DNA of 60,780 nt from Thermoplasmata archaeon. GTDB lineage: Archaea > Thermoplasmatota > Thermoplasmata > Thermoplasmatales > Thermoplasmataceae. The number at the start of each line of letters is the position of its first letter. Within the stretch, counting starts at the first letter, position 1. Positions 1 to 60,780 of the stretch are shown here, one piece after another. The stretch lies in the NCBI GenBank assembly GCA_021802055.1, contig JAKAAY010000010.1, positions 1-60,780 of the forward strand, in the 5' to 3' direction. The position numbers and the translations under genes were made by a program. The notes below the pieces were generated by a model, which was given only the letters and a program-made list of their open reading frames with translations, was not told the DNA's origin and did not search any database.

Positions 1-403
1 TTGCTACTTCGATGTCGTCTGTTCCTATCCTGGTGCTGAACAAGGTGCCAAGGGTGGGGCTGTTCGCCCATTAAAAGGAATCCTGAGATGGGTTCACTAC
101 GTCGCGAGACAGTAGGGTTGCTTCTCAGTGGGAGTGCTCGATGTCTGAAGGGAAGGAGCCTTTAGTACGAGAGGAACGGGGGTTCGTGACTTCTGGTTTA
201 CCGGTTGTCTGGCAAGGCATAGCCGGGTAGCCACGTCATACGCGGATAAAAGCTGAAAGCATCTAAGCTTGAAGCCGCCCCTGAAAATAGACATCGTTTG
301 AGGTCTCTCCTAGAAGAGGAGATTGATAGAATCGGGATGTAATTGCCAAGCTTCTGCGAGGCATTCAGTCCACGGTTACTAAACGACCGAACGCACAATC
401 CAT
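1..403 (+). rRNA. 23S ribosomal RNA, 3' end (partial)
   Basis: The window opens inside the large-subunit rRNA. The sarcin-ricin loop core AGTACGAGAGGAAC, where elongation factors bind, is at about 165-178. The sequence after it follows domain VI, including a CGGTTACTAAACGACCG helix at about 373-389 equivalent to the near-terminal helix of bacterial 23S. The 3' end at 403 is estimated by analogy with E. coli spacing and may be off by about 10 bases. No 5S rRNA follows, consistent with the unlinked rRNA genes known in Thermoplasma. The 5' part lies outside the window. Confidence 0.97.
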
Positions 404-430
404 GCTAAATTTGTATGATTGGTATAGGCC

Positions 431-475
431 CCTCTAACTAAGGAGCTATTTTTTTATTTTTTAGTTTAGAAGAGG
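431..475 (+). terminator. Probable 23S rRNA terminator / processing hairpin
   Basis: Two long T runs (about 449-455 and 457-462) lie between imperfect complementary arms: CCTCTAACTAA at 431-441 against TTAGTTTAGAAGAGG at 461-475. Archaeal RNA polymerase terminates at oligo-T tracts, and the position just after the mature rRNA end fits. It also separates the rRNA from the convergent gene that ends at 481. Confidence 0.6.
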
Positions 476-480
476 TTATG

Positions 481-1362
481 CTATGGAGTAAGAGGATTTG
501 ATTCCCTGTATACTTTCACGGTTGAGAAACCGTTGAAGATATAGTACGGAAATTCTTCACAAATAACCGCATCAGCGCCGAAGTTGAGGTAGTATGGAGC
601 AAGATTGTACCCTGTTTCGGCAAATACGATCACCGAGGTAGCGTACTTCCTTGCCATATTAAGAAGGCGTGAAAGAGTCCCTGTTGCTATGGTCATACCG
701 GTGATTATGGCAACGTCTGCTTTTCTCATGAACTCTTCATTCCTTGAGTTTCCGTCCTCGATTGTTATTCCATCTAAGGCATGGCCCACTATGCCCTCAT
801 ACAAGTCCGTCGCAAGGAAGTCGTGCGGAAACTGATCTTTCATTATATTCCGGAACTTGCTCACATAGCCTATGTTCAGTATGGCTGGCTTTTCACCTTT
901 TATCATGTTCTTTGATTTCTTGATATTGAGCAGCCTCGACGTTTCCAGATATATCATCTGAGCCCTTGAAACTGCCTTTTCGTTCGATACACCAGAGAGA
1001 TGAGCCTCATAATCTGCCTTCCTCAGGGGAAAGCTGGCATAAACTGAGTCAAGAATGGCCACCTTTAGGGGATAATCAAGCATGTCCATTGCCTGAACGG
1101 AGGCCACAGTCTTTCCAACCAGCGATGACAAATCGCCGGAAAATTTGGATGACGCATACGACGCTCCCTGCCCAAGATCTGTCTGAACAAGGAGTACCTC
1201 GTACCTGAACAGGCGCTCGCCTGGAAGCGGTTGGTATGTGAGGGAGATATTCCAGATCCCTTTCATGTAGGAGGACTCAAGCATTTTGTTACCAGAAACC
1301 CTGGCAGCCAACCATTCAAAAATAGGGTCCCCGATCTCTTGCCTGCTGGCTCTGCACTCCAT
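481..1362 (-). CDS. DUF4213/DUF364 family protein (putative heavy-metal-chelation fold)
   Basis: The 293-residue product has the DUF4213 layout at the N-terminus, where a beta-rich segment with TDLGQGASYASS is followed by SSLVGKTVAS. After it comes the Rossmann-like DUF364 domain, with ADVAIITGMTIATGTL and a closing FGADAVICEEFP segment. Pfam describes DUF364 as a putative heavy-metal chelation domain, but the biochemical role is unproven. The frame is open to an upstream Met at 1509. I choose the Met at 1362 because a TATA-like box at 1385-1391 sits 26 bases upstream and the family domain begins just after it. It is divergent from a PLP-dependent decarboxylase, so the two may act on one amino-acid-derived metal ligand; that is inference only. 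Confidence 0.72.
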   Translation of the reverse strand: MECRASRQEIGDPIFEWLAARVSGNKMLESSYMKGIWNISLTYQPLPGERLFRYEVLLVQTDLGQGASYASSKFSGDLSSLVGKTVASVQAMDMLDYPLKVAILDSVYASFPLRKADYEAHLSGVSNEKAVSRAQMIYLETSRLLNIKKSKNMIKGEKPAILNIGYVSKFRNIMKDQFPHDFLATDLYEGIVGHALDGITIEDGNSRNEEFMRKADVAIITGMTIATGTLSRLLNMARKYATSVIVFAETGYNLAPYYLNFGADAVICEEFPYYIFNGFSTVKVYRESNPLTP

Positions 1363-1384
1363 TGCCTCAATATGAAGCCCCACG

Positions 1385-1391
1385 ATATAAA
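1385..1391 (-). promoter_or_regulatory. TATA box for the DUF364 gene
   Basis: The box reads TTTATAT on the minus strand. Its centre is 26 bases from the ATG at 1362, so the mRNA would be leaderless. This decides that start over the upstream Met codons. Confidence 0.6.
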
Positions 1392-1513
1392 CGATGCTTT
1401 CCAAAAATGGCCAGATGCATAATGAACGTCCTCCCATCATGTCAGCAAAGATCATGGTACAGTTTGTTTGAGGAAAGTTACAGTCACGGGAATCTGATAG
1501 CGTGGGCAACGTC

Positions 1514-1522
1514 CATATATGG
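1514..1522 (+). promoter_or_regulatory. TATA box for the PLP-dependent decarboxylase
   Basis: CATATATGG is centred about 23 bases before the ATG at 1540, typical spacing for a leaderless archaeal mRNA. The promoter overlaps the reading frame extension of the divergent gene, which also argues against that extension. Confidence 0.6.
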
Positions 1523-1539
1523 TGCTAAATTAGGTACTC

Positions 1540-2805
1540 ATGAACATTCCATACGGTTACAGCAATGAAGACGGCTCTCTCTGCACTGAGGAAGTCAGCA
1601 TTGCAGAGGCGGCTAGAGAATATGGAACCCCGTGTTATGTGTACTCCCAGAAACCTTTTCGATCCAGAAGCAAATCTTTGATGGAGAGCCTGAAGAATAT
1701 CAGGGCTGGTGGTGTAGAGGTATTCTATTCCATGAAGGCCAACCCCAGTCCCATAATACTGCAATGGGCCAGGGAGGCAGGCCTTCATTCGGAAGTCTCC
1801 TCATTGGGTGAGCTTGAAATGGCGCTTTCGCATGGCTTCAAACCCCATGACATTATCCTGCTGGGTCCAGGAAAGAGCAGGGATCTCATAGAGGCAGCCA
1901 TGGCCCACAGAATACTGGCACTTGTTGTGGAATCCCACAGAGAAGCGAATATTGCAGCTGAACTTGACAATGGAGTGACAAGGGTACTTGTGAGAATTAA
2001 CGTTGAACAGGGAATCCCTGGACTTGACGAGAGCATGATCGGAGGGGTTGAAAAGTTCGGCATAAACGTTTCTGAACTGGGAAAGATTCTTGGTGAACTT
2101 GTGGACATGGGGAAGGAGAGGCTTGGTGTCCACTATTATTTGGGAAGCCAGATCCTAGATCATGAGACCATGCTGAAGTACCACACTGTCCTGTTGAACG
2201 CGATATCCTCCTATTCTGAAATGGTTGGTACCATAGACTGCGGCGGGGGGTTTGGAGTGCCTTACTCGGAAAATGACCCGGAACTTGACCTGCATGCTTT
2301 TGTGGATGGATTCAGCAAACTGCTGTCAATGAACGGACTCTCAGGCAAGGAGATATGGTTTGAGACAGGGAGGTACGTCGCAGCCGATTGCGGTGTTTTC
2401 GTGACAAGAGTCATGGACGTTAAGAGGGGTGCCGGTGGAAGCAGGACCATAATCACGGACGGAGGGATGAACGATTTCTTCAGGATGGCTTTCATGAAAG
2501 CCGATCACCCAATACGACTGATCAACAGGCTCAGCGATGATCCCGTGAACAAAGATGCCATCTGTGGTCCGCTATGCACGCCGCTTGACAGCTTCGGCAG
2601 GGCAGTGCGACTTCCAGCCGCAGTGAAAGAGGGAGATCTCATAGGGATCTTCAAGGCTGGGGCATATGGGCTGACAATGAGCCCAATCCTGTTCCTGCTT
2701 CATAGCATTCCGAAAGAAATAGCCATCAGGGAAGGTAGAGCTTTTCCCGTTTCAGGCAATGATCATACCCCATTTGAGATCTACAGCAGGCTGCTCTCAT
2801 CCTAA
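1540..2805 (+). CDS. PLP-dependent decarboxylase, diaminopimelate/ornithine decarboxylase family
   Basis: This 421-residue alanine-racemase-fold (fold type III) enzyme would decarboxylate an amino acid using PLP. Visible features are the PLP lysine in EVFYSMKANPSP (about residue 69), the HYYLGSQ motif, the glycine-rich phosphate loop CGGGFGVPY (about residue 232) and the CGPLCTPLDSFGRA segment, which carries the catalytic cysteine of this family. Length matches LysA-type enzymes. The substrate cannot be fixed from sequence: meso-diaminopimelate, ornithine, arginine or a biosynthetic intermediate are all possible. No lysine or polyamine genes are adjacent; the only partner is the divergent DUF364 gene. 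Confidence 0.88.
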   Translation: MNIPYGYSNEDGSLCTEEVSIAEAAREYGTPCYVYSQKPFRSRSKSLMESLKNIRAGGVEVFYSMKANPSPIILQWAREAGLHSEVSSLGELEMALSHGFKPHDIILLGPGKSRDLIEAAMAHRILALVVESHREANIAAELDNGVTRVLVRINVEQGIPGLDESMIGGVEKFGINVSELGKILGELVDMGKERLGVHYYLGSQILDHETMLKYHTVLLNAISSYSEMVGTIDCGGGFGVPYSENDPELDLHAFVDGFSKLLSMNGLSGKEIWFETGRYVAADCGVFVTRVMDVKRGAGGSRTIITDGGMNDFFRMAFMKADHPIRLINRLSDDPVNKDAICGPLCTPLDSFGRAVRLPAAVKEGDLIGIFKAGAYGLTMSPILFLLHSIPKEIAIREGRAFPVSGNDHTPFEIYSRLLSS

Positions 2806-3995
2806 CATTAATGGAAAGGCTGCACTTTTGGTCTTCCTTTCAGGTGTTTGTAGCCTGCCGATCTGCCCCAAACATTTCCCTGTCCAGGATACTGCCGGCG
2901 GTGCTGGCCGGAAGGCAATGATATAAAGGAGGCAGAATTTGAACAATCCTATTTTCAGCAAGAACTGTATGGTGCATCCTGGGTCTGTGCGTGACCGGAA
3001 CTTTGCCAAACAGCGTATCCAGCTAAAATACACGCATGTACCTGAGGTGTCATGAGCAAATAAGTCGGGGATCCTTGGGCAATGGTTCGAACTGCATTAA
3101 ATTGATGTGGCCGAAATAGCTGGCACGAACTGACTAAAGCAATCGATCCGGTACCATTATGAGGTAACCTAAAGTAAACTCAACTAACAGTAACATGGGC
3201 AAAACTTATGCTATTTTCCCGGTTGGAAGCTGCCTTGCAATTGCAGGCTTAATGCCCCCCGGGTCACGCATTTATCTTCGTATCCTTGCCAGCTTATGCT
3301 TCTCTATTTGCTTGCGTATGGGGTGCATTAGCAGGAAGATTGCCGTTAACTATAGCCTGGGTAAATGGAAATTTAGGGGAAGCCTTCTGATACTTACATA
3401 TGGTGGCCCAGCACAGTCTGTGGGCTTGAATTCGAGGTCAGAGATAGGAGAATGGGCTGATCATAATGCTCTCTGCCGGCTTATACCCGTTGATCGCAGT
3501 GAAGATCTCTGGGCCGGAGACACAAAGGGCTAGAAGATGATACCCAATGCGATGGAAAATGTGGAGTCGCGTATCAAACTCTTTTTGAATGAGCATAAGT
3601 GGTTCTGAAGCTGAAGGATAGCCAGCCGGTTCTCGCCGTAAGGCACATGCTCCAACCCGAAGTTTCTGGTATTCATCAATGACTCCTGCATCTTCTTCGG
3701 TCCGGGGTTTCCCAAAAATGAAGTCACGGTGAAAATAAGCGTCCGACGAATAATGTGCATTTTCGCCGGTTTAATTCTGATCCATTTCCTCGTTGCGGAA
3801 AGGGTCTGAACCGTGAGGTCTGAAAGGTGGATAACGATCTCTGACCTGGATGAACAGGGCTGCAGTCAACCAGCCTATTGTAGCGGGTACTACTTCGATC
3901 AGTCGACTTCCCAATTGCACGCTCCGATGCTTTGGCCCGGAGTAGTTGACAATCTCCATTTCATCCTGCCATAAGTGAATAGACTGCACAGCAGC
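2806..3995. other. 1.2-kb stretch without a supported gene
   Basis: Only short open frames occur here, and none has recognisable motifs, promoter spacing or a plausible protein composition. A short stretch on plus around 3604-3690 reads as a protein-like sequence but is closed by stops on both sides. It may be decayed coding DNA. No RNase P, SRP RNA or tRNA signature was seen. Confidence 0.5.
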
Positions 3996-5516
3996 CTAAG
4001 TAAACCTCTGTCTGAGATCGTTCTTCTGGATCTTTCCAACGGAGTTTTTGGGGAGTTCGTCCAGGAAGAATATCTCCTTGGGGCACTTATACCAGGCAAT
4101 ATTAGCCCTGCAGAATTCAATCACTTCACTACTGGTCAACTGAGGATTCTTCCTGACGACAAATGCCACCACCTCTTCACCGTATGTGTTATCGGGTTTG
4201 CCGACAACAGCCACTTCAGATACACCAGGCATGCCGCTGATAAGGTTCTCAACTTCCTTTGGATATACATTTTCCCCACCGCGTATTACCATGTCCTTTT
4301 TTCTGTCCACAATAAAGAAATAGCCGTCCCTGTCCATGTATCCAAGGTCACCGCTGTGAAGCCACCCATTCTTGAGCGTTGATTCAGTTTCCTGCTTTCT
4401 GTTGAGGTAACCTTTCATTACATTCGGTCCCCTTATAACGATCTCTCCAATTTCGCCGGGAGGCAGATCTTCGTCGTTCTCAGAAAAAATTCTGACGTCC
4501 TGCCCAGGCAGCGGGATGCCGATTGATCCTATCTTCCTCTCCCCGAACCTAGGATTTATTGTTGAAGCCACAGTGCCCTCAGTCATTCCATACCCCTCGA
4601 TAATCTTTATTCCGTAAGCTTTCTCGAAATCCTCAAACCATTTTACGGGCATCGGAGCAGCTCCGCAAATACCAAGCTTGAGGGATGACAGGCTTGTTCT
4701 GTGTTGCACGTTTGCAGCATCAGAAAGTATCTTGTATATTGTAGGGACGGCAGAAAACAGTGTGGGCTTATACTTCCTTACGGACTCAAAAAAATCCCCG
4801 GGTTCAAACTTTTTGAGAATGATAAGTGAGGCACCCTTCAGGATGGAAGCGATGCTGAACATAAGGTTGTTAACGTGAAACAAAGGCAGAATAATTATGA
4901 TCCTGTCGCTGTCCTGCAACCCCACAGCAAGCTGAAGCTGAATCGCTTCCATGTAAATGTTATACGATGTCAGGACTGCCCCCTTTGGTTTTCCAGTAGT
5001 CCCTGACGTGTAAATAAGGAAAAGATCTTCTGGATTGCCAGGCGTCATGGACAGATCAGCCTCTCCGTTGAACACTTTTCTGTAAAGGTCCCCCGAAAGC
5101 CCCCCGTGATCAAAGTCCAATATAACTTTCTCAACTGCTGTGCCACTACTTTCCACCGCCATTTCAATCTTTTCACGATAAGATAATTCGCCAAAGATTA
5201 TTTTGGCACCAGAATCTAAAATCTGGTAGGAAATTTCCTGTTCCTTGAGGTGGACATTGACAGGGGTTACGGTAGCGCCCGCCATCCACGAGCCCATGAC
5301 AATCATGAGAAGTTCCGGCCGGTTAAGAAGATCAATGGCTACAACATCCCCCTTGCCTATCCCGTTATCAGTAAGATACCTGGCAACAGACCGGTACATT
5401 GCTACAATCTGGGCAGGATCATAGGTCCTGCCATCAAAGAAGAACGTCTCTTTTCTGGTTTTGAGGAGGTTTTCCTCCATCATCCGGAGCAGCTGTATGG
5501 ACGACATCGGCCTCAC
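3996..5516 (-). CDS. Acyl-CoA synthetase (AMP-forming), last gene of the acyl-CoA operon
   Basis: The 506-residue ANL-superfamily enzyme would activate a carboxylic acid to acyl-AMP and then acyl-CoA. The P-loop-like A3 motif IYTSGTTGKPKG is near residue 168. It is followed by EGYGMTEGT, the hinge region SGDLGYMDRDGYFFIVDRKKD, IRGGENVYPKEVE, and the A10 lysine in NSVGKIQK near the C-terminus, so all catalytic motifs are intact. The GTG start overlaps the stop of the DUF35 gene by 4 bases (GTGA), implying coupled translation; an ATG three codons later is an alternative. The chain length or ring nature of the substrate is unknown. Confidence 0.92.
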   Translation of the reverse strand: MRPMSSIQLLRMMEENLLKTRKETFFFDGRTYDPAQIVAMYRSVARYLTDNGIGKGDVVAIDLLNRPELLMIVMGSWMAGATVTPVNVHLKEQEISYQILDSGAKIIFGELSYREKIEMAVESSGTAVEKVILDFDHGGLSGDLYRKVFNGEADLSMTPGNPEDLFLIYTSGTTGKPKGAVLTSYNIYMEAIQLQLAVGLQDSDRIIIILPLFHVNNLMFSIASILKGASLIILKKFEPGDFFESVRKYKPTLFSAVPTIYKILSDAANVQHRTSLSSLKLGICGAAPMPVKWFEDFEKAYGIKIIEGYGMTEGTVASTINPRFGERKIGSIGIPLPGQDVRIFSENDEDLPPGEIGEIVIRGPNVMKGYLNRKQETESTLKNGWLHSGDLGYMDRDGYFFIVDRKKDMVIRGGENVYPKEVENLISGMPGVSEVAVVGKPDNTYGEEVVAFVVRKNPQLTSSEVIEFCRANIAWYKCPKEIFFLDELPKNSVGKIQKNDLRQRFT

Positions 5517-6070
5517 TCTACTACTTCATACCAGAAATCGGAAACAACTCCTTTTCGGTCTTCCTTGAACCTTGCAATCACCTTTGCACCGGGATCGACC
5601 TTCTCCCTCCCCCTGAGATCAATCCTCTGCAGCATTCCTGTTTCAGCATCGATGGGCTTAACATATCCCACTGCGTATGGAACCTTATCAAAAAACTCAG
5701 ACGTTGCATACCATGATGTCGTGCTGGACAAAACAGTCCCCACATTGCTCACTTTTTTCCATTGGGTTTCGCCATAACATTCAGAGCATATGGCCCGGGG
5801 AGGAAAATGCACAATTCCGCACTTTTTGCATTTGGAGCCGTAGAGTTCAGCATGATTCATCAGTTCGGAGAAGAACCGCGACTGTTCTCCGTAGCTGTAC
5901 TTATAAAACATCACCATCTTATCGGGGATCTCAAAATATTTCTCATGCTCCAGAACCGATGGATCCAAATTGAGTTTTTCTGAAATGATGCCATCTATGA
6001 CGCTCTCCAACGGTGCTGATTTAAGTTCCTTCCTTGCGGTTTCCCTTGCCTTTTCGGTCGAAGTTTTCAT
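5513..6070 (-). CDS. DUF35 (Zn-ribbon + OB-fold) acyl-CoA partner protein
   Basis: In this 185-residue protein the rubredoxin-like zinc ribbon CKKCG...CSECYG is at about residues 80-100, followed by an OB-fold with GTVLSSTTSW and a C-terminal RFKED segment. Proteins of this family (ChsH2-type) form complexes with thiolase-fold enzymes and hydratases and help channel acyl-CoA substrates. It starts one base after the stop of the thiolase-like gene and overlaps the following ligase by 4 bases, so a physical complex with the thiolase-like protein is the natural prediction. The N-terminal 70 residues are helical and charged. Confidence 0.88.
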   Translation of the reverse strand: MKTSTEKARETARKELKSAPLESVIDGIISEKLNLDPSVLEHEKYFEIPDKMVMFYKYSYGEQSRFFSELMNHAELYGSKCKKCGIVHFPPRAICSECYGETQWKKVSNVGTVLSSTTSWYATSEFFDKVPYAVGYVKPIDAETGMLQRIDLRGREKVDPGAKVIARFKEDRKGVVSDFWYEVVE

Positions 6071-6071
6071 G

Positions 6072-7325
6072 CTAATCTACCCCCAGCACGGAGACCGAGC
6101 AGTATGAGGATCCCGGGCCTCCGATGGAATGTGCCAGGCCAATCCCATTCCTTATCTCCACCTGCCTCTTCCCTGCATTATTTCTCAGTTGATTGACAAC
6201 CTCGCCTATCTGCATCACTCCGGTGGCCCCCACAGCATGTCCTGCACCAAGAAGTCCACCGGACGGGGACACAGGGAGATCACCATCCATCATAGGCACT
6301 CCGTCCCGTATAAATTTGCCACCCTTGCCTCTTTCACAAAATCCCATCGCTTCGTAGGCCTGAATCTCGGTGAAACTGAACGCATCATGAAGTTCTGCGA
6401 GATCTATAACCTTCCGCGGATCCTGGATGCCTGACATTCTGTAGGCCTGTGCTGCAGACTCATAGTGGTTCCTCAGATCAGCTATGTCTCCGTACCTTCC
6501 CATCCTGTCATTCACCGTCCTCGATCCGGTGAAGGACTTGTCGTTGGAAGACCCTATCCCCATGACCCATACAGGGTTATTAACCTCCATTTCTCTGGTT
6601 TTTTCCTCGCTCATGAGAATTAGCGCATATGCCCCCTCTGTGTACAATGAGCAGTCAAGCATCTTGAATGGGTAGGAAATCATCCTGGACTGCAGCACGT
6701 CATCAACGGTGATCTTCATGGGACTCTGGGCGAAGGGGTTGTTCATGGCATTTCCGTGGTTCTTTACGCTTACCATTGCAGCCTCTTCCTCCGTGGTACC
6801 ATACTTGTCCATGTGCGCGGAAGCAAGTATGGCGTATGAGGACGCTGCGGACGTCCCGAGGGGAAACTCCCAGGTCATGTCAGCGCTGTAGGCAATGGAC
6901 TTTATCACCTCAGGTGTAGTTTTGCCCTGCGCCCAGTCATAACAGTCCTGGGCCTTCTCCACGCCAATGACCATTGTAACATCCGAGAGCCCCGAAGCGA
7001 CCTCCGAGTAACCTGACCTGAATGCATATCCCCCGGTTGCGCCACCGGTTGTGATCCTGATTCCGGCCTTCCCGTACATACCCAGATAATCGTGCACATA
7101 CGTGTCTGGCATAATCTGCCTCTCGAACAGGTCGTTGTAAATTCCGTAAACAACAGACTCTATATTTTCAGGAGTTACTCCTGCATCATTCATGGCCTTC
7201 ATGGCGGCTTCCAGAGCAAGTTCATAATAAGTTTTCTGCGGCGTCCTTGCCTCAAATTTTGTCTGTCCTGTCCCAACGACCGCAACTCTTTTCCTTTCAC
7301 TTTTCAACTGCTTGTAGGATTTCAT
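6072..7325 (-). CDS. Thiolase-fold protein of the SCP2/Ltp2 type lacking the nucleophilic cysteine
   Basis: The 417-residue protein has the thiolase layout: VAVVGTGQTKFEART at the N-terminus, GATGGYAFRSGYSEVASG near residue 95, ELHDAFSFTEIQAYEAMGFC and the C-terminal GAGHAVGATG with the conserved histidine. In thiolases of this type the nucleophile lies in a (N)CATG or (A)CASG motif. Here the aligned position is glycine (TGGATGG). Ltp2-type retro-aldolases also lack it and pair with DUF35 proteins, as here. I place the start at 7325, where ATG overlaps the preceding stop as ATGA with GGAGAG upstream; the frame runs open to 7385. A lyase or other carbon-carbon bond reaction is therefore more likely than thiolysis, but this is inference. 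Confidence 0.85.
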   Translation of the reverse strand: MKSYKQLKSERKRVAVVGTGQTKFEARTPQKTYYELALEAAMKAMNDAGVTPENIESVVYGIYNDLFERQIMPDTYVHDYLGMYGKAGIRITTGGATGGYAFRSGYSEVASGLSDVTMVIGVEKAQDCYDWAQGKTTPEVIKSIAYSADMTWEFPLGTSAASSYAILASAHMDKYGTTEEEAAMVSVKNHGNAMNNPFAQSPMKITVDDVLQSRMISYPFKMLDCSLYTEGAYALILMSEEKTREMEVNNPVWVMGIGSSNDKSFTGSRTVNDRMGRYGDIADLRNHYESAAQAYRMSGIQDPRKVIDLAELHDAFSFTEIQAYEAMGFCERGKGGKFIRDGVPMMDGDLPVSPSGGLLGAGHAVGATGVMQIGEVVNQLRNNAGKRQVEIRNGIGLAHSIGGPGSSYCSVSVLGVD

Positions 7326-7753
7326 TCTTTCTCTCCATTTTTTTTCTTTCTTTCCAGATGCAATGTGACAAACTCCATCACACATTCCTTCTTCTGGTTG
7401 AGCGTTCTCGCAGAAATTTTAACAACAACGGATCCGGATCTTGATTCTTTCCTTTCTGCCGAATATGAGACCCTCAAGGTGTCACCTATTTTGACAGGTC
7501 TGAGGAAACTGACACTTTCTATGGACTTAAGGGCCGTGAAGGTATCTGTATCGATTGCGCCAGACTGGATCACAAGGCCCAGGGAAACGGACAGGGTGAG
7601 GTAACCATGGGCTACCCGTTGACCGAAGATGCTCTTGCTCGCCATTTCGATATCCGTATGAAGGTAGGTCCAGTCGCCTGTGAAATAGGAGAACATTACA
7701 AGATCCGTTTCGGTTATTGTCCTGCCACTGGTGGTCTTCTCCTCCGTGATCAC
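7322..7753 (-). CDS. MaoC-like (R)-specific enoyl-CoA hydratase
   Basis: The 143-residue hot-dog-fold protein carries the hydratase-2 motif: FTGDWTYLHTDIEMA (Asp and His of the catalytic dyad) followed by FGQRVAHGYLTLSVSLG. It would add water across a trans-2-enoyl-CoA, or run the reverse reaction. It starts with GTG overlapping the stop of the upstream ligase by 4 bases and ends in an ATGA overlap with the thiolase-like gene, so it is the second gene of the operon. Length is normal for a single-domain MaoC protein. Confidence 0.88.
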   Translation of the reverse strand: MITEEKTTSGRTITETDLVMFSYFTGDWTYLHTDIEMASKSIFGQRVAHGYLTLSVSLGLVIQSGAIDTDTFTALKSIESVSFLRPVKIGDTLRVSYSAERKESRSGSVVVKISARTLNQKKECVMEFVTLHLERKKKNGEKE

Positions 7754-9225
7754 CCTTTCACCCTGTCGTTCAGATAAAGATCCTTGTAATGTTCTCTCAA
7801 TTCTTTCTTGAGTATCTTCCCGCTGGCATTGTGCGGAAGTGAAGGGAGGATCATAATTTTCTTGGGTACCTTGTAGTTTGCCATTCTTGGTTTCAGATAC
7901 TCCATAATTTCATCCGCGTCAACCTTCTGATCTTTTTTTGCAGTGACAAATGCGGTGACCGCTTCCATCCAGTAGGGGTGTTTTATGCCAACCACCGCGG
8001 CTTCCCCGATGGATCTGTGTGTAAGAAGTTCTCTTTCGACCTCTACTGAAGGGACATTTTCTCCCCCCGTCCGAATTATATCTTTCTTCCTGTCAACGAA
8101 GTAGAGGAATCCTTCCTTGTCCATTACCGCAAGATCACCCGATCTGACCCATCCGCCATTAAAAGCGGCCCTTGTCTTTTCTTCGTCGTTGAAATAACCC
8201 TTCGCGACTGTTGGTCCTTTCATCAATATCTCTCCTACCTCCCCCGCCTTCGCTTCAGAACCGTCTTCCTTCACAAGTTTAAGGGAAATATTGATGTGAG
8301 GCCGCCCTATCGACTCCTTTCTGGCTTCAAACTGATTGGGCAGCAGTGTTGTACCCATAGGGGTAGTCTCTGTCATCCCATAGTAATTTCGCCACTGCAC
8401 GTCCGGGAAAATTTTTGAGACCGTGTTAAACTGCGACTCACTTATAAAAGCACCGAAACTGATGCACTTTTTGACAGACATAAACGGTTCCTTGACAAAC
8501 TGAGAGAGCCCAATGAATAACGTGGGAGGAAATATCAGGTAAGTAACATGGTGACTCTTTATTAGAGAAACTATTTCAGCTGGATTTGGAGCAGCCTCGA
8601 GAACAACGGATGCCCCGACGTTCATGAAACCCAGGCATGTATATAGGCCAGCCACGTGATAGACAGGAATGCTCAGCAAAAACACATCTTCGTGACGCCA
8701 GTCAAGGTCATGTATGGAACTAATCAAAGCAGAATACCAGTTCAGGTGTGTGTTCATAACGCCCTTTGGGGCAGATTCCGTCCCTGACGTGTAGAGGAGA
8801 GTGGAAACATCATCAGGATCGGTTTGATGTATAAACTCATCCGCATCAGTAAGCTTTACCTGGTCCAGCTCCACTATTCTGGTTCCAAAATCACCGGCCA
8901 ACGGAGTATCAGTAAACAGGACAACGGGCCTGGAATCCCTTACGAGCGCCTTGATTTCTTCTGGCTTGAGGTTGAAGTTATAAGGAGAGTAGATGGCGCC
9001 TATGCGATTTGCAGCCATCCATAATTCAAGCATCTCCGGCCTATTTTTTGAAAAGACCGATACGACTTCTCCAGCTTTAATGCCGCTTTTTCTGAGATAT
9101 GAGACCCACTTAAGCACCATTTCCCTGAAGGTTTCAAATGTAAACGTTCTGTCATTGAAAAAAAGAAAATTTTTGCGGGGCCACTTCTCTGAAGAACGGT
9201 CGAGGACTTCTGAAACGTTTAACAT
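7750..9225 (-). CDS. Acyl-CoA synthetase (AMP-forming), first gene of the acyl-CoA operon
   Basis: This 491-residue ANL enzyme has an A3 motif LLYTSGTESAPKG, where SAP replaces the usual TGK residues of TSGTTGKPKG, a change common in fatty-acid/aryl ligases. Then come WRNYYGMTETTPMG, RSGDLAVMDKEGFLYFVDRKKD, IRTGGENVPSVEVE and the catalytic lysine in NASGKILKKELR. A GGAG ribosome-binding site lies about 10 bases before the ATG, so this transcript probably has a leader, unlike many genes here. It heads a five-gene operon running to 3996 with overlaps or 1-base gaps throughout. Confidence 0.92.
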   Translation of the reverse strand: MLNVSEVLDRSSEKWPRKNFLFFNDRTFTFETFREMVLKWVSYLRKSGIKAGEVVSVFSKNRPEMLELWMAANRIGAIYSPYNFNLKPEEIKALVRDSRPVVLFTDTPLAGDFGTRIVELDQVKLTDADEFIHQTDPDDVSTLLYTSGTESAPKGVMNTHLNWYSALISSIHDLDWRHEDVFLLSIPVYHVAGLYTCLGFMNVGASVVLEAAPNPAEIVSLIKSHHVTYLIFPPTLFIGLSQFVKEPFMSVKKCISFGAFISESQFNTVSKIFPDVQWRNYYGMTETTPMGTTLLPNQFEARKESIGRPHINISLKLVKEDGSEAKAGEVGEILMKGPTVAKGYFNDEEKTRAAFNGGWVRSGDLAVMDKEGFLYFVDRKKDIIRTGGENVPSVEVERELLTHRSIGEAAVVGIKHPYWMEAVTAFVTAKKDQKVDADEIMEYLKPRMANYKVPKKIMILPSLPHNASGKILKKELREHYKDLYLNDRVKG

Positions 9226-9370
9226 AAGTATATCTCCAAACCAACGACGTCACAAGTTAAAAACTTTTTTCAGGTGCTGCGCTAAGTGATATTGACTTTC
9301 AGCTTGAAATGTTTCCATTTAATGGAGATAATATTTAATATGCGCCAGTCCCATGTTAAACTGACTTACT

Positions 9371-10927
9371 ATGGTTAATCTGGCATCCTACCTGGACAGG
9401 TCGGTTAGGGAATATTCTAAGAATACCGTCATAGAAGAATCTGGCAGGCAGGTTTCCTATGACGACTACGGAAGAATGGCTGACAGTCTGGCGTCGTACC
9501 TTTCCGGCATCGGAATAGGGAGAGATGATAGACTGGGAATACTGTTGCCCATGTCTGTGGATTATCTGGTATCGTTCTATGCACTGTGGAAGGTTGGTGC
9601 AGTCGCGGTACCAATTAACAACAGATTTTCCCTGGAAGATATCCAGTTTGTGATAAGCGATGCCGGGCTGAAGGGTCTCTTGCTCTCCTCACAGGAAAGA
9701 GATCGGCTTGAGCCAATACTCAGGCTCAACCCTTCGCTGCGGGTTATTGTGCAGGGGCAGGAAGGAGCCAGTAACAGTTTCAGCCATATCTATGCTTCAG
9801 AACATGCCGGGGATTGGCGTGCTGAAACCTGGGCACTTGACGATGACGAAGCAATGGTGATGTACACAAGCGGAACGACAGGAAAACCGAAAGGGGTCAG
9901 ACAGACCCATAGAAATAATTCATCATCAATCCACATGGTCATGGATGCATGGAAACTGAGTTCTTCAGACGTTCTTCTGAATAATGTCCCTCTATTCCAT
10001 GTAGGCGGTCTCCAGTGCGGAACCTTTCCTGCATTATTTTCTGGGGGTAAAATAATTCTTCTTCCGAAGTGGAATGCCAGGGAATGGATAGATCTGTCCA
10101 TTAATAGAAAGGCCACATGGTCAGGGCTGGTTTCCACCATGGTTGTGGATACCGTCAACAACATCAAATCCATGGCCGACCTGAGGAGGGATAAATTCAG
10201 TTATCGATTCATATTTTTTGGGGGTTCGCCAACACCTGATCCCGTAATTTCATACTTCGATGAATTTTTTAAAGTCCCTCTAAGGGAAATTTATGGTCTC
10301 ACAGAAGCCTCAGGACTGGTTATTTCTTACAAGGAGGGCCAGAAATGGAAACATGGGTCCATGGGCTATATCATGAAGCAGGCTGCAGAGTTCAGGGTGG
10401 TGAAACCTGAAAGTCTCGGGAATAAAGGAAAACTGAAGGATAGTGAGGAAGGAGTCCTTCTTCTCAGGGGAGACACCATCACCGAAGGCTACCTCAACAG
10501 GCCTGATTTGAACGGGGAGCGCTTTGTTGAGGGGTGGTTTAACACCAAGGACATAGTAAGGGTGCATCGTGACGGTTTAATGTACTATCTGGGGAGGATC
10601 GATGAAATGATCATTTCGGGCGGGGAAAATATCTATCCACAGGAAGTTGAGAGTCTGATATCCTCGCATCCTGAAGTGAAGGAAGTAGCAGTGATAGGGG
10701 TCCCGCATGAGAGATGGATCGAAGCGGTAACTGCAATCGTAGTGCCGAAGAAAGATGGACTGAAACCGGAGGACGTAATACAATTCTGTGAGAGAAACAC
10801 GTCTCTGGCATCATACAAACGGCCAAAGAAGGTCTTTATCTCAAACGAACTGCCTAAAACGGGAAGTGGAAAGATAAACAAGGCCGCCCTTAAGGAAATT
10901 TACGGAAAGAAGCAGGATGGTGAATAG
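9371..10927 (+). CDS. Acyl-CoA synthetase (AMP-forming), divergent from the acyl-CoA operon
   Basis: This is the third ANL ligase of the region, at 518 residues. Motifs seen are VMYTSGTTGKPKGVRQTH, REIYGLTEASG, NTKDIVRVHRDGLMYYLGRIDEMI, ISGGENIYPQEVE and TGSGKINKAALK. In the hinge, the SGDL found in both other ligases reads NTKDI. A TATA-like AATATTTAATAT lies about 35 bases upstream of the ATG, suggesting a leader of about 10 bases. It shares the 145-base divergent promoter region with the operon at 9225, so the two units may be co-regulated. Confidence 0.92.
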   Translation: MVNLASYLDRSVREYSKNTVIEESGRQVSYDDYGRMADSLASYLSGIGIGRDDRLGILLPMSVDYLVSFYALWKVGAVAVPINNRFSLEDIQFVISDAGLKGLLLSSQERDRLEPILRLNPSLRVIVQGQEGASNSFSHIYASEHAGDWRAETWALDDDEAMVMYTSGTTGKPKGVRQTHRNNSSSIHMVMDAWKLSSSDVLLNNVPLFHVGGLQCGTFPALFSGGKIILLPKWNAREWIDLSINRKATWSGLVSTMVVDTVNNIKSMADLRRDKFSYRFIFFGGSPTPDPVISYFDEFFKVPLREIYGLTEASGLVISYKEGQKWKHGSMGYIMKQAAEFRVVKPESLGNKGKLKDSEEGVLLLRGDTITEGYLNRPDLNGERFVEGWFNTKDIVRVHRDGLMYYLGRIDEMIISGGENIYPQEVESLISSHPEVKEVAVIGVPHERWIEAVTAIVVPKKDGLKPEDVIQFCERNTSLASYKRPKKVFISNELPKTGSGKINKAALKEIYGKKQDGE

Positions 10928-11560
10928 CCCCTTCTGGATACCTTCAATTCAAGGCAGTCTAATGGCCCATGAGGCCAAAAGCAGGAAACCCCCATTCAGA
11001 AACACGTAAAGATATTGTACAGAAGCGATCTGGATACAGTCCTGATCTCCCGGCAACATCTCAGCTTCCTCCTGGAACGCTAAGGGCAACATCTCGATTT
11101 GCGTCAGGTTCCTGTGGAGAACGGTCTAGGAAAGGCAAGGCCTCAGGGCATCAATAAGCGTGCAGAATTGAAGAGCCTCATGGAATTAAACCCAAAAATG
11201 CATAATTTCTGCAGTGTACATGCTATCCAATGAATACAGCGCACTGGAATGCAGGCACTGAAATCGCAATAGCGATAACGTGCAGACGTTTTTGAAATGG
11301 AGTTGCTCCAGCTAAGCCACTGAAACCTGGTTGCTATCTGGGCAGTTACGGTCGCTTCGCCCATGGGCTCCTGTCGCCCTGACCTTGTTCATTCATCGCA
11401 TGGAGAACCCCATGTCCTGTGCCCAACGATCTATCTCAACCCGTTCCGGTATTTCTCACATTCTCCTGGCTAAGCGTCCTGATACGGTAAATCCAGATAC
11501 AGACAGGTGATTTTCAGGAGATGGGATAAAATTACCGGAAAAGATAACATTTTCCAAGTA
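10928..11560. other. 0.63-kb stretch without a supported gene
   Basis: It lies between the third ligase and a serine tRNA. Only short frames without motifs are present, and I see no convincing hairpin, tRNA or stable RNA signature. Confidence 0.5.
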
Positions 11561-11643
11561 CGCTGGGAGGGAGATTCGAACTCCCGAGCTACGAGAGCAC
11601 AGGCTTTCCAGACCTGCGCCTTACCAGACTAGGCTACCCCAGC
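11561..11643 (-). tRNA. tRNA-Ser (anticodon GGA)
   Basis: Read on minus, the acceptor arm GCTGGGG pairs with TCCCAGC (last pair G-T), with discriminator G. The anticodon stem CAGGT/GCCTG encloses CTGGAAA, giving anticodon GGA. A 14-base extra arm TGCTCTCGTAGCTC with a GCT/AGC stem marks a class II serine tRNA, and the T arm is GGGAGTTCGAATCTCCC. There is no intron. The 3' CCA is not encoded. It reads UCC and UCU codons. Confidence 0.95.
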
Positions 11644-11721
11644 AGCTTTTCGCACTTCATAACGAGTATATATTTAATTTTTTGACGGTAAAGTTTCCAT
11701 GGCAAAACACCCATTGCCCGC

Positions 11722-12162
11722 CTAAAGTATGCTCTCGAATATGGGGATTGAAAGTGTGTTTTCTACGCCTTCCAGGGATCTCAGGCTGTCCAGGACAAAC
11801 ATGGAGAGGTCTCTCATTGACCTGTTGACCGTAAGTATCAGGAGATCCCACTGTCCCGCAATGATAGAAACAGAAAGAACGTTCCCGAACCTGCTGATCC
11901 TTCTGGCAAGATCGCGTTGATTGACGCTCGATCTGGGATCAAAGTTGATCATTATGTAGGCCAAAACCGGAGTACCAAGCTTCTCATAATCCACGTTGAC
12001 AGTGAATTTTGTTATGACTCCATTTTCCCTGAGCTTCTCTAGTTTCTCGAATACGGTTGCTCTGGGAATGTTGAGCTTATTTGAAATCTCTGATATTTTG
12101 GCACGTCCTTCATCCTTGAGAAAATCCAGTATCATGCGATCCCTTTCATCGATCCCTTTCAT
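11722..12162 (-). CDS. Lrp/AsnC family transcriptional regulator
   Basis: The 146-residue protein has an N-terminal winged helix (DRMILDFLKDEGRAKISEISNKLNIPRATVFEKLEKL region, residues 7-45) and a C-terminal RAM-type ligand-binding domain (VLAYIMINFD...ILTVNRSMRDLSMFVLDSL...GVENT). This is full length for the family. A TATA-like box at 12185-12192 is 26 bases from the ATG. It diverges from an asparagine synthetase A gene, the same arrangement as bacterial asnC-asnA, so control of asparagine synthesis is a reasonable prediction. Confidence 0.93.
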   Translation of the reverse strand: MKGIDERDRMILDFLKDEGRAKISEISNKLNIPRATVFEKLEKLRENGVITKFTVNVDYEKLGTPVLAYIMINFDPRSSVNQRDLARRISRFGNVLSVSIIAGQWDLLILTVNRSMRDLSMFVLDSLRSLEGVENTLSIPIFESIL

Positions 12163-12184
12163 AATTTACAGAAATTCAAGCATG

Positions 12185-12192
12185 TATAAAAA
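12185..12192 (-). promoter_or_regulatory. TATA box for the Lrp/AsnC gene
   Basis: The minus strand reads TTTTTATAC, centred about 26 bases upstream of the ATG at 12162, so the transcript should be leaderless. The 103-base space to asnA is the likely site for autoregulatory and asnA-regulatory binding. Confidence 0.55.
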
Positions 12193-12265
12193 TGATTAAG
12201 ATAGTATTCAATTGTAGTGCCACTAATGTTATATTGTGATGAGATATCAAATGTAACTGAAATAA

Positions 12266-13210
12266 ATGATGAATATCAACATTGAAGATGGGATAGAGCG
12301 TTCCATAAAGCATCTGGCAGATCCAAGGGTGCAAAGTTCTATAAAGATACAGAGCACCATAAGGCAGTCACTCCGCGATTCGCTTGTGAGAAGGGGTTTT
12401 ATGGAAATCTCTCCGACCCTGCTTTCGCCACTCACCGATCCACTGAACCACCCTGTCTACGATCCCTGCATAACAGTGTATGGTGAAAAGATGTGGCTCA
12501 CAAAGAGCATGATATTCCACAAGCAGATAGCAGTGCAGCAGTTGAAGAAGATATTTATCATGTCGCCAAACATAAGGCTGGAAACCGAAGAAAAAGCCTC
12601 CAGCGGCAGGCATCTCTTTGAGTTCACCCAGATCGACATCGAGGAGCTGGATGCCAGCAGGGAAGTCATGATGGACCTTGCGGAAGTGATGATCAACGAG
12701 GCACTCGCTGGAGTCAGGTCAGCCAACGGTGCTGAGCTGGCCTTTCTGAGCAGGGCATGCAGGCCTTTCCCAAGGCCGTTCAACAAAATTGCATTTCAGG
12801 ATGCGGTTGCAAACTACGGGGAAAAGTTTGAGGAAAGGATATCGAAGGAAGCAACTGCCCCGGTATGGATAGTCGACATACCGCTCAAAGCCCGTGAATT
12901 TTACGATCGAGAATATCCAGACAGGCCCGGCATACTCAGGGACATGGATCTCCTGTGGCCGGAGGGATATCAGGAAGCCCTGTCTGGTGGAGAAAGGGAA
13001 TTTCAATATGAGAAGATCATGGAGAGAATCCGGAAGAAGGAACAGGCTGAGGAGCAGTTCCGCTGGTTCACTGAACTTGCGAAGAGAGGCATCAGGATGT
13101 CTAGCGGATTTGGCATAGGGATAGAGAGATTCACCAGATACGTCTGCGGGCTGGAACACGTGGGGCTGACCAACCCCTTTCCAAAGATCCCGGGGACAGT
13201 CTCTCTCTGA
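12266..13210 (+). CDS. asnA: Archaeal asparagine synthetase A (class II aaRS-like, no anticodon-binding domain)
   Basis: The 314-residue protein is an AspRS/AsnRS catalytic core alone. It has motif 1 around FMEISPTLLSPLTDP, motif 2 around SPNIRLETEEKASSGRHLFEFTQ, and motif 3 with GFGIGIERFTRYVCG. The usual N-terminal OB-fold anticodon-binding domain is absent. This matches the archaeal asparagine synthetase (AS-AR) shown in Pyrococcus to make asparagine from aspartate, ammonia and ATP, with aspartyl-AMP as intermediate. Two adjacent Met codons (12266, 12269) can start it. The divergent AsnC-like regulator supports the amino-acid-synthesis role rather than tRNA charging. Confidence 0.87.
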   Translation: MMNINIEDGIERSIKHLADPRVQSSIKIQSTIRQSLRDSLVRRGFMEISPTLLSPLTDPLNHPVYDPCITVYGEKMWLTKSMIFHKQIAVQQLKKIFIMSPNIRLETEEKASSGRHLFEFTQIDIEELDASREVMMDLAEVMINEALAGVRSANGAELAFLSRACRPFPRPFNKIAFQDAVANYGEKFEERISKEATAPVWIVDIPLKAREFYDREYPDRPGILRDMDLLWPEGYQEALSGGEREFQYEKIMERIRKKEQAEEQFRWFTELAKRGIRMSSGFGIGIERFTRYVCGLEHVGLTNPFPKIPGTVSL

Positions 13211-13223
13211 TCACGGCATTTTA

Positions 13224-13307
13224 GCGTCGGGGGGGAGATTCGAACTCCCGAGCTACGAGAGCAGTAGATCTCGAATCTACCGCCTTACCGGGCTAGGCTA
13301 CCCCGAC
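13224..13307 (-). tRNA. tRNA-Ser (anticodon CGA)
   Basis: On minus, acceptor GTCGGGG pairs with CCCCGAC, with discriminator G. The anticodon stem GTAGA/TCTAC encloses TTCGAGA, giving anticodon CGA for UCG codons. The extra arm TGCTCTCGTAGCTC and T arm are identical to those of the tRNA-Ser(GGA) about 1.6 kb away, so the two are recent paralogues that differ mainly in the acceptor and anticodon stems. No intron and no encoded CCA. Confidence 0.95.
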
Positions 13308-13353
13308 CTGTTTCAGGTGATATCAATGACTTAATTAATGTTCCCTGGCAGGA

Positions 13354-13770
13354 TCAGTCCCTGATTCTTGCCCTTTCCTTCATGATACAGTGATCCATGA
13401 CCACCATCATCCCATGACTCTTTGCAAGCCGGGCGCCCTCACCGCTCACGACACCCTCCTGCATCCAAATCACCCTTGGAGCCAGACCCACAGATTCCTT
13501 CACTATATCGGGCACGGCCTCAGATTTCCTGAAAATGTCAATTATCTCAATCCCCTCACCCCTGGGTATGGACTTAAGGTCTGGGTATGCCCTCAGGCCA
13601 TTCCACTCCTTGAGCGCCGGGTTAACGGGGTATATTGTGTATCCGTGCTCCATCAGGTACTTCGATACCCTGTAGCTGTCCCTGTCTGGCTTTTCAGAAA
13701 TCCCAACAACTGCCACCTTTCTGAATGACCTGAGTATTTCCGGTATCCTTCCGCTGTCATATTCTTCCAT
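13354..13770 (-). CDS. CoA-binding domain protein (YccU-like)
   Basis: The 138-residue Rossmann-fold protein contains FRKVAVVGISEKPDRDSY at the N-terminus, the YTIYPVNPALKEWNGLRAY segment, IEIIDIFRKSEAVPDI and VIWMQEGV, all characteristic of the CoA_binding_2 family. The ligand is probably CoA or a nucleotide cofactor; the cellular role is unknown. The frame is open to a Met at 13821, but a TTAATTATTT box centred about 25 bases upstream of the Met at 13770 supports the shorter start. It is divergent from the TFS gene. Confidence 0.86.
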   Translation of the reverse strand: MEEYDSGRIPEILRSFRKVAVVGISEKPDRDSYRVSKYLMEHGYTIYPVNPALKEWNGLRAYPDLKSIPRGEGIEIIDIFRKSEAVPDIVKESVGLAPRVIWMQEGVVSGEGARLAKSHGMMVVMDHCIMKERARIRD

Positions 13771-13789
13771 ACGGTTTGAATGCCTTCTG

Positions 13790-13799
13790 AAATAATTAA
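13790..13799 (-). promoter_or_regulatory. TATA-like box for the CoA-binding protein gene
   Basis: The AT-rich sequence TTAATTATTT on minus lies about 25 bases from the ATG at 13770. It is the only AT-rich element in the 91-base divergent spacer besides the TFS box, so it decides the start. Confidence 0.5.
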
Positions 13800-13832
13800 C
13801 CTGATGTTGATTCCACGTCACACGCGCTTTCG

Positions 13833-13840
13833 TTTATATA
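13833..13840 (+). promoter_or_regulatory. TATA box for the TFS gene
   Basis: TTTATATA is centred 25 bases before the ATG at 13862. The upstream ATG at 13847 is only 10 bases from the box and could not be inside a transcript from this promoter. Confidence 0.65.
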
Positions 13841-13861
13841 CCGCAGATGAATTTAGATGGG

Positions 13862-14170
13862 ATGTTCTGTTCCAAGTGCGGTTCCCTGATGTCTCCAGTG
13901 GGGAAGAGCTATGTATGCGGATCATGTGGTCACGAGGTGACCAAGAGCGCGAAGCATGCAGAGCCAAAGATTGTGGCAAAGAGCACCGGCAAGGAGGTTG
14001 TGCTCATCAACGAGGAGAAGGTGGCTGAGCCGCTGGATTCCGATGCCGTCTGCCCTAAGTGCAAGCATACAGGTGCATATTTCCTGCTGAAACAGACAAG
14101 ATCTGCGGACGAACCGGAAACAAAATTCTACACCTGTGCCTCATGCGGCCACAGGTGGAGAGAATACTGA
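13862..14170 (+). CDS. tfs: Transcription factor S (TFS/TFIIS-like, archaeal RNA cleavage factor)
   Basis: The 102-residue protein has two zinc ribbons: FCSKCGSLM...YVCGSCG at the N-terminus and CPKCKHTGAYF...YTCASCGHRWREY at the C-terminus. The acidic tip RSADEPET carries the Asp-Glu pair that stimulates transcript cleavage in backtracked RNA polymerase. Length and domains are those of archaeal TFS. I place the start at 13862 (MFCSKCG) rather than 13847 because the TATA box is exactly 25 bases upstream and other TFS proteins start at this point. Confidence 0.95.
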   Translation: MFCSKCGSLMSPVGKSYVCGSCGHEVTKSAKHAEPKIVAKSTGKEVVLINEEKVAEPLDSDAVCPKCKHTGAYFLLKQTRSADEPETKFYTCASCGHRWREY

Positions 14171-14211
14171 TCCATGTCCAGGCAGCCGTCCCCTAAGAAT
14201 GCTGTGAAATT

Positions 14212-15174
14212 TCAATCACCCTGGTTCCAGGTGGGGTATTGATCCGGCATCTCCTCCACTATGGTCTCTGTGTGCGCTCTTCTTCCGTTTCTCAGGATCC
14301 CTATGCGCACTCGTGATCCGGCGCTTAGTTCCGAAAGTTTGGCCAGAAGGGCCTTCATGTCTGTAATCTTTGTGCCTTCCATGGACTCGATGACATCACC
14401 CGGAAGAATGCCAGCGATGTGTGCCGGAGAATCTCTCGTGACGGCAGCTACGTAGACTCCAGACTCCGCTCCCAGATCCTTTTTGTGATCACCATGGAGT
14501 GAAACACCGGAGATTCCCAGCCATGGGCGTATGACCCTCCCGTGTTCAAGCACCTGGTTCATTATTCTCTTTACGGTGTTTATGGGAAGAGCAAATCCGA
14601 TCCCCTGGGCGAAAGGTATCATGGAAAAATTGATCCCGATAACCTTCCCATCCAGCGTTGCAAGCGGACCTCCGCTGTTACCAGGGTTGATGGCGGCGTC
14701 TGTCTGAATAAGTCCTTCAAAAACAAACTCTGCCTGAGGGAGCGGCCTTTCGAGTGCACTTATGACGCCGAGTGAGACTGTTGGCTTTCCGGGCAACCCC
14801 AGAGCATTCCCGATGGCGAGTGCAAACTGTCCCACCCTGAGATGGTCTGAATCTCCCAGAACAGCCGGTTCAAGGCCGCTTGTCCTAATCCTGAGTATCG
14901 CAATGTCAGTTGCCCTGTCTCCTCCCTTGTATTCAGCCTCGTACACATTTCCCTGCGGCGTGGTAACTTCGATCCTGGTCGCGCCTTCCACCACGTGGAA
15001 GTTGGTCACAATGTATCCACTGGAGCTCAATATGATCCCGCTGCCCAGTCCCTTTGCCGGAGCAGTATATCCATACACGGTTCTTGCATTCATGTCCTTG
15101 CTTATCAGTACCACAGAGCTGCCGATCCTGTCCACAACCTCGGATATGTCATTTTCCAGTTCCTGAAAATTCAC
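14212..15174 (-). CDS. HtrA/DegP-like serine protease with PDZ domain
   Basis: The 320-residue trypsin-fold protease has its triad in TNFHVVEGATR (His), RATDIAILRI (Asp) and NPGNSGGPLATL (Ser), followed by one PDZ domain (VAAVTRDSPAHIAGILPGDVIESMEG, about residues 225-300). No signal peptide or anchor is visible at the N-terminus, so it is probably cytoplasmic unless exported unconventionally. It begins with GTG at 15174. A shared AT-rich stretch at about 15205-15213 may serve it and the divergent HxlR-like gene. Role: quality control of misfolded protein. Confidence 0.92.
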   Translation of the reverse strand: MNFQELENDISEVVDRIGSSVVLISKDMNARTVYGYTAPAKGLGSGIILSSSGYIVTNFHVVEGATRIEVTTPQGNVYEAEYKGGDRATDIAILRIRTSGLEPAVLGDSDHLRVGQFALAIGNALGLPGKPTVSLGVISALERPLPQAEFVFEGLIQTDAAINPGNSGGPLATLDGKVIGINFSMIPFAQGIGFALPINTVKRIMNQVLEHGRVIRPWLGISGVSLHGDHKKDLGAESGVYVAAVTRDSPAHIAGILPGDVIESMEGTKITDMKALLAKLSELSAGSRVRIGILRNGRRAHTETIVEEMPDQYPTWNQGD

Positions 15175-15242
15175 GGTGTTCGCCCACTCCGGAATTTTCT
15201 CTAAGTTAATATAGTGGGAAGTAACATGGGCTGCACAAGGTA

Positions 15243-15632
15243 ATGCGCATGAAACCTACGGTCCCTCTATATGTTCCAGGCCCTGACGCACTTTCTGCAT
15301 TAAGGGAAGAATTAAGGCTGCTGAGCGGGGCGGGAGTAATTGACATACTTTACATACTGGACTCAGAGGGGGAGTCCGGATTCAACGCGATCAGACGCAG
15401 GCTGGGGAGAAACAGTTCTCCTGGCCTATCGAGAGCTCTCAGGAACCTGCAATCGTCGGGTATGGTATCACGGAGGGTAACGGGCGCCAGCCCTCCCCGG
15501 GTTTATTACTCCCTCACTCAGAAAGGTACCGAGAGCCTGCAACTCCTTCACAGTTTACTCCAGTGGTCGAATCGCTGGAATGAGGAATCACCATACAACG
15601 TGGAGATCAGCATAGATCCCGGAAACAGGTGA
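15243..15632 (+). CDS. Winged-helix transcriptional regulator, HxlR-like
   Basis: The 129-residue protein has a winged helix over residues 25-105. Helices occur around VIDILYILDSEGESGFNAIRRRL and SPGLSRALRNLQSSGMVSRRV, then the wing PPRVYYSLTQKGTESLQLLHSLLQW, which is the HxlR signature of a Y-S-L-T strand followed by a helix ending in W. It lacks the usual N-terminal cysteine of redox-sensing HxlR members. Start is ATG 15243 or ATG 15249. It lies between the divergent HtrA gene and SRP54, 67 bases before the latter, and could be cotranscribed with it. The target is unknown. Confidence 0.75.
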   Translation: MRMKPTVPLYVPGPDALSALREELRLLSGAGVIDILYILDSEGESGFNAIRRRLGRNSSPGLSRALRNLQSSGMVSRRVTGASPPRVYYSLTQKGTESLQLLHSLLQWSNRWNEESPYNVEISIDPGNR

Positions 15633-15699
15633 GAGGGAAGAGGTTAAAATTGGGAAACTTAATGCCCATAGGTACAGATGGGGATGACCGGGTGATCTT

Positions 15700-17073
15700 G
15701 TGGTAATGGAATCTTTCGCCTCCGCGCTCAGAGAAACAATCAGGAAAATCACCGGATCAAGTTACATCAGCAAGGAAACCATAGCCGAGGTGGTGAAGGA
15801 GGTCCAGAGGATCCTCCTCAAGGCAGATGTTAACGTCAAGCTGGCTCTGGAACTCTCCAAGACTCTTGAGAAGAGGGCTTCTGAAGAGAAACCGCCGGCG
15901 GGGATGATGGAACAGGACTACATGGTTCGCATCATCTATGAGGAGTTACTGGGCATAATGGGCCTGGAGTCAGCAGTAAAGATTGCACCACAGACCATCA
16001 TGCTGGTGGGTCTGTATGGTCAGGGCAAAACAACCTCTGCCGGAAAGCTTTCCAGGTTTTTCATGAAAAAAGGCCTCAGTGTGGGCCTGATCGCAGCAGA
16101 TGTGCACAGGCCCGCTGCCTACAATCAGTTGAAGCAGATCGCAGGTCAGGTGAACGCTTCATTTTTCGGGATCGAGGGTGAGAAAAACCCGGCAAAAATT
16201 GTGAAGGCTGGACTGAAGGAGTTTGAGAAACTCCAGGTCAGGATAATCGATACCAGTGGCCGTGATTCCCTGGACAAGGATCTGATAGAGGAGATTAGAA
16301 AGGTCAATGAAGAATGCTCTCCGGATGAAAAACTTCTTGTCATGGACGCTACCCTGGGGCAGCAGGCCGGACCACAGGCAGCCGCGATGGACGATGCCGT
16401 AGGACTCACGGGCATCATCCTAACCAAGATGGACGGAACAGGCAAGGGAGGAGGTGCACTGAGCGCGGTTGCACAACTGAAGAAACCTGTCTATTTCATA
16501 GGTACTGGCGAGCATCTGGAGGATTTCGAGGTATTCAATCCGAAGAAATTCCTTTCCAGGCTTCTTGGTCTGGGTGATCTCGATTTCCTGCTCGAAACTG
16601 TTCAGGACATGGACCTTAAGCCGGAAGACGCAGAGAAATCCGTAAATAAGCTGATGTCAGGCAAGTTCAACCTCAAGGACATGTATGATGTCTGGGAGAA
16701 ATTCTCGCAGCCCGGCATTATGGGGAAGATTTTCAACGCGCTCCCCGTTGCCAAGATGCCTGGGGCAGCAAAAATAGATGAGTCGGCCATAGAGAACGCG
16801 GAGTCGAAACTGAGGACATACAGGGTGATTTTGGACTCCATGACGGACAGCGAGCTGGAAGACCCTGACCTGATTAACCAGTCCAGGATAACGCGTATAT
16901 CGAGAGGATGTGGCCGCCCTGAGACCGATGTGAGGGCATTACTGAAGGAATACAAGAACATGAAGAAGAATCTCAAGGCATTCCAGGGAAACAGGGGCCT
17001 TAAGAAGATGCTGAAGTCACAGATGAAGTCCGGAAACTTCGGCCTTGAAAACATGCTTGGCGGCGAAAGCTAA
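15700..17073 (+). CDS. srp54: Signal recognition particle 54 kDa protein
   Basis: The 457-residue GTPase binds signal sequences and 7S RNA and targets ribosomes to the membrane via FtsY. N domain: residues 1-90. G domain: P-loop GLYGQGKTT (about residue 105), DVHRPAAYNQL, DTSGRD, TKMDGTGKGG. The M domain after residue 300 is methionine-rich with the SRP RNA-binding segment SRITRISRGCG. It ends with an MLKSQMKSG tail typical of archaeal SRP54. It starts at GTG 15700, with ATG 15706 as an alternative. FtsY and 7S RNA are not in the window. Confidence 0.97.
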   Translation: MVMESFASALRETIRKITGSSYISKETIAEVVKEVQRILLKADVNVKLALELSKTLEKRASEEKPPAGMMEQDYMVRIIYEELLGIMGLESAVKIAPQTIMLVGLYGQGKTTSAGKLSRFFMKKGLSVGLIAADVHRPAAYNQLKQIAGQVNASFFGIEGEKNPAKIVKAGLKEFEKLQVRIIDTSGRDSLDKDLIEEIRKVNEECSPDEKLLVMDATLGQQAGPQAAAMDDAVGLTGIILTKMDGTGKGGGALSAVAQLKKPVYFIGTGEHLEDFEVFNPKKFLSRLLGLGDLDFLLETVQDMDLKPEDAEKSVNKLMSGKFNLKDMYDVWEKFSQPGIMGKIFNALPVAKMPGAAKIDESAIENAESKLRTYRVILDSMTDSELEDPDLINQSRITRISRGCGRPETDVRALLKEYKNMKKNLKAFQGNRGLKKMLKSQMKSGNFGLENMLGGES

Positions 17074-18263
17074 ATCTCTTAGTCTACCCATACTGAATGC
17101 TCTTCCAAATCCCTGAGTGTAAAAACGGGCATATCTGACACTTGTGGTCTGACTTTAGCGATCCTGCCGCCAGATTGTTTATTGTATCTATGACTGAATA
17201 TCAAATTCTCCGGCTGCCAACCTTCTGTTTGCGTCCATTAATGCTGGCCAGCAGTCTCCATGGAGATGGATGCATAGGGAAAGGACGCATTGATCACATG
17301 AACAGCTTTGTTATTGAAATGAATCACGCAGAGAAGGAAAGCAATGCAACCTGAATGGCACCTGATGGTGATAAGATAGAGACTCAGCCTCACTCTGAAT
17401 GCGCATTGATAACATCACTTGGGCAGGGTTACATCACTCGATACATCCGGACCAGCATTTGTGGTTTTCAGGGGAATGAAAGGTCTTAGATAATTTGAGG
17501 TACCAGCGAGCCATCTAAGGTAACTGCCATGGACAACTAAATCGAAGAATTACGGCCATGCGGATTTGGTAAAACCGGCAGAATTGCACTGGCTGACGGT
17601 ATACAGGAATCTTATGTCCTTCATGAGGGTGAGAGGATATTCGGTAATCTTTCCACACAACGAGAAAAACCTGGAAAACCCATATCAACCACAAAGAATT
17701 CCATTATATGACACATCAGGGGGGCGGGTATAATTTACCATTCTCCCAAAACAGTTGAGACTTTCTCTGCTGGGAGAAGGAAGCACCAAGGGAAGATCGG
17801 TTTCAACAACCAGAAGGACCATGTTCCTCTCAGCACGTTTTAAATCTGCCGGGATCAAAGCATTTCCATGGAAAAATGAGATGGAGAAGTGAGCAGGGGA
17901 GTTGGAGGAAGTAAGCATTCGAAGTCAATACCGGGAATCGATCAGCATTCCACCTCTCTTATTTCATCCTGCATTGGTGATATGTCAAGATTTGAAGCGG
18001 GTGAACGAATTTGCTTCATTCTTCAGGATCATTGGAAGCACATGGATCACTCTGCCATAAGGACAGGAGTTCACAAGTCCAAGGAACGGTGTACTGAAAG
18101 CAGGGCGGTTTTTCAGCCGCAGTTGATACGATCATTCTGGGAAACAAGCCCGTGAAGTGATATTATGATTCTATAAAGAACATAAAGGGATCAGGAAAAT
18201 TTGTGTATGTACCTGCAATGAGAAAATTCAAGAATGAATTAACCAGGTTGATTGCCTACCATG
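17074..18263. other. 1.2-kb stretch without a supported gene
   Basis: No frame has recognisable domains. On plus, about 18100-18271 translates as a protein-like sequence (IILGNKPVK, stop, YYDSIKNIKGSGKFVYVP) interrupted by a TGA near 18156, suggesting a decayed gene, possibly a transposase; I could not confirm the family. No stable RNA was recognised. Confidence 0.45.
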
Positions 18264-18283
18264 CTAACTAGTTCTTCTGAAAT
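18256..18283. repeat. 28-base direct repeat, copy 1 (spans a gene 3' end)
   Basis: The segment matches 19116-19143 at 26 of 28 positions in the same orientation. It includes the last codons and stop of the membrane protein gene ending at 18264, so the second copy looks like the surviving tail of a duplicated gene. Confidence 0.7.
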
Positions 18284-18950
18284 CGTGGGACATGCCCCAT
18301 AAAATGACAGGAGAGGCGAATGCAATGAACGTCATCACCTTTGCAAGAACGTTGATGATGTAGGGATAGTTCATCGCAAAAGTAAAGCCGGTTTGGGGAT
18401 AACCCGTGAAATCCCACACTGCGAATATGATAAACAGGAGTGTCCATAGAGCTGCTGGAACCACTGAGAATTTCCAGTATCGAACCCCTACAAACCAGAG
18501 CGCAGTGAGCGATAGAAATGCGTAGTAATAGTAAACAATGGGCCCTGGAAATCCATACCATGAACTGAAGTTGCCTGAGCGGATAAGGAAGATGAGATCC
18601 CATACAAACTCAAAGAACCAGACCGCTGCCATTGGTGTGGAAATTGCCACCAAAAGAGCCCTCCATAATCTGACTCCTGAGAGGATTAGCATCATGAGTA
18701 TTGCAGTGAAAGATGCACCCAGCATGAAGAACGTGAATGGGAGTATGGGCGTGACTGCCGTGCCTTCCAAGAACCCCCTGTACCCATATATATATCCCCA
18801 GACCCCGAGGATACGATCTCCAAAATAGATCAGAATGAGCAGCAATGCGAATAATAACTCTGGAAGGCTCAATATGCGGAGTATTCTTTTACTGCCGTTT
18901 ATGGTCCCCGCTGATAGTTCGCTGATTGATTTCTCCTTTTGAATGTTCAT
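18264..18950 (-). CDS. Hypothetical multi-pass membrane protein
   Basis: The 228-residue protein is not recognised. It has a charged N-terminus of about 26 residues followed by roughly six hydrophobic segments, beginning around LLFALLLILIYFGDRIL, ILPFTFFMLGASFTAILMMLIL, WRALLVAISTPMAAVWFFEF, YYYYAFLSLTALWFVGV, AALWTLLFIIFAVW and INVLAKVMTFIAFASPVIL. It ends in a basic tail HDFRRTS. No catalytic or transport motif is visible. Flanks on both sides are gene-poor. A 28-base piece of its 3' end recurs about 0.86 kb upstream of it in transcription sense, pointing to a lost paralogue. Confidence 0.7.
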   Translation of the reverse strand: MNIQKEKSISELSAGTINGSKRILRILSLPELLFALLLILIYFGDRILGVWGYIYGYRGFLEGTAVTPILPFTFFMLGASFTAILMMLILSGVRLWRALLVAISTPMAAVWFFEFVWDLIFLIRSGNFSSWYGFPGPIVYYYYAFLSLTALWFVGVRYWKFSVVPAALWTLLFIIFAVWDFTGYPQTGFTFAMNYPYIINVLAKVMTFIAFASPVILWGMSHDFRRTS

Positions 18951-19115
18951 CTCTACTCCTCGACAGATCGATTTATGGTGTTCGTGCCCTGAATGGTTCG
19001 CATTAATTTTTTACTTTTTGAAGGGTTGGCCAGATCACATGGTTCACAGCAGATCATTACTTTTTGAACTAGCTGCCAGTTCACGCACCTAATACATACT
19101 TTCTGATTCCTTTGA

Positions 19116-19143
19116 CTACCATACTAACTAGTTATTCTGAAAT
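19116..19143. repeat. 28-base direct repeat, copy 2 (remnant of a gene 3' end)
   Basis: Copy 2 of the repeat at 18256-18283. Here the reading frame upstream on minus is out of register by one base and not open, so only a fragment remains. Confidence 0.65.
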
Positions 19144-19244
19144 TCTCTTGCCATGTTCAATATACAGGGGCATATAGAGGTATAAGGCGCGGTTATTACT
19201 GGAATATAGTTCAGTAGATCCCTAAATAAGCTCAGAGTTCAGGC

Positions 19245-19266
19245 CCCATGATTGAAAAATCATGGG
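19245..19266. other. Perfect 9-bp hairpin with GAAA tetraloop
   Basis: CCCATGATT, then GAAA, then AATCATGGG. The stem is perfect and the loop is of the stable GNRA class on the plus strand. It is isolated in gene-poor DNA. It could be a structured RNA element or a relic end of an IS200/IS605-type element; no transposase is adjacent. Confidence 0.55.
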
Positions 19267-19527
19267 CACACTGAAGTAATCCAGATCGCATGCTCAACAC
19301 TTAACCTCTCTGCCATTCAAGATCAGCAAGCCTCCTGCAGTGTACAGTGGTCTCAAAAACCCCCGGAGCCATGCTCACATCTCTATCATTCTATATACTC
19401 TCTCATAAGCGACCGAATAACAAGGCAGCGCTTCAAAACACATCTGTGAGCTCGAAATTATGGAAAGACCCATCGCAACATGCGAGAAACCGGCATGAAT
19501 GGGGGTTTCCACCACACGTTCATGCGA

Positions 19528-20718
19528 TCAGATGAGATCTTCCAGCTCAGCAACCATCTCCGGATATTTCTGCTGTACGGTCCTGAGAAGTTCTTCCACG
19601 GAAATGTCGTTTATAGGGGCCTCCGAGATGATGTCGATAAGCTTGTCTAGGCTCTCGTCTGAAAGCTGGCCAAGCTTTTCCTTGGCAATCCAGTTCCTCA
19701 GATGCTTTCTCTGGAACTTTTCCTTCACCATCTTCTCATACTTGAGCATCATTTCCTGTGAATAGTTCCCGCTCTCGATGGCCTCTTTCGCCACTGCAGC
19801 AGCATACTTGCCGGATATGTAAGAGTTCGCGATGCCTCCACCTGTGATGGGATCTATGAGTCTGGCAGCATCTCCAACGAGCAATAGTCCGGGGAGGGTA
19901 AACTTGTCCCTTACCTTGCTCACTGAAACCCCTCCAGTGATATATTGGATGGTTTTTCCCTTGGCATAACCCGGATGGTTCTTGATCCAGTTGTCCAGAT
20001 ATTTCCTGACGTCAAACCTGTCCTTCAGTGCAGTCAGCGTAACACCAATTCCAACATTAGCCTGCTTCTCTCCCTTGGGGAATACCCATATGTAACCGGC
20101 CGGAGCGACAGATCCAAGATAGAAATCGGTGTAATCCGCGTCGGAATCAACGTTGATCATCCTGTACTCCACGCAGGATATGATATCGTTCTTTGCCAGT
20201 ATGATGGACTTCAGGCCCGCCCACCTGCCGAACTCGCTTTCGAATCCATCGGCAGCTATGACCATCTTCGCCCTTACGTCTTCCATTACCCCGTTATGCC
20301 TGACCTTGGCGCCAACAATCCTGTTTCCATCCTTTATGACTGCGAGCGCCGGAGACTTTACCCAGACATCTGCACCCTCGCTCGCGGCAAGGGAAGCCAT
20401 GTCCTTGTCAAACTTGTCTCTCTCCACGACATAACCCACCTCGTTTCCGGCCTTCTCCGCTTCAAGTACAATGGGCCTCCTCTCGGAGGGACCAAAAACT
20501 CTTGCCCCCTTGACTTCGTCTGCTATCCAGTGTGAATCCGGCTTTACTTCTCCCTCAGCCATCCATCCTTTGGAGAGTCCTTCTCCGCATCTCACAGGTG
20601 AACCTATATCGGGCCTCTTCTCAATGAGCAGCGTCTTCAAACCGGCTCTGGCAGAGAATCTTGCTGCTGAGCTTCCTCCAGGGCCGGCCCCTATGACGAG
20701 CACATCATAGTTTGGCAT
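19528..20718 (-). CDS. Digeranylgeranylglycerophospholipid reductase (geranylgeranyl reductase)
   Basis: The 396-residue FAD flavoprotein saturates the isoprenoid chains of archaeal membrane lipids. The N-terminal dinucleotide-binding motif is VLVIGAGPGGSSAARFSARAG, then PVRCGEGLSK (the conserved cysteine region), YVVERDKFDK, AADGFESEFGRWAG and the second FAD motif LLVGDAARLIDPITGGGI. Length equals that of the structurally known Thermoplasma acidophilum enzyme when started at Met 20718; the frame is open to 20742. The start overlaps the ferredoxin stop by 14 bases, so the two are cotranslated. Ferredoxin is a plausible electron donor. Confidence 0.94.
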   Translation of the reverse strand: MPNYDVLVIGAGPGGSSAARFSARAGLKTLLIEKRPDIGSPVRCGEGLSKGWMAEGEVKPDSHWIADEVKGARVFGPSERRPIVLEAEKAGNEVGYVVERDKFDKDMASLAASEGADVWVKSPALAVIKDGNRIVGAKVRHNGVMEDVRAKMVIAADGFESEFGRWAGLKSIILAKNDIISCVEYRMINVDSDADYTDFYLGSVAPAGYIWVFPKGEKQANVGIGVTLTALKDRFDVRKYLDNWIKNHPGYAKGKTIQYITGGVSVSKVRDKFTLPGLLLVGDAARLIDPITGGGIANSYISGKYAAAVAKEAIESGNYSQEMMLKYEKMVKEKFQRKHLRNWIAKEKLGQLSDESLDKLIDIISEAPINDISVEELLRTVQQKYPEMVAELEDLI

Positions 20719-20932
20719 GGAACCACTCCGCCGATATGGCACCGGTGGGACATCCGATCACGCAGAAGGTGCATTTGATGCACTTATCCTCGTGTATCTC
20801 AATAACCGTGTCGTCCATGAAAATTGCGTCGGTTGGGCACATCCCAACGCAGGCGCCGCAATAGTTACACAGGCTCCTGTCGACGTCCATCTCGCTCTTT
20901 ACCTTTACTTCCATAGGTTCACTCTTCAACAT
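20705..20932 (-). CDS. 2[4Fe-4S] ferredoxin, probable electron donor to geranylgeranyl reductase
   Basis: The 75-residue protein has two full cluster motifs, CNYCGACVGMCP and CIKCTFCVIGCP, separated by about 30 residues: the bacterial-type dicluster fold. Met 8 (20911) is an alternative start. Its 3' end overlaps the start of geranylgeranyl reductase, a lipid reductase that needs low-potential electrons. Overlap and function together suggest a dedicated electron donor. It is the fourth gene of a likely kbl-sfsA-nth-fdx-ggr transcript. Confidence 0.92.
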   Translation of the reverse strand: MLKSEPMEVKVKSEMDVDRSLCNYCGACVGMCPTDAIFMDDTVIEIHEDKCIKCTFCVIGCPTGAISAEWFHAKL

Positions 20933-21018
20933 TTTGGGAACTTATGAGGATTCCCTTTCCTGAGACCAAGGTCAAAATCCTCTTTGGTATATTTCCTTTT
21001 TGTTTTATGAGGAAATAA

Positions 21019-21705
21019 TTAGCTTCTGCTTCGTGAATCAGCTCTTCGCTTGCCTGCATGCGCTTTGCTTCTCTCCTCCCTGTAAAAGTCACAGTAGGGT
21101 CTGACGCCGCAAACTGTGCAGTTTGGCGTGATGGGTTTGCAGACATGCTTGCCGAATTCCACCAGGACGGGATTAAACCCAAGCCACATGTCTCTGGGAA
21201 CTATTTTCCTCAGCCTTTCCTCAGTGGCTTCTGGGTCATCACTCAGTGACCAGCCTATTCTCCGGCTGACCCTCTGTACATGGGTATCCACTGCTATGGC
21301 CGGAATGCCCATGGCATCCGCCAGAACCACGTTTGCAGTTTTTCTTCCCACGCCTGGGAACTCCATCAGTTTCTCGATGGTTTCCGGCACTCTGCAATTA
21401 TACCTGTCCCTGAGGATGCGGGAAACCTCGATGACCCTCTCGGCTTTCCTCGTATAGAAACCAACCTTGGAGATCAAACCGGAAACCTCAGAATAGTCTG
21501 CACCGGCCAGGCTTTCACACGTCCCGTATCTCTTGTATAAGTTGCGTGCAGCGGCATCGGTGACCTCGTCCTTGGTCCTGTGAGAGAGTATTGTGGTGAT
21601 AAGTACCCAGAATGGATCACGGAACTCGAAGTGGTGATCAGGGCTGAGTTTCCTGATCTCTGAATATACCGCATCAAAGGTTGATCTGCCTTTTGCCAGG
21701 TTCAT
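21019..21705 (-). CDS. nth: Endonuclease III (DNA glycosylase/AP lyase)
   Basis: The 228-residue base-excision repair enzyme removes oxidised pyrimidines. The helix-hairpin-helix with catalytic lysine is FPGVGRKTANVVLADA, the catalytic aspartate is in AVDTHVQRVSRRIGW, and the [4Fe-4S] ligands are in CKPITPNCTVCGVRPYC (C-X6-C-X2-C-X5-C). Length is normal, with a basic C-terminal tail. ATG overlaps the sfsA stop by 4 bases. Confidence 0.96.
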   Translation of the reverse strand: MNLAKGRSTFDAVYSEIRKLSPDHHFEFRDPFWVLITTILSHRTKDEVTDAAARNLYKRYGTCESLAGADYSEVSGLISKVGFYTRKAERVIEVSRILRDRYNCRVPETIEKLMEFPGVGRKTANVVLADAMGIPAIAVDTHVQRVSRRIGWSLSDDPEATEERLRKIVPRDMWLGFNPVLVEFGKHVCKPITPNCTVCGVRPYCDFYREERSKAHAGKRRADSRSRS

Positions 21706-22403
21706 GCAATACTGGATTCTCCGCAGAAAGGCAGGCGCTTCTCGTAATAAACACTTTTGCCATCGAACGACACTGAGTGCACCTGCACATTTACGCCCTT
21801 TCCTATGGCAGTGCTCAGGGCACTGGCAAAGCCCGGGTCCGTTCCGGCATTCGGGACAAAGCAGCGGACGTCGTCCCTCAGGACGAGAACAAGCACACAG
21901 GTTCTATCCCCATTCATGGACAGATCCGACAGGACCCGAAGCTGTTCCACTGCACGCCTGCTGGGAGCGTCAGGGAACAGTGCAACTCCACCAATGTTCA
22001 AAGTGCAGCCTTTAACTTCCACCCAGGCATTTCCAATAAGGTAGTCAATTCTCTTGCCCCTGATGCTGACCTCTTTCCTGAACGGCTTCGGGAGGAATTT
22101 TTCCGCGATTTCCCCATGGATCCTGGTGTCAATGGGTATCCATTTACCATTGTTCCATCCCGCAACGATGGAATGTGAGGTCTTAATTCCGGCAGTTTCC
22201 CTGAACAACACCATATTCCCGGGAAATATGATCTCCCTGAGCCTGCCCGGATCATGCAGGTGGCACGGGATGGATTTGCCTTCATGCATGACCTCAACCA
22301 GGAACCGGTTCGGTCTGGCAATAACGGTCCCCTCCAGGATGTTTTCATTGAAAGAGAATAAGATTTCACCACGTCTTGGTGGCGAAATAGGTCCGCTATC
22401 CAT
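21702..22403 (-). CDS. sfsA: SfsA family protein (PD-(D/E)XK nuclease-like fold)
   Basis: The 233-residue protein has the SfsA signatures HLHDPGRLREIIFPG, IDTRIHGEIAEKFL, WVEVKGCTLNIGG and ALFPDAPSRRAVEQLRVL, with the D...EVK residues of the nuclease-like core. In E. coli, SfsA was first described as a DNA-binding regulator of maltose genes; the fold suggests a nucleic-acid role, and a physiological function in archaea is not established. It overlaps nth by 4 bases and follows kbl by 6 bases, so it is mid-operon. Confidence 0.92.
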   Translation of the reverse strand: MDSGPISPPRRGEILFSFNENILEGTVIARPNRFLVEVMHEGKSIPCHLHDPGRLREIIFPGNMVLFRETAGIKTSHSIVAGWNNGKWIPIDTRIHGEIAEKFLPKPFRKEVSIRGKRIDYLIGNAWVEVKGCTLNIGGVALFPDAPSRRAVEQLRVLSDLSMNGDRTCVLVLVLRDDVRCFVPNAGTDPGFASALSTAIGKGVNVQVHSVSFDGKSVYYEKRLPFCGESSIA

Positions 22404-22409
22404 TTGCCC

Positions 22410-23594
22410 TCAGAGGACTTTCAATGCCCTGCCTGCCTTTCTGAAAGCGTCGATAGAGGTTTCAATGTCATTTTCAGAGTGTACTGCAGAGGGCATGAGC
22501 CTTATCCTTGCAACCCCCTTTGCGACCGTGGGGAAGACAATGGGTGAGGCAAACAGTGCGTGCTCCCTGAACAGGGTAGAACTCAGTTCAAGCGTCTTCT
22601 TCTCATCACCTATGATGACAGGTGTTATGGGGGTCTTGCTGCTCCCCGTGTTATAGCCTGCTTCCTGCAGCCCCTTCTTTAGTCTGTCTGAGTTTGACCA
22701 CAGTTTCCTGAGGAGGGAGTCGTCCTCAGACATGATTTCAATGGACCTGAGCACTGCAGCTGCGTCTCCAGGGTTCAGGCCGCTACTGAAGAGAAAGGGC
22801 CTTGCCCTCTGCTTCATGAGATCAATCAGGTCAGCGTTCCCGGCAACAAAACCGCCCATGGAGCCAAGCGCTTTTGAGAATGTACCCATCTCAACGTCTA
22901 CCCTGCTGGAAAGGCCAAAATGGTCCACAATTCCCCTCCCGTTTTTCCCAAGAACCCCCTCGCCATGGGCATCATCCACATAGACCATGGCATCAAATTC
23001 CTCCCCGATCTCTGTTATTTCATCAAGAGGTGCAATGTCCCCGTCCATGCTGAATACGCCGTCGGTGATGATGAGGGCCTTCTTTCCCTCATGGCGGCTC
23101 TCCTTCATCTTCGTCCTCAGATCGTCCATGTCCATATGCCTGAATACGACCCTTCTGGCAGAACTCAGCCTCACTCCGTCTATGATGCTTGCATGGTTCA
23201 ACTCCTCGCTGAAAACTACGTCATCCTTTCCGACAAGCACGGGGATTGCGCCTGCATTTGCCAGCAGTCCGCCCTGAAACACCAATGATGATTCCATGTG
23301 CTTGAACTCTGCAATCTTTTTTTCAAGGTTTATGTGGACTGTGTCTGTTCCTGCAATGGATCTGACAGCGCCGGCCCCGACTCCATAGGCCTCAATCGCG
23401 CTGACTGCAGCCTTCTTCACCTCCGGGTGGTTTGCCAGTCCAAGGTAATTGTTGGAACACATGTTCAGGTACTTTTTGCCCTCGATCTTGACCCACGCAC
23501 CCTGCGGTGATTCAATGGTCCTGATGGGAACGTATCTGCCCGCTTCCTTGAGTTCTTTAATGTCACTGGCTGCCCAGTCTGTTCTTCTGGTCAT
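22410..23594 (-). CDS. kbl: 2-amino-3-ketobutyrate CoA ligase (glycine C-acetyltransferase)
   Basis: The 394-residue alpha-oxoamine synthase cleaves 2-amino-3-oxobutyrate with CoA to glycine and acetyl-CoA. Motifs: NMCSNNYLGLANHPEVKKAA, ELNHASIIDGVRLS, VYVDDAHGEGVLG and the PLP lysine in GTFSKALGSMGGFVAG. It diverges from threonine dehydrogenase, whose product is its substrate, so the two complete threonine breakdown. A TTTAACTA-like box lies about 25 bases upstream of the ATG at 23594. Confidence 0.93.
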   Translation of the reverse strand: MTRRTDWAASDIKELKEAGRYVPIRTIESPQGAWVKIEGKKYLNMCSNNYLGLANHPEVKKAAVSAIEAYGVGAGAVRSIAGTDTVHINLEKKIAEFKHMESSLVFQGGLLANAGAIPVLVGKDDVVFSEELNHASIIDGVRLSSARRVVFRHMDMDDLRTKMKESRHEGKKALIITDGVFSMDGDIAPLDEITEIGEEFDAMVYVDDAHGEGVLGKNGRGIVDHFGLSSRVDVEMGTFSKALGSMGGFVAGNADLIDLMKQRARPFLFSSGLNPGDAAAVLRSIEIMSEDDSLLRKLWSNSDRLKKGLQEAGYNTGSSKTPITPVIIGDEKKTLELSSTLFREHALFASPIVFPTVAKGVARIRLMPSAVHSENDIETSIDAFRKAGRALKVL

Positions 23595-23746
23595 GGTGAG
23601 GTTAACCCGTGTCTTTAGTTAAATGTTGACCGAAATCACGCATGATTGCATGTGCCGTGCGAACGTCAAAGATAACCATGCCAATTCAGGGTGGCAACCC
23701 AACCCCACTCTGAATATTTTTATCCGCACCGGTAATCCTTCTCCCC

Positions 23747-24691
23747 ATGGGAACCACTCTTATCACCGGCGCATACGGTCAGGTGGGGCAGGAACTTGTT
23801 CCTATTCTCACCAGACGGTTGGGCAGGGAAAAGGTCGTTCTGGCTGACATCGCCAGTCCACCGGAACGTTTCCGGGATTATCCCAACCACAGGCTTGACG
23901 TCACTGATCGGGCAACGCTGGAAAAAGTGATTTCTGAACACGGCGTGGATCACATATTCCACCTTGCGGCAATACTGTCAGCGTCCGGTGAGAAGAACCC
24001 TGCGAGGGCATTTATGACCAATGCCATCGGCACACACAACATCCTGGAAGCAGCCAGGGAACTATCGGTGAAGAAGGTGATGATCCCGAGCACCATTGGC
24101 GTGTTCAGCAGGGAAACACCTAGAAGAAACGTGCCGGTAAACACTATAATGAAACCAAGGACAATGTACGGGATCACAAAGGTCACGGGAGAGATGCTGG
24201 GAAACTATTATTTCCAGAAATTTGGGCTGGATGTTAGAGGCGTGAGGTTCCCCGGCCTCATCAGCTATTCTGCCCCGCCCGGTGGAGGAACAACGGACTA
24301 TTCCGTGGAAATGTTCCACTACGCTGTGAGGAAAGAGAAATATGCATGCTATATTGACAGGAACACCGTGCTGCCGATGATGTACATGCCAGACGCCATG
24401 AAGGCGATGATGGCACTCTTCGATGCGGACATCAACAGGCTGAGGTTCCATTCCGACTACAATATTTCTGCATTCAGCTTCTCACCATTACAGCTTGAGG
24501 AGGTCATAAGGAAGAGGGTGCCGGGATTCACAGTGACCTATGCGCCTGACTACAGGCAGGAGATTGCGTCAGAGTGGCCTGAGACCATTGACTCTTCTGA
24601 TGCAGCAAGAGATTGGGGCTTCAGGGCGGAATACGACCTGGATTCCATGGTGGACGACATGCTTATGAATCTGACCAAGAAGGAAAGATAA
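23747..24691 (+). CDS. L-threonine 3-dehydrogenase, short-chain (UDP-galactose-epimerase-like) type
   Basis: The 314-residue NAD-dependent enzyme has TLITGAYGQVGQELVPIL at the N-terminus (Rossmann GxxGxxG), DHIFHLAAILSASGEKNP, the SDR serine/threonine in STIGVFS and the catalytic YGITK tyrosine-lysine pair. It lacks the zinc domains of medium-chain threonine dehydrogenases and resembles the Thermoplasma/Flavobacterium type. It oxidises threonine to 2-amino-3-oxobutyrate, the substrate of the divergent kbl product. A GAATATTTTTAT box is about 27 bases upstream. The MqnA-like gene follows 24 bases downstream. Confidence 0.92.
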   Translation: MGTTLITGAYGQVGQELVPILTRRLGREKVVLADIASPPERFRDYPNHRLDVTDRATLEKVISEHGVDHIFHLAAILSASGEKNPARAFMTNAIGTHNILEAARELSVKKVMIPSTIGVFSRETPRRNVPVNTIMKPRTMYGITKVTGEMLGNYYFQKFGLDVRGVRFPGLISYSAPPGGGTTDYSVEMFHYAVRKEKYACYIDRNTVLPMMYMPDAMKAMMALFDADINRLRFHSDYNISAFSFSPLQLEEVIRKRVPGFTVTYAPDYRQEIASEWPETIDSSDAARDWGFRAEYDLDSMVDDMLMNLTKKER

Positions 24692-24715
24692 CGTAGATGC
24701 GGGAAATGTCCTGAG

Positions 24716-25474
24716 ATGTACGGAATCATAAATTTTTCACATTCTGACCCGCTCTACAATGCCATTGAGGACAAGGGCATGTTTGTAAGATCTACGCCTG
24801 GAGAAATCCTGCGCGGGATTCTGGCAGGCGAACTCGATGGCGGCATGGTATCGCTGGTTTCATGCCTTTCAAACAGTTCCCTGAAGCTGGAGAAGGTTGT
24901 AACCATAAGCTCAAAATCAACGACCCTCTCCACCGAGCTGGTATCCAGGGGAAAACCGCTAATGCCCGGAATGCAGATCTCCGCTACCGCACATACGGAG
25001 ACCACGTCATTTTACCTTTCACTGGTGCTGAATGCTTTGGGCATAACTCATACAGTGGTGAAGAGCAGGGAAACAAGTGCAAACGCTCTGCTGAGTGCCA
25101 GTGATTACGCACTGGTCATTGGTGACGAGGCACTTTCCCTCTACAGATCGGAATACCATATACTTCTGGACACGGGATTTGAATTTAGCAGGATCTTTTC
25201 ACTGCCGCCTGTCTATGCCGTGACAGTCTCTGGCAAGGGAAAGGATTGCAGCAGTTACCTGAAGGAACTCAGTAATGCCGCATCAGCCGCTTCAGAGTTC
25301 AGGGAAGGCGCTGCTGCTGCCCTGTCAGAGAAAACAGGGATAAGCCAGGAGATTGTGCGATCATATTACAGGAACATAAGGTACAGGTACGAACCGGTAT
25401 TCGATAAGACCATCTCAGTGGTTGTTGAGCACATGAACATGACAAGGACCCATAGGGGAAGCCAGAAGGAGTAA
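24716..25474 (+). CDS. MqnA/MqnD family protein (menaquinone biosynthesis, futalosine pathway)
   Basis: The 252-residue protein has a periplasmic-binding-protein-like fold: SDPLYNAIE at the N-terminus, a first lobe ending LDGGMVSLVS, the hinge SATAHTETTSFYLSLVLNALG, then DYALVIGDEALS and LLDTGFEF, which corresponds to the D-L-G-x-E-W motif of MqnA. MqnA is chorismate dehydratase and MqnD acts on cyclic dehypoxanthine futalosine; the MqnA call is slightly better by motif. The other mqn genes are not in the window. It may share the threonine dehydrogenase transcript without functional link. Confidence 0.78.
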   Translation: MYGIINFSHSDPLYNAIEDKGMFVRSTPGEILRGILAGELDGGMVSLVSCLSNSSLKLEKVVTISSKSTTLSTELVSRGKPLMPGMQISATAHTETTSFYLSLVLNALGITHTVVKSRETSANALLSASDYALVIGDEALSLYRSEYHILLDTGFEFSRIFSLPPVYAVTVSGKGKDCSSYLKELSNAASAASEFREGAAAALSEKTGISQEIVRSYYRNIRYRYEPVFDKTISVVVEHMNMTRTHRGSQKE

Positions 25475-25500
25475 ACAGGCGGAGTCTCACGATGGGAAAA

Positions 25501-26520
25501 TCACGTCTGTCCTGTGCATGCCAGAGGCAGGGCAGCCTTTCCGATCCTGTTCATTATGGCAGCACCAATGCCTCTCTCGGGAAATGATTCTATCACGCCC
25601 AACTTTCCCGGAACCTTGTCCAGTTTCCTCAAGCAAGTGAAAAGGTTGGATGCGATCTCATAGAGGTCATTCCTTGATCCGAGTTCGACCTTTATTCCCT
25701 GAATATCACGGGAAAGTTCCCTTGAACAGACGTAAGCGTATTCATCCCCGTGGGGCGATCGGTTCAGTTCCTTGATCTGATCAGAGGTACCTACATAAAG
25801 AGGCTTGTCAGGCGAATAATGGCGGTATTTCATCCCGGGTGTGAGGGGCTGCCCAGTCCCGGAGACCTTGAGATTCTCCTGCACGATTCCCTGGAACAAA
25901 TTCTCCAGGTCTTCTAGCGCAAACGCTCCAGGTCTGAGTATCCGGGGAGGCCTGTGAATGGGGTCCACGATGGTGGACTCAATGCCGAACCTGCTCTTCC
26001 CTGCATCGATTATGAGGTCAACCCTGCCATCCATTTCGGCGAGAATGTCCTGAACATCCGATCCGCTTGGCCTTCCTGCGACATTTGCGCTGGGTGCAGC
26101 CACAGGAAAACCTGCAGTTGCTATCATCTCCCTGGCAAAGTCATTGTCGGGACACCTGACCACAACCGTGTCCATGCCAGCAGTGCAGGCAGGCGAGATA
26201 TCATGGTTCTTCTTCAAAAGGATGGAAAGCGGGCCAGGCCAGAGTTTTCTTAGCGGTTCATAGGGAACGGAATCAACATCAGCCGCCAGACCTATTGAAT
26301 CAAGTGAATCGACATGGACAATGAGAGGGTTATCATGTGGCCTCCCCTTGGCCAGGAATATTTTCTCCACTGCATCAGCCGAATATGCATTTGCCCCGAT
26401 GCCGTATACAGTTTCAGTGGGGAATACCACGATCCCGCCGGATCTGAGGATTTCTGCTGCATATTTTACAGCATATTCCTGGCTGGATCCTGGTTTTAAC
26501 CTGATGATCTCAGTTCTCAT
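25501..26520 (-). CDS. sua5: Threonylcarbamoyl-AMP synthase (Sua5/YrdC/YciO)
   Basis: The 339-residue protein makes threonylcarbamoyl-AMP, the first step of t6A modification at A37 of ANN-decoding tRNAs. YrdC domain: SGGIVVFPTETVYGIGANA, KIFLAKGRPHDNPLIVHV, VAAPSANVAGRPSGS, FGIESTIVDPI. A C-terminal Sua5 domain follows the PLTPGMKYRHYSPDKPLY linker, so this is the long archaeal form. It is divergent from the M1 peptidase with overlapping TATA elements. Confidence 0.95.
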   Translation of the reverse strand: MRTEIIRLKPGSSQEYAVKYAAEILRSGGIVVFPTETVYGIGANAYSADAVEKIFLAKGRPHDNPLIVHVDSLDSIGLAADVDSVPYEPLRKLWPGPLSILLKKNHDISPACTAGMDTVVVRCPDNDFAREMIATAGFPVAAPSANVAGRPSGSDVQDILAEMDGRVDLIIDAGKSRFGIESTIVDPIHRPPRILRPGAFALEDLENLFQGIVQENLKVSGTGQPLTPGMKYRHYSPDKPLYVGTSDQIKELNRSPHGDEYAYVCSRELSRDIQGIKVELGSRNDLYEIASNLFTCLRKLDKVPGKLGVIESFPERGIGAAIMNRIGKAALPLACTGQT

Positions 26521-26540
26521 ATAATGAACAGTGAGTAGTT

Positions 26541-26553
26541 TATTATTAAATAA
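26541..26553. promoter_or_regulatory. Shared AT-rich core promoter between sua5 and the M1 peptidase gene
   Basis: TATTATTAAATAA lies midway in the 54-base spacer. Its centre is about 26 bases from both the minus ATG (26520) and the plus ATG (26575), so the two TATA elements overlap and both mRNAs would be leaderless. Confidence 0.6.
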
Positions 26554-26574
26554 GGAATACTAGTATGAGTCGAT

Positions 26575-28968
26575 ATGTGCGCTTGGAAATATGATCTGTA
26601 TATGGATCTTACAGGTTCTGGTGATGAATATCACGGTGAGGAGAAAATTACCGTTGACAGGAAGGAGAAGAACTTCTACCTCAACGCTGTGGATATGAAA
26701 ATTAACCAGGTGTTGCTCAACGCAAAGGAGCTGGAATTCGACTATGACAGCAAGGAGGGCATACTGAAGCTTCCCAAGAAAGTTAAGCCCGGAGCAGTGA
26801 TAGAGATCAAGTTTGAAGGCAGGATCTCAAAGAGTCTGATGGGTCTCTACCGGGTGAAAACAAACAATGGGTTTGCTCTTACGACTCAGTTCGAACCCAA
26901 TGGCGCAAGGATGGCATTTCCATGCAGAGACGAACCGGGGACAAAGGCCACCTTTGACCTCAGGGTACTGATTCCCGTCGATTACGAAGCCATATCAAAC
27001 ATGCCCGTTGCCACGAGCAGGGAGGTCTCCGGCCAAAAGGAGGTTGTATTTCAGCAGACCCCGGTCATGTCCACTTATCTGCTGTACATTGGAGTAGGGA
27101 AGTATGCCTCTGTTTCAGACCGTTCAAAGAAGCCCGAAATAATCATGTCATACCCCGGATCTCAACTTTCTGCGGAGCCTTTCTCTCTTGAGGAGGCCAG
27201 GAAAGCTGTTGACTACTATGAGGAGTATTACGGCATCAAGTTCGCCCTTCCCAAAATGCATCTTCTGGGAATTCCTGAATTTGGAGCAGGAGCAATGGAG
27301 AACTGGGGTGCGATCACGTTTCGTGAGGTGGTTCTCTTTGTTCAGAAGGATTCTGGGCAGAAGATGAGAAAGTATGTCTCCATGGTGGAGGCCCACGAGA
27401 TTGCGCACCAGTGGTTTGGTGACCTCGTGACAATGAAGTGGTGGAATGACCTCTGGCTGAACGAGAGTTTTGCAACATTCATGAGCTACAAGTGTGTGGA
27501 CAGTTTCCATAAGGAATTTGACATGTGGGGCGATTTCCTGACATCGGAGTATGCGGGTGCCATGGCAGGAGACTCGCTGAAGAGTTCTCACCCCATTAAC
27601 GCAGACGTCAAGAGTCCTGATGAAATAGCTCAGATATTTGACGAAATCAGTTATGGCAAGGGAGGAAGCGTGCTGCGCATGATCGAGGGATATGTGGGGG
27701 AGGAAAACTTCAGGAAAGGAATATCCAGTTACCTGAAGAAATTCCCCTACGGGAACGCAGAAAATGCCGACTTGTGGAATGCTATCCAGGAAGTGTCCGG
27801 CATACCAGTTTCAATGATAATGTCTCAGTGGATCAACAGGCCTGGATATCCATATATCCGGGTAACAAGGAAGGGGGACAGTTATCTTCTTTCTCAGGAA
27901 AGATTCTACCTTAGCGGCTCCCCCGGGAATGAAATCTGGCCAGTTCCCATATTCATAAGGGGGACGTCATCCAGTACCTCGATCCTTATGAATGCCCCAC
28001 AGATCGAAGTTGACGCAAGGGATGTGATATCGCTCAACAGAGATGCTCTAGGCTTCTACAGAGTTCTTTACGATCCCTCTGTCATCAACTCGCTGCAGGA
28101 GAATATCTCAAGAATGAATCACCTTGAGAAATGGTCCATTATCAACGACTTCTACGCGTTCCTCAGGGCGGGGAAAACCACGGTCAAGGACTATATCGAG
28201 ACGCTTTCCAGATTCATCGGAGAGTCAAACTACCTGGTGGTCGATGCCATATCCAGCCAGTTAGACAGAATGGTTTACATTGACCCCGGGAACCAGGCCA
28301 TAAGGGACTTTTCGTCAAAGTATCATCACTCTGCCCTGGAAGCCATCGGGGAGAAGGTAGAGGACGAGAACGTAAACATCAGCATACTCAGAGGAGACCT
28401 CAGGGAGAGACTATCCCGTATCGACCCCGCGTTTGCATCCTCAATAGCTGTGGACTTCAACAACTTCTTCAAGACACCTGGCGACATAAGAGGCTCCGTG
28501 GCCGTGGCATACGCCGAGGCTTCAAACAACTTCTCTGGCCTGAGGGAGACTTTTCTGAAGGCGGAGACGGACGAGGACAGGATGTTCCTCCTCAATGGAC
28601 TTGGGAGCCTGAAAGGGAAGGATAATTTTGAGTCAGTTTGGGCCATGATCAACAGTGGGGAGATCAAAATGCAGGATACAATACGGCTTATCTATGTGCT
28701 CGTTGCCAACACGGACACCAGGCCGTTGATGTTTGAACGATTCGAGGAAACTCTGAAGATGGTGAGGGAGATATTCCAGGGAACAGGCTATGCTTCGTTC
28801 GCTGTTGAGTCTGCCATTCCACTGATGGGCCTTGTGGACAGAGAGGGAATCATCGCCATGGTTGAGAAGCATATGGGTCCTGATATTGTCAACGGCTTCA
28901 ACAAGGGAAAGGAATATCTGGAGATCAATCTCCGTCTGAGGGATATGCTGAAGGACTTCAAAGAGTAA
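26575..28968 (+). CDS. M1 family aminopeptidase (tricorn protease interacting factor F2/F3-like)
   Basis: The 797-residue zinc aminopeptidase has the substrate-anchoring GAMEN motif (FGAGAMENWGAI, about residue 237), zinc motif HEIAH with the downstream glutamate in LWLNESFA (residues about 273-296), and the catalytic tyrosine region DEISYGKGGSVLRMIEGY. An N-terminal beta domain and a long C-terminal helical domain complete the family architecture. In Thermoplasma the F2 and F3 factors trim peptides released by tricorn into amino acids. Which of the two this is cannot be told here. The TTG-started MFS gene follows after 6 bases, so they are cotranscribed. Confidence 0.95.
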   Translation: MCAWKYDLYMDLTGSGDEYHGEEKITVDRKEKNFYLNAVDMKINQVLLNAKELEFDYDSKEGILKLPKKVKPGAVIEIKFEGRISKSLMGLYRVKTNNGFALTTQFEPNGARMAFPCRDEPGTKATFDLRVLIPVDYEAISNMPVATSREVSGQKEVVFQQTPVMSTYLLYIGVGKYASVSDRSKKPEIIMSYPGSQLSAEPFSLEEARKAVDYYEEYYGIKFALPKMHLLGIPEFGAGAMENWGAITFREVVLFVQKDSGQKMRKYVSMVEAHEIAHQWFGDLVTMKWWNDLWLNESFATFMSYKCVDSFHKEFDMWGDFLTSEYAGAMAGDSLKSSHPINADVKSPDEIAQIFDEISYGKGGSVLRMIEGYVGEENFRKGISSYLKKFPYGNAENADLWNAIQEVSGIPVSMIMSQWINRPGYPYIRVTRKGDSYLLSQERFYLSGSPGNEIWPVPIFIRGTSSSTSILMNAPQIEVDARDVISLNRDALGFYRVLYDPSVINSLQENISRMNHLEKWSIINDFYAFLRAGKTTVKDYIETLSRFIGESNYLVVDAISSQLDRMVYIDPGNQAIRDFSSKYHHSALEAIGEKVEDENVNISILRGDLRERLSRIDPAFASSIAVDFNNFFKTPGDIRGSVAVAYAEASNNFSGLRETFLKAETDEDRMFLLNGLGSLKGKDNFESVWAMINSGEIKMQDTIRLIYVLVANTDTRPLMFERFEETLKMVREIFQGTGYASFAVESAIPLMGLVDREGIIAMVEKHMGPDIVNGFNKGKEYLEINLRLRDMLKDFKE

Positions 28969-28974
28969 TTCCAT

Positions 28975-30195
28975 TTGTCAGAGTGGAAAGGCACGTCCCA
29001 AGACACTCAAGCCCTGAACAGGGGCTTCAAATTTCTTGTTTTCTCAAGAGTAACCAGAAGCGTGGCGGTTACGTTCTCCATGCTTTCCATACCTCTCTAT
29101 CTATACCTTGTGGGCATTTCAGTCCTGAACATAGGGCTGGTCGTTGCCGGGGCCATGCTTTTCACGGTTTTCCTGACTCTTTTCCTGGGCATGATCGGGG
29201 ACAGAAAGAGTTTCAGGCTGTCGCTCATTCTGGCCGAGATTCCTTACCTTGCTGCCATGCTGATCCTGTCCTTCACTGAGTATACGCCTCTCATCTATCT
29301 GGCTGTGGTGGTGGGTGGAATAGGTGGCGCCCCCGGTGCAATGCGGGGCTCATTCTCTCCAGGCTCCACAGCACTCATTGGCAAGAACTGGCCTGATCCC
29401 GATGAAAGGGTGAGGCGCATAGGGCTGCTGCTCTCAACAGGATCCATTGGTGCAGTGGGCGGGGCATTCATGCTCTATGTCAAAGGTTTGCTGGATCCGG
29501 TAACAGGCAGCGTAGAGGCATTCAGGTATCTCTTCCTGGTCTCCGCAGCCCTGATGGGAGCATCAGCGATCATGCTGACATTGTTGAAGGAGAAGTCAGC
29601 ACTCCAGCGGAAAAACCTGATCATGAGCAGAAAGAGTGCAACATACAGCTTCAGGGTGATTCTTTCCAACACGCTCAACGGCTCCGGCATAGGCATTGCC
29701 ATGTCCATACTGCCCCTCTGGATGAGTCTGAGATATGGGGTCAGCGACGCAAGCCTCGGAACCATATTTACGCTCTCATACGTAGCCACGGGAATGGCCG
29801 CTTACATCTCTTCACGTCTCAGTGGGACATTCAGGATACGAGGTTTGCGAATCTCCTCCTATACCCGGATACTGCAGGGGACCATGCTGATACTCATCGG
29901 GTTATCGCCGCTGTTCATTCTTGCCTGGAGCCTATATGTGATCCGCTCTTTCTTTGCGGGTTTCGGGGCACCAATGCGGAGTGCCATCAATATAAACGGG
30001 ATCAGCGGCAGTGACTACGGGACCGCCACAAGTATCCAGGGAGTTTCCAACAGGCTTTCAATGGTTTCTTCCGGTGCAACCGGCTATCTGATGGGGGTAG
30101 GTCTCCCGATACCCGAGGAAGTGGGGGGCATCCTGCAGTTTCTTGCAGGGATAACATATTATTTTTCGCTTAGGTCAAGTTTCCGGAAAGGTTAA
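28975..30195 (+). CDS. Major facilitator superfamily transporter
   Basis: The 406-residue membrane protein has about 12 transmembrane segments. The loop between TM2 and TM3 carries GMIGDRKSFR, a form of the MFS motif A (GxxxDRxxRR). A central cytoplasmic loop with KEKSALQRKN separates the halves. The start is TTG at 28975, six bases after the peptidase stop and without a clear Shine-Dalgarno sequence. The substrate is unknown. Given the peptidase upstream, import or export of amino acids or peptides is one possibility. Confidence 0.88.
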   Translation: MSEWKGTSQDTQALNRGFKFLVFSRVTRSVAVTFSMLSIPLYLYLVGISVLNIGLVVAGAMLFTVFLTLFLGMIGDRKSFRLSLILAEIPYLAAMLILSFTEYTPLIYLAVVVGGIGGAPGAMRGSFSPGSTALIGKNWPDPDERVRRIGLLLSTGSIGAVGGAFMLYVKGLLDPVTGSVEAFRYLFLVSAALMGASAIMLTLLKEKSALQRKNLIMSRKSATYSFRVILSNTLNGSGIGIAMSILPLWMSLRYGVSDASLGTIFTLSYVATGMAAYISSRLSGTFRIRGLRISSYTRILQGTMLILIGLSPLFILAWSLYVIRSFFAGFGAPMRSAININGISGSDYGTATSIQGVSNRLSMVSSGATGYLMGVGLPIPEEVGGILQFLAGITYYFSLRSSFRKG

Positions 30196-30246
30196 GAAAT
30201 ACAATCGGAGGCTCAAGCCTTCCCTTACTATTAGTATTGGAAACGA

Positions 30247-30259
30247 ATTAAACGAAATA
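30247..30259. promoter_or_regulatory. 13-base motif shared by cassettes A and B, copy A
   Basis: ATTAAACGAAATA ends 59 bases before the start of the first gene of cassette A. An identical 13-mer ends 55 bases before the first gene of cassette B (50995-51007). In copy A the heptamer AAACGAA also occurs just upstream at 30241-30247, giving a tandem direct repeat, and TACTATTA (30226-30233) has a counterpart in B. The position upstream of the TATA box suits an activator site or operator. Confidence 0.5.
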
Positions 30260-30290
30260 GGATAATTATCTGCATAGAGTAAAGAAAATT

Positions 30291-30300
30291 CATATATAAT
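30291..30300 (+). promoter_or_regulatory. TATA box of cassette A
   Basis: CATATATAAT is centred about 23 bases before the ATG at 30319, fitting a leaderless first gene. No other strong promoter is seen within the cassette except a possible weak one just before gene 2. Confidence 0.6.
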
Positions 30301-30318
30301 AAATGATTACTCTCATAC

Positions 30319-31002
30319 ATGAAAACGAAACTCGAAGATAGTCCGTTGAATAGAGAAGTAACCTCTCGAGATGTCATTCTAGGCTTGGTAGGCACACTCT
30401 CATTCTTTGGTGTTCTTTCGATGGTACTGAGCGTGACCGGATCATCCCTTGTGGTAGGAACTTTGATACAGCAGGGAAATGGCAACTCACCAAATGTGAT
30501 AACTCACCCGGGTGGTGGTGGAGGACCCTGCGCATCGTCAGCGTCTATGGAATTCACCATTACTAACAACACACCATGGTATTGCTTCTTTTATGTTGTA
30601 CACTCCACGGAGACTGCGTACTTTAACGTTACAAACTTGTATGTGAACCCGGACATCGTTGCCAGTCCAGGTGTATCCATCTATGCCAATGTTGGTGGTT
30701 TTCCAGGTGGACAGGTACTCAACACGAATGGGCCTTATCATTTCGTCAACGGAACAAATAGCAATGGAGTACAGTACGAAATCTTCTCCGGCGACGTGGA
30801 AATGGTGAACCAAGCCATTGTGTACAATCAGATAATGAATAATATGTACACAAACATACTTGTTGACTATGAGATTATGGGTAACGGGAGCATACTCATA
30901 AAATACTACGTTGACTACAACAACACACTGAGTGCAGAGCAGGCTGCGTTCATAACAATTACCGATTTGCTGAAGTCATACTCGGCCTCAGGTGGAGGAT
31001 AA
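30319..31002 (+). CDS. Cassette A gene 1: membrane-anchored secreted protein of unknown function
   Basis: The 227-residue protein is not recognised. Residues 1-20 are charged and cytosolic. Residues about 20-50 (ILGLVGTLSFFGVLSMVLSV) form one transmembrane or uncleaved signal segment. The rest is an ectodomain rich in Asn, Tyr, Thr and Gly with several N-glycosylation sequons and only two cysteines, preceded by a glycine linker HPGGGGGPC. It ends in SYSASGGG. A promoter precedes it and a strong hairpin follows, so it may be made in excess of the transporter genes behind it. By position it matches gene 1 of cassette B, although the sequences do not visibly align. Confidence 0.75.
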   Translation: MKTKLEDSPLNREVTSRDVILGLVGTLSFFGVLSMVLSVTGSSLVVGTLIQQGNGNSPNVITHPGGGGGPCASSASMEFTITNNTPWYCFFYVVHSTETAYFNVTNLYVNPDIVASPGVSIYANVGGFPGGQVLNTNGPYHFVNGTNSNGVQYEIFSGDVEMVNQAIVYNQIMNNMYTNILVDYEIMGNGSILIKYYVDYNNTLSAEQAAFITITDLLKSYSASGGG

Positions 31003-31024
31003 ACTATAGCTTGCCTGTGGAGGC

Positions 31025-31051
31025 ATCTTCCTGCTAAAGGAGCAGGAAGAT
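31025..31051 (+). terminator. Hairpin between cassette A genes 1 and 2 (attenuator or processing site)
   Basis: ATCTTCCTGCT pairs perfectly over 11 bp with AGCAGGAAGAT around the loop AAAGG. It lies 22 bases after the gene 1 stop. A T-rich tract (GTTTTTAGTTCTTT) follows about 20 bases later. This may terminate part of the transcripts or protect the gene 1 message. Confidence 0.6.
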
Positions 31052-31135
31052 CATTTCCTATCGCAGTAATTGTTTTTAGTTCTTTAACATGAGAAATCAG
31101 TGCGAAGAATCATACGCGCGGGAATTGCGATCCAG

Positions 31136-31987
31136 ATGAAATTGAAGAAATTCATCTTATTGGTTATAATAGTACTTGTAGTCTTATCTGCAGTCGCCCT
31201 TTTTGCACCAGTGATAGGGGCGTATAGCGTTAACGGGTCACTGGTCAAGGGTGCGACTGCCCAGGGGGGACGGTTTCAATACACGATGGATTCAGTGGGG
31301 CCAATCTGTTTTTTGCATCAGAACGGAGTAAGTAGAGAGATTTCCAACCTTGGAATGACCACAAGCTACGTGAATATTTCAATGGAGAGCGGAGAGGCCG
31401 TATTCTCGATCTCCATCTATGGTCAGCCTCCGGGTTCTTCAAGCGTAAATCTGGCAAAATCCTTCAAGTTATATGCATCGAGCAGCAGTGAAATATATCA
31501 GTCCTTCTTTCCACCTGACTTTAGCGGCGCCGGTCAATTTTATCATGCATTCAATGTCATTGGGGAAGACACAGGAATCACGACAGATCACGGGATAATC
31601 AATGTCGGAAAGGGCTCCTTATACTCGGTCTCACAGAAGACCGTTCTGCTTAGCGTTCCCTGCCAGCCTACGGGGTACTACGGACAACTATCGCAACAGA
31701 TGGCCTCTAACACAGTGTATTACCTGAACACACCTTCAAACGCATTCCTCAGCTATCTCCTATTTTCAGGCAATTCGACTGTGGTCTCTCTGCTGCTTGG
31801 CTCCTCTTCGGTTACTAATGTCAGCCTTTTTTACCTTCAACTGGTTACGGAGAACTCTGCTTTGTCTTCGCTGAACTTGCAGCACTACATCATTCAGTAT
31901 GCCATCATAGCAGTTATCATATGGGTGGTGGGAGTCATATATCTGGTCTCGGTGTACAGGGTTGTTTCAAGAAAGGGGAAAAGATAA
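31136..31987 (+). CDS. Cassette A gene 2: two-TM protein with large ectodomain
   Basis: The 283-residue product has the pattern: basic N-terminus MKLKKF, TM1 (residues 5-27), an extracellular beta-rich domain of about 210 residues with many Asn-X-Ser/Thr sequons, TM2 (IIQYAIIAVIIWVVGVIYLV) and a basic tail RKGKR. Cassette B gene 2 shows the same plan, including M-x-x-KK at the start and a basic tail. That match and the predicted TM position favour Met 31136 over the upstream GTG 31100. It ends one base before the ATPase start. Likely an accessory subunit of the ABC exporter, or a substrate receptor outside the cell. Confidence 0.75.
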   Translation: MKLKKFILLVIIVLVVLSAVALFAPVIGAYSVNGSLVKGATAQGGRFQYTMDSVGPICFLHQNGVSREISNLGMTTSYVNISMESGEAVFSISIYGQPPGSSSVNLAKSFKLYASSSSEIYQSFFPPDFSGAGQFYHAFNVIGEDTGITTDHGIINVGKGSLYSVSQKTVLLSVPCQPTGYYGQLSQQMASNTVYYLNTPSNAFLSYLLFSGNSTVVSLLLGSSSVTNVSLFYLQLVTENSALSSLNLQHYIIQYAIIAVIIWVVGVIYLVSVYRVVSRKGKR

Positions 31988-32854
31988 ATGGTCGGATCGT
32001 CGGAAGCATCCATCGTCTGTACTGATGTAAGCAAGTCTTTCAGGAGACGGAATATATTCCAAAGCGTTGAGTTCTCCATAAAGAAGGGCGTTACAATACT
32101 TGCCGGAGAGAACGGTTCAGGCAAAAGTACGCTGTTCTATATACTCAATGGAACCATGAAGCCAGACAGTGGTTCGGTATCCATATTTGGCCTTGACCCA
32201 TGGGGCTCACATGAAGCAGCCATGAAGGAGGTTTCCTTTATGCTGGAGCGCCCCTCAGTGTTGGGATCTTCTTCAATCCGCGAACACATTTACTGGTTCT
32301 CTGCAATTAAAGGGGCAACCGAAGAGAATATTAAGGATTATATGCACTTATTTGGGGTGGAATATACCTTATCGTCCAGTTTTCACGCATTGAGCATGGG
32401 AGAAGTGCAGCTGGTGATGCTTTCATGCTATCTGAGCTGCGATACGCCCATTTTCATGCTGGATGAGCCAAATTCACATATTGATGTCCACAAGAGATCC
32501 ATTATCTCGGAAGCCATAAGGGATAAAACCAGGGCTTCAAACAGCCTGTTCCTTGTATCAACACATGTTTTCGATGAACTCCTCAGTGCTGCTGACAGAA
32601 TGCTTATCCTCAGAAAAGGCCAGTTGAGCGGAGCCGACGAGACTTCTGGACGGAGGACAAGCATTCTGCGCACTTCAGATAATACAGTTCTTATGGCACA
32701 ACTTAAGGAGGATTTCCCGGATACTTCCATCAGCGGTGGTGCGATCTTCACCTCTGCCGGCATTGAGAAGTGCGTTAAAGCTGCCTCGGAAAATAGCATA
32801 TCGGTATTTTCTTATTTCTCCATACCGGAAGAACTGAGGTCGGTATATGAGTAG
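31988..32854 (+). CDS. Cassette A gene 3: ABC transporter ATPase
   Basis: The 288-residue nucleotide-binding protein has Walker A GENGSGKST (about residue 37), a signature loop that reads LSMGEVQ instead of LSGGQ, Walker B IFMLDEPN, the D-loop HID and the switch histidine in STHVFDE. An extra C-terminal domain of about 80 residues follows, as in cassette B gene 3. The variant S-x-GE-[VI]-QL signature is shared with cassette B, marking one subfamily. It starts directly after the gene 2 stop and overlaps gene 4 by 8 bases. Confidence 0.92.
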   Translation: MVGSSEASIVCTDVSKSFRRRNIFQSVEFSIKKGVTILAGENGSGKSTLFYILNGTMKPDSGSVSIFGLDPWGSHEAAMKEVSFMLERPSVLGSSSIREHIYWFSAIKGATEENIKDYMHLFGVEYTLSSSFHALSMGEVQLVMLSCYLSCDTPIFMLDEPNSHIDVHKRSIISEAIRDKTRASNSLFLVSTHVFDELLSAADRMLILRKGQLSGADETSGRRTSILRTSDNTVLMAQLKEDFPDTSISGGAIFTSAGIEKCVKAASENSISVFSYFSIPEELRSVYE

Positions 32855-33572
32855 GTATGTTTTCCCAGCCCTCATAGCAAGCGACCTTGATCCCTTCTTT
32901 GCCATAGAGATACTTACGCTGTTTGGAGTGCTGATTGCGAATTATTCCATAATCAGCCTACTTGGGCTTCGACCAGGTCAAACTCAGGCCGATGCGGAAT
33001 CATTCTCCATATTACTGCTGAGAGCCGCCTATGTCCCACTTGTTCTCATCCTCGTACTGGTTATCTATACCATGGCCCGTTCCCTGGAAGATGGGAGGTT
33101 CCTGACTTACGTCACATTTCCATACAGTTCCAGAAGGGTCACATCTTACATGTTCGCCTACACAGCCATTTATCCGGCAGTCCTGTGTGCTGCTGTGCTC
33201 ACAGGAGATTCATGGGCTTTTTCACTCTTTACATGGCCACTGGTGCCTGCTGAACTGGTTTTTTACACGGTGTGCTTTTCTGTGATGTTTGCTGGTATTG
33301 GGATATTCCTGGCAGTCCTGACAAGGAGTTCAATTCTCGCCTCTGGCATACCCGGTTCTCTTTACGTCTTTGTATTGCCAGCCATAATAAGCCACAGTAT
33401 CAGCAGCTCATTACTGTACGCGGTTGCGGGTCTGTATTTCCTGAAATCAGGGAATCCGTTCAGTACCACGTACATTTATGGCGGAGTCTTTGAAATTATA
33501 ATGGGCTTCGTTCTCTTCATGGTGTCCGTTGTACTGGTGAGAAGAAGGAATCTCAGACCTACCAGGAGGTGA
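32847..33572 (+). CDS. Cassette A gene 4: ABC-2-like permease
   Basis: The 241-residue protein has about six hydrophobic segments and ends with a basic tail RRRNLRPTRR. The N-terminus ASDLDPFFAIEILTLFG aligns with DYASNPFYILEILTIVS of cassette B gene 4, so the two are homologous. The size is that of a minimal half-transporter permease that would dimerise. Its ATG lies within the ATPase 3' end (ATGAGTAG), an 8-base overlap that implies translational coupling. Confidence 0.85.
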   Translation: MSRYVFPALIASDLDPFFAIEILTLFGVLIANYSIISLLGLRPGQTQADAESFSILLLRAAYVPLVLILVLVIYTMARSLEDGRFLTYVTFPYSSRRVTSYMFAYTAIYPAVLCAAVLTGDSWAFSLFTWPLVPAELVFYTVCFSVMFAGIGIFLAVLTRSSILASGIPGSLYVFVLPAIISHSISSSLLYAVAGLYFLKSGNPFSTTYIYGGVFEIIMGFVLFMVSVVLVRRRNLRPTRR

Positions 33573-33578
33573 AAAAAG

Positions 33579-34184
33579 GTGTGGAAATTCTATGTGAGGC
33601 TGGCTCTGGTATCCCTGATTTTTCTTGCCGCCTTTTCAGGCCTCTGGGCTTATTCTTCGAGTGGAAACTCCCCTGCCTCATTTCAACCACAGGTCGAACT
33701 GGATATACATAATAACACCTCTTCGATAGATTTCCCGCTTACATTCCCTTCAACCCAACATATGGTATCGTATGGGAATGGGGGGAAGCTTTTCTTCTAT
33801 GACGGCCTGAAATTCAACAGCTCTCTGAACCCTGGAAAGGGTTCTCTCATGATCCTGGTAAATTCCTCGCTCCACAACGGATCCTCACAAACGACCTTTT
33901 GCAATTTCACACAGGGCCAGGTGACCGGACAGATCAGTCTTTCACTGGCACCTGGATACTACTCAATCGGCGTGAGGGTCATCATCAGCGTTGCATTATC
34001 GGAAAACGTGAACCTCACACAGGCGCTTCCTTCGGTGAGTAAGAATGTTTCTGGGAAATTCATAGCCACCCTGGTGAAGCCGGAAGTTGCCGTGTTCACG
34101 TATCCAGTGATTGTTTCAGCCAGTTCTACCGTACTGTTCTCCGTGATTTCATATATTGACTTCAGGAGGAAGTTTTCAGGGTAA
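33579..34184 (+). CDS. Cassette A gene 5: two-TM protein with small ectodomain
   Basis: The 201-residue product has TM1 at about residues 6-25, an extracellular domain with several sequons and the segment SLAPGYYSIGV, TM2 near the C-terminus (FTYPVIVSASSTVLFSVISY) and the tail DFRRKFSG. Cassette B gene 5 has LNLSPGYYEIKF at the same place and DVRKGRN at the tail, so they are homologues. It starts with GTG, 6 bases after gene 4. Probably an accessory membrane subunit of the exporter. A gene-free 148 bases separate it from the convergent GNAT gene. Confidence 0.75.
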   Translation: MWKFYVRLALVSLIFLAAFSGLWAYSSSGNSPASFQPQVELDIHNNTSSIDFPLTFPSTQHMVSYGNGGKLFFYDGLKFNSSLNPGKGSLMILVNSSLHNGSSQTTFCNFTQGQVTGQISLSLAPGYYSIGVRVIISVALSENVNLTQALPSVSKNVSGKFIATLVKPEVAVFTYPVIVSASSTVLFSVISYIDFRRKFSG

Positions 34185-34332
34185 ATCCTCCGGACTGTAA
34201 CTGCGTGGAGCCTGTTATACCGCCAGAAACCTGACCCCAACTCCCGGGAAACAACCTGCTACATGTGAATGGCCGGAGCAGGCAGCGTTTCATAGACCTG
34301 ATCCAGGCCGGATCTCTTCATCCAGTCACAGC

Positions 34333-34842
34333 TTAAGGAGAAGCTCTCCTCAATGTCTTTCTCAGTACCACCTCTCCAGGTAACTCTGCCGGCCCATACA
34401 CGGTGAATTTCTTCTTTCTGTAGAATCCCATGGCAATTTTGTTCCCCTGATGAACAACAGCGAAGTATTCCCCGGCATGCCTTGATCGGAGCCATGCCTG
34501 TCCGCTGGAAAGCATTATTGAGCCTATTCCGCTGCGCTGGTATCCGGGAAGAAGGTACAGCCTGTAGAGCCAGTATAGTTCTTCTGATGCTCCCATATGG
34601 CAGAAGCCGACAACCTTTCCGCCAACAATGGCTACCTTGAAAAATTCATCTCCTGCTGATACGGCATCCTGGCATCTGCAGAGCGCCTGGACACTATAGT
34701 ACTCAGCAATGAAACGATCGATGTGATCCCTGCTGTAGATCCCGGAGTACGCCTGGTGCCACGAGGCAGAGGCAACTTCCTTCACCTGCGGTGCAAGGGC
34801 GCATGTAAAATCCTGCAGTTCAACTGTCAAAGCACTGTTCAC
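34333..34842 (-). CDS. GNAT family N-acetyltransferase
   Basis: The 169-residue protein has the GNAT core: beta strands around FKVAIVGGKVVGFCHMG, then ELYWLYRLYLLPGYQRSGIGSIMLS, where motif A (Q-R-S-G-I-G) binds the acetyl-CoA pyrophosphate, and FYRKKKFTVYG near the end. The acceptor (amine, protein N-terminus or small molecule) is not predictable. It lies 52 bases downstream of metG on the same strand and could be its cotranscribed partner. Confidence 0.88.
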   Translation of the reverse strand: MNSALTVELQDFTCALAPQVKEVASASWHQAYSGIYSRDHIDRFIAEYYSVQALCRCQDAVSAGDEFFKVAIVGGKVVGFCHMGASEELYWLYRLYLLPGYQRSGIGSIMLSSGQAWLRSRHAGEYFAVVHQGNKIAMGFYRKKKFTVYGPAELPGEVVLRKTLRRASP

Positions 34843-34894
34843 TCTCCCGTGACGGCCCAGGTGCTCTGTCGATGCTGAGGTGGTGCATGAAAGC

Positions 34895-37018
34895 TTACCT
34901 TATCCTGGCCCCTTCTGCAACGTCCCTCTCCGGGTAGACCGTCCTTCCCCGGACGTTAAGGGTCAGCATGCTGCCTTCCAGTTCCGCGGTGGCCGCGAGC
35001 CCCTCACCGGAGTTCCGGATTCCGAGCTTGAATGCAGCGAGGTCGTCTATCTCCACCATCTCCTTTCCATTGAACCTGAACTCTCCGATGTCCACGGGAG
35101 AGCCTGCAGGCACATCATCCGGAACCGTGAGGAAACGGGTGTTCTGGCCGTCGTCAGCCGCCAGGAGCATTCCCTGGGATTCATGTCCCCTGATCTTTGC
35201 CTTCTTCAGGTTGGCCACTACGACTATCTTTCTTCCTGTCAGGTCCTCCGGCCTGTATTTCTCCCTCAGCCCTGCAACCAGGTTAATCTTTCGCTCTCCA
35301 AGATCGACAGTGAGCAGGTAAAGCTTGGATGCGTTCTCATGCTCGGCCACGGATAATATTTTACCAACTCTCAGGTCCAGTGTATTGGGGTTGGTACTTT
35401 CTATTGCGAATTTCTCGAAGGGTGGTTCAGACCTCTTCAGTATAACGCCTGTAAACGAGGCCTTAAGCTTCGAGAGGCCGGAGGATTCTATGCTTCCTTC
35501 ACCCTGCAGATCTTTCCAGATTCTGTTGGATGCGGAGGGGATAAGAGGATATGCCATAACAGTAAGGTACTGGCAGGCCCTGTAGATGCAGGACAGCTTG
35601 TCAATGCACTTCTCCCGGTCAACCTTTAAGAGCCTCCAGGGCGCAGCCTCGTTGAAATAGGCGTTTGTGGTCTGAACCAGGTCTATCCACACTCTCAGTC
35701 CCTTCTTTATCTCTATCTTCTCAAGATGGCCCAGATACGTATTCAGCGATTCCTCACACCTGGATAGCAGTGCTGAGTCTGACTGGTCCGGTTGTAATGG
35801 AGTCCTGAGGACAAGTGCATTTGCCGAAGCAAAGGAAGTCAGCCTGTGCACAAGGTTCCCGTACTTGGCGATCAGCTCAGAGTTCACCTTTTCCTGGAAA
35901 TCCTCCATGGAAAAGTCTGTGTCTCCGGTTTCAGGGAGAACAGATGCAATATAGTACCTGATATAGTCCTTTGATGCCACTCTTAGGACTTCATTGACCG
36001 TGAGACCTATCTGCCGGCTCTTGGAGAATTTCTTCCCCTCCATGTTCATGTTCTCGTTTGCGGCTATATAGTCAGGGAGGTTGTACTCTCCCAGAGCCAT
36101 CAATATTGCCGGAAGTATGATTGAATGGAAAGTGATGTTATCCTTTCCCATGAAATAGTATGTTCTGGCCTCCTCCCTCCAGAATTTCTGCCAGTAATCA
36201 GGAGCACCGACCTTCTTTGAGTATATCATGGCCGCAGAAATGTAACCCATGAGCGCCTCTATCCAGACATAGATCCTCTTGTCCCCATATCCCTCAACAG
36301 GCACGGGGACGCCCCACTGGATGTCCCTGGTTATGGGCCTATCCTTGAGACCAGACGACAGGAAACCCATGCTGAACTGCAACACGCTGTTCCGCCATTC
36401 CCTGTGTGATTCCACCCACTGTGAAAGCTTCTCCTGAAACAGGCTCAGCCTGAAGAAAAGATGTTTTGTCTCCTTGAAAACAGGCGTAGTATTGGAGAGA
36501 ATGCAAAGCGGGTCCTTGAGTTCCTGTGCATCCAGGGTGCGGCCGCACTCGTCACACTGATCCCCCCGGGCAGATGGGTTGCCACAGTATGGGCAGGTAC
36601 CTGTTACATATCTGTCGGGAAGAAACCTGCGGTCTTCCTCGCAATATGGGGCCAGTGTCGTTTTTTCCTCAATGTATCCCTTCTTCATTAGTTCCAGGAA
36701 TATGCTCTGCACAAGGTCTGCATGCTCTTTGTAGGTTGTCCTTGAAAATATGTCAAAGTCTATATCGAGGTCCTTGAAGTTCCTGTCCTGTTCTTCGTGG
36801 TACAGGTCAACGATCTGTTTCGGCGGGACCTTTTCCCTGTCCGCCCTTATGGTGATGGGTGTACCGTATTCGTCACTTCCGCAGACAAACAGTACCTGGT
36901 TTCCCACCATCCTGTTGTACCTGGCAAATATATCGCCGCCAAGGTAAGCCCCGGCTATGTGCCCCAGGTGCAGGCTGCTGTTCGCATAAGGAAGTGCGCA
37001 GTTAATCAACACTCTCAT
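34895..37018 (-). CDS. metG: Methionyl-tRNA synthetase
   Basis: The 707-residue class I synthetase has the HIGH motif as LHLGHIAGAYLG (residues about 16-27), the zinc knuckle CPYCGNPSARGDQCDECGR, a KMSKS equivalent MEGKKFSKSRQ, and a helical anticodon-binding domain. A C-terminal EMAP/Trbp111-type tRNA-binding OB-fold covers about residues 565-670 (DLRVGKILSVAEHENASKLY). The fused tRNA-binding domain is common but not universal in archaea. The last 30 residues resume a short extension. Confidence 0.97.
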   Translation of the reverse strand: MRVLINCALPYANSSLHLGHIAGAYLGGDIFARYNRMVGNQVLFVCGSDEYGTPITIRADREKVPPKQIVDLYHEEQDRNFKDLDIDFDIFSRTTYKEHADLVQSIFLELMKKGYIEEKTTLAPYCEEDRRFLPDRYVTGTCPYCGNPSARGDQCDECGRTLDAQELKDPLCILSNTTPVFKETKHLFFRLSLFQEKLSQWVESHREWRNSVLQFSMGFLSSGLKDRPITRDIQWGVPVPVEGYGDKRIYVWIEALMGYISAAMIYSKKVGAPDYWQKFWREEARTYYFMGKDNITFHSIILPAILMALGEYNLPDYIAANENMNMEGKKFSKSRQIGLTVNEVLRVASKDYIRYYIASVLPETGDTDFSMEDFQEKVNSELIAKYGNLVHRLTSFASANALVLRTPLQPDQSDSALLSRCEESLNTYLGHLEKIEIKKGLRVWIDLVQTTNAYFNEAAPWRLLKVDREKCIDKLSCIYRACQYLTVMAYPLIPSASNRIWKDLQGEGSIESSGLSKLKASFTGVILKRSEPPFEKFAIESTNPNTLDLRVGKILSVAEHENASKLYLLTVDLGERKINLVAGLREKYRPEDLTGRKIVVVANLKKAKIRGHESQGMLLAADDGQNTRFLTVPDDVPAGSPVDIGEFRFNGKEMVEIDDLAAFKLGIRNSGEGLAATAELEGSMLTLNVRGRTVYPERDVAEGARIR

Positions 37019-37664
37019 GAGTTTCTACCGTTCCCGAAAGGAGAGCAATCGCTGATTTAACATTTATGAGCGAGAAATCGCACATTCTTCAGGGGGTGAA
37101 CGGATGTCACCACTCAAACAGGCAAAAGTCTCCGCTTGAAACATTGAGATCAGTAAGAGCGCATCAAGGACAGAGAACAATCACATGCATGCCGTCAGGA
37201 CCAGAAGAAGTCGGATCCCTTTATTCCACGGTGCGGTTAGACGCCTCTGGACTGCTTATCAAAATACAGGGGACGAGATACTACATCAGTGGAATTAGGC
37301 CGACCGGGGATAGATAATGACAGATTCCCCATGAGGGTTAGGATGGAAACAACAATTAGGGCAGTGCTGTCCGTTCTCCTTCTGTCTCTGATCATTAGAA
37401 GAGCACTCTTGAGGAGAGTAATCTAGTCAGGCCTCATGAACAAAGATTCTCTGGAATCATTATGGTGCATAAATGGAGAAGCTCCATGTTGTGGATCGTA
37501 TCGGGGGAATATGAGATAGCTGAATATGACAACGGGACAGAAGGACATCCCCGAGGTGCTGGAAAAGATGCCGTGGTGGCAAAAACCTGAGTCAAGGGGG
37601 AACGCCCATTTTATTACGTCTGATGATTGCTCCATGCTGCCGGCTGGAGCAATCAATGCTCAAA
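37019..37664. other. 0.65-kb stretch without a supported gene
   Basis: It lies between the metG start and the end of an unknown gene on the same strand. An 83-codon plus-strand frame at 37066-37317 starts with ATG but has no domain, no well-placed TATA box and an odd composition, so I do not call it. No RNA structure was recognised. Confidence 0.45.
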
Positions 37665-38642
37665 TCAGAATGGAAACTCTGACATGGTAAGATGATGGGA
37701 CAACTCATCCACTTCCACAAAGTAGTTGGAATGATGCTTCCTTGCCGGCAGGTTCCAGTGACTGTGCAATCCTTCCAGAAAGCGTTGCAGTGCCGGCCTT
37801 TCAACGATAAAATAGTCGAAGAGCGTGCCGTTCTCGCACTTAAGACCAAAAAAGATAGCTCCGGAATACCCCCTGATTACATGGGCATAGAAATCAGAAA
37901 AGAATCTTGATCTCACATTCATTTCCACTATGTGTTCCGACTCATCCACGACGGTGTGAAGAGCGTTGCCCATAATTTCCGGCTGATCCATTCGCCAGAT
38001 CAACCTGTCCGATTCATCATCTACAAATTGTTTGGGAATACAAATGCCGCTGTTCTGGAAGACGCCCTGGTTCTCAGATGCGACCTCATCCTCATTGATA
38101 GTCCACCCGGTTTTGACCACAGCCAGATTGCTTGGGGCATTCCCGAAAGACAGGTACATATTCAATAAATATGGAAGGCCGCTGGGATTCAAGCCATAAT
38201 GGACAACGCTCCTTTCATAGGGTGCTTCTTCCGCCACGAAATCCAGGATCCTGTCACTGACCTTTTGGGACTGGCTCTCATGAAATTCAATGCTGACATA
38301 AACGCTTCCAGCCCTTTGGAACGTAATGGGCGAGACCCTGCATCCGGGTATGTCGTTGATATCATTATAGAACTGCCCCTGGAAACCCGGGATCGACATT
38401 CTAATTACATTCGATGGGGAGTAAGGATCAAATATCATTCTGGAAGAAGCAATGTTTTCCTGCAGCAATCTCTTTTCCTCGGCAGTCAATTCCTGCCTGA
38501 TCCTCCTGTAGAAGAACCATTTGCCCCCTTCTCTTCCAATAACGTGGAAGTGGTCCTGCTCTCCCACTCTTATTTCACCTACTTTCAGGAATTTCGGATG
38601 AACCGCATGAAGTTCCAATACTGCACAGTTCCTGAGGATCAT
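37665..38642 (-). CDS. Unknown protein, tandem paralogue 1
   Basis: This 325-residue soluble protein of unknown function is probably two similar alpha/beta halves. It shares a pattern with its upstream neighbour: FHESQSQKVSDRILDFVAEE here against FHASRLNEVSDFIMDHLADG there, both followed by a hydrophobic strand region about 25 residues later. It has no catalytic motif, TM segment or clear DNA-binding helix. A GATATATAG box about 35 bases upstream suggests its own promoter with a 10-base leader. Such tandem proteins could be sensors or regulators; that is a guess. Confidence 0.7.
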   Translation of the reverse strand: MILRNCAVLELHAVHPKFLKVGEIRVGEQDHFHVIGREGGKWFFYRRIRQELTAEEKRLLQENIASSRMIFDPYSPSNVIRMSIPGFQGQFYNDINDIPGCRVSPITFQRAGSVYVSIEFHESQSQKVSDRILDFVAEEAPYERSVVHYGLNPSGLPYLLNMYLSFGNAPSNLAVVKTGWTINEDEVASENQGVFQNSGICIPKQFVDDESDRLIWRMDQPEIMGNALHTVVDESEHIVEMNVRSRFFSDFYAHVIRGYSGAIFFGLKCENGTLFDYFIVERPALQRFLEGLHSHWNLPARKHHSNYFVEVDELSHHLTMSEFPF

Positions 38643-38675
38643 TTTATTAGATCACCACTACACATAGGCATAGGT

Positions 38676-39611
38676 CTATATATCGTATACGTTAAAGAGA
38701 TCCGCCCGACAGGCTTGGAAACTATGTAACCTCACAGGATGTTTATCTTCATTATGACCGATGCCGGCAATTATCCGAATAAAATCCTTAGCTTGATGTG
38801 CGGGGATAAAAACCGAAACTATCAGTCTGTCTCCGTTGACCCTCAGAAAGTGCGCTAAGCGAAATATCGAGTTAGCGTTGGTGACTTTCCTTATTTCCTG
38901 TAATATGGGATTATTTCCCCATGTTTCGTATAAATTATCCTCCTCAGAAATGGTTATAAGATCATCCTTCTCTGTTATGGGTGATTTTGAGTAAATAAGC
39001 GCGCGGTAATTAGGACCGGGTTTTTTTTCAACCTCTGCTATGCTGTCATTTGACGACAGGCACCTCTCAATGGGATCTTCATTTAATGCAGGGATCGAGA
39101 AACTGATAAGGGTGATCGGAACCATTGAATTCATCCTCATAAGGAATGAGATGGCACTAGACCGGGGAACCAGGGATTCTAAAACGAATTCCCCACCATC
39201 AGCCAGGTGATCCATGATAAAATCGGAAACCTCGTTGAGTCTGGACGCATGAAATCTGAAATCAAGAACGAGTCTTCCATTTTTCAGATACAGATGTTGC
39301 ATAATCACAGAGGGGATTTTGACAATTTCATCAACGATCGAAAACTCAGGAAACGACTTTAGCGGGGAGTTGATGAGCCATGAATCGCCCTTATCCTCGG
39401 CTTGGAACGTGAGTGGAAGAAGTGTCGTGAACCTATCCGCGTTTCCCGTCTTCTTCATTGACAAGATAAGGAACATAGAGTCACCAACCTTACGTGCAAT
39501 TATGGGAGCATATATTCCGTGCCTGCCTGAATACTCAAGTAGCGGTGAATCCCCTGATATAGATACGACGCACTGAGTTGCCACAACATCATCCACATCC
39601 ATCCATCGCAT
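38676..39611 (-). CDS. Unknown protein, tandem paralogue 2
   Basis: The 311-residue soluble protein is not recognised. It contains the FHASRLNEVSDFIMDHLADG segment shared with the downstream paralogue and, in its second half, a repeat-like FLRVNGDRLIVSVFIPAHQAKDFIRIIAG, suggesting two related domains per protein. The frame is open to a Met at 39680, but the TATATT box at 39631-39640 lies 25 bases upstream of the Met at 39611, which I use. It ends 34 bases before the next gene start. Confidence 0.7.
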   Translation of the reverse strand: MRWMDVDDVVATQCVVSISGDSPLLEYSGRHGIYAPIIARKVGDSMFLILSMKKTGNADRFTTLLPLTFQAEDKGDSWLINSPLKSFPEFSIVDEIVKIPSVIMQHLYLKNGRLVLDFRFHASRLNEVSDFIMDHLADGGEFVLESLVPRSSAISFLMRMNSMVPITLISFSIPALNEDPIERCLSSNDSIAEVEKKPGPNYRALIYSKSPITEKDDLITISEEDNLYETWGNNPILQEIRKVTNANSIFRLAHFLRVNGDRLIVSVFIPAHQAKDFIRIIAGIGHNEDKHPVRLHSFQACRADLFNVYDI

Positions 39612-39630
39612 GGATAACTTAACGCTAACG

Positions 39631-39640
39631 TAATATAATG
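39631..39640 (-). promoter_or_regulatory. TATA box of tandem paralogue 2
   Basis: CATTATATTA on minus is centred about 25 bases from the ATG at 39611. This places the transcript start inside the longer open frame, so the first 23 codons of that frame are not translated. Confidence 0.6.
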
Positions 39641-39716
39641 ACTTTTGGACAGAAGTCTTTTTTAACCATTTCGTAAACATAAGATTGTGGATCAGCCCCT
39701 TGCTGTTTCTATCCCG

Positions 39717-40128
39717 TCATTCCTCCTCCACCTTATGATTCACACATTGCATGAGGATTCTCCAGACAGAATCCTCCTCGATTCCCACGATTCTGGCAAA
39801 CGCAGATACTGGCATCTGCCTGTCCATCTCCACCATCAGTACCTCAAAATGCAGTGAAAATCCAGAACCCTTTTGAGCCACTGGCAGATCAACGACCTCC
39901 TCCCATGCATGCCGCATTGCATTCCCGCTTCTCTTGCATGTGCATATCCGGGATACTCTGAATACGTTCATTTGCCTCCATGTCCGAAGCTCAGTGTGGT
40001 GGTTTCCACCTTGAATGCCACATAACGGACATGGAAATCCTGGCCCCCGAGAAATCTATGGGGATGTCCTTCCATTCATCCTGGCAATCGAACTTATTTC
40101 CCTTATGATCCATGGCTACCACAAACCC
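39717..40128 (-). pseudogene. ISL3 family transposase relic (frameshifted, truncated)
   Basis: Two frames on minus add up to the N-terminal third of an ISL3 transposase. The first runs from about 40128 with HKGNKFDCQDEWKDIPIDFSGA. After a frameshift it continues GFPCPLCGIQGGNHHTEL and RTWRQMNVF, the zinc ribbon and the typical W-R-x-(L/M)-N-x-F segment. Then comes AQKGSGFSLHFEVL followed by MPVSAFARIVGIEEDSVWRIL, matching the helical DNA-binding region of the family. It stops at 39717, about 280 residues short of a complete enzyme, with no DDE domain. It is a dead fragment; no terminal repeats were identified. Confidence 0.82.
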
Positions 40129-40327
40129 GGAGGTCCCATGAAAAGTTCCTCTGGATTCACAGAGCGTAAACGACCGTGGACTCATGGTTTGCCCCAAAGA
40201 GTTCAAAAGACCTATATGGAATGGGGGTAAATGTGTGCATAATATCACGGAATTCCCAATAATTCAACATCAAGAAAGAAAGGGGAGACAGCAACAATAA
40301 ATAATGCCCATTTCATAGCACGCATGG

Positions 40328-40942
40328 ATGGAATCCCTGGAACAGGTATGTGGAGCGGTGAGCCAGTGCAAACTTTGCGACCTCCATTATTTCCGGAAGA
40401 AATCAGTGTGTGGGATGGGCAACCCTGCCGCCAGGGTAATGATCATAGGAGAGGCTCCCGGTTCCAAGGAGGACGAGGTGGGCAAACCATTTGTCGGAAG
40501 GAGCGGCCAGCTCATTGACAGAGTGATGAAGGAATTCGGGATATCCAGGAATGAGGTGTACATAACGAACTCGGTCAGGTGCAGGCCCAAGGTTGGCACC
40601 TCCCCAAAGACAAGAGAGATCAAAACATGTTCATTATACCTGAGAGCAGAGATAGATCTTCTGAAACCACAACTCATCATCCCCATGGGAAACACCGCAG
40701 TCAAATCGCTGGGGTTAATTCTGGAGCGTAAATTAGGAAAGATAAGCGGGATCAGCGGCAAGTTCTTTCTGATCGGCAACTACCTCATCTCCCCGCAATT
40801 CCATCCCGCAGCCATACTGAGGAATCCAAAGAAACTGGAGTATTTCAGGATAAACCTCAGCAGGGCCTTTGAAATGGCAAGACAGCTCTCACCGGTGATC
40901 AACCATGAGTTTCTCAGGGCCAACAAGATAGAGGTACTGTAG
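40328..40942 (+). CDS. Family 4 uracil-DNA glycosylase
   Basis: The 204-residue iron-sulfur enzyme removes uracil from DNA, important where heat and acid deaminate cytosine. Motif A is GEAPGSKEDEVGKPFVGRSG (about residue 40), motif B is FHPAAILRN (about residue 158), and the cluster cysteines are in QCKLC and in VRCRP...KTCSLY. An AATAAATAA element about 25-30 bases upstream of the ATG suits a leaderless transcript. It is convergent with guaB, with stops 3 bases apart. Confidence 0.94.
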   Translation: MESLEQVCGAVSQCKLCDLHYFRKKSVCGMGNPAARVMIIGEAPGSKEDEVGKPFVGRSGQLIDRVMKEFGISRNEVYITNSVRCRPKVGTSPKTREIKTCSLYLRAEIDLLKPQLIIPMGNTAVKSLGLILERKLGKISGISGKFFLIGNYLISPQFHPAAILRNPKKLEYFRINLSRAFEMARQLSPVINHEFLRANKIEVL

Positions 40943-40945
40943 TCC

Positions 40946-42403
40946 CTAAATCTGGAAGAGCTGGTAGTTAGGCGGTTCGGACGTGATCCGTATGTCGTGC
41001 GGGTGACTTTCCTTGAGGCCGGCCACACTTATCTTAATGAACCTGCCGTTCCTCCCCAGTTCCTCAAGATTGCTCGCCCCAACATAGCCCATGCCGGACT
41101 TGACTCCTCCAATGAGCTGGAACAGGACATCTTCCACACGTCCTCTGTATGGGACAGCACCTTCCACACCTTCTGCGACGAACTTGTTTTCGGCGATTTT
41201 TCCGTACCTGTCCGATATGCCCCTGGAAATTGCACCCAGAGATCCCATGCCTCTGTATGACTTGTACTTGCGACCGTTGAGTATGAGTTCCGAACCCGGA
41301 CTTTCCTCAGTTCCAGCAAGCAGCGAGCCAAGCATCACAGAACTTGCCCCAGCGGCAAGTGCCTTTACTATGTCTCCGGAAAACCTGATGCCTCCGTCTG
41401 CCACCACCGGAATACCATGTCCGGAGGCCACATCTGCCACCTCGGAGATGGCACTGAGTTGTGGAAAGCCCACTCCTGCGATTATCCTGGTAGTACAGAT
41501 GGAGCCTGGTCCTATACCTACCCTGAGGCCGTCGACGCCGATGGAAATCAGGTCCTCAGCAGCCTGTCCCGTGGCAATGTTCCCTGCCACGATCTGAATG
41601 TCCACAGACGCCCTCATTTTCTTCAGGGATTCCTGAACATTGGTATTGTGGGCATGGGCGGTATCCACCACTATGGCATCCGCGCCTGCCTTCTCCAGGT
41701 TGATCGCTCTCTCCAGATCGAACGGCCCAACAGCAGCGGCAACTAGGAGCTGACCATCAGAATCCCTGGTTGCTTCCGGAAACTTCTGTCTAGTGCGGAT
41801 GTCCTTTGAGGTGATCAGACCCACAACCCTCCCGTTTTTATCCACAAGGGGAAGTTTTTCAATCCTGTTCTGGAACAGAATGTTTTTGGCCTCATCTATA
41901 TCCACATTTTCGTCTGCAAAAACAACGTCTTCTGTCATTACTTCTTTGACGCTTTTCTTGTCCCTGCCGAGGAACTCAAGGTCCCTCTTGGTGATGATGC
42001 CCACGAGGCGGTCATCTGATGTAACCGGGAGTCCGGCGATGTTTTTCTCCTTCATTATCCTCCTGACCTCCTCAAGTGGGGTGTCCGGAGCAACGGTGTG
42101 GACATTCTTGATTCTCAGGGACTCCTCCCTTTTCACCTTCTGTACCATCTGAATCTGGGAATTCACCGTCATGTTCCTGTGAATCACACCTATTCCGCCG
42201 AATCTGGCCATTGCAATGGCCATGCTGTATTCCGAGACCGTATCCATCGGAGAACTTACTATGGGAAGTTTAATCCTGATCTTCCTGCTGAACATTGTCT
42301 CAACAACTGCATCCCTTGGTTCAACAGAACTCCGGCCAGGGATGAGCAATACATCGTCAAAAGTGTAACCCTCTTGGAGATTGGAGAGTTTTTCCTTATA
42401 CAT
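40946..42403 (-). CDS. guaB: Inosine-5'-monophosphate dehydrogenase
   Basis: The 485-residue enzyme oxidises IMP to XMP with NAD, the committed step to GMP. The catalytic barrel carries the cysteine loop GPGSICTTRIIAGVG and the flap region YRGMGSLGAISRG. Two CBS domains are inserted at about residues 95-205 (HTVAPDTPLEEVRRIM, DIDEAKNILFQNRIEKLP). I use ATG 42403 because the TATA box at 42423-42430 is 24 bases upstream; a GTG two codons earlier is possible. Confidence 0.96.
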   Translation of the reverse strand: MYKEKLSNLQEGYTFDDVLLIPGRSSVEPRDAVVETMFSRKIRIKLPIVSSPMDTVSEYSMAIAMARFGGIGVIHRNMTVNSQIQMVQKVKREESLRIKNVHTVAPDTPLEEVRRIMKEKNIAGLPVTSDDRLVGIITKRDLEFLGRDKKSVKEVMTEDVVFADENVDIDEAKNILFQNRIEKLPLVDKNGRVVGLITSKDIRTRQKFPEATRDSDGQLLVAAAVGPFDLERAINLEKAGADAIVVDTAHAHNTNVQESLKKMRASVDIQIVAGNIATGQAAEDLISIGVDGLRVGIGPGSICTTRIIAGVGFPQLSAISEVADVASGHGIPVVADGGIRFSGDIVKALAAGASSVMLGSLLAGTEESPGSELILNGRKYKSYRGMGSLGAISRGISDRYGKIAENKFVAEGVEGAVPYRGRVEDVLFQLIGGVKSGMGYVGASNLEELGRNGRFIKISVAGLKESHPHDIRITSEPPNYQLFQI

Positions 42404-42422
42404 GCCCACGTATAATTGAAGA

Positions 42423-42430
42423 ATATATAA
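42423..42430 (-). promoter_or_regulatory. TATA box of guaB
   Basis: TTATATAT on minus is 24 bases from the ATG at 42403, predicting a leaderless guaB mRNA. This places the structured element at 42454-42514 outside that transcript. Confidence 0.6.
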
Positions 42431-42453
42431 GTTTGATCCGGGTAAGTCTTTCT

Positions 42454-42514
42454 CTTCGGGGATGGTCTAATGGGCTGTGGCCCAGAAATCTTATGCTCCT
42501 GGGCAGACCTGAAG
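42454..42514. other. Structured element with alternative stems between the CoA-transferase gene and guaB
   Basis: GCCCAG (42480-42485) can pair with CTGGGC (42499-42504), stacked on GGTCT/AGACC (42464-42468 with 42505-42509) and CTTC/GAAG at the outside. The same GCCCA can instead pair with TGGGC at 42471-42475 in a compact hairpin with a TGTG loop. On minus it lies just after the CoA-transferase stop and could end that transcript. A tRNA was considered and does not fit. Confidence 0.4.
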
Positions 42515-42519
42515 TTCCG

Positions 42520-44151
42520 TCATTTGGTTATCATCTGCCTAAGACCTATTTTTCCCCTATTGAATATCTTCTGATTCATGATTCTAACATTGTCCGGAAC
42601 CACGGGCTTGAACTCCATGTTTCCGATGATGTCGCGGTCAATGTCTATGCCCGGTGCCACCTCTTCAAGAGATATCCCGCGCGGCGTGAGTCGGAAGACC
42701 GCCCTTTCGGTAATGTACGTTATGTCTCTCTTGTCCCTGACGGCATATTCTCCCCTGAACAGCACCTTGTAAACATCATTCACGAACTTCATGGTTGTGC
42801 CTTCCTTAACTATGCGAAGCCTGCCGTCCGTGATCTGGATATCGAAGCCCCCTGCCATGAACGTTCCCGCAAATATGGTGAAAGGGGAACCGCTTGCGAT
42901 GGCTGGAAAGCCACCGGGTCCAGGGGTCCTGCCAGGCAGCAGGGATGGATTGACGTTTCCATGGCTATCGACCTGCATGAATCCCAGAACAGCCAGATCA
43001 ATTATCCCTCCTTCATAGAGGTTGAACTGGTCAGGAAGCGGTATGATGGCAAACGGCCCTATGGAGACCCCAAAGTCCTCTCCTGAAAGAGGAAGACCAC
43101 CCCATGGACCCGCCTCGACGGTCGCATATACATTATCTGAAACCCTTTCCCTCTCGAGCAGGTAGGGTATCTCGGAAGGTATGCCAACGCCGTAGTTGGC
43201 AAGAACGGGCCCACCATTGTTCTTCACACATCTCATCATCTCAATGGCGGCCCTTCTCTGGATAATGGATCTGACAGTCAGGTCACCATCAGGTTCTGAA
43301 ATTCTCAGCTCGGGCGGTATAATCCCGCCAGAAATCCTGGGATCAAATTCGATAGACCCTGTCTGCCATGTGTATTTCTGAGGGGCTATCACCACATAAT
43401 CCACAAGCGGACCAGGCACATGAACAGCTTTGGGATTTATGGTGCCAGTCCTTGCAATTCTCTCCACCTGGCAGAACACCTTCCCTCTGTTTGGGCGGGC
43501 CTTAACTGACTGTGCAATGGTGAAGACAGTCCCGTATATGCCCTCCTTCTCCATGCTTATGTTGCCCATCTCATCGGAGGTTGTTCCTCTTATTAGGCCA
43601 ATGTCAGGTTTCGGGGCTGTTATGAAGATCAACTCTTCGCCCTTTATGGTCACCAGTTCCGACTTTACCCTCCTTTCAGATCTAGCTTTTTCGTTGAGGA
43701 ATCCACCATCATACCTCGGATCCAGGAATGTCCCCAGACCAACCTTCGTGAGCAGGCCCGGCCGACCTCCAGACATTTCGCGCAGAAGATGTGCCATCGT
43801 CCCAATGCTGCATGTGTATGCAGGGAATGCGTTATCCTCCACCAGCCGCTGGAGGCTCTTGGACCATCCCAGGAAAGGCATAAATATGCCACCAATGAAA
43901 CCTGCGTCAGAGGTCTCAAGTATGCCTGAGGAGATGAGATCCATGCCTCTCCCTGTGGACGCCGGGAGGCTGTCAGACTCAATGAACAGGTCTCTTGGGT
44001 GCCCGGTCTTCTCATAGGACTCATAAAGGGCTAGCAGGATGTACTCGGGTGCAGTTGAAACATTGAATCCGGAAACGATTACAGTACTTCCATCTGGTAT
44101 CTTCCTGATAATTCTCTGTAGCTCGTTTTCCTTAAGAAGAATCGCCGGCAT
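42520..44151 (-). CDS. Family I CoA-transferase (fused alpha-beta, YdiF/propionate CoA-transferase-like)
   Basis: The 543-residue protein moves CoA between short-chain acids. The N-terminal alpha half contains IPDGSTVIVSGFNVSTAPEY and GLLTKVGLGTFLDPRYDGG. The C-terminal beta half begins about residue 320 with RRAAIEMM and NYGVGIPSEIPYLL. The likely catalytic glutamate is in VYATVEAGPWGGLP, followed by FDQFNLYEGG-like and FMQVDSHGNVNPS segments. The frame runs open to 44364, but the TATA box at 44171-44180 is 25 bases upstream of the ATG at 44151. Donor and acceptor are unknown; it could feed the acyl-CoA genes elsewhere. Confidence 0.9.
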   Translation of the reverse strand: MPAILLKENELQRIIRKIPDGSTVIVSGFNVSTAPEYILLALYESYEKTGHPRDLFIESDSLPASTGRGMDLISSGILETSDAGFIGGIFMPFLGWSKSLQRLVEDNAFPAYTCSIGTMAHLLREMSGGRPGLLTKVGLGTFLDPRYDGGFLNEKARSERRVKSELVTIKGEELIFITAPKPDIGLIRGTTSDEMGNISMEKEGIYGTVFTIAQSVKARPNRGKVFCQVERIARTGTINPKAVHVPGPLVDYVVIAPQKYTWQTGSIEFDPRISGGIIPPELRISEPDGDLTVRSIIQRRAAIEMMRCVKNNGGPVLANYGVGIPSEIPYLLERERVSDNVYATVEAGPWGGLPLSGEDFGVSIGPFAIIPLPDQFNLYEGGIIDLAVLGFMQVDSHGNVNPSLLPGRTPGPGGFPAIASGSPFTIFAGTFMAGGFDIQITDGRLRIVKEGTTMKFVNDVYKVLFRGEYAVRDKRDITYITERAVFRLTPRGISLEEVAPGIDIDRDIIGNMEFKPVVPDNVRIMNQKIFNRGKIGLRQMITK

Positions 44152-44752
44152 AAGCCAATGATTGCTCAGCTGTATATAATAAGAAATTCTAAAAGGACAG
44201 GCCTTCTTCACCTTCAGTGGACAGAAACAGAACTGCGCAGGGGCTCGGGAGCGCTTACGGCGACTGCGCAGGAGTCTATTCAATTCAACTACCGGGAACG
44301 TGTTGACGACCTTGCCAGCATCAAGCCTTCTGCGGCAGATGATATCCCATGGAGACCGGATCAAAGCGCTGATCAGATCATTCCTGCTGGCCGTTTACCA
44401 CCCCCGGGGAGACACCGTTATACCTTAAGGTCTCAGAGATCCGGTCCATATCGTGATGATATGCTCCAGGGCCCAAAGAAAACCGCCTCTTTCGGATACC
44501 TATGAAACCGCCCCCTCCGGGGCCCATATGGATTAGGCAGCCTTATCGCAGGCAGGTTCCTCTCACCTGTTTCCCTTGATCTTCTCTATGTGTCCGGATT
44601 CTTCCAGTATTATCTTGAGTTTGTTGATCGAGGTAGGGTTATCACTTGACGTGGATTCATCTGGATATGGCACCCAAATGCTAATGATTCAGAAACCAGG
44701 TACCTGAGTACAACTATCCCGGAAAACATTCTATAATCTCCTGCCATCATAA
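44152..44752. other. 0.6-kb divergent spacer without a supported gene
   Basis: It contains the TATA box of the CoA-transferase gene (TGTATATAAT, 44171-44180, minus sense) and a TCTATAAT box at 44730-44737, about 20 bases before purE. The open frame upstream of the CoA-transferase start is out of the predicted transcript. Nothing else was recognised. Confidence 0.5.
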
Positions 44753-45226
44753 ATGGTGGTGAGAATAGGAATCATAATGGGAAGCAGGAGCGACCTTGAG
44801 CACATGCAGGGTGCCTTTGATCTCCTGGACGAGCTCCAGATAGAATACGAGAAGAGGGTGGTCTCTGCACACAGGACTCCGGACCTCATGTACGAATATG
44901 CAAAAAGTGCAAGGCAAAGGGGCATTGAGGTCATAATAGCAGGAGCTGGGGGCGCTGCGCACCTCCCGGGCATGACTGCATCCATGACTTCGCTTCCTGT
45001 AGTGGGAGTCCCAATCCCCACAAAGGCACTTTCAGGCATGGATTCACTGCTTTCCATTGTGCAGATGCCTTCCGGAATACCGGTCGCGACCGTTGCAATC
45101 GGGAACTCACGAAACGCAGCCATACTTGCTGCACGTATTCTTTCCATCAAATATGCGGATATTGCGACAAAACTGGACGAGATGATGCAGACAGAAGCCA
45201 GGCGCGTTAGGGAAGACAGGCTCTGA
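44753..45226 (+). CDS. purE: N5-carboxyaminoimidazole ribonucleotide mutase
   Basis: The 157-residue protein has the PurE signature: [15 protein letters not shown] at the N-terminus, the active-site histidine in [31 protein letters not shown] and [13 protein letters not shown]. Class I PurE works with PurK, whose gene overlaps its stop by one base (TGATG), so the organism makes CAIR in two steps using ATP and bicarbonate. Length is normal for the bacterial/archaeal form. Confidence 0.96.
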
Positions 45227-46302
45227 TGAGAATAGGCATTCTTGGATCGGGACAGCTTGGCTTCATGATGATCCTGGAGTCAAGAAATCTGGGATATGAG
45301 TTTGCCACGTTTGATACGAACCACGGACCATCAGAGATCATATCTGATGCATTCTATGGGCCCGGCTCTGAAAGGGCGTTTGTGGATTCTTGTGATATTG
45401 TTACGTACGAGTTCGAGCACGTTAGTGAAACCACCCTCCTACTGGCCAGCCAGGAGAAGAAGCTGATTCCAGGGATAAAGAGCGTAGACCTGAAGCGGGA
45501 TCGGCTTAGGGAGAAACAGTTCCTCCGTGATGGCGGATTTCCCGTTGCAGATTTCGAACCTGCCTTTTCTGCCGAAGAGGCTCTCAGGAAATCCCGGAAA
45601 TTTGGGAGATCCATTCTGAAGATGACAACGGGAGGATACGATGGCAAGGGGCAGTTCCAGATAGACTGGGGCAGGTCCTCATCCCATGAGTTGCCCGATG
45701 CAAATTATGTGGTGGAAGAGTACGTGGATTTTGATTACGAGGCATCGGTTATCGTTGCAAGGGAGGGCAGCGGCAATAAGGTATTCTTCAAGCCGGCGGT
45801 CAACGTCAACCATCGCGGAATTCTTCTCACGAGTTCAAGCCCGGCAGAAGATCATGGAATGGAAGCGATCGCAGGGCAACTCGCGGACAGGCTGGATTAC
45901 CAGGGAGTTCTTGCCGTTGAGTTCTTTGTCAAGGATGGGAAACCCATGGTCAATGAATTTGCGCCCAGGGTGCATAATTCAGGGCATCATACGCTGCATG
46001 GAACGTCCATCTCCCAATTTGAGCAGCACGTAAGGGCCATTGCCGGGCTACCTCTGATCAGGCCGAAACTCTACCAGCCCAGCGGCATTGTCAACATCAT
46101 AGGGCGCAGCATGGATGAAGCTCTCAGGAGAAAGATCCTGGGAATCGTCGGTACCAAGCTGTACTGGTATGGCAAGGAACCGAAGCGGGCGAGGAAACTG
46201 GGCCATGTCAACATCATTGCGGACACAGCCGATGAACTAGAAGAGAAAATAAGCAGGGTGAAGAATACAATCTACGGCGGCAATATAGATGACTACTTCT
46301 GA
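45226..46302 (+). CDS. purK: N5-carboxyaminoimidazole ribonucleotide synthase
   Basis: The 358-residue ATP-grasp enzyme has the N-terminal LGSGQLGFMMILESRNLGY, lysine in SILKMTTGGYDGKGQF of the ATP-binding loop, VEEYVDFDYEASVIVAR, and the C-terminal metal/phosphate motif NEFAPRVHNSGHHTLHG typical of PurK. It converts AIR, ATP and bicarbonate to N5-CAIR for PurE. The 3' end overlaps the convergent TPR gene by 10 bases. Confidence 0.96.
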   Translation: MRIGILGSGQLGFMMILESRNLGYEFATFDTNHGPSEIISDAFYGPGSERAFVDSCDIVTYEFEHVSETTLLLASQEKKLIPGIKSVDLKRDRLREKQFLRDGGFPVADFEPAFSAEEALRKSRKFGRSILKMTTGGYDGKGQFQIDWGRSSSHELPDANYVVEEYVDFDYEASVIVAREGSGNKVFFKPAVNVNHRGILLTSSSPAEDHGMEAIAGQLADRLDYQGVLAVEFFVKDGKPMVNEFAPRVHNSGHHTLHGTSISQFEQHVRAIAGLPLIRPKLYQPSGIVNIIGRSMDEALRRKILGIVGTKLYWYGKEPKRARKLGHVNIIADTADELEEKISRVKNTIYGGNIDDYF

Positions 46303-46994
46303 CTCATCTGCTTCAGGCGGTCAATCTTAGCTGCAATTTCTTCATTTACACCGGAAGACACGCTGACGTCTTCCAGAATGGCCAGCGCCTCCTTTATTCT
46401 GCCAGCCTTTTCGAGAGCGTCCGCCTTGGATACCTGGAAAAATGTGTTGCCAGGCACAAGCCTTATGGCCACTTCCATGTCTCTTGCGGCCTCTTCATAC
46501 TTCCCCAGTTCCATATAAAGCTCATATCGGCGATACAGGAATATCTGGTCCGCAGTGTTCAATTCAACGGCCTTTGAATAGTCCTCCAGGGCTCCATCAT
46601 ATTTCTTGAGTTTCCTGTATACGTTCCCGCGGTTGTAATAGAAATCCGGGACATCATTCTCAAGCCTTATGGCCTCGTCGAAGTGCTTCATTGCCCCTGA
46701 CAGGTCTCCCAGGTCTTCAAGTGCGGAAGCCAGTGCGTTGTGATAGTCTGCATTATCCGGTGACAGGTTCAAGGCTGACTCATAATCCTTGACAGCCTGT
46801 GCGAGCATCTTCATGGAGTAATAGGCAAGTCCCCTGTTGTAAAAATAGTCTGAGTCCGTTTCGACCAGCTTTATGGCCTTGGTGAACTCCTTTATGGCCT
46901 CAGGGTACTTTGTGAGGTTGAAGAACGATATGCCTCTCTCGTTATAATCGTCCGCCTGATCTGTCTTATCAGCCGGAATGAAATCTGCAGTCAC
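46293..46994 (-). CDS. Tetratricopeptide repeat protein
   Basis: The 233-residue soluble protein is made of about six TPR units in tandem, each with the A/G-Y-x-x-A pattern, for example YNERGISFFNLTKYPEAI, FYNRGLAYYSMKMLAQAV and FYYNRGNVYRKLKKYDGAL. It has no extra catalytic domain or TM segment. TPR arrays are protein-interaction scaffolds, and the partner is unknown. Its last codons overlap those of purK on the other strand. Confidence 0.9.
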   Translation of the reverse strand: MTADFIPADKTDQADDYNERGISFFNLTKYPEAIKEFTKAIKLVETDSDYFYNRGLAYYSMKMLAQAVKDYESALNLSPDNADYHNALASALEDLGDLSGAMKHFDEAIRLENDVPDFYYNRGNVYRKLKKYDGALEDYSKAVELNTADQIFLYRRYELYMELGKYEEAARDMEVAIRLVPGNTFFQVSKADALEKAGRIKEALAILEDVSVSSGVNEEIAAKIDRLKQMSQK

Positions 46995-47143
46995 GAATCG
47001 TGAAATTGTGCTTCATATATATACATTGGTCAGGGCAGACCAGCCTGCCATGGCGATGCCTGCAAAGACCGATCTGGCTCGGCTGTAGCGAACATATGTT
47101 CCAGGTAACTTTACCTGCTGGCAAGAAAATGGCAGGGGGACAA

Positions 47144-47815
47144 CTAGCTTTCCCTGCTGAAATCGCTTAATTTACTTGATGATACCGCCTTTCTGATCCT
47201 GATGTAGGTCTCCCAGTGTGTTCTGGCTATCTGGCTGAGGTCATCCCCTCTCCTGAAGGCTTCTGCAAGAAAACTGACGGTTCTTGGATCGGAAGGATAT
47301 CCGGAGCCAATTTCACCATAACGGGTACTCAACTGTGCCACCGCAGTATCCCTCAGATGCTTGCTCACGATTGAGGCTGCAGCCACGGAAGGATAAGTAT
47401 CATCTGCCTTATGGGCACAGTGAACTGGCTGGGAGGTTGACCTGGAGAGATTCGACTCCAGCCTGTCAGGTTCCACGTCAAACGAGTCCACGTACACGGG
47501 ATAGATGGCGTTCCTGATAAGGTCGGACGCCTTCATCAGCTCAATCTGATTCAGGGTATGGGAATTCATGAGGGTATTGAGTTCCTGGGGGTCAATTCTC
47601 ACGGTTTTGAGCAATACAGACCTCTTCACTATCTCACCGTAAAGTTCCCTTCTCCTTGCCACTGAAAGCTTCTTGGAGTCCCTTACTCCGATGTCGATCA
47701 TCTCAGAAGCATTGCAGCACACGATGGATATGAACATCGGTCCCAGAACAGGTCCCCTTCCAGCTTCATCTATGCCACACTGGAAGAGTTCTCCTTTGAG
47801 TATCAGAATGGGAAT
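47144..47815 (-). CDS. rnhB: Ribonuclease HII (no canonical start codon in frame)
   Basis: The enzyme cleaves RNA in RNA-DNA hybrids. The essential N-terminal motif CGIDEAGRGPVLGP is encoded at about 47788-47733, upstream of the first in-frame ATG (47737), then RDSKKLSVARR, YVDSFDVEPDR and CAHKADDTYPSVAAASIVSKH. From the motif upstream there is no ATG, GTG or TTG before a TGA at 47819-47821. In-frame choices are ATT 47815 (used here), ATT 47809, CTG and ATA. A well-placed ATG at 47826 (TATA box 25 bases upstream) is in another frame and needs a -1 shift near TTC-TGA. A sequence error or real non-AUG start is likely; the gene itself is otherwise intact. Confidence 0.85.
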   Translation of the reverse strand: MPILILKGELFQCGIDEAGRGPVLGPMFISIVCCNASEMIDIGVRDSKKLSVARRRELYGEIVKRSVLLKTVRIDPQELNTLMNSHTLNQIELMKASDLIRNAIYPVYVDSFDVEPDRLESNLSRSTSQPVHCAHKADDTYPSVAAASIVSKHLRDTAVAQLSTRYGEIGSGYPSDPRTVSFLAEAFRRGDDLSQIARTHWETYIRIRKAVSSSKLSDFSRES

Positions 47816-48247
47816 AGGTCACACATTAAGATAACTCTTTACGTTGAATATATGGGTAGGCTTCAGGAGAGTGGCACACTTCGACCCTATCGGTCTGCTC
47901 TGACATACTCTCCTCGTCTAAGTATCAGAGGTTCTCATTTTTGTTCAGTTTTCATCTTCCCCCTTGGTCCGGATGGTTTTGCACGAACCCGTTTCAGAGT
48001 CCTGATTTCCTTACAGGTCGGAAAGTTGCATATCTGTGGGTATCAGTCCTGAATCCCAATGTCTTTGCGGTGCATGAAAGTCCCATGGTTCAACCAAATC
48101 GCATCTTCAACGGTCAACAAGGAAAAACCATCCGATACCTGGAAAGAATGGGAAGGACTGTCTCAAAATAGCCATGTAAACCATCAGTTTCCCGGGGTTA
48201 AACACCAAACGGGCAAAATTAATAACTCAAGAATGAAATAGCGAGGA
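47816..48247. other. 0.43-kb divergent spacer without a supported gene
   Basis: It holds the rnhB TATA-like box (AATATATG, 47847-47854, minus sense) and an AAATTAATAAC box about 27 bases before the ABC ATPase ATG at 48248. No other frame is convincing. Confidence 0.5.
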
Positions 48248-49033
48248 ATGGAGAACGCAGTCAGAGTTGAGGGTGTCTCAAAAAGCTATGGTTCTACAAT
48301 AGCTCTTTCCTCAGTCTGGCTGGAGATTCAAAAGGGAACCATCCATGGGATCATAGGCCCTAACGGGTCGGGGAAAACCACACTGATGAGAATCCTCTCA
48401 TCACTTACCCAGAGAGATGCCGGAAAGGTTTCCGTTCTTGGACTCGATCCGTCTGTTTCTCCACTGCAGATAAAGAGGATAATTGGTTATGTACCAGAGA
48501 ACCCTGCGCTTTACCAGTCTATGACTACCACGGAGTACCTGAATTTTGTTGGTTCCGTCAGGGGTATTGATTCAGCACATCATGATTCGCTGACGAAGGC
48601 ATTTGTGAAAAGCCTGGAACTTGAGGAATATGTGGATGAACCCATCGGTTCTCTTTCCTTTGGATCTAAGCAGAAAGTTTCCATAATTTCGGCACTGCTG
48701 CATGACCCTCAGGTGATAATTCTGGATGAGGCGCTGAAGGGAGTTGACCCTAGATCCTCAAGGGTCATAAGGGATCTTCTGAAGGCACTTTCCAGAAACG
48801 GAAAAACGGTGCTCTTTTCAACCCATGTCATAGAGACAGTGGATACGCTCTGCGATCGCCTTTCGATCCTTTACAGGGGCAGGATAATTGACACTGGCAA
48901 TGCTGCTGAACTCATCGAGAGAAATGGCAAAGGCGGAAGCACGCTGGAAGACGTATTTCTCAACACCACCTCTGAGGCACCGGTGGGAAATATAGGAGAT
49001 GATCTGGCCGGAATGATGGGAAGTGAGCGATGA
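48248..49033 (+). CDS. ABC exporter ATPase (stand-alone ABC-2 system)
   Basis: The 261-residue nucleotide-binding subunit has Walker A GPNGSGKTT (about residue 38), the signature loop LSFGSKQKVSI, Walker B VIILDEALKGVDP and the switch histidine in STHVIE. It groups with daunorubicin/Nat-type exporters. It differs from cassette A and B ATPases in the signature loop and in lacking the extra C-terminal domain, so it is not a third cassette. The stop overlaps the permease ATG by 4 bases (ATGA). GCGAGG before the ATG may act as a ribosome-binding site. Confidence 0.92.
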   Translation: MENAVRVEGVSKSYGSTIALSSVWLEIQKGTIHGIIGPNGSGKTTLMRILSSLTQRDAGKVSVLGLDPSVSPLQIKRIIGYVPENPALYQSMTTTEYLNFVGSVRGIDSAHHDSLTKAFVKSLELEEYVDEPIGSLSFGSKQKVSIISALLHDPQVIILDEALKGVDPRSSRVIRDLLKALSRNGKTVLFSTHVIETVDTLCDRLSILYRGRIIDTGNAAELIERNGKGGSTLEDVFLNTTSEAPVGNIGDDLAGMMGSER

Positions 49034-50637
49034 ACTACACTTACAAAATCGCCAGGCAGATAATGATAGAGCAGAAGTATCAGGCTATCAAAAACTTCGG
49101 CTATTTCATAAAGAAACAGAAAAAAATCAGGAGCCTCCAGCGGATGATCCTGACCAACTACTGGGTAGGATCCGTATCATTCGCATTCATATCCATTATT
49201 CTGGTGCTTGCCAGACTCACAGGCGGGTACAGCCTCATTGCGATGGCAAATATAGGGCTCGTTATTTTTGTATACGGTTTCCTGGTTTCCCTGTATAATT
49301 CATTATTCTTATTCCAGGGCATAAGCAGAAATAATCTGCTGGAACCAATATGGCAACTCCCGGCGGAGAGAAACAGAAACATATATCTGGTATGTTTCCT
49401 CATTTTCTATGGGTCTTCTGTTGCCTTCATGACCGGCCCTGATCTCATAATCTTCTATATTCTGTCAGGTAACTACGCTTCACTGTTTTTCGGCCTCGTA
49501 TGGACACTCATCGTTATCCTGTCCGGCTTCTGCCTGGGCACCTTGATCAGCATGATATCTCTCCTCCAGCAAAGAAGGAGGGGAAGGCTCGAAGCAGCAA
49601 TATCCCGCGGGGTGAAGTTTGGTGGAATCGCCCTGTCCCTCCTGCTGTTTGAGGTGGTTATTTACATTCCAGAAACGGTCCCCACGTTCATCCCGGAACT
49701 CAGCGGGGTCTGGCGTTACGCAGTTTTCATGCTCAATATCCCGTATTCAGTCTTCCTTGCTGGCGGCAATGCTGCATCTCTCGCAGAGAATATCCTGTTC
49801 AGCGCAATTTTCTTCCTGGTCTTCTTTTACCTGTCCGTAAGGCTTGGACAGAAGTCTATGTCTCTCATCGAAAGATACCCGGAAAGGATACCATTAAATT
49901 ACTCGACGCAAAGGAGGAAGACCAGTTCCCCTGGATTGGCCATGCTGACCAAGGACCTGCGTCTCATATTCAGGGATCCACAGAACGTAAGCCTGGTGGT
50001 CATTCCTGTAATCATTACACTGCCCCTGATTCTGTCCCTTTTCAATCCAGTGGCAGCAAGGACCGTGACGCCTGAAGGAATATTTGTTTTGCTGCTGTCT
50101 CTAGCAGCGTTCTCAGCATCATTCTACACCATAATGGCACTTAACTCAGAGTCAACAGGCTTTTCCGTGATCAGGATGCTTCCAATAACCCGATATGGTT
50201 TCGTTACCTGGAAATCAATCTCTATACTCATGATATTTATGTTCATAGTGGTGCCATCGGTAGCCATAGCTGTCCTGATCACCGGGTTTTCGCCGCTCTA
50301 TATCCCTCTGATCTCCGCAGCACTCATTGGAGGCTTCGTGGCTGCCTCAGCCTTCAACGGACATAGACTTGTGGGCAAGATAGGACGTGAGACAGACAAC
50401 ATAAACATGGAATCTTTTGGGGGAAACTTGGGCCTCTTGAAGGTATTTGCAACAACTCTTCTTCTTCTGCTTCTGCCCGTGGTCGCCATTGACCTGTTGC
50501 AAACCTACTCAATTATTGCGTTTTCCGGGTATTATGAACCCATTTCACTGTATGCCCTAGCATATCTGGGCATGATACTGATTCCCTATTATTTGAGAAG
50601 GGAAGAGAATGAATCCGCAGCGGCTTCCGCGTTTTGA
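49030..50637 (+). CDS. ABC-2 type permease of the stand-alone exporter
   Basis: The 535-residue membrane protein has about 12 hydrophobic segments in two halves joined by a cytoplasmic stretch, SLIERYPERIPLNYSTQRRKTSSPG, around residue 280, so it looks like two fused six-TM permeases. The N-terminus MNYTYKIARQIMIEQKYQAIKNFGYF is a basic amphipathic lead-in typical of ABC-2 permeases. The substrate is unknown. It is the only partner of the ATPase before it. Cassette B starts 425 bases downstream in the same direction. Confidence 0.88.
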   Translation: MNYTYKIARQIMIEQKYQAIKNFGYFIKKQKKIRSLQRMILTNYWVGSVSFAFISIILVLARLTGGYSLIAMANIGLVIFVYGFLVSLYNSLFLFQGISRNNLLEPIWQLPAERNRNIYLVCFLIFYGSSVAFMTGPDLIIFYILSGNYASLFFGLVWTLIVILSGFCLGTLISMISLLQQRRRGRLEAAISRGVKFGGIALSLLLFEVVIYIPETVPTFIPELSGVWRYAVFMLNIPYSVFLAGGNAASLAENILFSAIFFLVFFYLSVRLGQKSMSLIERYPERIPLNYSTQRRKTSSPGLAMLTKDLRLIFRDPQNVSLVVIPVIITLPLILSLFNPVAARTVTPEGIFVLLLSLAAFSASFYTIMALNSESTGFSVIRMLPITRYGFVTWKSISILMIFMFIVVPSVAIAVLITGFSPLYIPLISAALIGGFVAASAFNGHRLVGKIGRETDNINMESFGGNLGLLKVFATTLLLLLLPVVAIDLLQTYSIIAFSGYYEPISLYALAYLGMILIPYYLRREENESAAASAF

Positions 50638-50994
50638 TCCTCTTTAATTGGATGGAACTGAGCAATAACGAGCAGTATTCGTGTTTTTGTTCAAGTCCAT
50701 TCTCTATAAGGCAGGAATCCTAAGTGGCGGGGTGCAATATTCGCAGGTCCCCGATTTTGGACAGTCCGATCTTAGATCTAACTTTGCCATCCAGGTAGAA
50801 AAGGCAGAATGAAGGATCGGATGAAATTTGCCGTCGACGGACCGTCTCAGCTTTCACGTGCTCAAATTGCACTCCAAGATAATATGAACCCTCCTTTGGG
50901 GAAAGGCCCCATCATGTTTCGATCAACTTACCTTTTTTAGTAAAGAAATGTATTTCTTGGAAGTTATCATTCACAATTGGTATATGTAATTACT

Positions 50995-51007
50995 ATTAAA
51001 CGAAATA
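50995..51007. promoter_or_regulatory. 13-base motif shared by cassettes A and B, copy B
   Basis: ATTAAACGAAATA is identical to 30247-30259. TACTATTA overlaps its left end here (50991-50998), while in cassette A the same octamer lies 13 bases further left. The distance to the start codon of gene 1 is 55 bases here and 59 in A. Confidence 0.5.
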
Positions 51008-51032
51008 TAGTGCGACACTAATTAACAAAAAG

Positions 51033-51038
51033 TATTAT
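51033..51038 (+). promoter_or_regulatory. TATA-like box of cassette B
   Basis: TATTAT is centred 27 bases before the ATG at 51063 and about 28 bases downstream of the shared 13-base motif, the same order as in cassette A. Confidence 0.45.
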
Positions 51039-51062
51039 GTGGTGTAAGCCGTTTACCATACA

Positions 51063-51740
51063 ATGCAAATATTACAAGAGACAGAAAGGATAAGTTGGAC
51101 AGAACTGAACCTAACCGGGGCAGATCTGCGTTCGACCATGAAAGGCTTCCTGTTCGCATCGACATTGATCAGCCTTTTTGCGATCTCTATAGCGACGATG
51201 GTGGAGCCAGTTTCGCAGAATAGAACAGTCTCCGGGACACAACCCTCTTACTTTTCAGCTACCTGTGTGGTATGGGGGAAGATGCAATACGTTCAGGTGG
51301 TGCCAGTCAGCACATTTGGATACAATGGGCCAGGAATTGAATATGCTTCCATGAATTCTTCCTACCCCGTCACTGTTACGATTTCCCCATCAGGGCACTC
51401 TGTTTATTACGATCTCAACGCTTTAAATCCCCAGACATCCTTGAGCTATACCCTCTACTGGCCATGGGGCATGTCGGATAACAGCGGCTCAGTGCACGTG
51501 AGTTCCATATACTATACCTCAACCGGGATTGCAACCAGGGGAGTGACCTGGGACCCTTCATTCTCTGCGACCGAGTTTGGCGGATTCGGCACTATGACAA
51601 CAGATGTACTGATTCATGAAAGAGTCTTTGCGGAAACTGGAAGCGGTGCAGTAACTGGCATGTCTGAAACCAACAGCAATATTGCGATTCATTGGGGCGC
51701 AATAGCGTTTACCGTGGTATCATTTGGAATCACTGCGTGA
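51063..51740 (+). CDS. Cassette B gene 1: membrane-anchored secreted protein of unknown function
   Basis: The 225-residue protein is not recognised. A charged cytosolic N-terminus of about 26 residues precedes one hydrophobic segment (GFLFASTLISLFAISIATMV). The remainder is an ectodomain rich in Ser, Thr, Tyr, Trp and Gly with one cysteine (SATCVVWG) and few charges. The C-terminus is hydrophobic (WGAIAFTVVSFGITA). The architecture and position equal cassette A gene 1, but no residue-level alignment is obvious. A T7 run follows the stop. Candidate secreted product or surface protein handled by the exporter encoded behind it. Confidence 0.75.
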   Translation: MQILQETERISWTELNLTGADLRSTMKGFLFASTLISLFAISIATMVEPVSQNRTVSGTQPSYFSATCVVWGKMQYVQVVPVSTFGYNGPGIEYASMNSSYPVTVTISPSGHSVYYDLNALNPQTSLSYTLYWPWGMSDNSGSVHVSSIYYTSTGIATRGVTWDPSFSATEFGGFGTMTTDVLIHERVFAETGSGAVTGMSETNSNIAIHWGAIAFTVVSFGITA

Positions 51741-51752
51741 TTCCATACCATA

Positions 51753-51759
51753 TTTTTTT
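51753..51759 (+). terminator. T7 run between cassette B genes 1 and 2
   Basis: TTTTTTT lies 13 bases after the gene 1 stop and 8 bases before gene 2. Oligo-T suffices for archaeal termination, so this may cut transcripts after gene 1 and lower expression of the transporter genes, parallel to the hairpin in cassette A. Confidence 0.5.
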
Positions 51760-51767
51760 GAGAAGAT

Positions 51768-52622
51768 ATGCGTGCCAAAAAACTCTTTGCCATACTGATG
51801 GTTGTCCTGACTGTTATTTCTGCTACTATGGTTTTACTCCCTCTGGGAGAATTTGAGTTAGCCAGGAACTCCATGAGTTCCAATCCAATGTCCAGCGGCT
51901 CATTCTATACATACACCATAAGCGTAGATAGAAACAGCTACGCAAATGTGATTGGAAACACCAACAATTATACGTTTCCAACCGGAGTAATAAAACTCAC
52001 CGTGCTGGCAAGTAATGTCAACATAAGGGAGAAAATCTTCAACTCGCAACTCAGCAGAAATTATTGCGTAAATATTGTTTGTCCCGCGAACAGTTCATTC
52101 GTCCAATTTTTCCTCAATGATGCACCAATTTATGGGGGATCATTTTACCAACTTCCTGCGGGGTTGGTGGGCACCGCTGTAAAGGACACTCATAATTATA
52201 GGGTCATATACGAGACTAACAATACTTCACTCGCTAACCTGGAGACTCGAATGGGAGTGACATGCCCCGAGGAAATCCTGGTCAACAATGTAAATGAATC
52301 GTTGGTGCCAAGTTCTGACAGGTATTATCTTTCCGTAAACCGCAACCAGTTCGACTACGATCATGCAGGCAACACCAACATACTGGTGCGTTCATTCATC
52401 ACGGGAAACACCTCCTTCCTGAACCAGATATTCCGTAGCAGTGGCTTGCAATATTCGGTTTACTTTTCACTATTTCTTGTTGCAACTAACATAGGGCTGC
52501 ACCCAATCGACTACGCCCATTATCTGTCTGAATACGCACTTTATATACCTCCGATATGGATTATCTCTCTGCTAGTTCTGTATTCACTCATAAGGAGCGC
52601 AAGAAAAAGAACCGGGAAATAG
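51768..52622 (+). CDS. Cassette B gene 2: two-TM protein with large ectodomain
   Basis: The 284-residue product has MRAKKLF, TM1 (residues 6-27), an ectodomain of about 220 residues with many N-glycosylation sequons and three cysteines (YCVNIVCP, VTCPEE), TM2 near the end (IPPIWIISLLVLYSLI) and a basic tail RSARKRTGK. Same length, topology and terminal features as cassette A gene 2 (283 residues). It likely sits with its domain outside the cell as accessory subunit or receptor of the ABC complex. Nine bases separate it from the ATPase gene. Confidence 0.75.
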   Translation: MRAKKLFAILMVVLTVISATMVLLPLGEFELARNSMSSNPMSSGSFYTYTISVDRNSYANVIGNTNNYTFPTGVIKLTVLASNVNIREKIFNSQLSRNYCVNIVCPANSSFVQFFLNDAPIYGGSFYQLPAGLVGTAVKDTHNYRVIYETNNTSLANLETRMGVTCPEEILVNNVNESLVPSSDRYYLSVNRNQFDYDHAGNTNILVRSFITGNTSFLNQIFRSSGLQYSVYFSLFLVATNIGLHPIDYAHYLSEYALYIPPIWIISLLVLYSLIRSARKRTGK

Positions 52623-52631
52623 TGTAACTCA

Positions 52632-53504
52632 ATGTCTCTGTTAACAGTATCCGGTGTCAGGGTAAGCTACGCAAATAACACCTTGCTGGAGAACCTGACG
52701 GTATCCATCCCTGAAGGAATAGGCGTGATTATTGGCCCAAACGGAGTTGGAAAAAGCACCCTTATTTCCGTGGTTGAAGGGCTAACAAGAATAGATCACA
52801 AGGACAGGGTGAAGGTGATGGGTTTTTCCCCATACAGAAAACCAGAAATGGCATTTTCAGAGGTGTCATTTCTGCCTGAAAAACCCGTGGGAATAGCTGG
52901 TGGAACGGTAAGGCAGTGGGTGAAGTACTATTCTCTTCTCAGAAGAGTATCCCTCGAGAGATTCCGCAGTCTTCTGTCATCATTCAACATAGAGTATGTG
53001 ATCCCTCGAAGGTGGAAGGATCTGAGCAATGGAGAAATACAGCTTGTATCCATCGCATTATGCCTGAGCGCTGAAGCTAAATTTTTCGTCATGGATGAAC
53101 CCAACGCAAATCTGGACATCATTAACCGCATGAAACTTGCCAGCATCATGAAAGTAATGAAATTGGAAAATTCAGCCTCTTTCCTGGTAACAAGCCATCT
53201 TCTGGATGAGATACTTCCAATCTCAGACTATGCAATCATAGCAGGCAGGGAATCAATGAACGGACCCATCTCTCTCAAGGAGGACTCAGGTGAAAGGGGA
53301 TTTATTGTGCTCACAGTAACGGATCCTGCACCTCTTAAAGAGGCACTGGAAAGGAAATTCGATCTGGTTGTGAGGGATAATGAACTGACCATAAGAAAAT
53401 CAAGCATGAGAACCTTTATCTCAGAGGTAGATCCCGAGCTCCTTGAAGGCATTACCAGTATCCACAGATTTCCCCCATACTTTGAAGGTGTTCTGAATCG
53501 GTAA
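52632..53504 (+). CDS. Cassette B gene 3: ABC transporter ATPase
   Basis: The 290-residue nucleotide-binding protein has Walker A GPNGVGKST (about residue 36), the non-standard signature LSNGEIQLVSIAL, Walker B FFVMDEPN, D-loop NLD and switch histidine in TSHLLDE. A C-terminal domain of about 80 residues follows (FIVLTVTDPAPLKEALERKF). Length, signature variant and extra domain all match cassette A gene 3. Its stop overlaps the predicted gene 4 start by 8 bases as in cassette A. Confidence 0.92.
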   Translation: MSLLTVSGVRVSYANNTLLENLTVSIPEGIGVIIGPNGVGKSTLISVVEGLTRIDHKDRVKVMGFSPYRKPEMAFSEVSFLPEKPVGIAGGTVRQWVKYYSLLRRVSLERFRSLLSSFNIEYVIPRRWKDLSNGEIQLVSIALCLSAEAKFFVMDEPNANLDIINRMKLASIMKVMKLENSASFLVTSHLLDEILPISDYAIIAGRESMNGPISLKEDSGERGFIVLTVTDPAPLKEALERKFDLVVRDNELTIRKSSMRTFISEVDPELLEGITSIHRFPPYFEGVLNR

Positions 53505-54195
53505 GAAGACTGACCTGATCAGGTTCCTGGATTACGCGTCCAATCCATTTTACATACTGGAGATATTGACAATTGTTTCTGCCATCATCCTGGTTTATGC
53601 CTCGGCCAAAACTCTGGACGAGCCGTTTGAACCGTCAGTTGCTGTGCTGGGTCAACTGGAGATAATCTTGATTCTCTATTCCTCCATCATCTCCTACAAT
53701 TATTCTTACAGGATAGAGAGGGGTGTCGTGGGATACATTTTCAGCATGCCTATAAACCGCAGATCGTTCGCTCGTAATTCAATACTGGTTGAGGTCATGT
53801 TTCCAGCCGTAATGATCATGGTGCCTTCTATACTGGTGTTCGAACTGACGTTTTTCTCCGTAAATGCATTTTATATGGCATTTGTAGCCATTATGATAAT
53901 GGCGGAAATCTCCTTTATGGTTTCCACAGGCAGGGTGCTGGCCGCATTGACGAAGAACGGTATCATGACATTTGTTCTTCTATTCGGCATGTTTTACGCA
54001 TTCAGCAGCATATCGTTCTACCTCCAACCGGGAAGCTTTCCATGGCTGATAACAGGAGGTCTGCAATCGTTAATCACCATCCATGCATCAGTATATTACA
54101 CGGAACTCATCGCACTGATTTTCCTCATATCGGGAGCACTCTATGAAATTTCATTCCTAATGCTAACAAGTCTTAACCTGAAAAGTGGGAAGTGA
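53497..54195 (+). CDS. Cassette B gene 4: ABC-2-like permease, apparent ATC start
   Basis: The 232-residue protein has about six TM segments. Homology to cassette A gene 4 (DYASNPFYILEILTIVS against ASDLDPFFAIEILTLFG) extends about 20 residues upstream of the first canonical start, TTG 53566. The frame opens right after a TGA at 53494-53496, and the aligned initiator is ATC at 53497. Cassette A has ATGAGTAG at this junction and cassette B has ATCGGTAA, both giving an 8-base overlap with the ATPase gene. So either ATC is used, or ATG has mutated or been misread. Starting at TTG would remove part of TM1. Confidence 0.75.
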   Translation: MGKKTDLIRFLDYASNPFYILEILTIVSAIILVYASAKTLDEPFEPSVAVLGQLEIILILYSSIISYNYSYRIERGVVGYIFSMPINRRSFARNSILVEVMFPAVMIMVPSILVFELTFFSVNAFYMAFVAIMIMAEISFMVSTGRVLAALTKNGIMTFVLLFGMFYAFSSISFYLQPGSFPWLITGGLQSLITIHASVYYTELIALIFLISGALYEISFLMLTSLNLKSGK

Positions 54196-54198
54196 TCT

Positions 54199-54786
54199 AT
54201 GGCACTCTACAATAAACTCATCGTGATAGCTGCATCATTCCTCATCATAACCTTGGCCTTTCTTTCGGTTTCCAGCGAAAGGGGAACCACCGTGGGAATG
54301 ACATCTACTGTCATCAGCACTTTTGGGCAGACTGATTTCAATGGTTCTTGGTGCAACGTGAGCTTTATAGACTCCTATGGGAGTGGGGGGCAGCTTTCAA
54401 TTTACAGTGAGTACGGCTCTCCCAGCAGACCGGTATCCTATGCTTCGGTATTTCAGGACATATCCATAGAAAGGGGGACATTCTCCGGCGAAAAGTGGAC
54501 CCCTTTATGCACCCATTCCATCAACATGACAAACAGGGAATTCTATGCCATAAATCTCAATCTCTCCCCGGGATATTATGAAATCAAATTTGGGACGCTG
54601 CTTGATTACAATAACCTGACTGACTTCTATAATGGCACTGTTCCGGCACTGCACTCCGCATTCATGCTGATTACTCTCCCTTACCCTGCCCTGCTCATGG
54701 ACATGATCCTGGTGGAATTACCTTCTCTTGCGGCCCTTATGATTCTATATTACGTGGACGTTCGAAAGGGCAGGAATCTTATCTGA
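54199..54786 (+). CDS. Cassette B gene 5: two-TM protein with small ectodomain
   Basis: The 195-residue product has TM1 (LIVIAASFLIITLAFLSV), an ectodomain with several sequons, two cysteines and LNLSPGYYEIKF, TM2 (YPALLMDMILVELPSLAALMILY) and a short basic tail DVRKGRNLI. It corresponds to cassette A gene 5 (201 residues) by the PGYY-x-I segment and tail. It begins 3 bases after the permease stop and closes the cassette; the next gene is 285 bases on and belongs to translation. Confidence 0.75.
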   Translation: MALYNKLIVIAASFLIITLAFLSVSSERGTTVGMTSTVISTFGQTDFNGSWCNVSFIDSYGSGGQLSIYSEYGSPSRPVSYASVFQDISIERGTFSGEKWTPLCTHSINMTNREFYAINLNLSPGYYEIKFGTLLDYNNLTDFYNGTVPALHSAFMLITLPYPALLMDMILVELPSLAALMILYYVDVRKGRNLI

Positions 54787-55071
54787 AATGAGTAAAGAAG
54801 ACGCAGAGTCATGTTTGTAACATCGATCAACATTGTATTGCAGTCATGGGCCCGCATCTTTCATAAACTGTTTAACCAGATCTCCTCAGGAACTCCTAAA
54901 TTTTCCACAAATCTGCTGCAATTTTAATGGCTAGTCCGGACCTGAGAGCTAAGACAAGCCAAATTCAATATGCGGGAAGTGAGGTACGGCATGGTTATAG
55001 GGCTGGATCCGGTATAGCTTCTAAGAAAGAGTTATAAATAGAGATTATATAAACGGCGAAAGTGAACACTG

Positions 55072-55524
55072 ATGGTAAACGTAGAAAGGGTACCCGTTAA
55101 TCTTCTGCTTAACAAGGTAGCACAGAAACTCAAGGAAGACAAGAGGGTAGAGGTACCGGAATGGGTAAACTTCCTGAAAGCAGGGATCCACACCGAAAAG
55201 GCTTGGGAGAATGACGACTGGTATGTGGTTAGGCTGGCATCGACCCTTAGGAAGTTATACCTCAAGGGACCCATTGGCATCTCCAAGCTCAGCGCAGAGT
55301 ACGGAGGCAGAGTGGACAGGGGATCAAAGCCGTATCACCCCGCGAAGGGCAGCAGATATATCATCAGGAACATGTTTCAGACTTTAGAGGAACTTGGCTA
55401 TGCCAAGAAGGATAAATCAGGCAGGGTAATATCTCCTCAGGGTATCTCGCTGCTTGAAAAAACATCAAAGGAACTTATAGCCGAATTGTCAAAGGAGAAT
55501 GAAATCTACAAGAAGTTCATTTGA
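55072..55524 (+). CDS. rps19e: Ribosomal protein S19e
   Basis: The 150-residue archaeal/eukaryotic-specific small-subunit protein has VPEWVNFLKAGIHTEKAW, VVRLASTLRKLYLKGPIGISKLS, the YGGRVDRGSKPYH loop and IIRNMFQTLEELGY. A winged-helix fold contacts the head of 16S rRNA. A TTATATAAAC box lies about 24 bases upstream of the ATG, so it heads the cluster S19e-PDCD5-L39e-L31e-aIF6. Confidence 0.97.
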   Translation: MVNVERVPVNLLLNKVAQKLKEDKRVEVPEWVNFLKAGIHTEKAWENDDWYVVRLASTLRKLYLKGPIGISKLSAEYGGRVDRGSKPYHPAKGSRYIIRNMFQTLEELGYAKKDKSGRVISPQGISLLEKTSKELIAELSKENEIYKKFI

Positions 55525-55559
55525 ACTATCATTTCGCAGGAAGAGTATTGGAGGAGCAT

Positions 55560-55907
55560 ATGGAGGGAGACGACGAGCTTGAGGCAATAAGAAGGCGTAA
55601 GCTCATGGAAATGCAGAAATCGGCTGCATCAGAACAGCAGTATGCCGAAGAACAGAAGACTGCTGAGATTGAGAGAGCAAGACGCCAGCAGATTCTTCGT
55701 CAGATCCTTTCACCAGAGGCGAGAGAACGTCTGAGCAGAGTCCGCCTCGTGAGACCGGATCTGGCAGAAAATGTAGAGAACCAGCTTATCCAGCTGGCAG
55801 GAATGGGCAGACTCAACAGGATCATGGACGACCGGGAACTCAGGGACATACTCGAGAGACTGGCAGGCACTAAGAAAGAGACTAAGATAGAAAGGAGGAA
55901 CAAGTAA
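55560..55907 (+). CDS. PDCD5 family DNA-binding protein
   Basis: The 115-residue protein has a helix with [17 protein letters not shown], a QQ/EEQ-rich linker, and a C-terminal three-helix bundle ([37 protein letters not shown]). It binds DNA in archaea; the cellular role is unclear. A TTG start at 55521 overlapping the S19e stop is open, but family proteins start at the M-x-D-D-E-L segment, so ATG 55560 is chosen. Its stop shares a base with the L39e start. Confidence 0.94.
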
Positions 55908-56062
55908 TGAGCAGAAACAAGGAGCTTGGAAGGAAAATAAGAATTTTGAAAGCAATCAAGCAGAACCGCAGAGTACCTGGTTGGGTAATGATGAGAACAG
56001 CCAGAAGGGTAACCCAGAACTACAAGAAGAGAAACTGGCGAAGGAATAATCTAAAGCTATAG
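55907..56062 (+). CDS. rpl39e: Ribosomal protein L39e
   Basis: The 51-residue basic protein [19 protein letters not shown]... has the family core [12 protein letters not shown] and the end [12 protein letters not shown]. It lines the peptide exit tunnel in archaea and eukaryotes. The ATG overlaps the preceding TAA by one base (TAATG), and L31e follows after 9 bases. It is easily missed because of its size. Confidence 0.95.
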
Positions 56063-56071
56063 GTGATTTGA

Positions 56072-56350
56072 GTGGTAGAAAGTACTGAAGCAAAGAACGA
56101 GTTCATCATGAGAGTGAGCCTGAGGAAGGCAAAAGCTTCTTCAAAGTCAAGAAGAACCGACTCAGGAATAGGGGTTCTGAAATCAGAGGTATCCAAGCAC
56201 ATGAGAGTACCTATTGAAAATATATGGATCGACCCAAAAGTGAACGAAAAGATCTGGGAAAGAGGCAGGAAAAAGATAACAGGGAAGATCGAGATCAGGG
56301 TCGTCAAGCTTAGCGAAGATTCAGCGGAAGTGATTCTGCCCCAACAATGA
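56072..56350 (+). CDS. rpl31e: Ribosomal protein L31e
   Basis: The 92-residue protein begins with GTG. Core: EFIMRVSLRKAKASSKSRR, SEVSKHMRVPIENIWIDPKVNEKIWERG and KIEIRVVKLSED. It is an archaeal/eukaryotic large-subunit protein near the exit tunnel. The stop overlaps the aIF6 ATG by 4 bases (ATGA). Confidence 0.96.
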   Translation: MVESTEAKNEFIMRVSLRKAKASSKSRRTDSGIGVLKSEVSKHMRVPIENIWIDPKVNEKIWERGRKKITGKIEIRVVKLSEDSAEVILPQQ

Positions 56351-57000
56351 TCAGGAAATTTTCCATCCTGAAGAGCGATTTTATAGGAATCTACGCCAGG
56401 GTACAGGATGATATCGCTCTTCTCCCTGGAAACATAGAGGAAGAGGTTGAGGCTGAACTTGTTAAGTTCCTGGACGTAAGACCGGTAAAGCTGTTTGTGG
56501 AGAATTCTTATCTGGTCGGATCACTGACTGCAATGAATTCCCACGGAGTGATATTCCCGGGAACCACAGAGAATACCATTGAACCACTGGATTTAGGCGG
56601 CAGGAAGGTGTTGTTTCTCAAGGACAAGATCAACGCCGTTGGCAACGATATCGTGACCAGCGACAGATGCGCCCTTGTGCATAAAAACTTCAGTTCAAGA
56701 GCAGTCAGGGAGATCCAGGACACACTGGACGTCGAGGTGGTGAAGGGAACCATTGGTGGCATTAAGACCGTTGGAAGCGTTTCCGTGATCACCAAAAAAG
56801 GCATGATTGTGACTCCCTCTGCAGACGAAGACGAGATGAAGTTTCTCTCTGATATTTTCAAGGTGCAGGTGAAGCAGGCCACGGCCAACTTTGGTAGCAT
56901 GTACCTTGGGGCATCGGTCATTGCGAATGCTCATGGCATTCTGGTCGGAGAGGCGACTACACCCATTGAAATTGGAAGAATTGAGGATGCACTTGTCTAG
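56347..57000 (+). CDS. Translation initiation factor 6 (aIF6)
   Basis: The 217-residue pentein-fold protein made of five similar units binds the 50S subunit and prevents premature joining. Repeated features are FIGIYARVQDDIALLP, LTAMNSHGVIFPG, VTSDRCALVHKNFS, SVSVITKKGMIVTPSADEDE and SVIANAHGILVG. The L39e-L31e-aIF6 order is common in archaea. Its 3' end overlaps the convergent pyrE by 4 bases. Confidence 0.96.
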   Translation: MIRKFSILKSDFIGIYARVQDDIALLPGNIEEEVEAELVKFLDVRPVKLFVENSYLVGSLTAMNSHGVIFPGTTENTIEPLDLGGRKVLFLKDKINAVGNDIVTSDRCALVHKNFSSRAVREIQDTLDVEVVKGTIGGIKTVGSVSVITKKGMIVTPSADEDEMKFLSDIFKVQVKQATANFGSMYLGASVIANAHGILVGEATTPIEIGRIEDALV

Positions 57001-57500
57001 TTCCTGATCAACTCGCTTATTCTCAGCACGGGGATCAGTTCAATACCTGCTTTCCTGAGGAGAGCGCTGCCCCCCTCTTCCCTGTCCACAACGCAGATTA
57101 CCCTTTTTACAATCGCCTCATTTTCCGTCAGAAGTGAGATCGCCCTCATAACGGATCCACCCGTGGTCACAACATCCTCAACCACATCTACCGTTTTTCC
57201 GCGGACGTCCTGACCGATGAGAAGTTTTTTGGTGCCGTGGGAAACCTCCTTCCTGATCATGGTGTAGGGCTTATTCAATAACATGGAGGTGGCTACTATA
57301 AGTGGCACGGCTCCCAGCTCCACGCCTGCGATCATGTCACCTGAAATATGCTCTGCGATACTTTCGGCAACCATACGGAGCACGTCGGGATAAGTGCATG
57401 CTTCCTTGATGTCCACGTAGTAGTCGGAAACTTTCCCCGATGTAAGCGTGAACTTTCCAAACTTGATCGCACCGAGTTCCAGGAATTTCCTTGACAGCAT
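56997..57500 (-). CDS. pyrE: Orotate phosphoribosyltransferase
   Basis: The 167-residue enzyme forms OMP from orotate and PRPP. The PRPP loop is VDVVEDVVTTGGSVMRAI (about residues 108-125). The N-terminal FGKFTLTSGKVSDYYVDIKE and AGVELGAVPLI, with KEVSHGTKKLLIG, complete the fold; a short archaeal form. A TATTTTTATT box is about 26 bases upstream of the ATG. The next step of the pathway, pyrF, is 2.3 kb away at 59798. Confidence 0.95.
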   Translation of the reverse strand: MLSRKFLELGAIKFGKFTLTSGKVSDYYVDIKEACTYPDVLRMVAESIAEHISGDMIAGVELGAVPLIVATSMLLNKPYTMIRKEVSHGTKKLLIGQDVRGKTVDVVEDVVTTGGSVMRAISLLTENEAIVKRVICVVDREEGGSALLRKAGIELIPVLRISELIRN

Positions 57501-57690
57501 TCTGGGTAATCACTGGTGGGAATAAAAATAGTTCACGTCCATCCAGCCCCGGGATCCATCAACTCCCGAGATAGAAGAAGTCCAGGCCAGCGTCCGTGCA
57601 GAGACTACCTGAATACTCAGAGTGATGAGGATGTATCCCACAGTCAAAATCCAAAGATATATATACAGTTAAAGCAATAGTAGCAGACAT

Positions 57691-58839
57691 ATGTATGACA
57701 ACACCTCACTCCTGCTGGAATCCATAGAGAAGGACATTGTGGAAGAACGGCACATCTTTGAGTCCACTGAAGAGGAATATGTATGCCCTCAGGATGAAAG
57801 GATCGAGAATGCCGCGAGACTGAAAAGGGTCAGAATCAGGATTGCAGGGTGTGGTGGTGGCGGTACCAATACAATATCCCGGCTATATGAGTCGGGCATA
57901 GAAGGCGCAGATCTCCTTTCCATCAACACTGATGCAAAGCATCTCTCAACATCGATGTCAAAGGCCAAGCTTCTCATAGGAAAGAGGAGGACGAGAGGTC
58001 TCGGTTCCGGCGGCATACCAAAAGTTGGAGAGGAAGCCGCAATAGAGGACATGTCTAAGATTCGCGAGCTCATGCAGGGCAGTGACATTGTCTTTGTGAC
58101 TTGTGGCATGGGCGGAGGAACAGGCACAGGCTCGGCACCCATAGTGGCGAAGGCAGCCAAGGAATCGGGTGCCATCGTCATCTCAATAGTTACGCTCCCC
58201 TTCAAGGCTGAAGGCAAGTACAGGATGGATAATGCGCTCAGGGGCCTCGAGAAGCTATACAGGCACTCCGACACGCTCCTCGCAATACCGAACGACAAGA
58301 TACCAACGGACGCTCCCGTCAAGAACATAAAGGATGCCTACCGCTACGCTGACTCAATACTTACCAAGACCATAAAAGGGATAACGGACCTCATAACAAA
58401 GACAGGAACCATAAACGTTGACTTCGCAGACGTTGCAAATGTACTGAAGTCTGGCGGAGCCGCAGTAGTTGGATATGGCGAATCAAGAAAGGGGGATAAC
58501 CGCATTCTTGATGCCCTGGATCAGGCGCTCAGATTCCCGTTAGTGGAAGCAGACATCAGCCAGGCAAAGGGCTGCATAGTGAGTGTCACGGGTGGTGAGG
58601 ACCTGACGGTATACGAGAGCATAACAGCAATGAGGGAAGTCCACTCACGGATAGATGAAAATGCAGTGATAAAGTGGGGAGCGAGGCTGGAAGAGTCAGC
58701 CTCAAACAGCGTGGGTGTCCTGGTACTTCTCGTGGGTATCAGATCACCCTACGTCATCAGCCGTCCGGAAGATATAGCAAACCTCGAGAAGCTAGTGGGT
58801 GACAGGGACGACGCCATGGGCATAGACGAAATCAGGTAA
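57691..58839 (+). CDS. ftsZ: Cell division protein FtsZ
   Basis: The 382-residue tubulin-fold GTPase forms the division ring. The N-terminal 45 residues are acidic. Nucleotide-binding region: IAGCGGGGTNTISRL, NTDAKHL, GLGSGGIPKVGEEAA, tubulin signature CGMGGGTGTGSAP (about residue 137) and the T7 catalytic loop NVDFADV (about residue 248). The C-terminus ends without an obvious conserved peptide for membrane anchoring. ATATATATA lies about 30 bases upstream of the ATG. Confidence 0.96.
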   Translation: MYDNTSLLLESIEKDIVEERHIFESTEEEYVCPQDERIENAARLKRVRIRIAGCGGGGTNTISRLYESGIEGADLLSINTDAKHLSTSMSKAKLLIGKRRTRGLGSGGIPKVGEEAAIEDMSKIRELMQGSDIVFVTCGMGGGTGTGSAPIVAKAAKESGAIVISIVTLPFKAEGKYRMDNALRGLEKLYRHSDTLLAIPNDKIPTDAPVKNIKDAYRYADSILTKTIKGITDLITKTGTINVDFADVANVLKSGGAAVVGYGESRKGDNRILDALDQALRFPLVEADISQAKGCIVSVTGGEDLTVYESITAMREVHSRIDENAVIKWGARLEESASNSVGVLVLLVGIRSPYVISRPEDIANLEKLVGDRDDAMGIDEIR

Positions 58840-58881
58840 ATTATACCGGCATCTGCAAATCCGGAACCTCACGCGGCTTTG

Positions 58882-59679
58882 TCAGCCGCGGCGCAACATT
58901 TCATAATCGTCCCTGGTGAGTTTTATCTTTGTGGCTTCCACAAGTTCGTCAATGTGTTTCTTGTTTGCCGACTTCGGAATGGGAAGCGACCTTTCCATAG
59001 TGTATCTCAGCATCAACTGCACCGGATTAACTTCATATTTCCGGGCCAGTGTCCGGGCAACACTGCTTGCGGTGGGCCTTCCTTTCATTATTGGCGTATA
59101 AGCTATCACGGCAATATTGTTCTTCTCGCAGAATGGTATCACGTCCCCCTCTGCCTGCCTTCTGCCATAGTTGTATTCTATCTGGTTGGCACATATGCCT
59201 TTTCCGGACGCGTTCATGGCTCCCATGGTTTCCCCTACGGAGAAGTTGCTCACTCCAATACTTCTGACAATCCCCTGATCCACAAGCTCTTCCATTGCTG
59301 ATATGGTTTCCTCTACGGGCACGGATGAATTTGGCCAGTGAATGAGGTAAAGGTCCACGTAATCTGTCATGAGCCTTTTGAGGCTTTTCCGGGCGGAACT
59401 GATAAGGTCATCGTGTCTCAGATGGGTATTCCAGACCTTTGTTATGATGAACAGGTCACCACGTTCATACGGTCGAATCGCCTGGCCAACAATCTCCTCA
59501 GTGTGCCCCGCAGCATACATTTCTGCGGTGTCTATCACATTGACTCCGCTGTCTATCGCATATTGTATGGCCTCAATGCATGCACTGTCAAGGTCCGTGA
59601 CGGGTGTTGTTGAGCCTCCCATGCCCCACGTGCCGAGTCCAATGTCATAAACGGTACGACCGCACAGTCGTCTTGCCAC
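58882..59679 (-). CDS. Aldo/keto reductase
   Basis: The 265-residue TIM-barrel oxidoreductase uses NADPH. The catalytic tetrad is visible as Asp and Tyr in NVIDTAEMYAAG, Lys in FIITKVW and His in YLIHWPNSS. Cofactor region near the end: PIPKSANKKHIDE. It starts with GTG. The substrate (sugar, aldehyde or ketone) is unknown. It is convergent with ftsZ and divergent from pyrF. Confidence 0.93.
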   Translation of the reverse strand: MARRLCGRTVYDIGLGTWGMGGSTTPVTDLDSACIEAIQYAIDSGVNVIDTAEMYAAGHTEEIVGQAIRPYERGDLFIITKVWNTHLRHDDLISSARKSLKRLMTDYVDLYLIHWPNSSVPVEETISAMEELVDQGIVRSIGVSNFSVGETMGAMNASGKGICANQIEYNYGRRQAEGDVIPFCEKNNIAVIAYTPIMKGRPTASSVARTLARKYEVNPVQLMLRYTMERSLPIPKSANKKHIDELVEATKIKLTRDDYEMLRRG

Positions 59680-59797
59680 AAAGTATGAAACACTTCAAGG
59701 ATAAAATCCATGGCCATTCATCCTGAACCACTTACGGGTACAGGAAAATGAGTGCGTCCGCCAGCATTATTAACTGAAACCACATCAGGCCGAGAGT

Positions 59798-60469
59798 ATG
59801 GATAAAAGGCTCATAGTGGCCCTGGACGTTTTTGACGGAAAGCTGGCTTTAGAAATAACTTCCATGCTCAAGGAAATTATTTTCGCTGTTAAGATAAACT
59901 GGCCCCTGATCCTGGGAGCGGGACCGGGCATTATCCGGGATCTTTCCAGGTACTCAAGGGTCATCTGTGATCTGAAAGTGGCAGATATACCCAACACCAA
60001 CGCACTCATAACGGGCAAGGTGGCAGAACTTGGGGCGTACGGGATCATATCACATGTTTTCACCGGCACGGACTCCCTGAGAGCCGTGAGGGACGCTGGG
60101 CGTAATCTGAAACTCCTGGCAGTGGTCTCCATGTCACATCCCGGAGGGAGTCAGTACATCAACAGAGTGCACAGTGATCTCCTGAAGAGTGCTATATCCG
60201 CGGGCGCAGACGGAGTTATAGCTCCGGGAAATGATGAGACGCTACTATCACAGATCAGAGAAACCGGTGCAGACCTTGTAATTGTTTCACCGGGCATAGG
60301 AGCCCAGGGAGGCAGCGCTGCACGGGCAATAATGGCAGGGGCTGACTACGTCATTGTCGGCAGGTCCATTTACGAATCATCAGATCCGGCAACAGCCGCT
60401 TCCGGAATCACAAGACAGATCCACGAGGGAATTGCTTCCAGAAGCACAGGCATGAATACGTTATCCTGA
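59798..60469 (+). CDS. pyrF: Orotidine-5'-phosphate decarboxylase
   Basis: The 223-residue beta-barrel enzyme makes UMP. The catalytic D-x-K-x-x-D motif is CDLKVADIPNTNAL (about residue 65). N-terminal LIVALDVFDGKLAL and KINWPLIL hold the first active-site residues, and SPGIGAQGG with YVIVGRSIY bind phosphate near the end. An ATTATTAA box is about 28 bases upstream. Confidence 0.96.
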   Translation: MDKRLIVALDVFDGKLALEITSMLKEIIFAVKINWPLILGAGPGIIRDLSRYSRVICDLKVADIPNTNALITGKVAELGAYGIISHVFTGTDSLRAVRDAGRNLKLLAVVSMSHPGGSQYINRVHSDLLKSAISAGADGVIAPGNDETLLSQIRETGADLVIVSPGIGAQGGSAARAIMAGADYVIVGRSIYESSDPATAASGITRQIHEGIASRSTGMNTLS

Positions 60470-60780
60470 AAGTGCTGAAAATATAAGCCTGAAAACCCCT
60501 TGGAAAGGATGAGTTCCGGAAAACCAGAACTAGCAAACTTAGTTGGGCTATTGCCATTTACACGGCCTCTTCAATTTGGGATGATCTGTACCATACCATG
60601 AACGTGAACTGATGTTGTTCGCCAACAACTCCGAACACACCATTCCAAGGAACATGTAGAAAAGGCTCATGGCTGTGGGAACGGAAATGATCCAGCCAGA
60701 TTCCCTGTATGGCACTCCATACAATGAGAAACGGAGAAATATCAATTATTCAGTAACTGTGGCATATAAGTGATATCTGA
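60470..60780. other. Window end, no supported gene
   Basis: A 65-codon frame on minus (60548-60745, TTG start) has one hydrophobic stretch (SVPTAMSLFYMFLGMVCSEL) but no domain and no promoter that I can place. It could be a small membrane protein or the decayed end of a gene. Otherwise nothing is seen. Confidence 0.4.

Follow-up and report, generated by a model that had tools for sequence, protein, structure and literature searches.

A cysteine-less thiolase-like protein and its DUF35 partner may cut carbon chains by a route not yet shown in archaea

The window, that is, the whole stretch of 60,780 nucleotides analyzed here, is the entire contig JAKAAY010000010.1 of a Thermoplasmata archaeon. 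It contains an operon of five genes, in the order ligase, MaoC, thiolase-like, DUF35 and ligase, with another ligase gene diverging from it. The features are listed below in the direction of the operon.

7750-9225, minus strand: ACS2, AMP-forming acyl-CoA ligase, first gene of the operon (PF00501, E 3.9e-71)
7322-7753, minus strand: MaoC-type enoyl-CoA hydratase, 143 aa, with the motif GDWTYLH (PF01575, E 2.7e-25)
6072-7325, minus strand: THIO, thiolase-like protein of family A, 417 aa, without the nucleophile Cys (ORF; ATG at 7325)
7041-7043, minus strand: Gly95 codon, at the nucleophilic-Cys position of thiolases (alignment; Gly in 36/36 family A rows)
6942-6944, minus strand: Cys128 codon, a family-A-specific Cys in loop 127-159 (35/36 rows)
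6387-6389, minus strand: His313 codon, in the HDAF motif (alignment; His in 36/36 family A rows)
6237-6239, minus strand: His363 codon, in the GHA motif (alignment; His in 36/36 family A rows)
5513-6070, minus strand: DUF35 partner (zf-ChsH2 and OB fold), 185 aa (ORF, Pfam and model)
5777-5830, minus strand: zinc-ribbon Cys81, Cys84, Cys95 and Cys98 of the DUF35 protein (alignment)
3996-5516, minus strand: ACS1, AMP-forming acyl-CoA ligase, last gene of the operon (PF00501, E 5.3e-85)
9371-10927, plus strand: ACS3, third AMP-forming acyl-CoA ligase, divergent (PF00501, E 3.2e-69)

ACS2 and MaoC overlap by 4 bases, as do ACS1 and the DUF35 gene. A single base (6071) separates the thiolase-like and DUF35 genes, the spacing given in the first-pass annotation. 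An alternative, longer frame of the thiolase-like ORF begins with an ATG at 7385. The MaoC hydratase and three ligases of the first-pass annotation are all confirmed by ORF and Pfam analysis, but the third ligase gene runs in the opposite direction, diverging from the operon. By its position only, ACS3 may be assigned to the same pathway. The contig encodes no acyl-CoA dehydrogenase, and hence the operon has none, as previously noticed; six matches are found elsewhere in the genome. No 3-hydroxyacyl-CoA dehydrogenase is encoded on the contig, and others are present elsewhere in the genome. Since the same genome has ordinary thiolases as well as hydroxyacyl-CoA dehydrogenases, a normal route exists.

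The thiolase-like protein has Pfam matches to Thiolase_N and Thiolase_C_1. Among its two best NCBIfam matches is PRK06365.1 (NF004982, "thiolase domain-containing protein"), at 356.3 bits and thus far below the cut-off of 695; this family carries no assigned function. The AlphaFold2 model (pLDDT 79) has its best VIA structure match to 6esq (Z 53.7). This acetoacetyl-CoA thiolase of M. thermolithotrophicus, which works with DUF35 in an HMG-CoA synthase complex, is the closest solved protein in both sequence (alignment E 1.5e-57) and fold. The two have in common a DUF35 partner and both active-site His residues. They differ in that 6ESQ has Cys85 and HDCF, whereas the window protein has Gly and HDAF and lies in a ligase/MaoC operon. 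Both motifs reported earlier, GGATGG and GAGHAVGATG, are found in the protein. Cys85 of 6ESQ aligns with Gly95, so the loss of the catalytic Cys in GGATGG is borne out, and the retained active-site His is His363. The second thiolase Cys, overlooked in the first-pass annotation, is lost too: Ala315 stands at the position of the second Cys of SCP2 thiolases and of Cys304 in Sal.

These residues speak against two thiolase classes. The fold and the His residues of HDxF and GHP agree with an SCP2-type or archaeal acetoacetyl-CoA thiolase, but Gly95 replaces the nucleophilic Cys and HDAF replaces HDCF. The latter change is not enough by itself to exclude a thiolase, because the Cys-bearing BbsB and 7YVY also align with Ala there. 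The haloarchaeal-type BktB/PhaA beta-ketothiolase (alpha thiolase and OB-fold beta subunit) likewise has no Cys and two His residues; it is reported as an active thiolase in which Ser replaces Cys (Ser-His-His; PMC7137286). Position 95 of the window protein is Gly, which is incapable of acting as a nucleophile, not Ser, and this type is rejected. Ser stands at the nucleophile position in L097, L180 and L181.

The DUF35 protein has a Pfam match to zf-ChsH2, and its OB_ChsH2_C match (26.4 bits) is just below the cut-off of 27.1. The C-x2-C-x10-C-x2-C pattern is kept in 13/13 aligned DUF35 proteins. A helical extension of 60-70 residues precedes the zinc ribbon at the N-terminus. The model matches 6ok1_D and 9myr_B, with Z 12.4 each.

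These two chains belong to the known aldolases TcLtp2-ChsH2 (PDB 6OK1) and CtSal-Shy (PDB 9MYR), whose DUF35 subunits are ChsH2 and Shy. Both share the thiolase fold with the window protein (VIA Z 46.7 for Ltp2 and 46.3 for Sal). All three have Gly at the nucleophile position (by alignment in TcLtp2; Gly89 in CtSal, as reported from the Sal structure, PMC12329534), and each has a DUF35 partner and a hydratase (MaoC) gene nearby. DUF35 is reported to be indispensable for the aldolase activity of Ltp2 (PMC12502768). The first-pass annotation considered the pairing to be exactly that of Ltp2-ChsH2. This is right for Gly and the DUF35 partner but not for the catalytic residues. In the alignment, His313, which is His in thiolases, corresponds to Tyr294 in TcLtp2 and Tyr302 in CtSal; His363, the GHP His of thiolases, corresponds to Tyr344 and Gln352, respectively. 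In the comparison proposed earlier for the aldolase site, both Tyr residues of Ltp2 are replaced and both thiolase His residues are in place. Unlike the Ltp2 and Sal systems, the window contig also lacks an acyl-CoA dehydrogenase.

Family A comprises 36 rows: 13 come from Thermoplasmatales, and the phylum of a Helarchaeota genome supplies the other 23. Gly95, His313 and His363 are kept together in every row, at identities down to about 50%, indicating that the pocket is under selection. The change from Cys to Gly is therefore not due to chance, and the same residues in 12 other Thermoplasmatales loci and in 23 rows of another phylum rule out an assembly error. The gene order is also conserved. 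DUF35 lies directly downstream of THIO in 13/13 Thermoplasmatales loci, and MaoC-THIO-DUF35-ACS1 is contiguous in 11 of them; of the two exceptions, L061 ends with its contig and L068 is rearranged. The Asp-x4-His motif is intact in all 11 MaoC proteins examined. An ACS3-type ligase is also divergent beside the operons of L060 and L036. Within the phylum of the Helarchaeota genome, the gene after THIO-DUF35 encodes a protein with an SCP2 domain (Pfam, 3/4 tested), and an acyl-CoA dehydrogenase gene lies near two operons. Some members of the cousin family B (L016, L020, L028 and L029) have Tyr at the His313 position (YDAY, YDSY), as in YDCY of Sal, which indicates an exchange between His and Tyr at this site.

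Near-identical rows were thinned from 110 to 83 before the first unrooted tree, and further before each rooted tree. The trees do not include L055 and L122 (both partial) or L058 (the window itself). The 78-row tree and the rooted trees with supports of 82 and 93 were built after removal of five long or aberrant rows: the two of L105, that of L101 and the two tandem rows of L128. In the rooted trees, the archaeal Cys-less proteins and the Ltp2/Sal clade group together, with support of 82, 93 and 98/93, the last on a 37-row set. Support for this sister grouping falls to 86/89 when the active-site columns are omitted, and an AU test on the same set does not reject the alternative (p-AU 0.326). 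The sequence-based trees indicate that the archaeal Cys-less clade is probably the sister of the Ltp2/Sal clade. Unrooted trees had suggested independent Cys losses in archaea and bacteria. This idea was dropped because the rooted trees join the Cys-less groups and the presence of Cys/Ser versus neither requires one change on the 78-row tree. For correlated loss of the two Cys residues, that tree offers a single independent pair. The window protein is placed outside the Ltp2/Sal clade, in a separate archaeal clade. It has neither Tyr294/Tyr344 of Ltp2 nor Tyr302/Cys304 of Sal, and at the site of the Tyr common to all 13 sampled aldolase-clade rows it has His. Membership in Ltp2 or Sal is thus rejected.

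The best explanation, held tentatively and at somewhat below an even chance, is that the window protein is a DUF35-dependent acyl-CoA aldolase that uses a His/His pair on 3-hydroxyacyl-CoA made by MaoC. What is observed is the set of residues and how well they are kept, the gene order shared among loci, and the tree; from these we infer the reaction, its direction, its substrate and the roles of both His residues. THIO and DUF35 would act together as a complex, using aldol chemistry to break or make the Calpha-Cbeta bond of a 3-hydroxyacyl-CoA; as a nucleophile is missing, no acyl-enzyme would be formed. A ligase would produce the acyl-CoA, an acyl-CoA dehydrogenase encoded elsewhere in the genome would desaturate it, and MaoC would hydrate the enoyl-CoA. 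The complex would then release an aldehyde or ketone and acetyl- or propionyl-CoA. Gly95 would leave space for the beta-hydroxyl in place of Cys, His313 would replace the aldolase Tyr as the base acting on that hydroxyl, His363 would protonate the enolate, and DUF35 would complete the acyl pocket.

Side-chain cleavage by an aldolase had been considered conceivable in the first-pass annotation, and the idea stands in part. It is partly supported by Gly as in Sal and TcLtp2, the kept residues, DUF35, the intact MaoC motif, the rooted trees and the lack of 3-hydroxyacyl-CoA dehydrogenase on the contig. The His/Tyr exchange in family B, and the SCP2-domain protein and acyl-CoA dehydrogenase in the phylum of the Helarchaeota genome, add to this. 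Against it are the absence of the Ltp2/Sal catalytic residues, including the Tyr found in all 13 sampled rows of the aldolase clade, and the Cys304His change in Sal, which is reported to abolish activity (PMC12329534). So are the Cys thiolase as the nearest fold, the sister relationship that weakens without the active-site columns, the operon without acyl-CoA dehydrogenase and the normal route in the genome.

It is unlikely that the protein acts instead on the Claisen side without an acyl-enzyme, its two His residues decarboxylating malonyl- or beta-keto-acyl-CoA or stabilizing an enolate for another C-C bond-forming step. Both thiolase His residues are indeed kept, and TbSLP, with a related pocket, is reported to decarboxylate malonyl-CoA slowly; Sal is reported not to do so (PMC12329534). 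No carboxylase is seen in the operon, and the adjoining MaoC points to 3-hydroxyacyl- or enoyl-CoA.

Equally improbable is that the protein has no catalytic role and serves as a CoA-binding scaffold or a regulatory subunit. Both catalytic Cys residues are lost, and MsTLP1, also without Cys, is reported to have no thiolase activity (PMC3406046). Catalytic decay does occur in the lineage: the HMG-CoA-synthase-linked thiolase of the source genome and seven relatives have Ser/Thr for Cys. That decayed group, however, has lost the GHP His (8/8 rows), whereas family A keeps both His residues in all rows, and the operon encodes no Cys-bearing thiolase partner.

It is quite doubtful that the protein is a thiolase whose nucleophile or acid has moved elsewhere. 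Judged from the alignment, Cys128 is the one candidate, being absent from family B and from the six solved relatives aligned. Tyr124 of PhlC, about equally distant from the nucleophile, is reported to line the active site of that enzyme (PMC6392133). The one exception in family A, L069, has Asn in an otherwise intact MaoC-THIO-DUF35-ACS1 operon. Loop 127-159 has pLDDT <50, so nothing in the model puts Cys128 near the thioester.

Aldol chemistry in the direction of synthesis, from acyl-CoA and an aldehyde or ketone to 3-hydroxyacyl-CoA followed by dehydration by MaoC, has little probability: MaoC enzymes are reversible and the operon has no dehydrogenase, but the two to three acyl-CoA ligases in or beside it, and the acyl-CoA dehydrogenases beside some kin operons, fit breakdown better.

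The aldolase interpretation can be extended to the whole archaeal Cys-less clade (Thermoplasmatales and the phylum of the Helarchaeota genome). As a sister to the bacterial steroid side-chain aldolases with a His/His dyad, it would use retro-aldol cleavage to bypass beta-oxidation of chains whose beta carbon cannot be converted to a ketone. Taken as a whole, this proposal is unlikely. Possible substrates, a pure conjecture, would be 3-hydroxy-3-methylacyl-CoAs from isoprenoid chains of archaeal lipids, yielding a ketone and acetyl-CoA.

Thiolase-fold acyl-CoA aldolases in the literature surveyed come from bacterial steroid degraders only; a trypanosome protein has also been proposed as one. 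The literature searched, mainly titles and abstracts with few subscription journals, contained no description of the archaeal Cys-less clade, and among the 8 of 31 papers listed for isoprenoid breakdown by these archaea none treats it, judged by title and abstract. THIO and DUF35 may cut carbon chains by a route not yet shown in archaea. Many archaeal proteins of the same kind bear only thiolase labels and may be misnamed. If the window protein is an aldolase, a clade with the Cys-to-Gly change, DUF35 and a hydratase but another catalytic pair would show the conversion of a thiolase to an aldolase, and archaea would gain a way around blocked beta-oxidation.

The pair formed by the thiolase-like protein and the DUF35 protein (zf-ChsH2 plus OB-fold) lies in a run of five consecutive minus-strand genes, separated by 4-base overlaps or a 1-base gap. 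An ORF check showed the motifs and coordinates given for the pair in the first-pass annotation to be correct.

7750-9225, minus strand, ACS2 (AMP-forming acyl-CoA ligase), operon gene 1
7322-7753, minus strand, MaoC (enoyl-CoA hydratase), operon gene 2
6072-7325, minus strand, thiolase-like protein, operon gene 3
5513-6070, minus strand, DUF35 protein, operon gene 4
3996-5516, minus strand, ACS1 (AMP-forming acyl-CoA ligase), operon gene 5
9371-10927, divergent from the operon, third ligase

The window is the entire contig C31 of a 1.48 Mb assembly. The genome contains six acyl-CoA dehydrogenase matches and encodes hydroxyacyl-CoA dehydrogenases, none of them on C31, and it has three thiolases besides the DUF35-paired ones. 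In all 13 Thermoplasmatales loci of family A (the close homologues of the thiolase-like protein), the DUF35 gene directly follows the thiolase-like gene. The order MaoC, thiolase-like, DUF35, ACS1 is contiguous in 11 of them; L061 is truncated at the edge of its contig, and L068 has undergone rearrangement. ACS2 is missing upstream in L069. MaoC retains Asp-x4-His, which we take from (R)-specific hydratases to be the catalytic residues, in 11/11 Thermoplasmatales family A loci examined.

The thiolase-like protein was aligned to solved relatives: the acetoacetyl-CoA thiolase of M. thermolithotrophicus (6ESQ) and two aldolases with DUF35 partners, TcLtp2 (6OK1) and CtSal (9MYR). The columns are right, because TcLtp2 Tyr294 and Tyr344 and 6ESQ Cys85 were reproduced exactly, and CtSal numbers were recovered at a constant offset of 24. 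In the nucleophile column, Cys85 of 6ESQ corresponds to Gly95 in the window protein, Gly in TcLtp2 and Gly89 in CtSal. The first residue of XDXX is His in thiolases, His313 in the window protein, Tyr294 in TcLtp2 and Tyr302 in CtSal. The third is Cys in SCP2 and 6ESQ, Ala315 in the window protein, His296 in TcLtp2 and Cys304 in CtSal; Ala is also found here in BbsB and 7YVY, both Cys-bearing. The GHP His column holds His363, Tyr344 and Gln352, respectively, in the window protein, TcLtp2 and CtSal. According to PMC12329534, CtSal has Gly instead of Cys and requires Tyr302 and Cys304, and the Ltp2 residues are Tyr294/Tyr344. Position by position, therefore, the window protein is by alignment a thiolase minus both Cys, with both His retained and the aldolase Tyr absent.

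The AF2 model of the protein (pLDDT 79, pTM 0.85) leaves loops 127-159 and 359-364 unresolved, and His363 falls inside the latter. Its top VIA match was 6ESQ (Z 53.7, rmsd 2.2, 375 aligned), above Ltp2 (Z 46.7, rmsd 2.4, 357 aligned) and Sal (Z 46.3, rmsd 2.5, 368 aligned). By this ranking, the modelled scaffold is thiolase-like, and partial aldolase resemblance is confined to the pocket. The DUF35 model matched Trf (13.3) and the DUF35 proteins bound to Ltp2 (12.4) and Sal (12.4), with its first 60 residues barely covered.

Without a nucleophile, the acyl-enzyme of the usual route cannot form, so ordinary thiolysis is unlikely. The chemistry left would be enolate chemistry on bound acyl-CoA. 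The operon MaoC would make, or use, 3-hydroxyacyl-CoA, and known Cys-less DUF35-bound members perform retro-aldol cleavage of 3-hydroxyacyl-CoA. On these grounds the pair is best read as a possible, if not quite a probable, acyl-CoA aldolase, in which His313 would act as base and His363 as acid. PMC12329534 reports that Sal Cys304His is inactive, so such swaps are not freely tolerated; PMC7137286, PMC12502768, PMC6392133 and PMC3406046 were also drawn on. The aldolase proposal of the first-pass annotation is partly supported: the design resembles that of Ltp2 and Sal, but the catalytic pair is different and the protein belongs to neither.

Decarboxylation, or the aldol reaction run in the synthetic direction, is a less likely alternative. 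A dead scaffold has to be taken seriously, since decayed thiolases do occur in the lineage. In the window genome's own thiolase beside an HMG-CoA synthase-like gene (contig C18; L032:9170-10372, L056), Ser replaces the nucleophile Cys and the GHP His has become Asn; this linkage was seen in the window's own genome only. Seven of 16 related-genome stretches (L168, L169, L172, L174, L175, L176, L183) likewise lack both, with Ser/Thr and Asn/Asp/Tyr/Phe, and others, such as L170 and L171, retain Cys and His. The decayed Ser/Thr thiolase may be a structural remnant in a mevalonate complex. However, the decayed group lost the GHP His, and neither His is lost in any of the 36 family A rows (13 Thermoplasmatales including the window, and 23 belonging to the same phylum as a Helarchaeota genome). 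All 36 rows have Gly at the nucleophile position and retain both His313 and His363, which bears out and extends the first observation of a Cys-less thiolase-like protein with DUF35. Cys128 could be a relocated Cys, being present in 35/36 rows, but L069 lacks it.

Family B, the cousin family typified by the own-genome paralogue on contig C19, has GGATGG in all 28 rows compared, mostly with HDAY; L016, L020, L028 and L029 have YDAY/YDSY. This His/Tyr exchange at the His313 position is easier to reconcile with a general base than with a fixed oxyanion His. On C19 (L031:9356-12140), the family B pair overlaps a gene for a 296-aa FAA-hydrolase, which may be a partner enzyme.

Matches at E 1e-90 or better were found in 20/148 genomes of the Helarchaeota genome's phylum, presumably Asgard, and 6/292 of the window's phylum, the latter by identity four family A and two family B. 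Among the own and nearest genomes, family A is present in 7/61. Outside Thermoplasmatales, the nearest homologue has 65% identity, against only 39% for the C19 paralogue, which suggests transfer of the family A gene between the two phyla. In many loci of the Helarchaeota genome's phylum, the pair is followed by an ORF of 120-140 residues. Three of four tested (L071, L128, L129) gave a weak Pfam match, above cut-off, to the SCP2 sterol-transfer family, and L072 gave none. A double acyl-CoA dehydrogenase adjoins the L071 operon, and a single one lies upstream in L127.

A single 581-aa ORF (L014:1495-3240) matches both thiolase-like and DUF35 sequences, a natural fusion of the pair. Cys-less thiolase-like genes in tandem, accompanied by one or two DUF35 genes, occur at L073:370-3659, L128:1880-5336, L136:1-2925, L138:12275-15696 and L081:4306-7161, in hosts including Jordarchaeum and a haloarchaeon. 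Most members form their own clade, and the nucleophile loop is often shortened in one member per pair. They look like heterodimeric enzymes.

In unrooted trees, Cys-less archaeal rows are apart from Cys-bearing rows, and Ltp2/Sal rows form their own clade. Trees were rooted on the window genome's three classical thiolases outside DUF35 pairs. The archaeal Cys-less and Ltp2/Sal clades were then joined with SH-aLRT 82 (59 rows) and 93 (71 rows, after addition of 4U4E and Ltp2-like proteins from plasmid records). In the 71-row set, Tyr occupies the His313 position in 13/13 aldolase-clade rows. Two plasmid loci can be described: a Rhodococcus gene annotated as OB-fold protein also encodes, within a single frame, an Ltp2-like thiolase domain (L158:2003-3658), and a Vibrio alfacsensis run of OB-fold, acyl-CoA dehydrogenase, MaoC and Ltp2-like genes (L162:1-6143) resembles bacterial steroid side-chain operons. 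A careful tree of 37 rows, in which no long branch was flagged, supported the grouping at 98/93 (bootstrap/SH-aLRT), and at 86/89 once four active-site stretches were removed. After this removal, the alternative joining Cys-bearing thiolases and aldolases was 2.21 log units worse (p-AU 0.326). Because the rooted grouping holds but this alternative is so close, the trees favour, without proving, one nucleophile loss common to the archaeal clade and the known aldolases.
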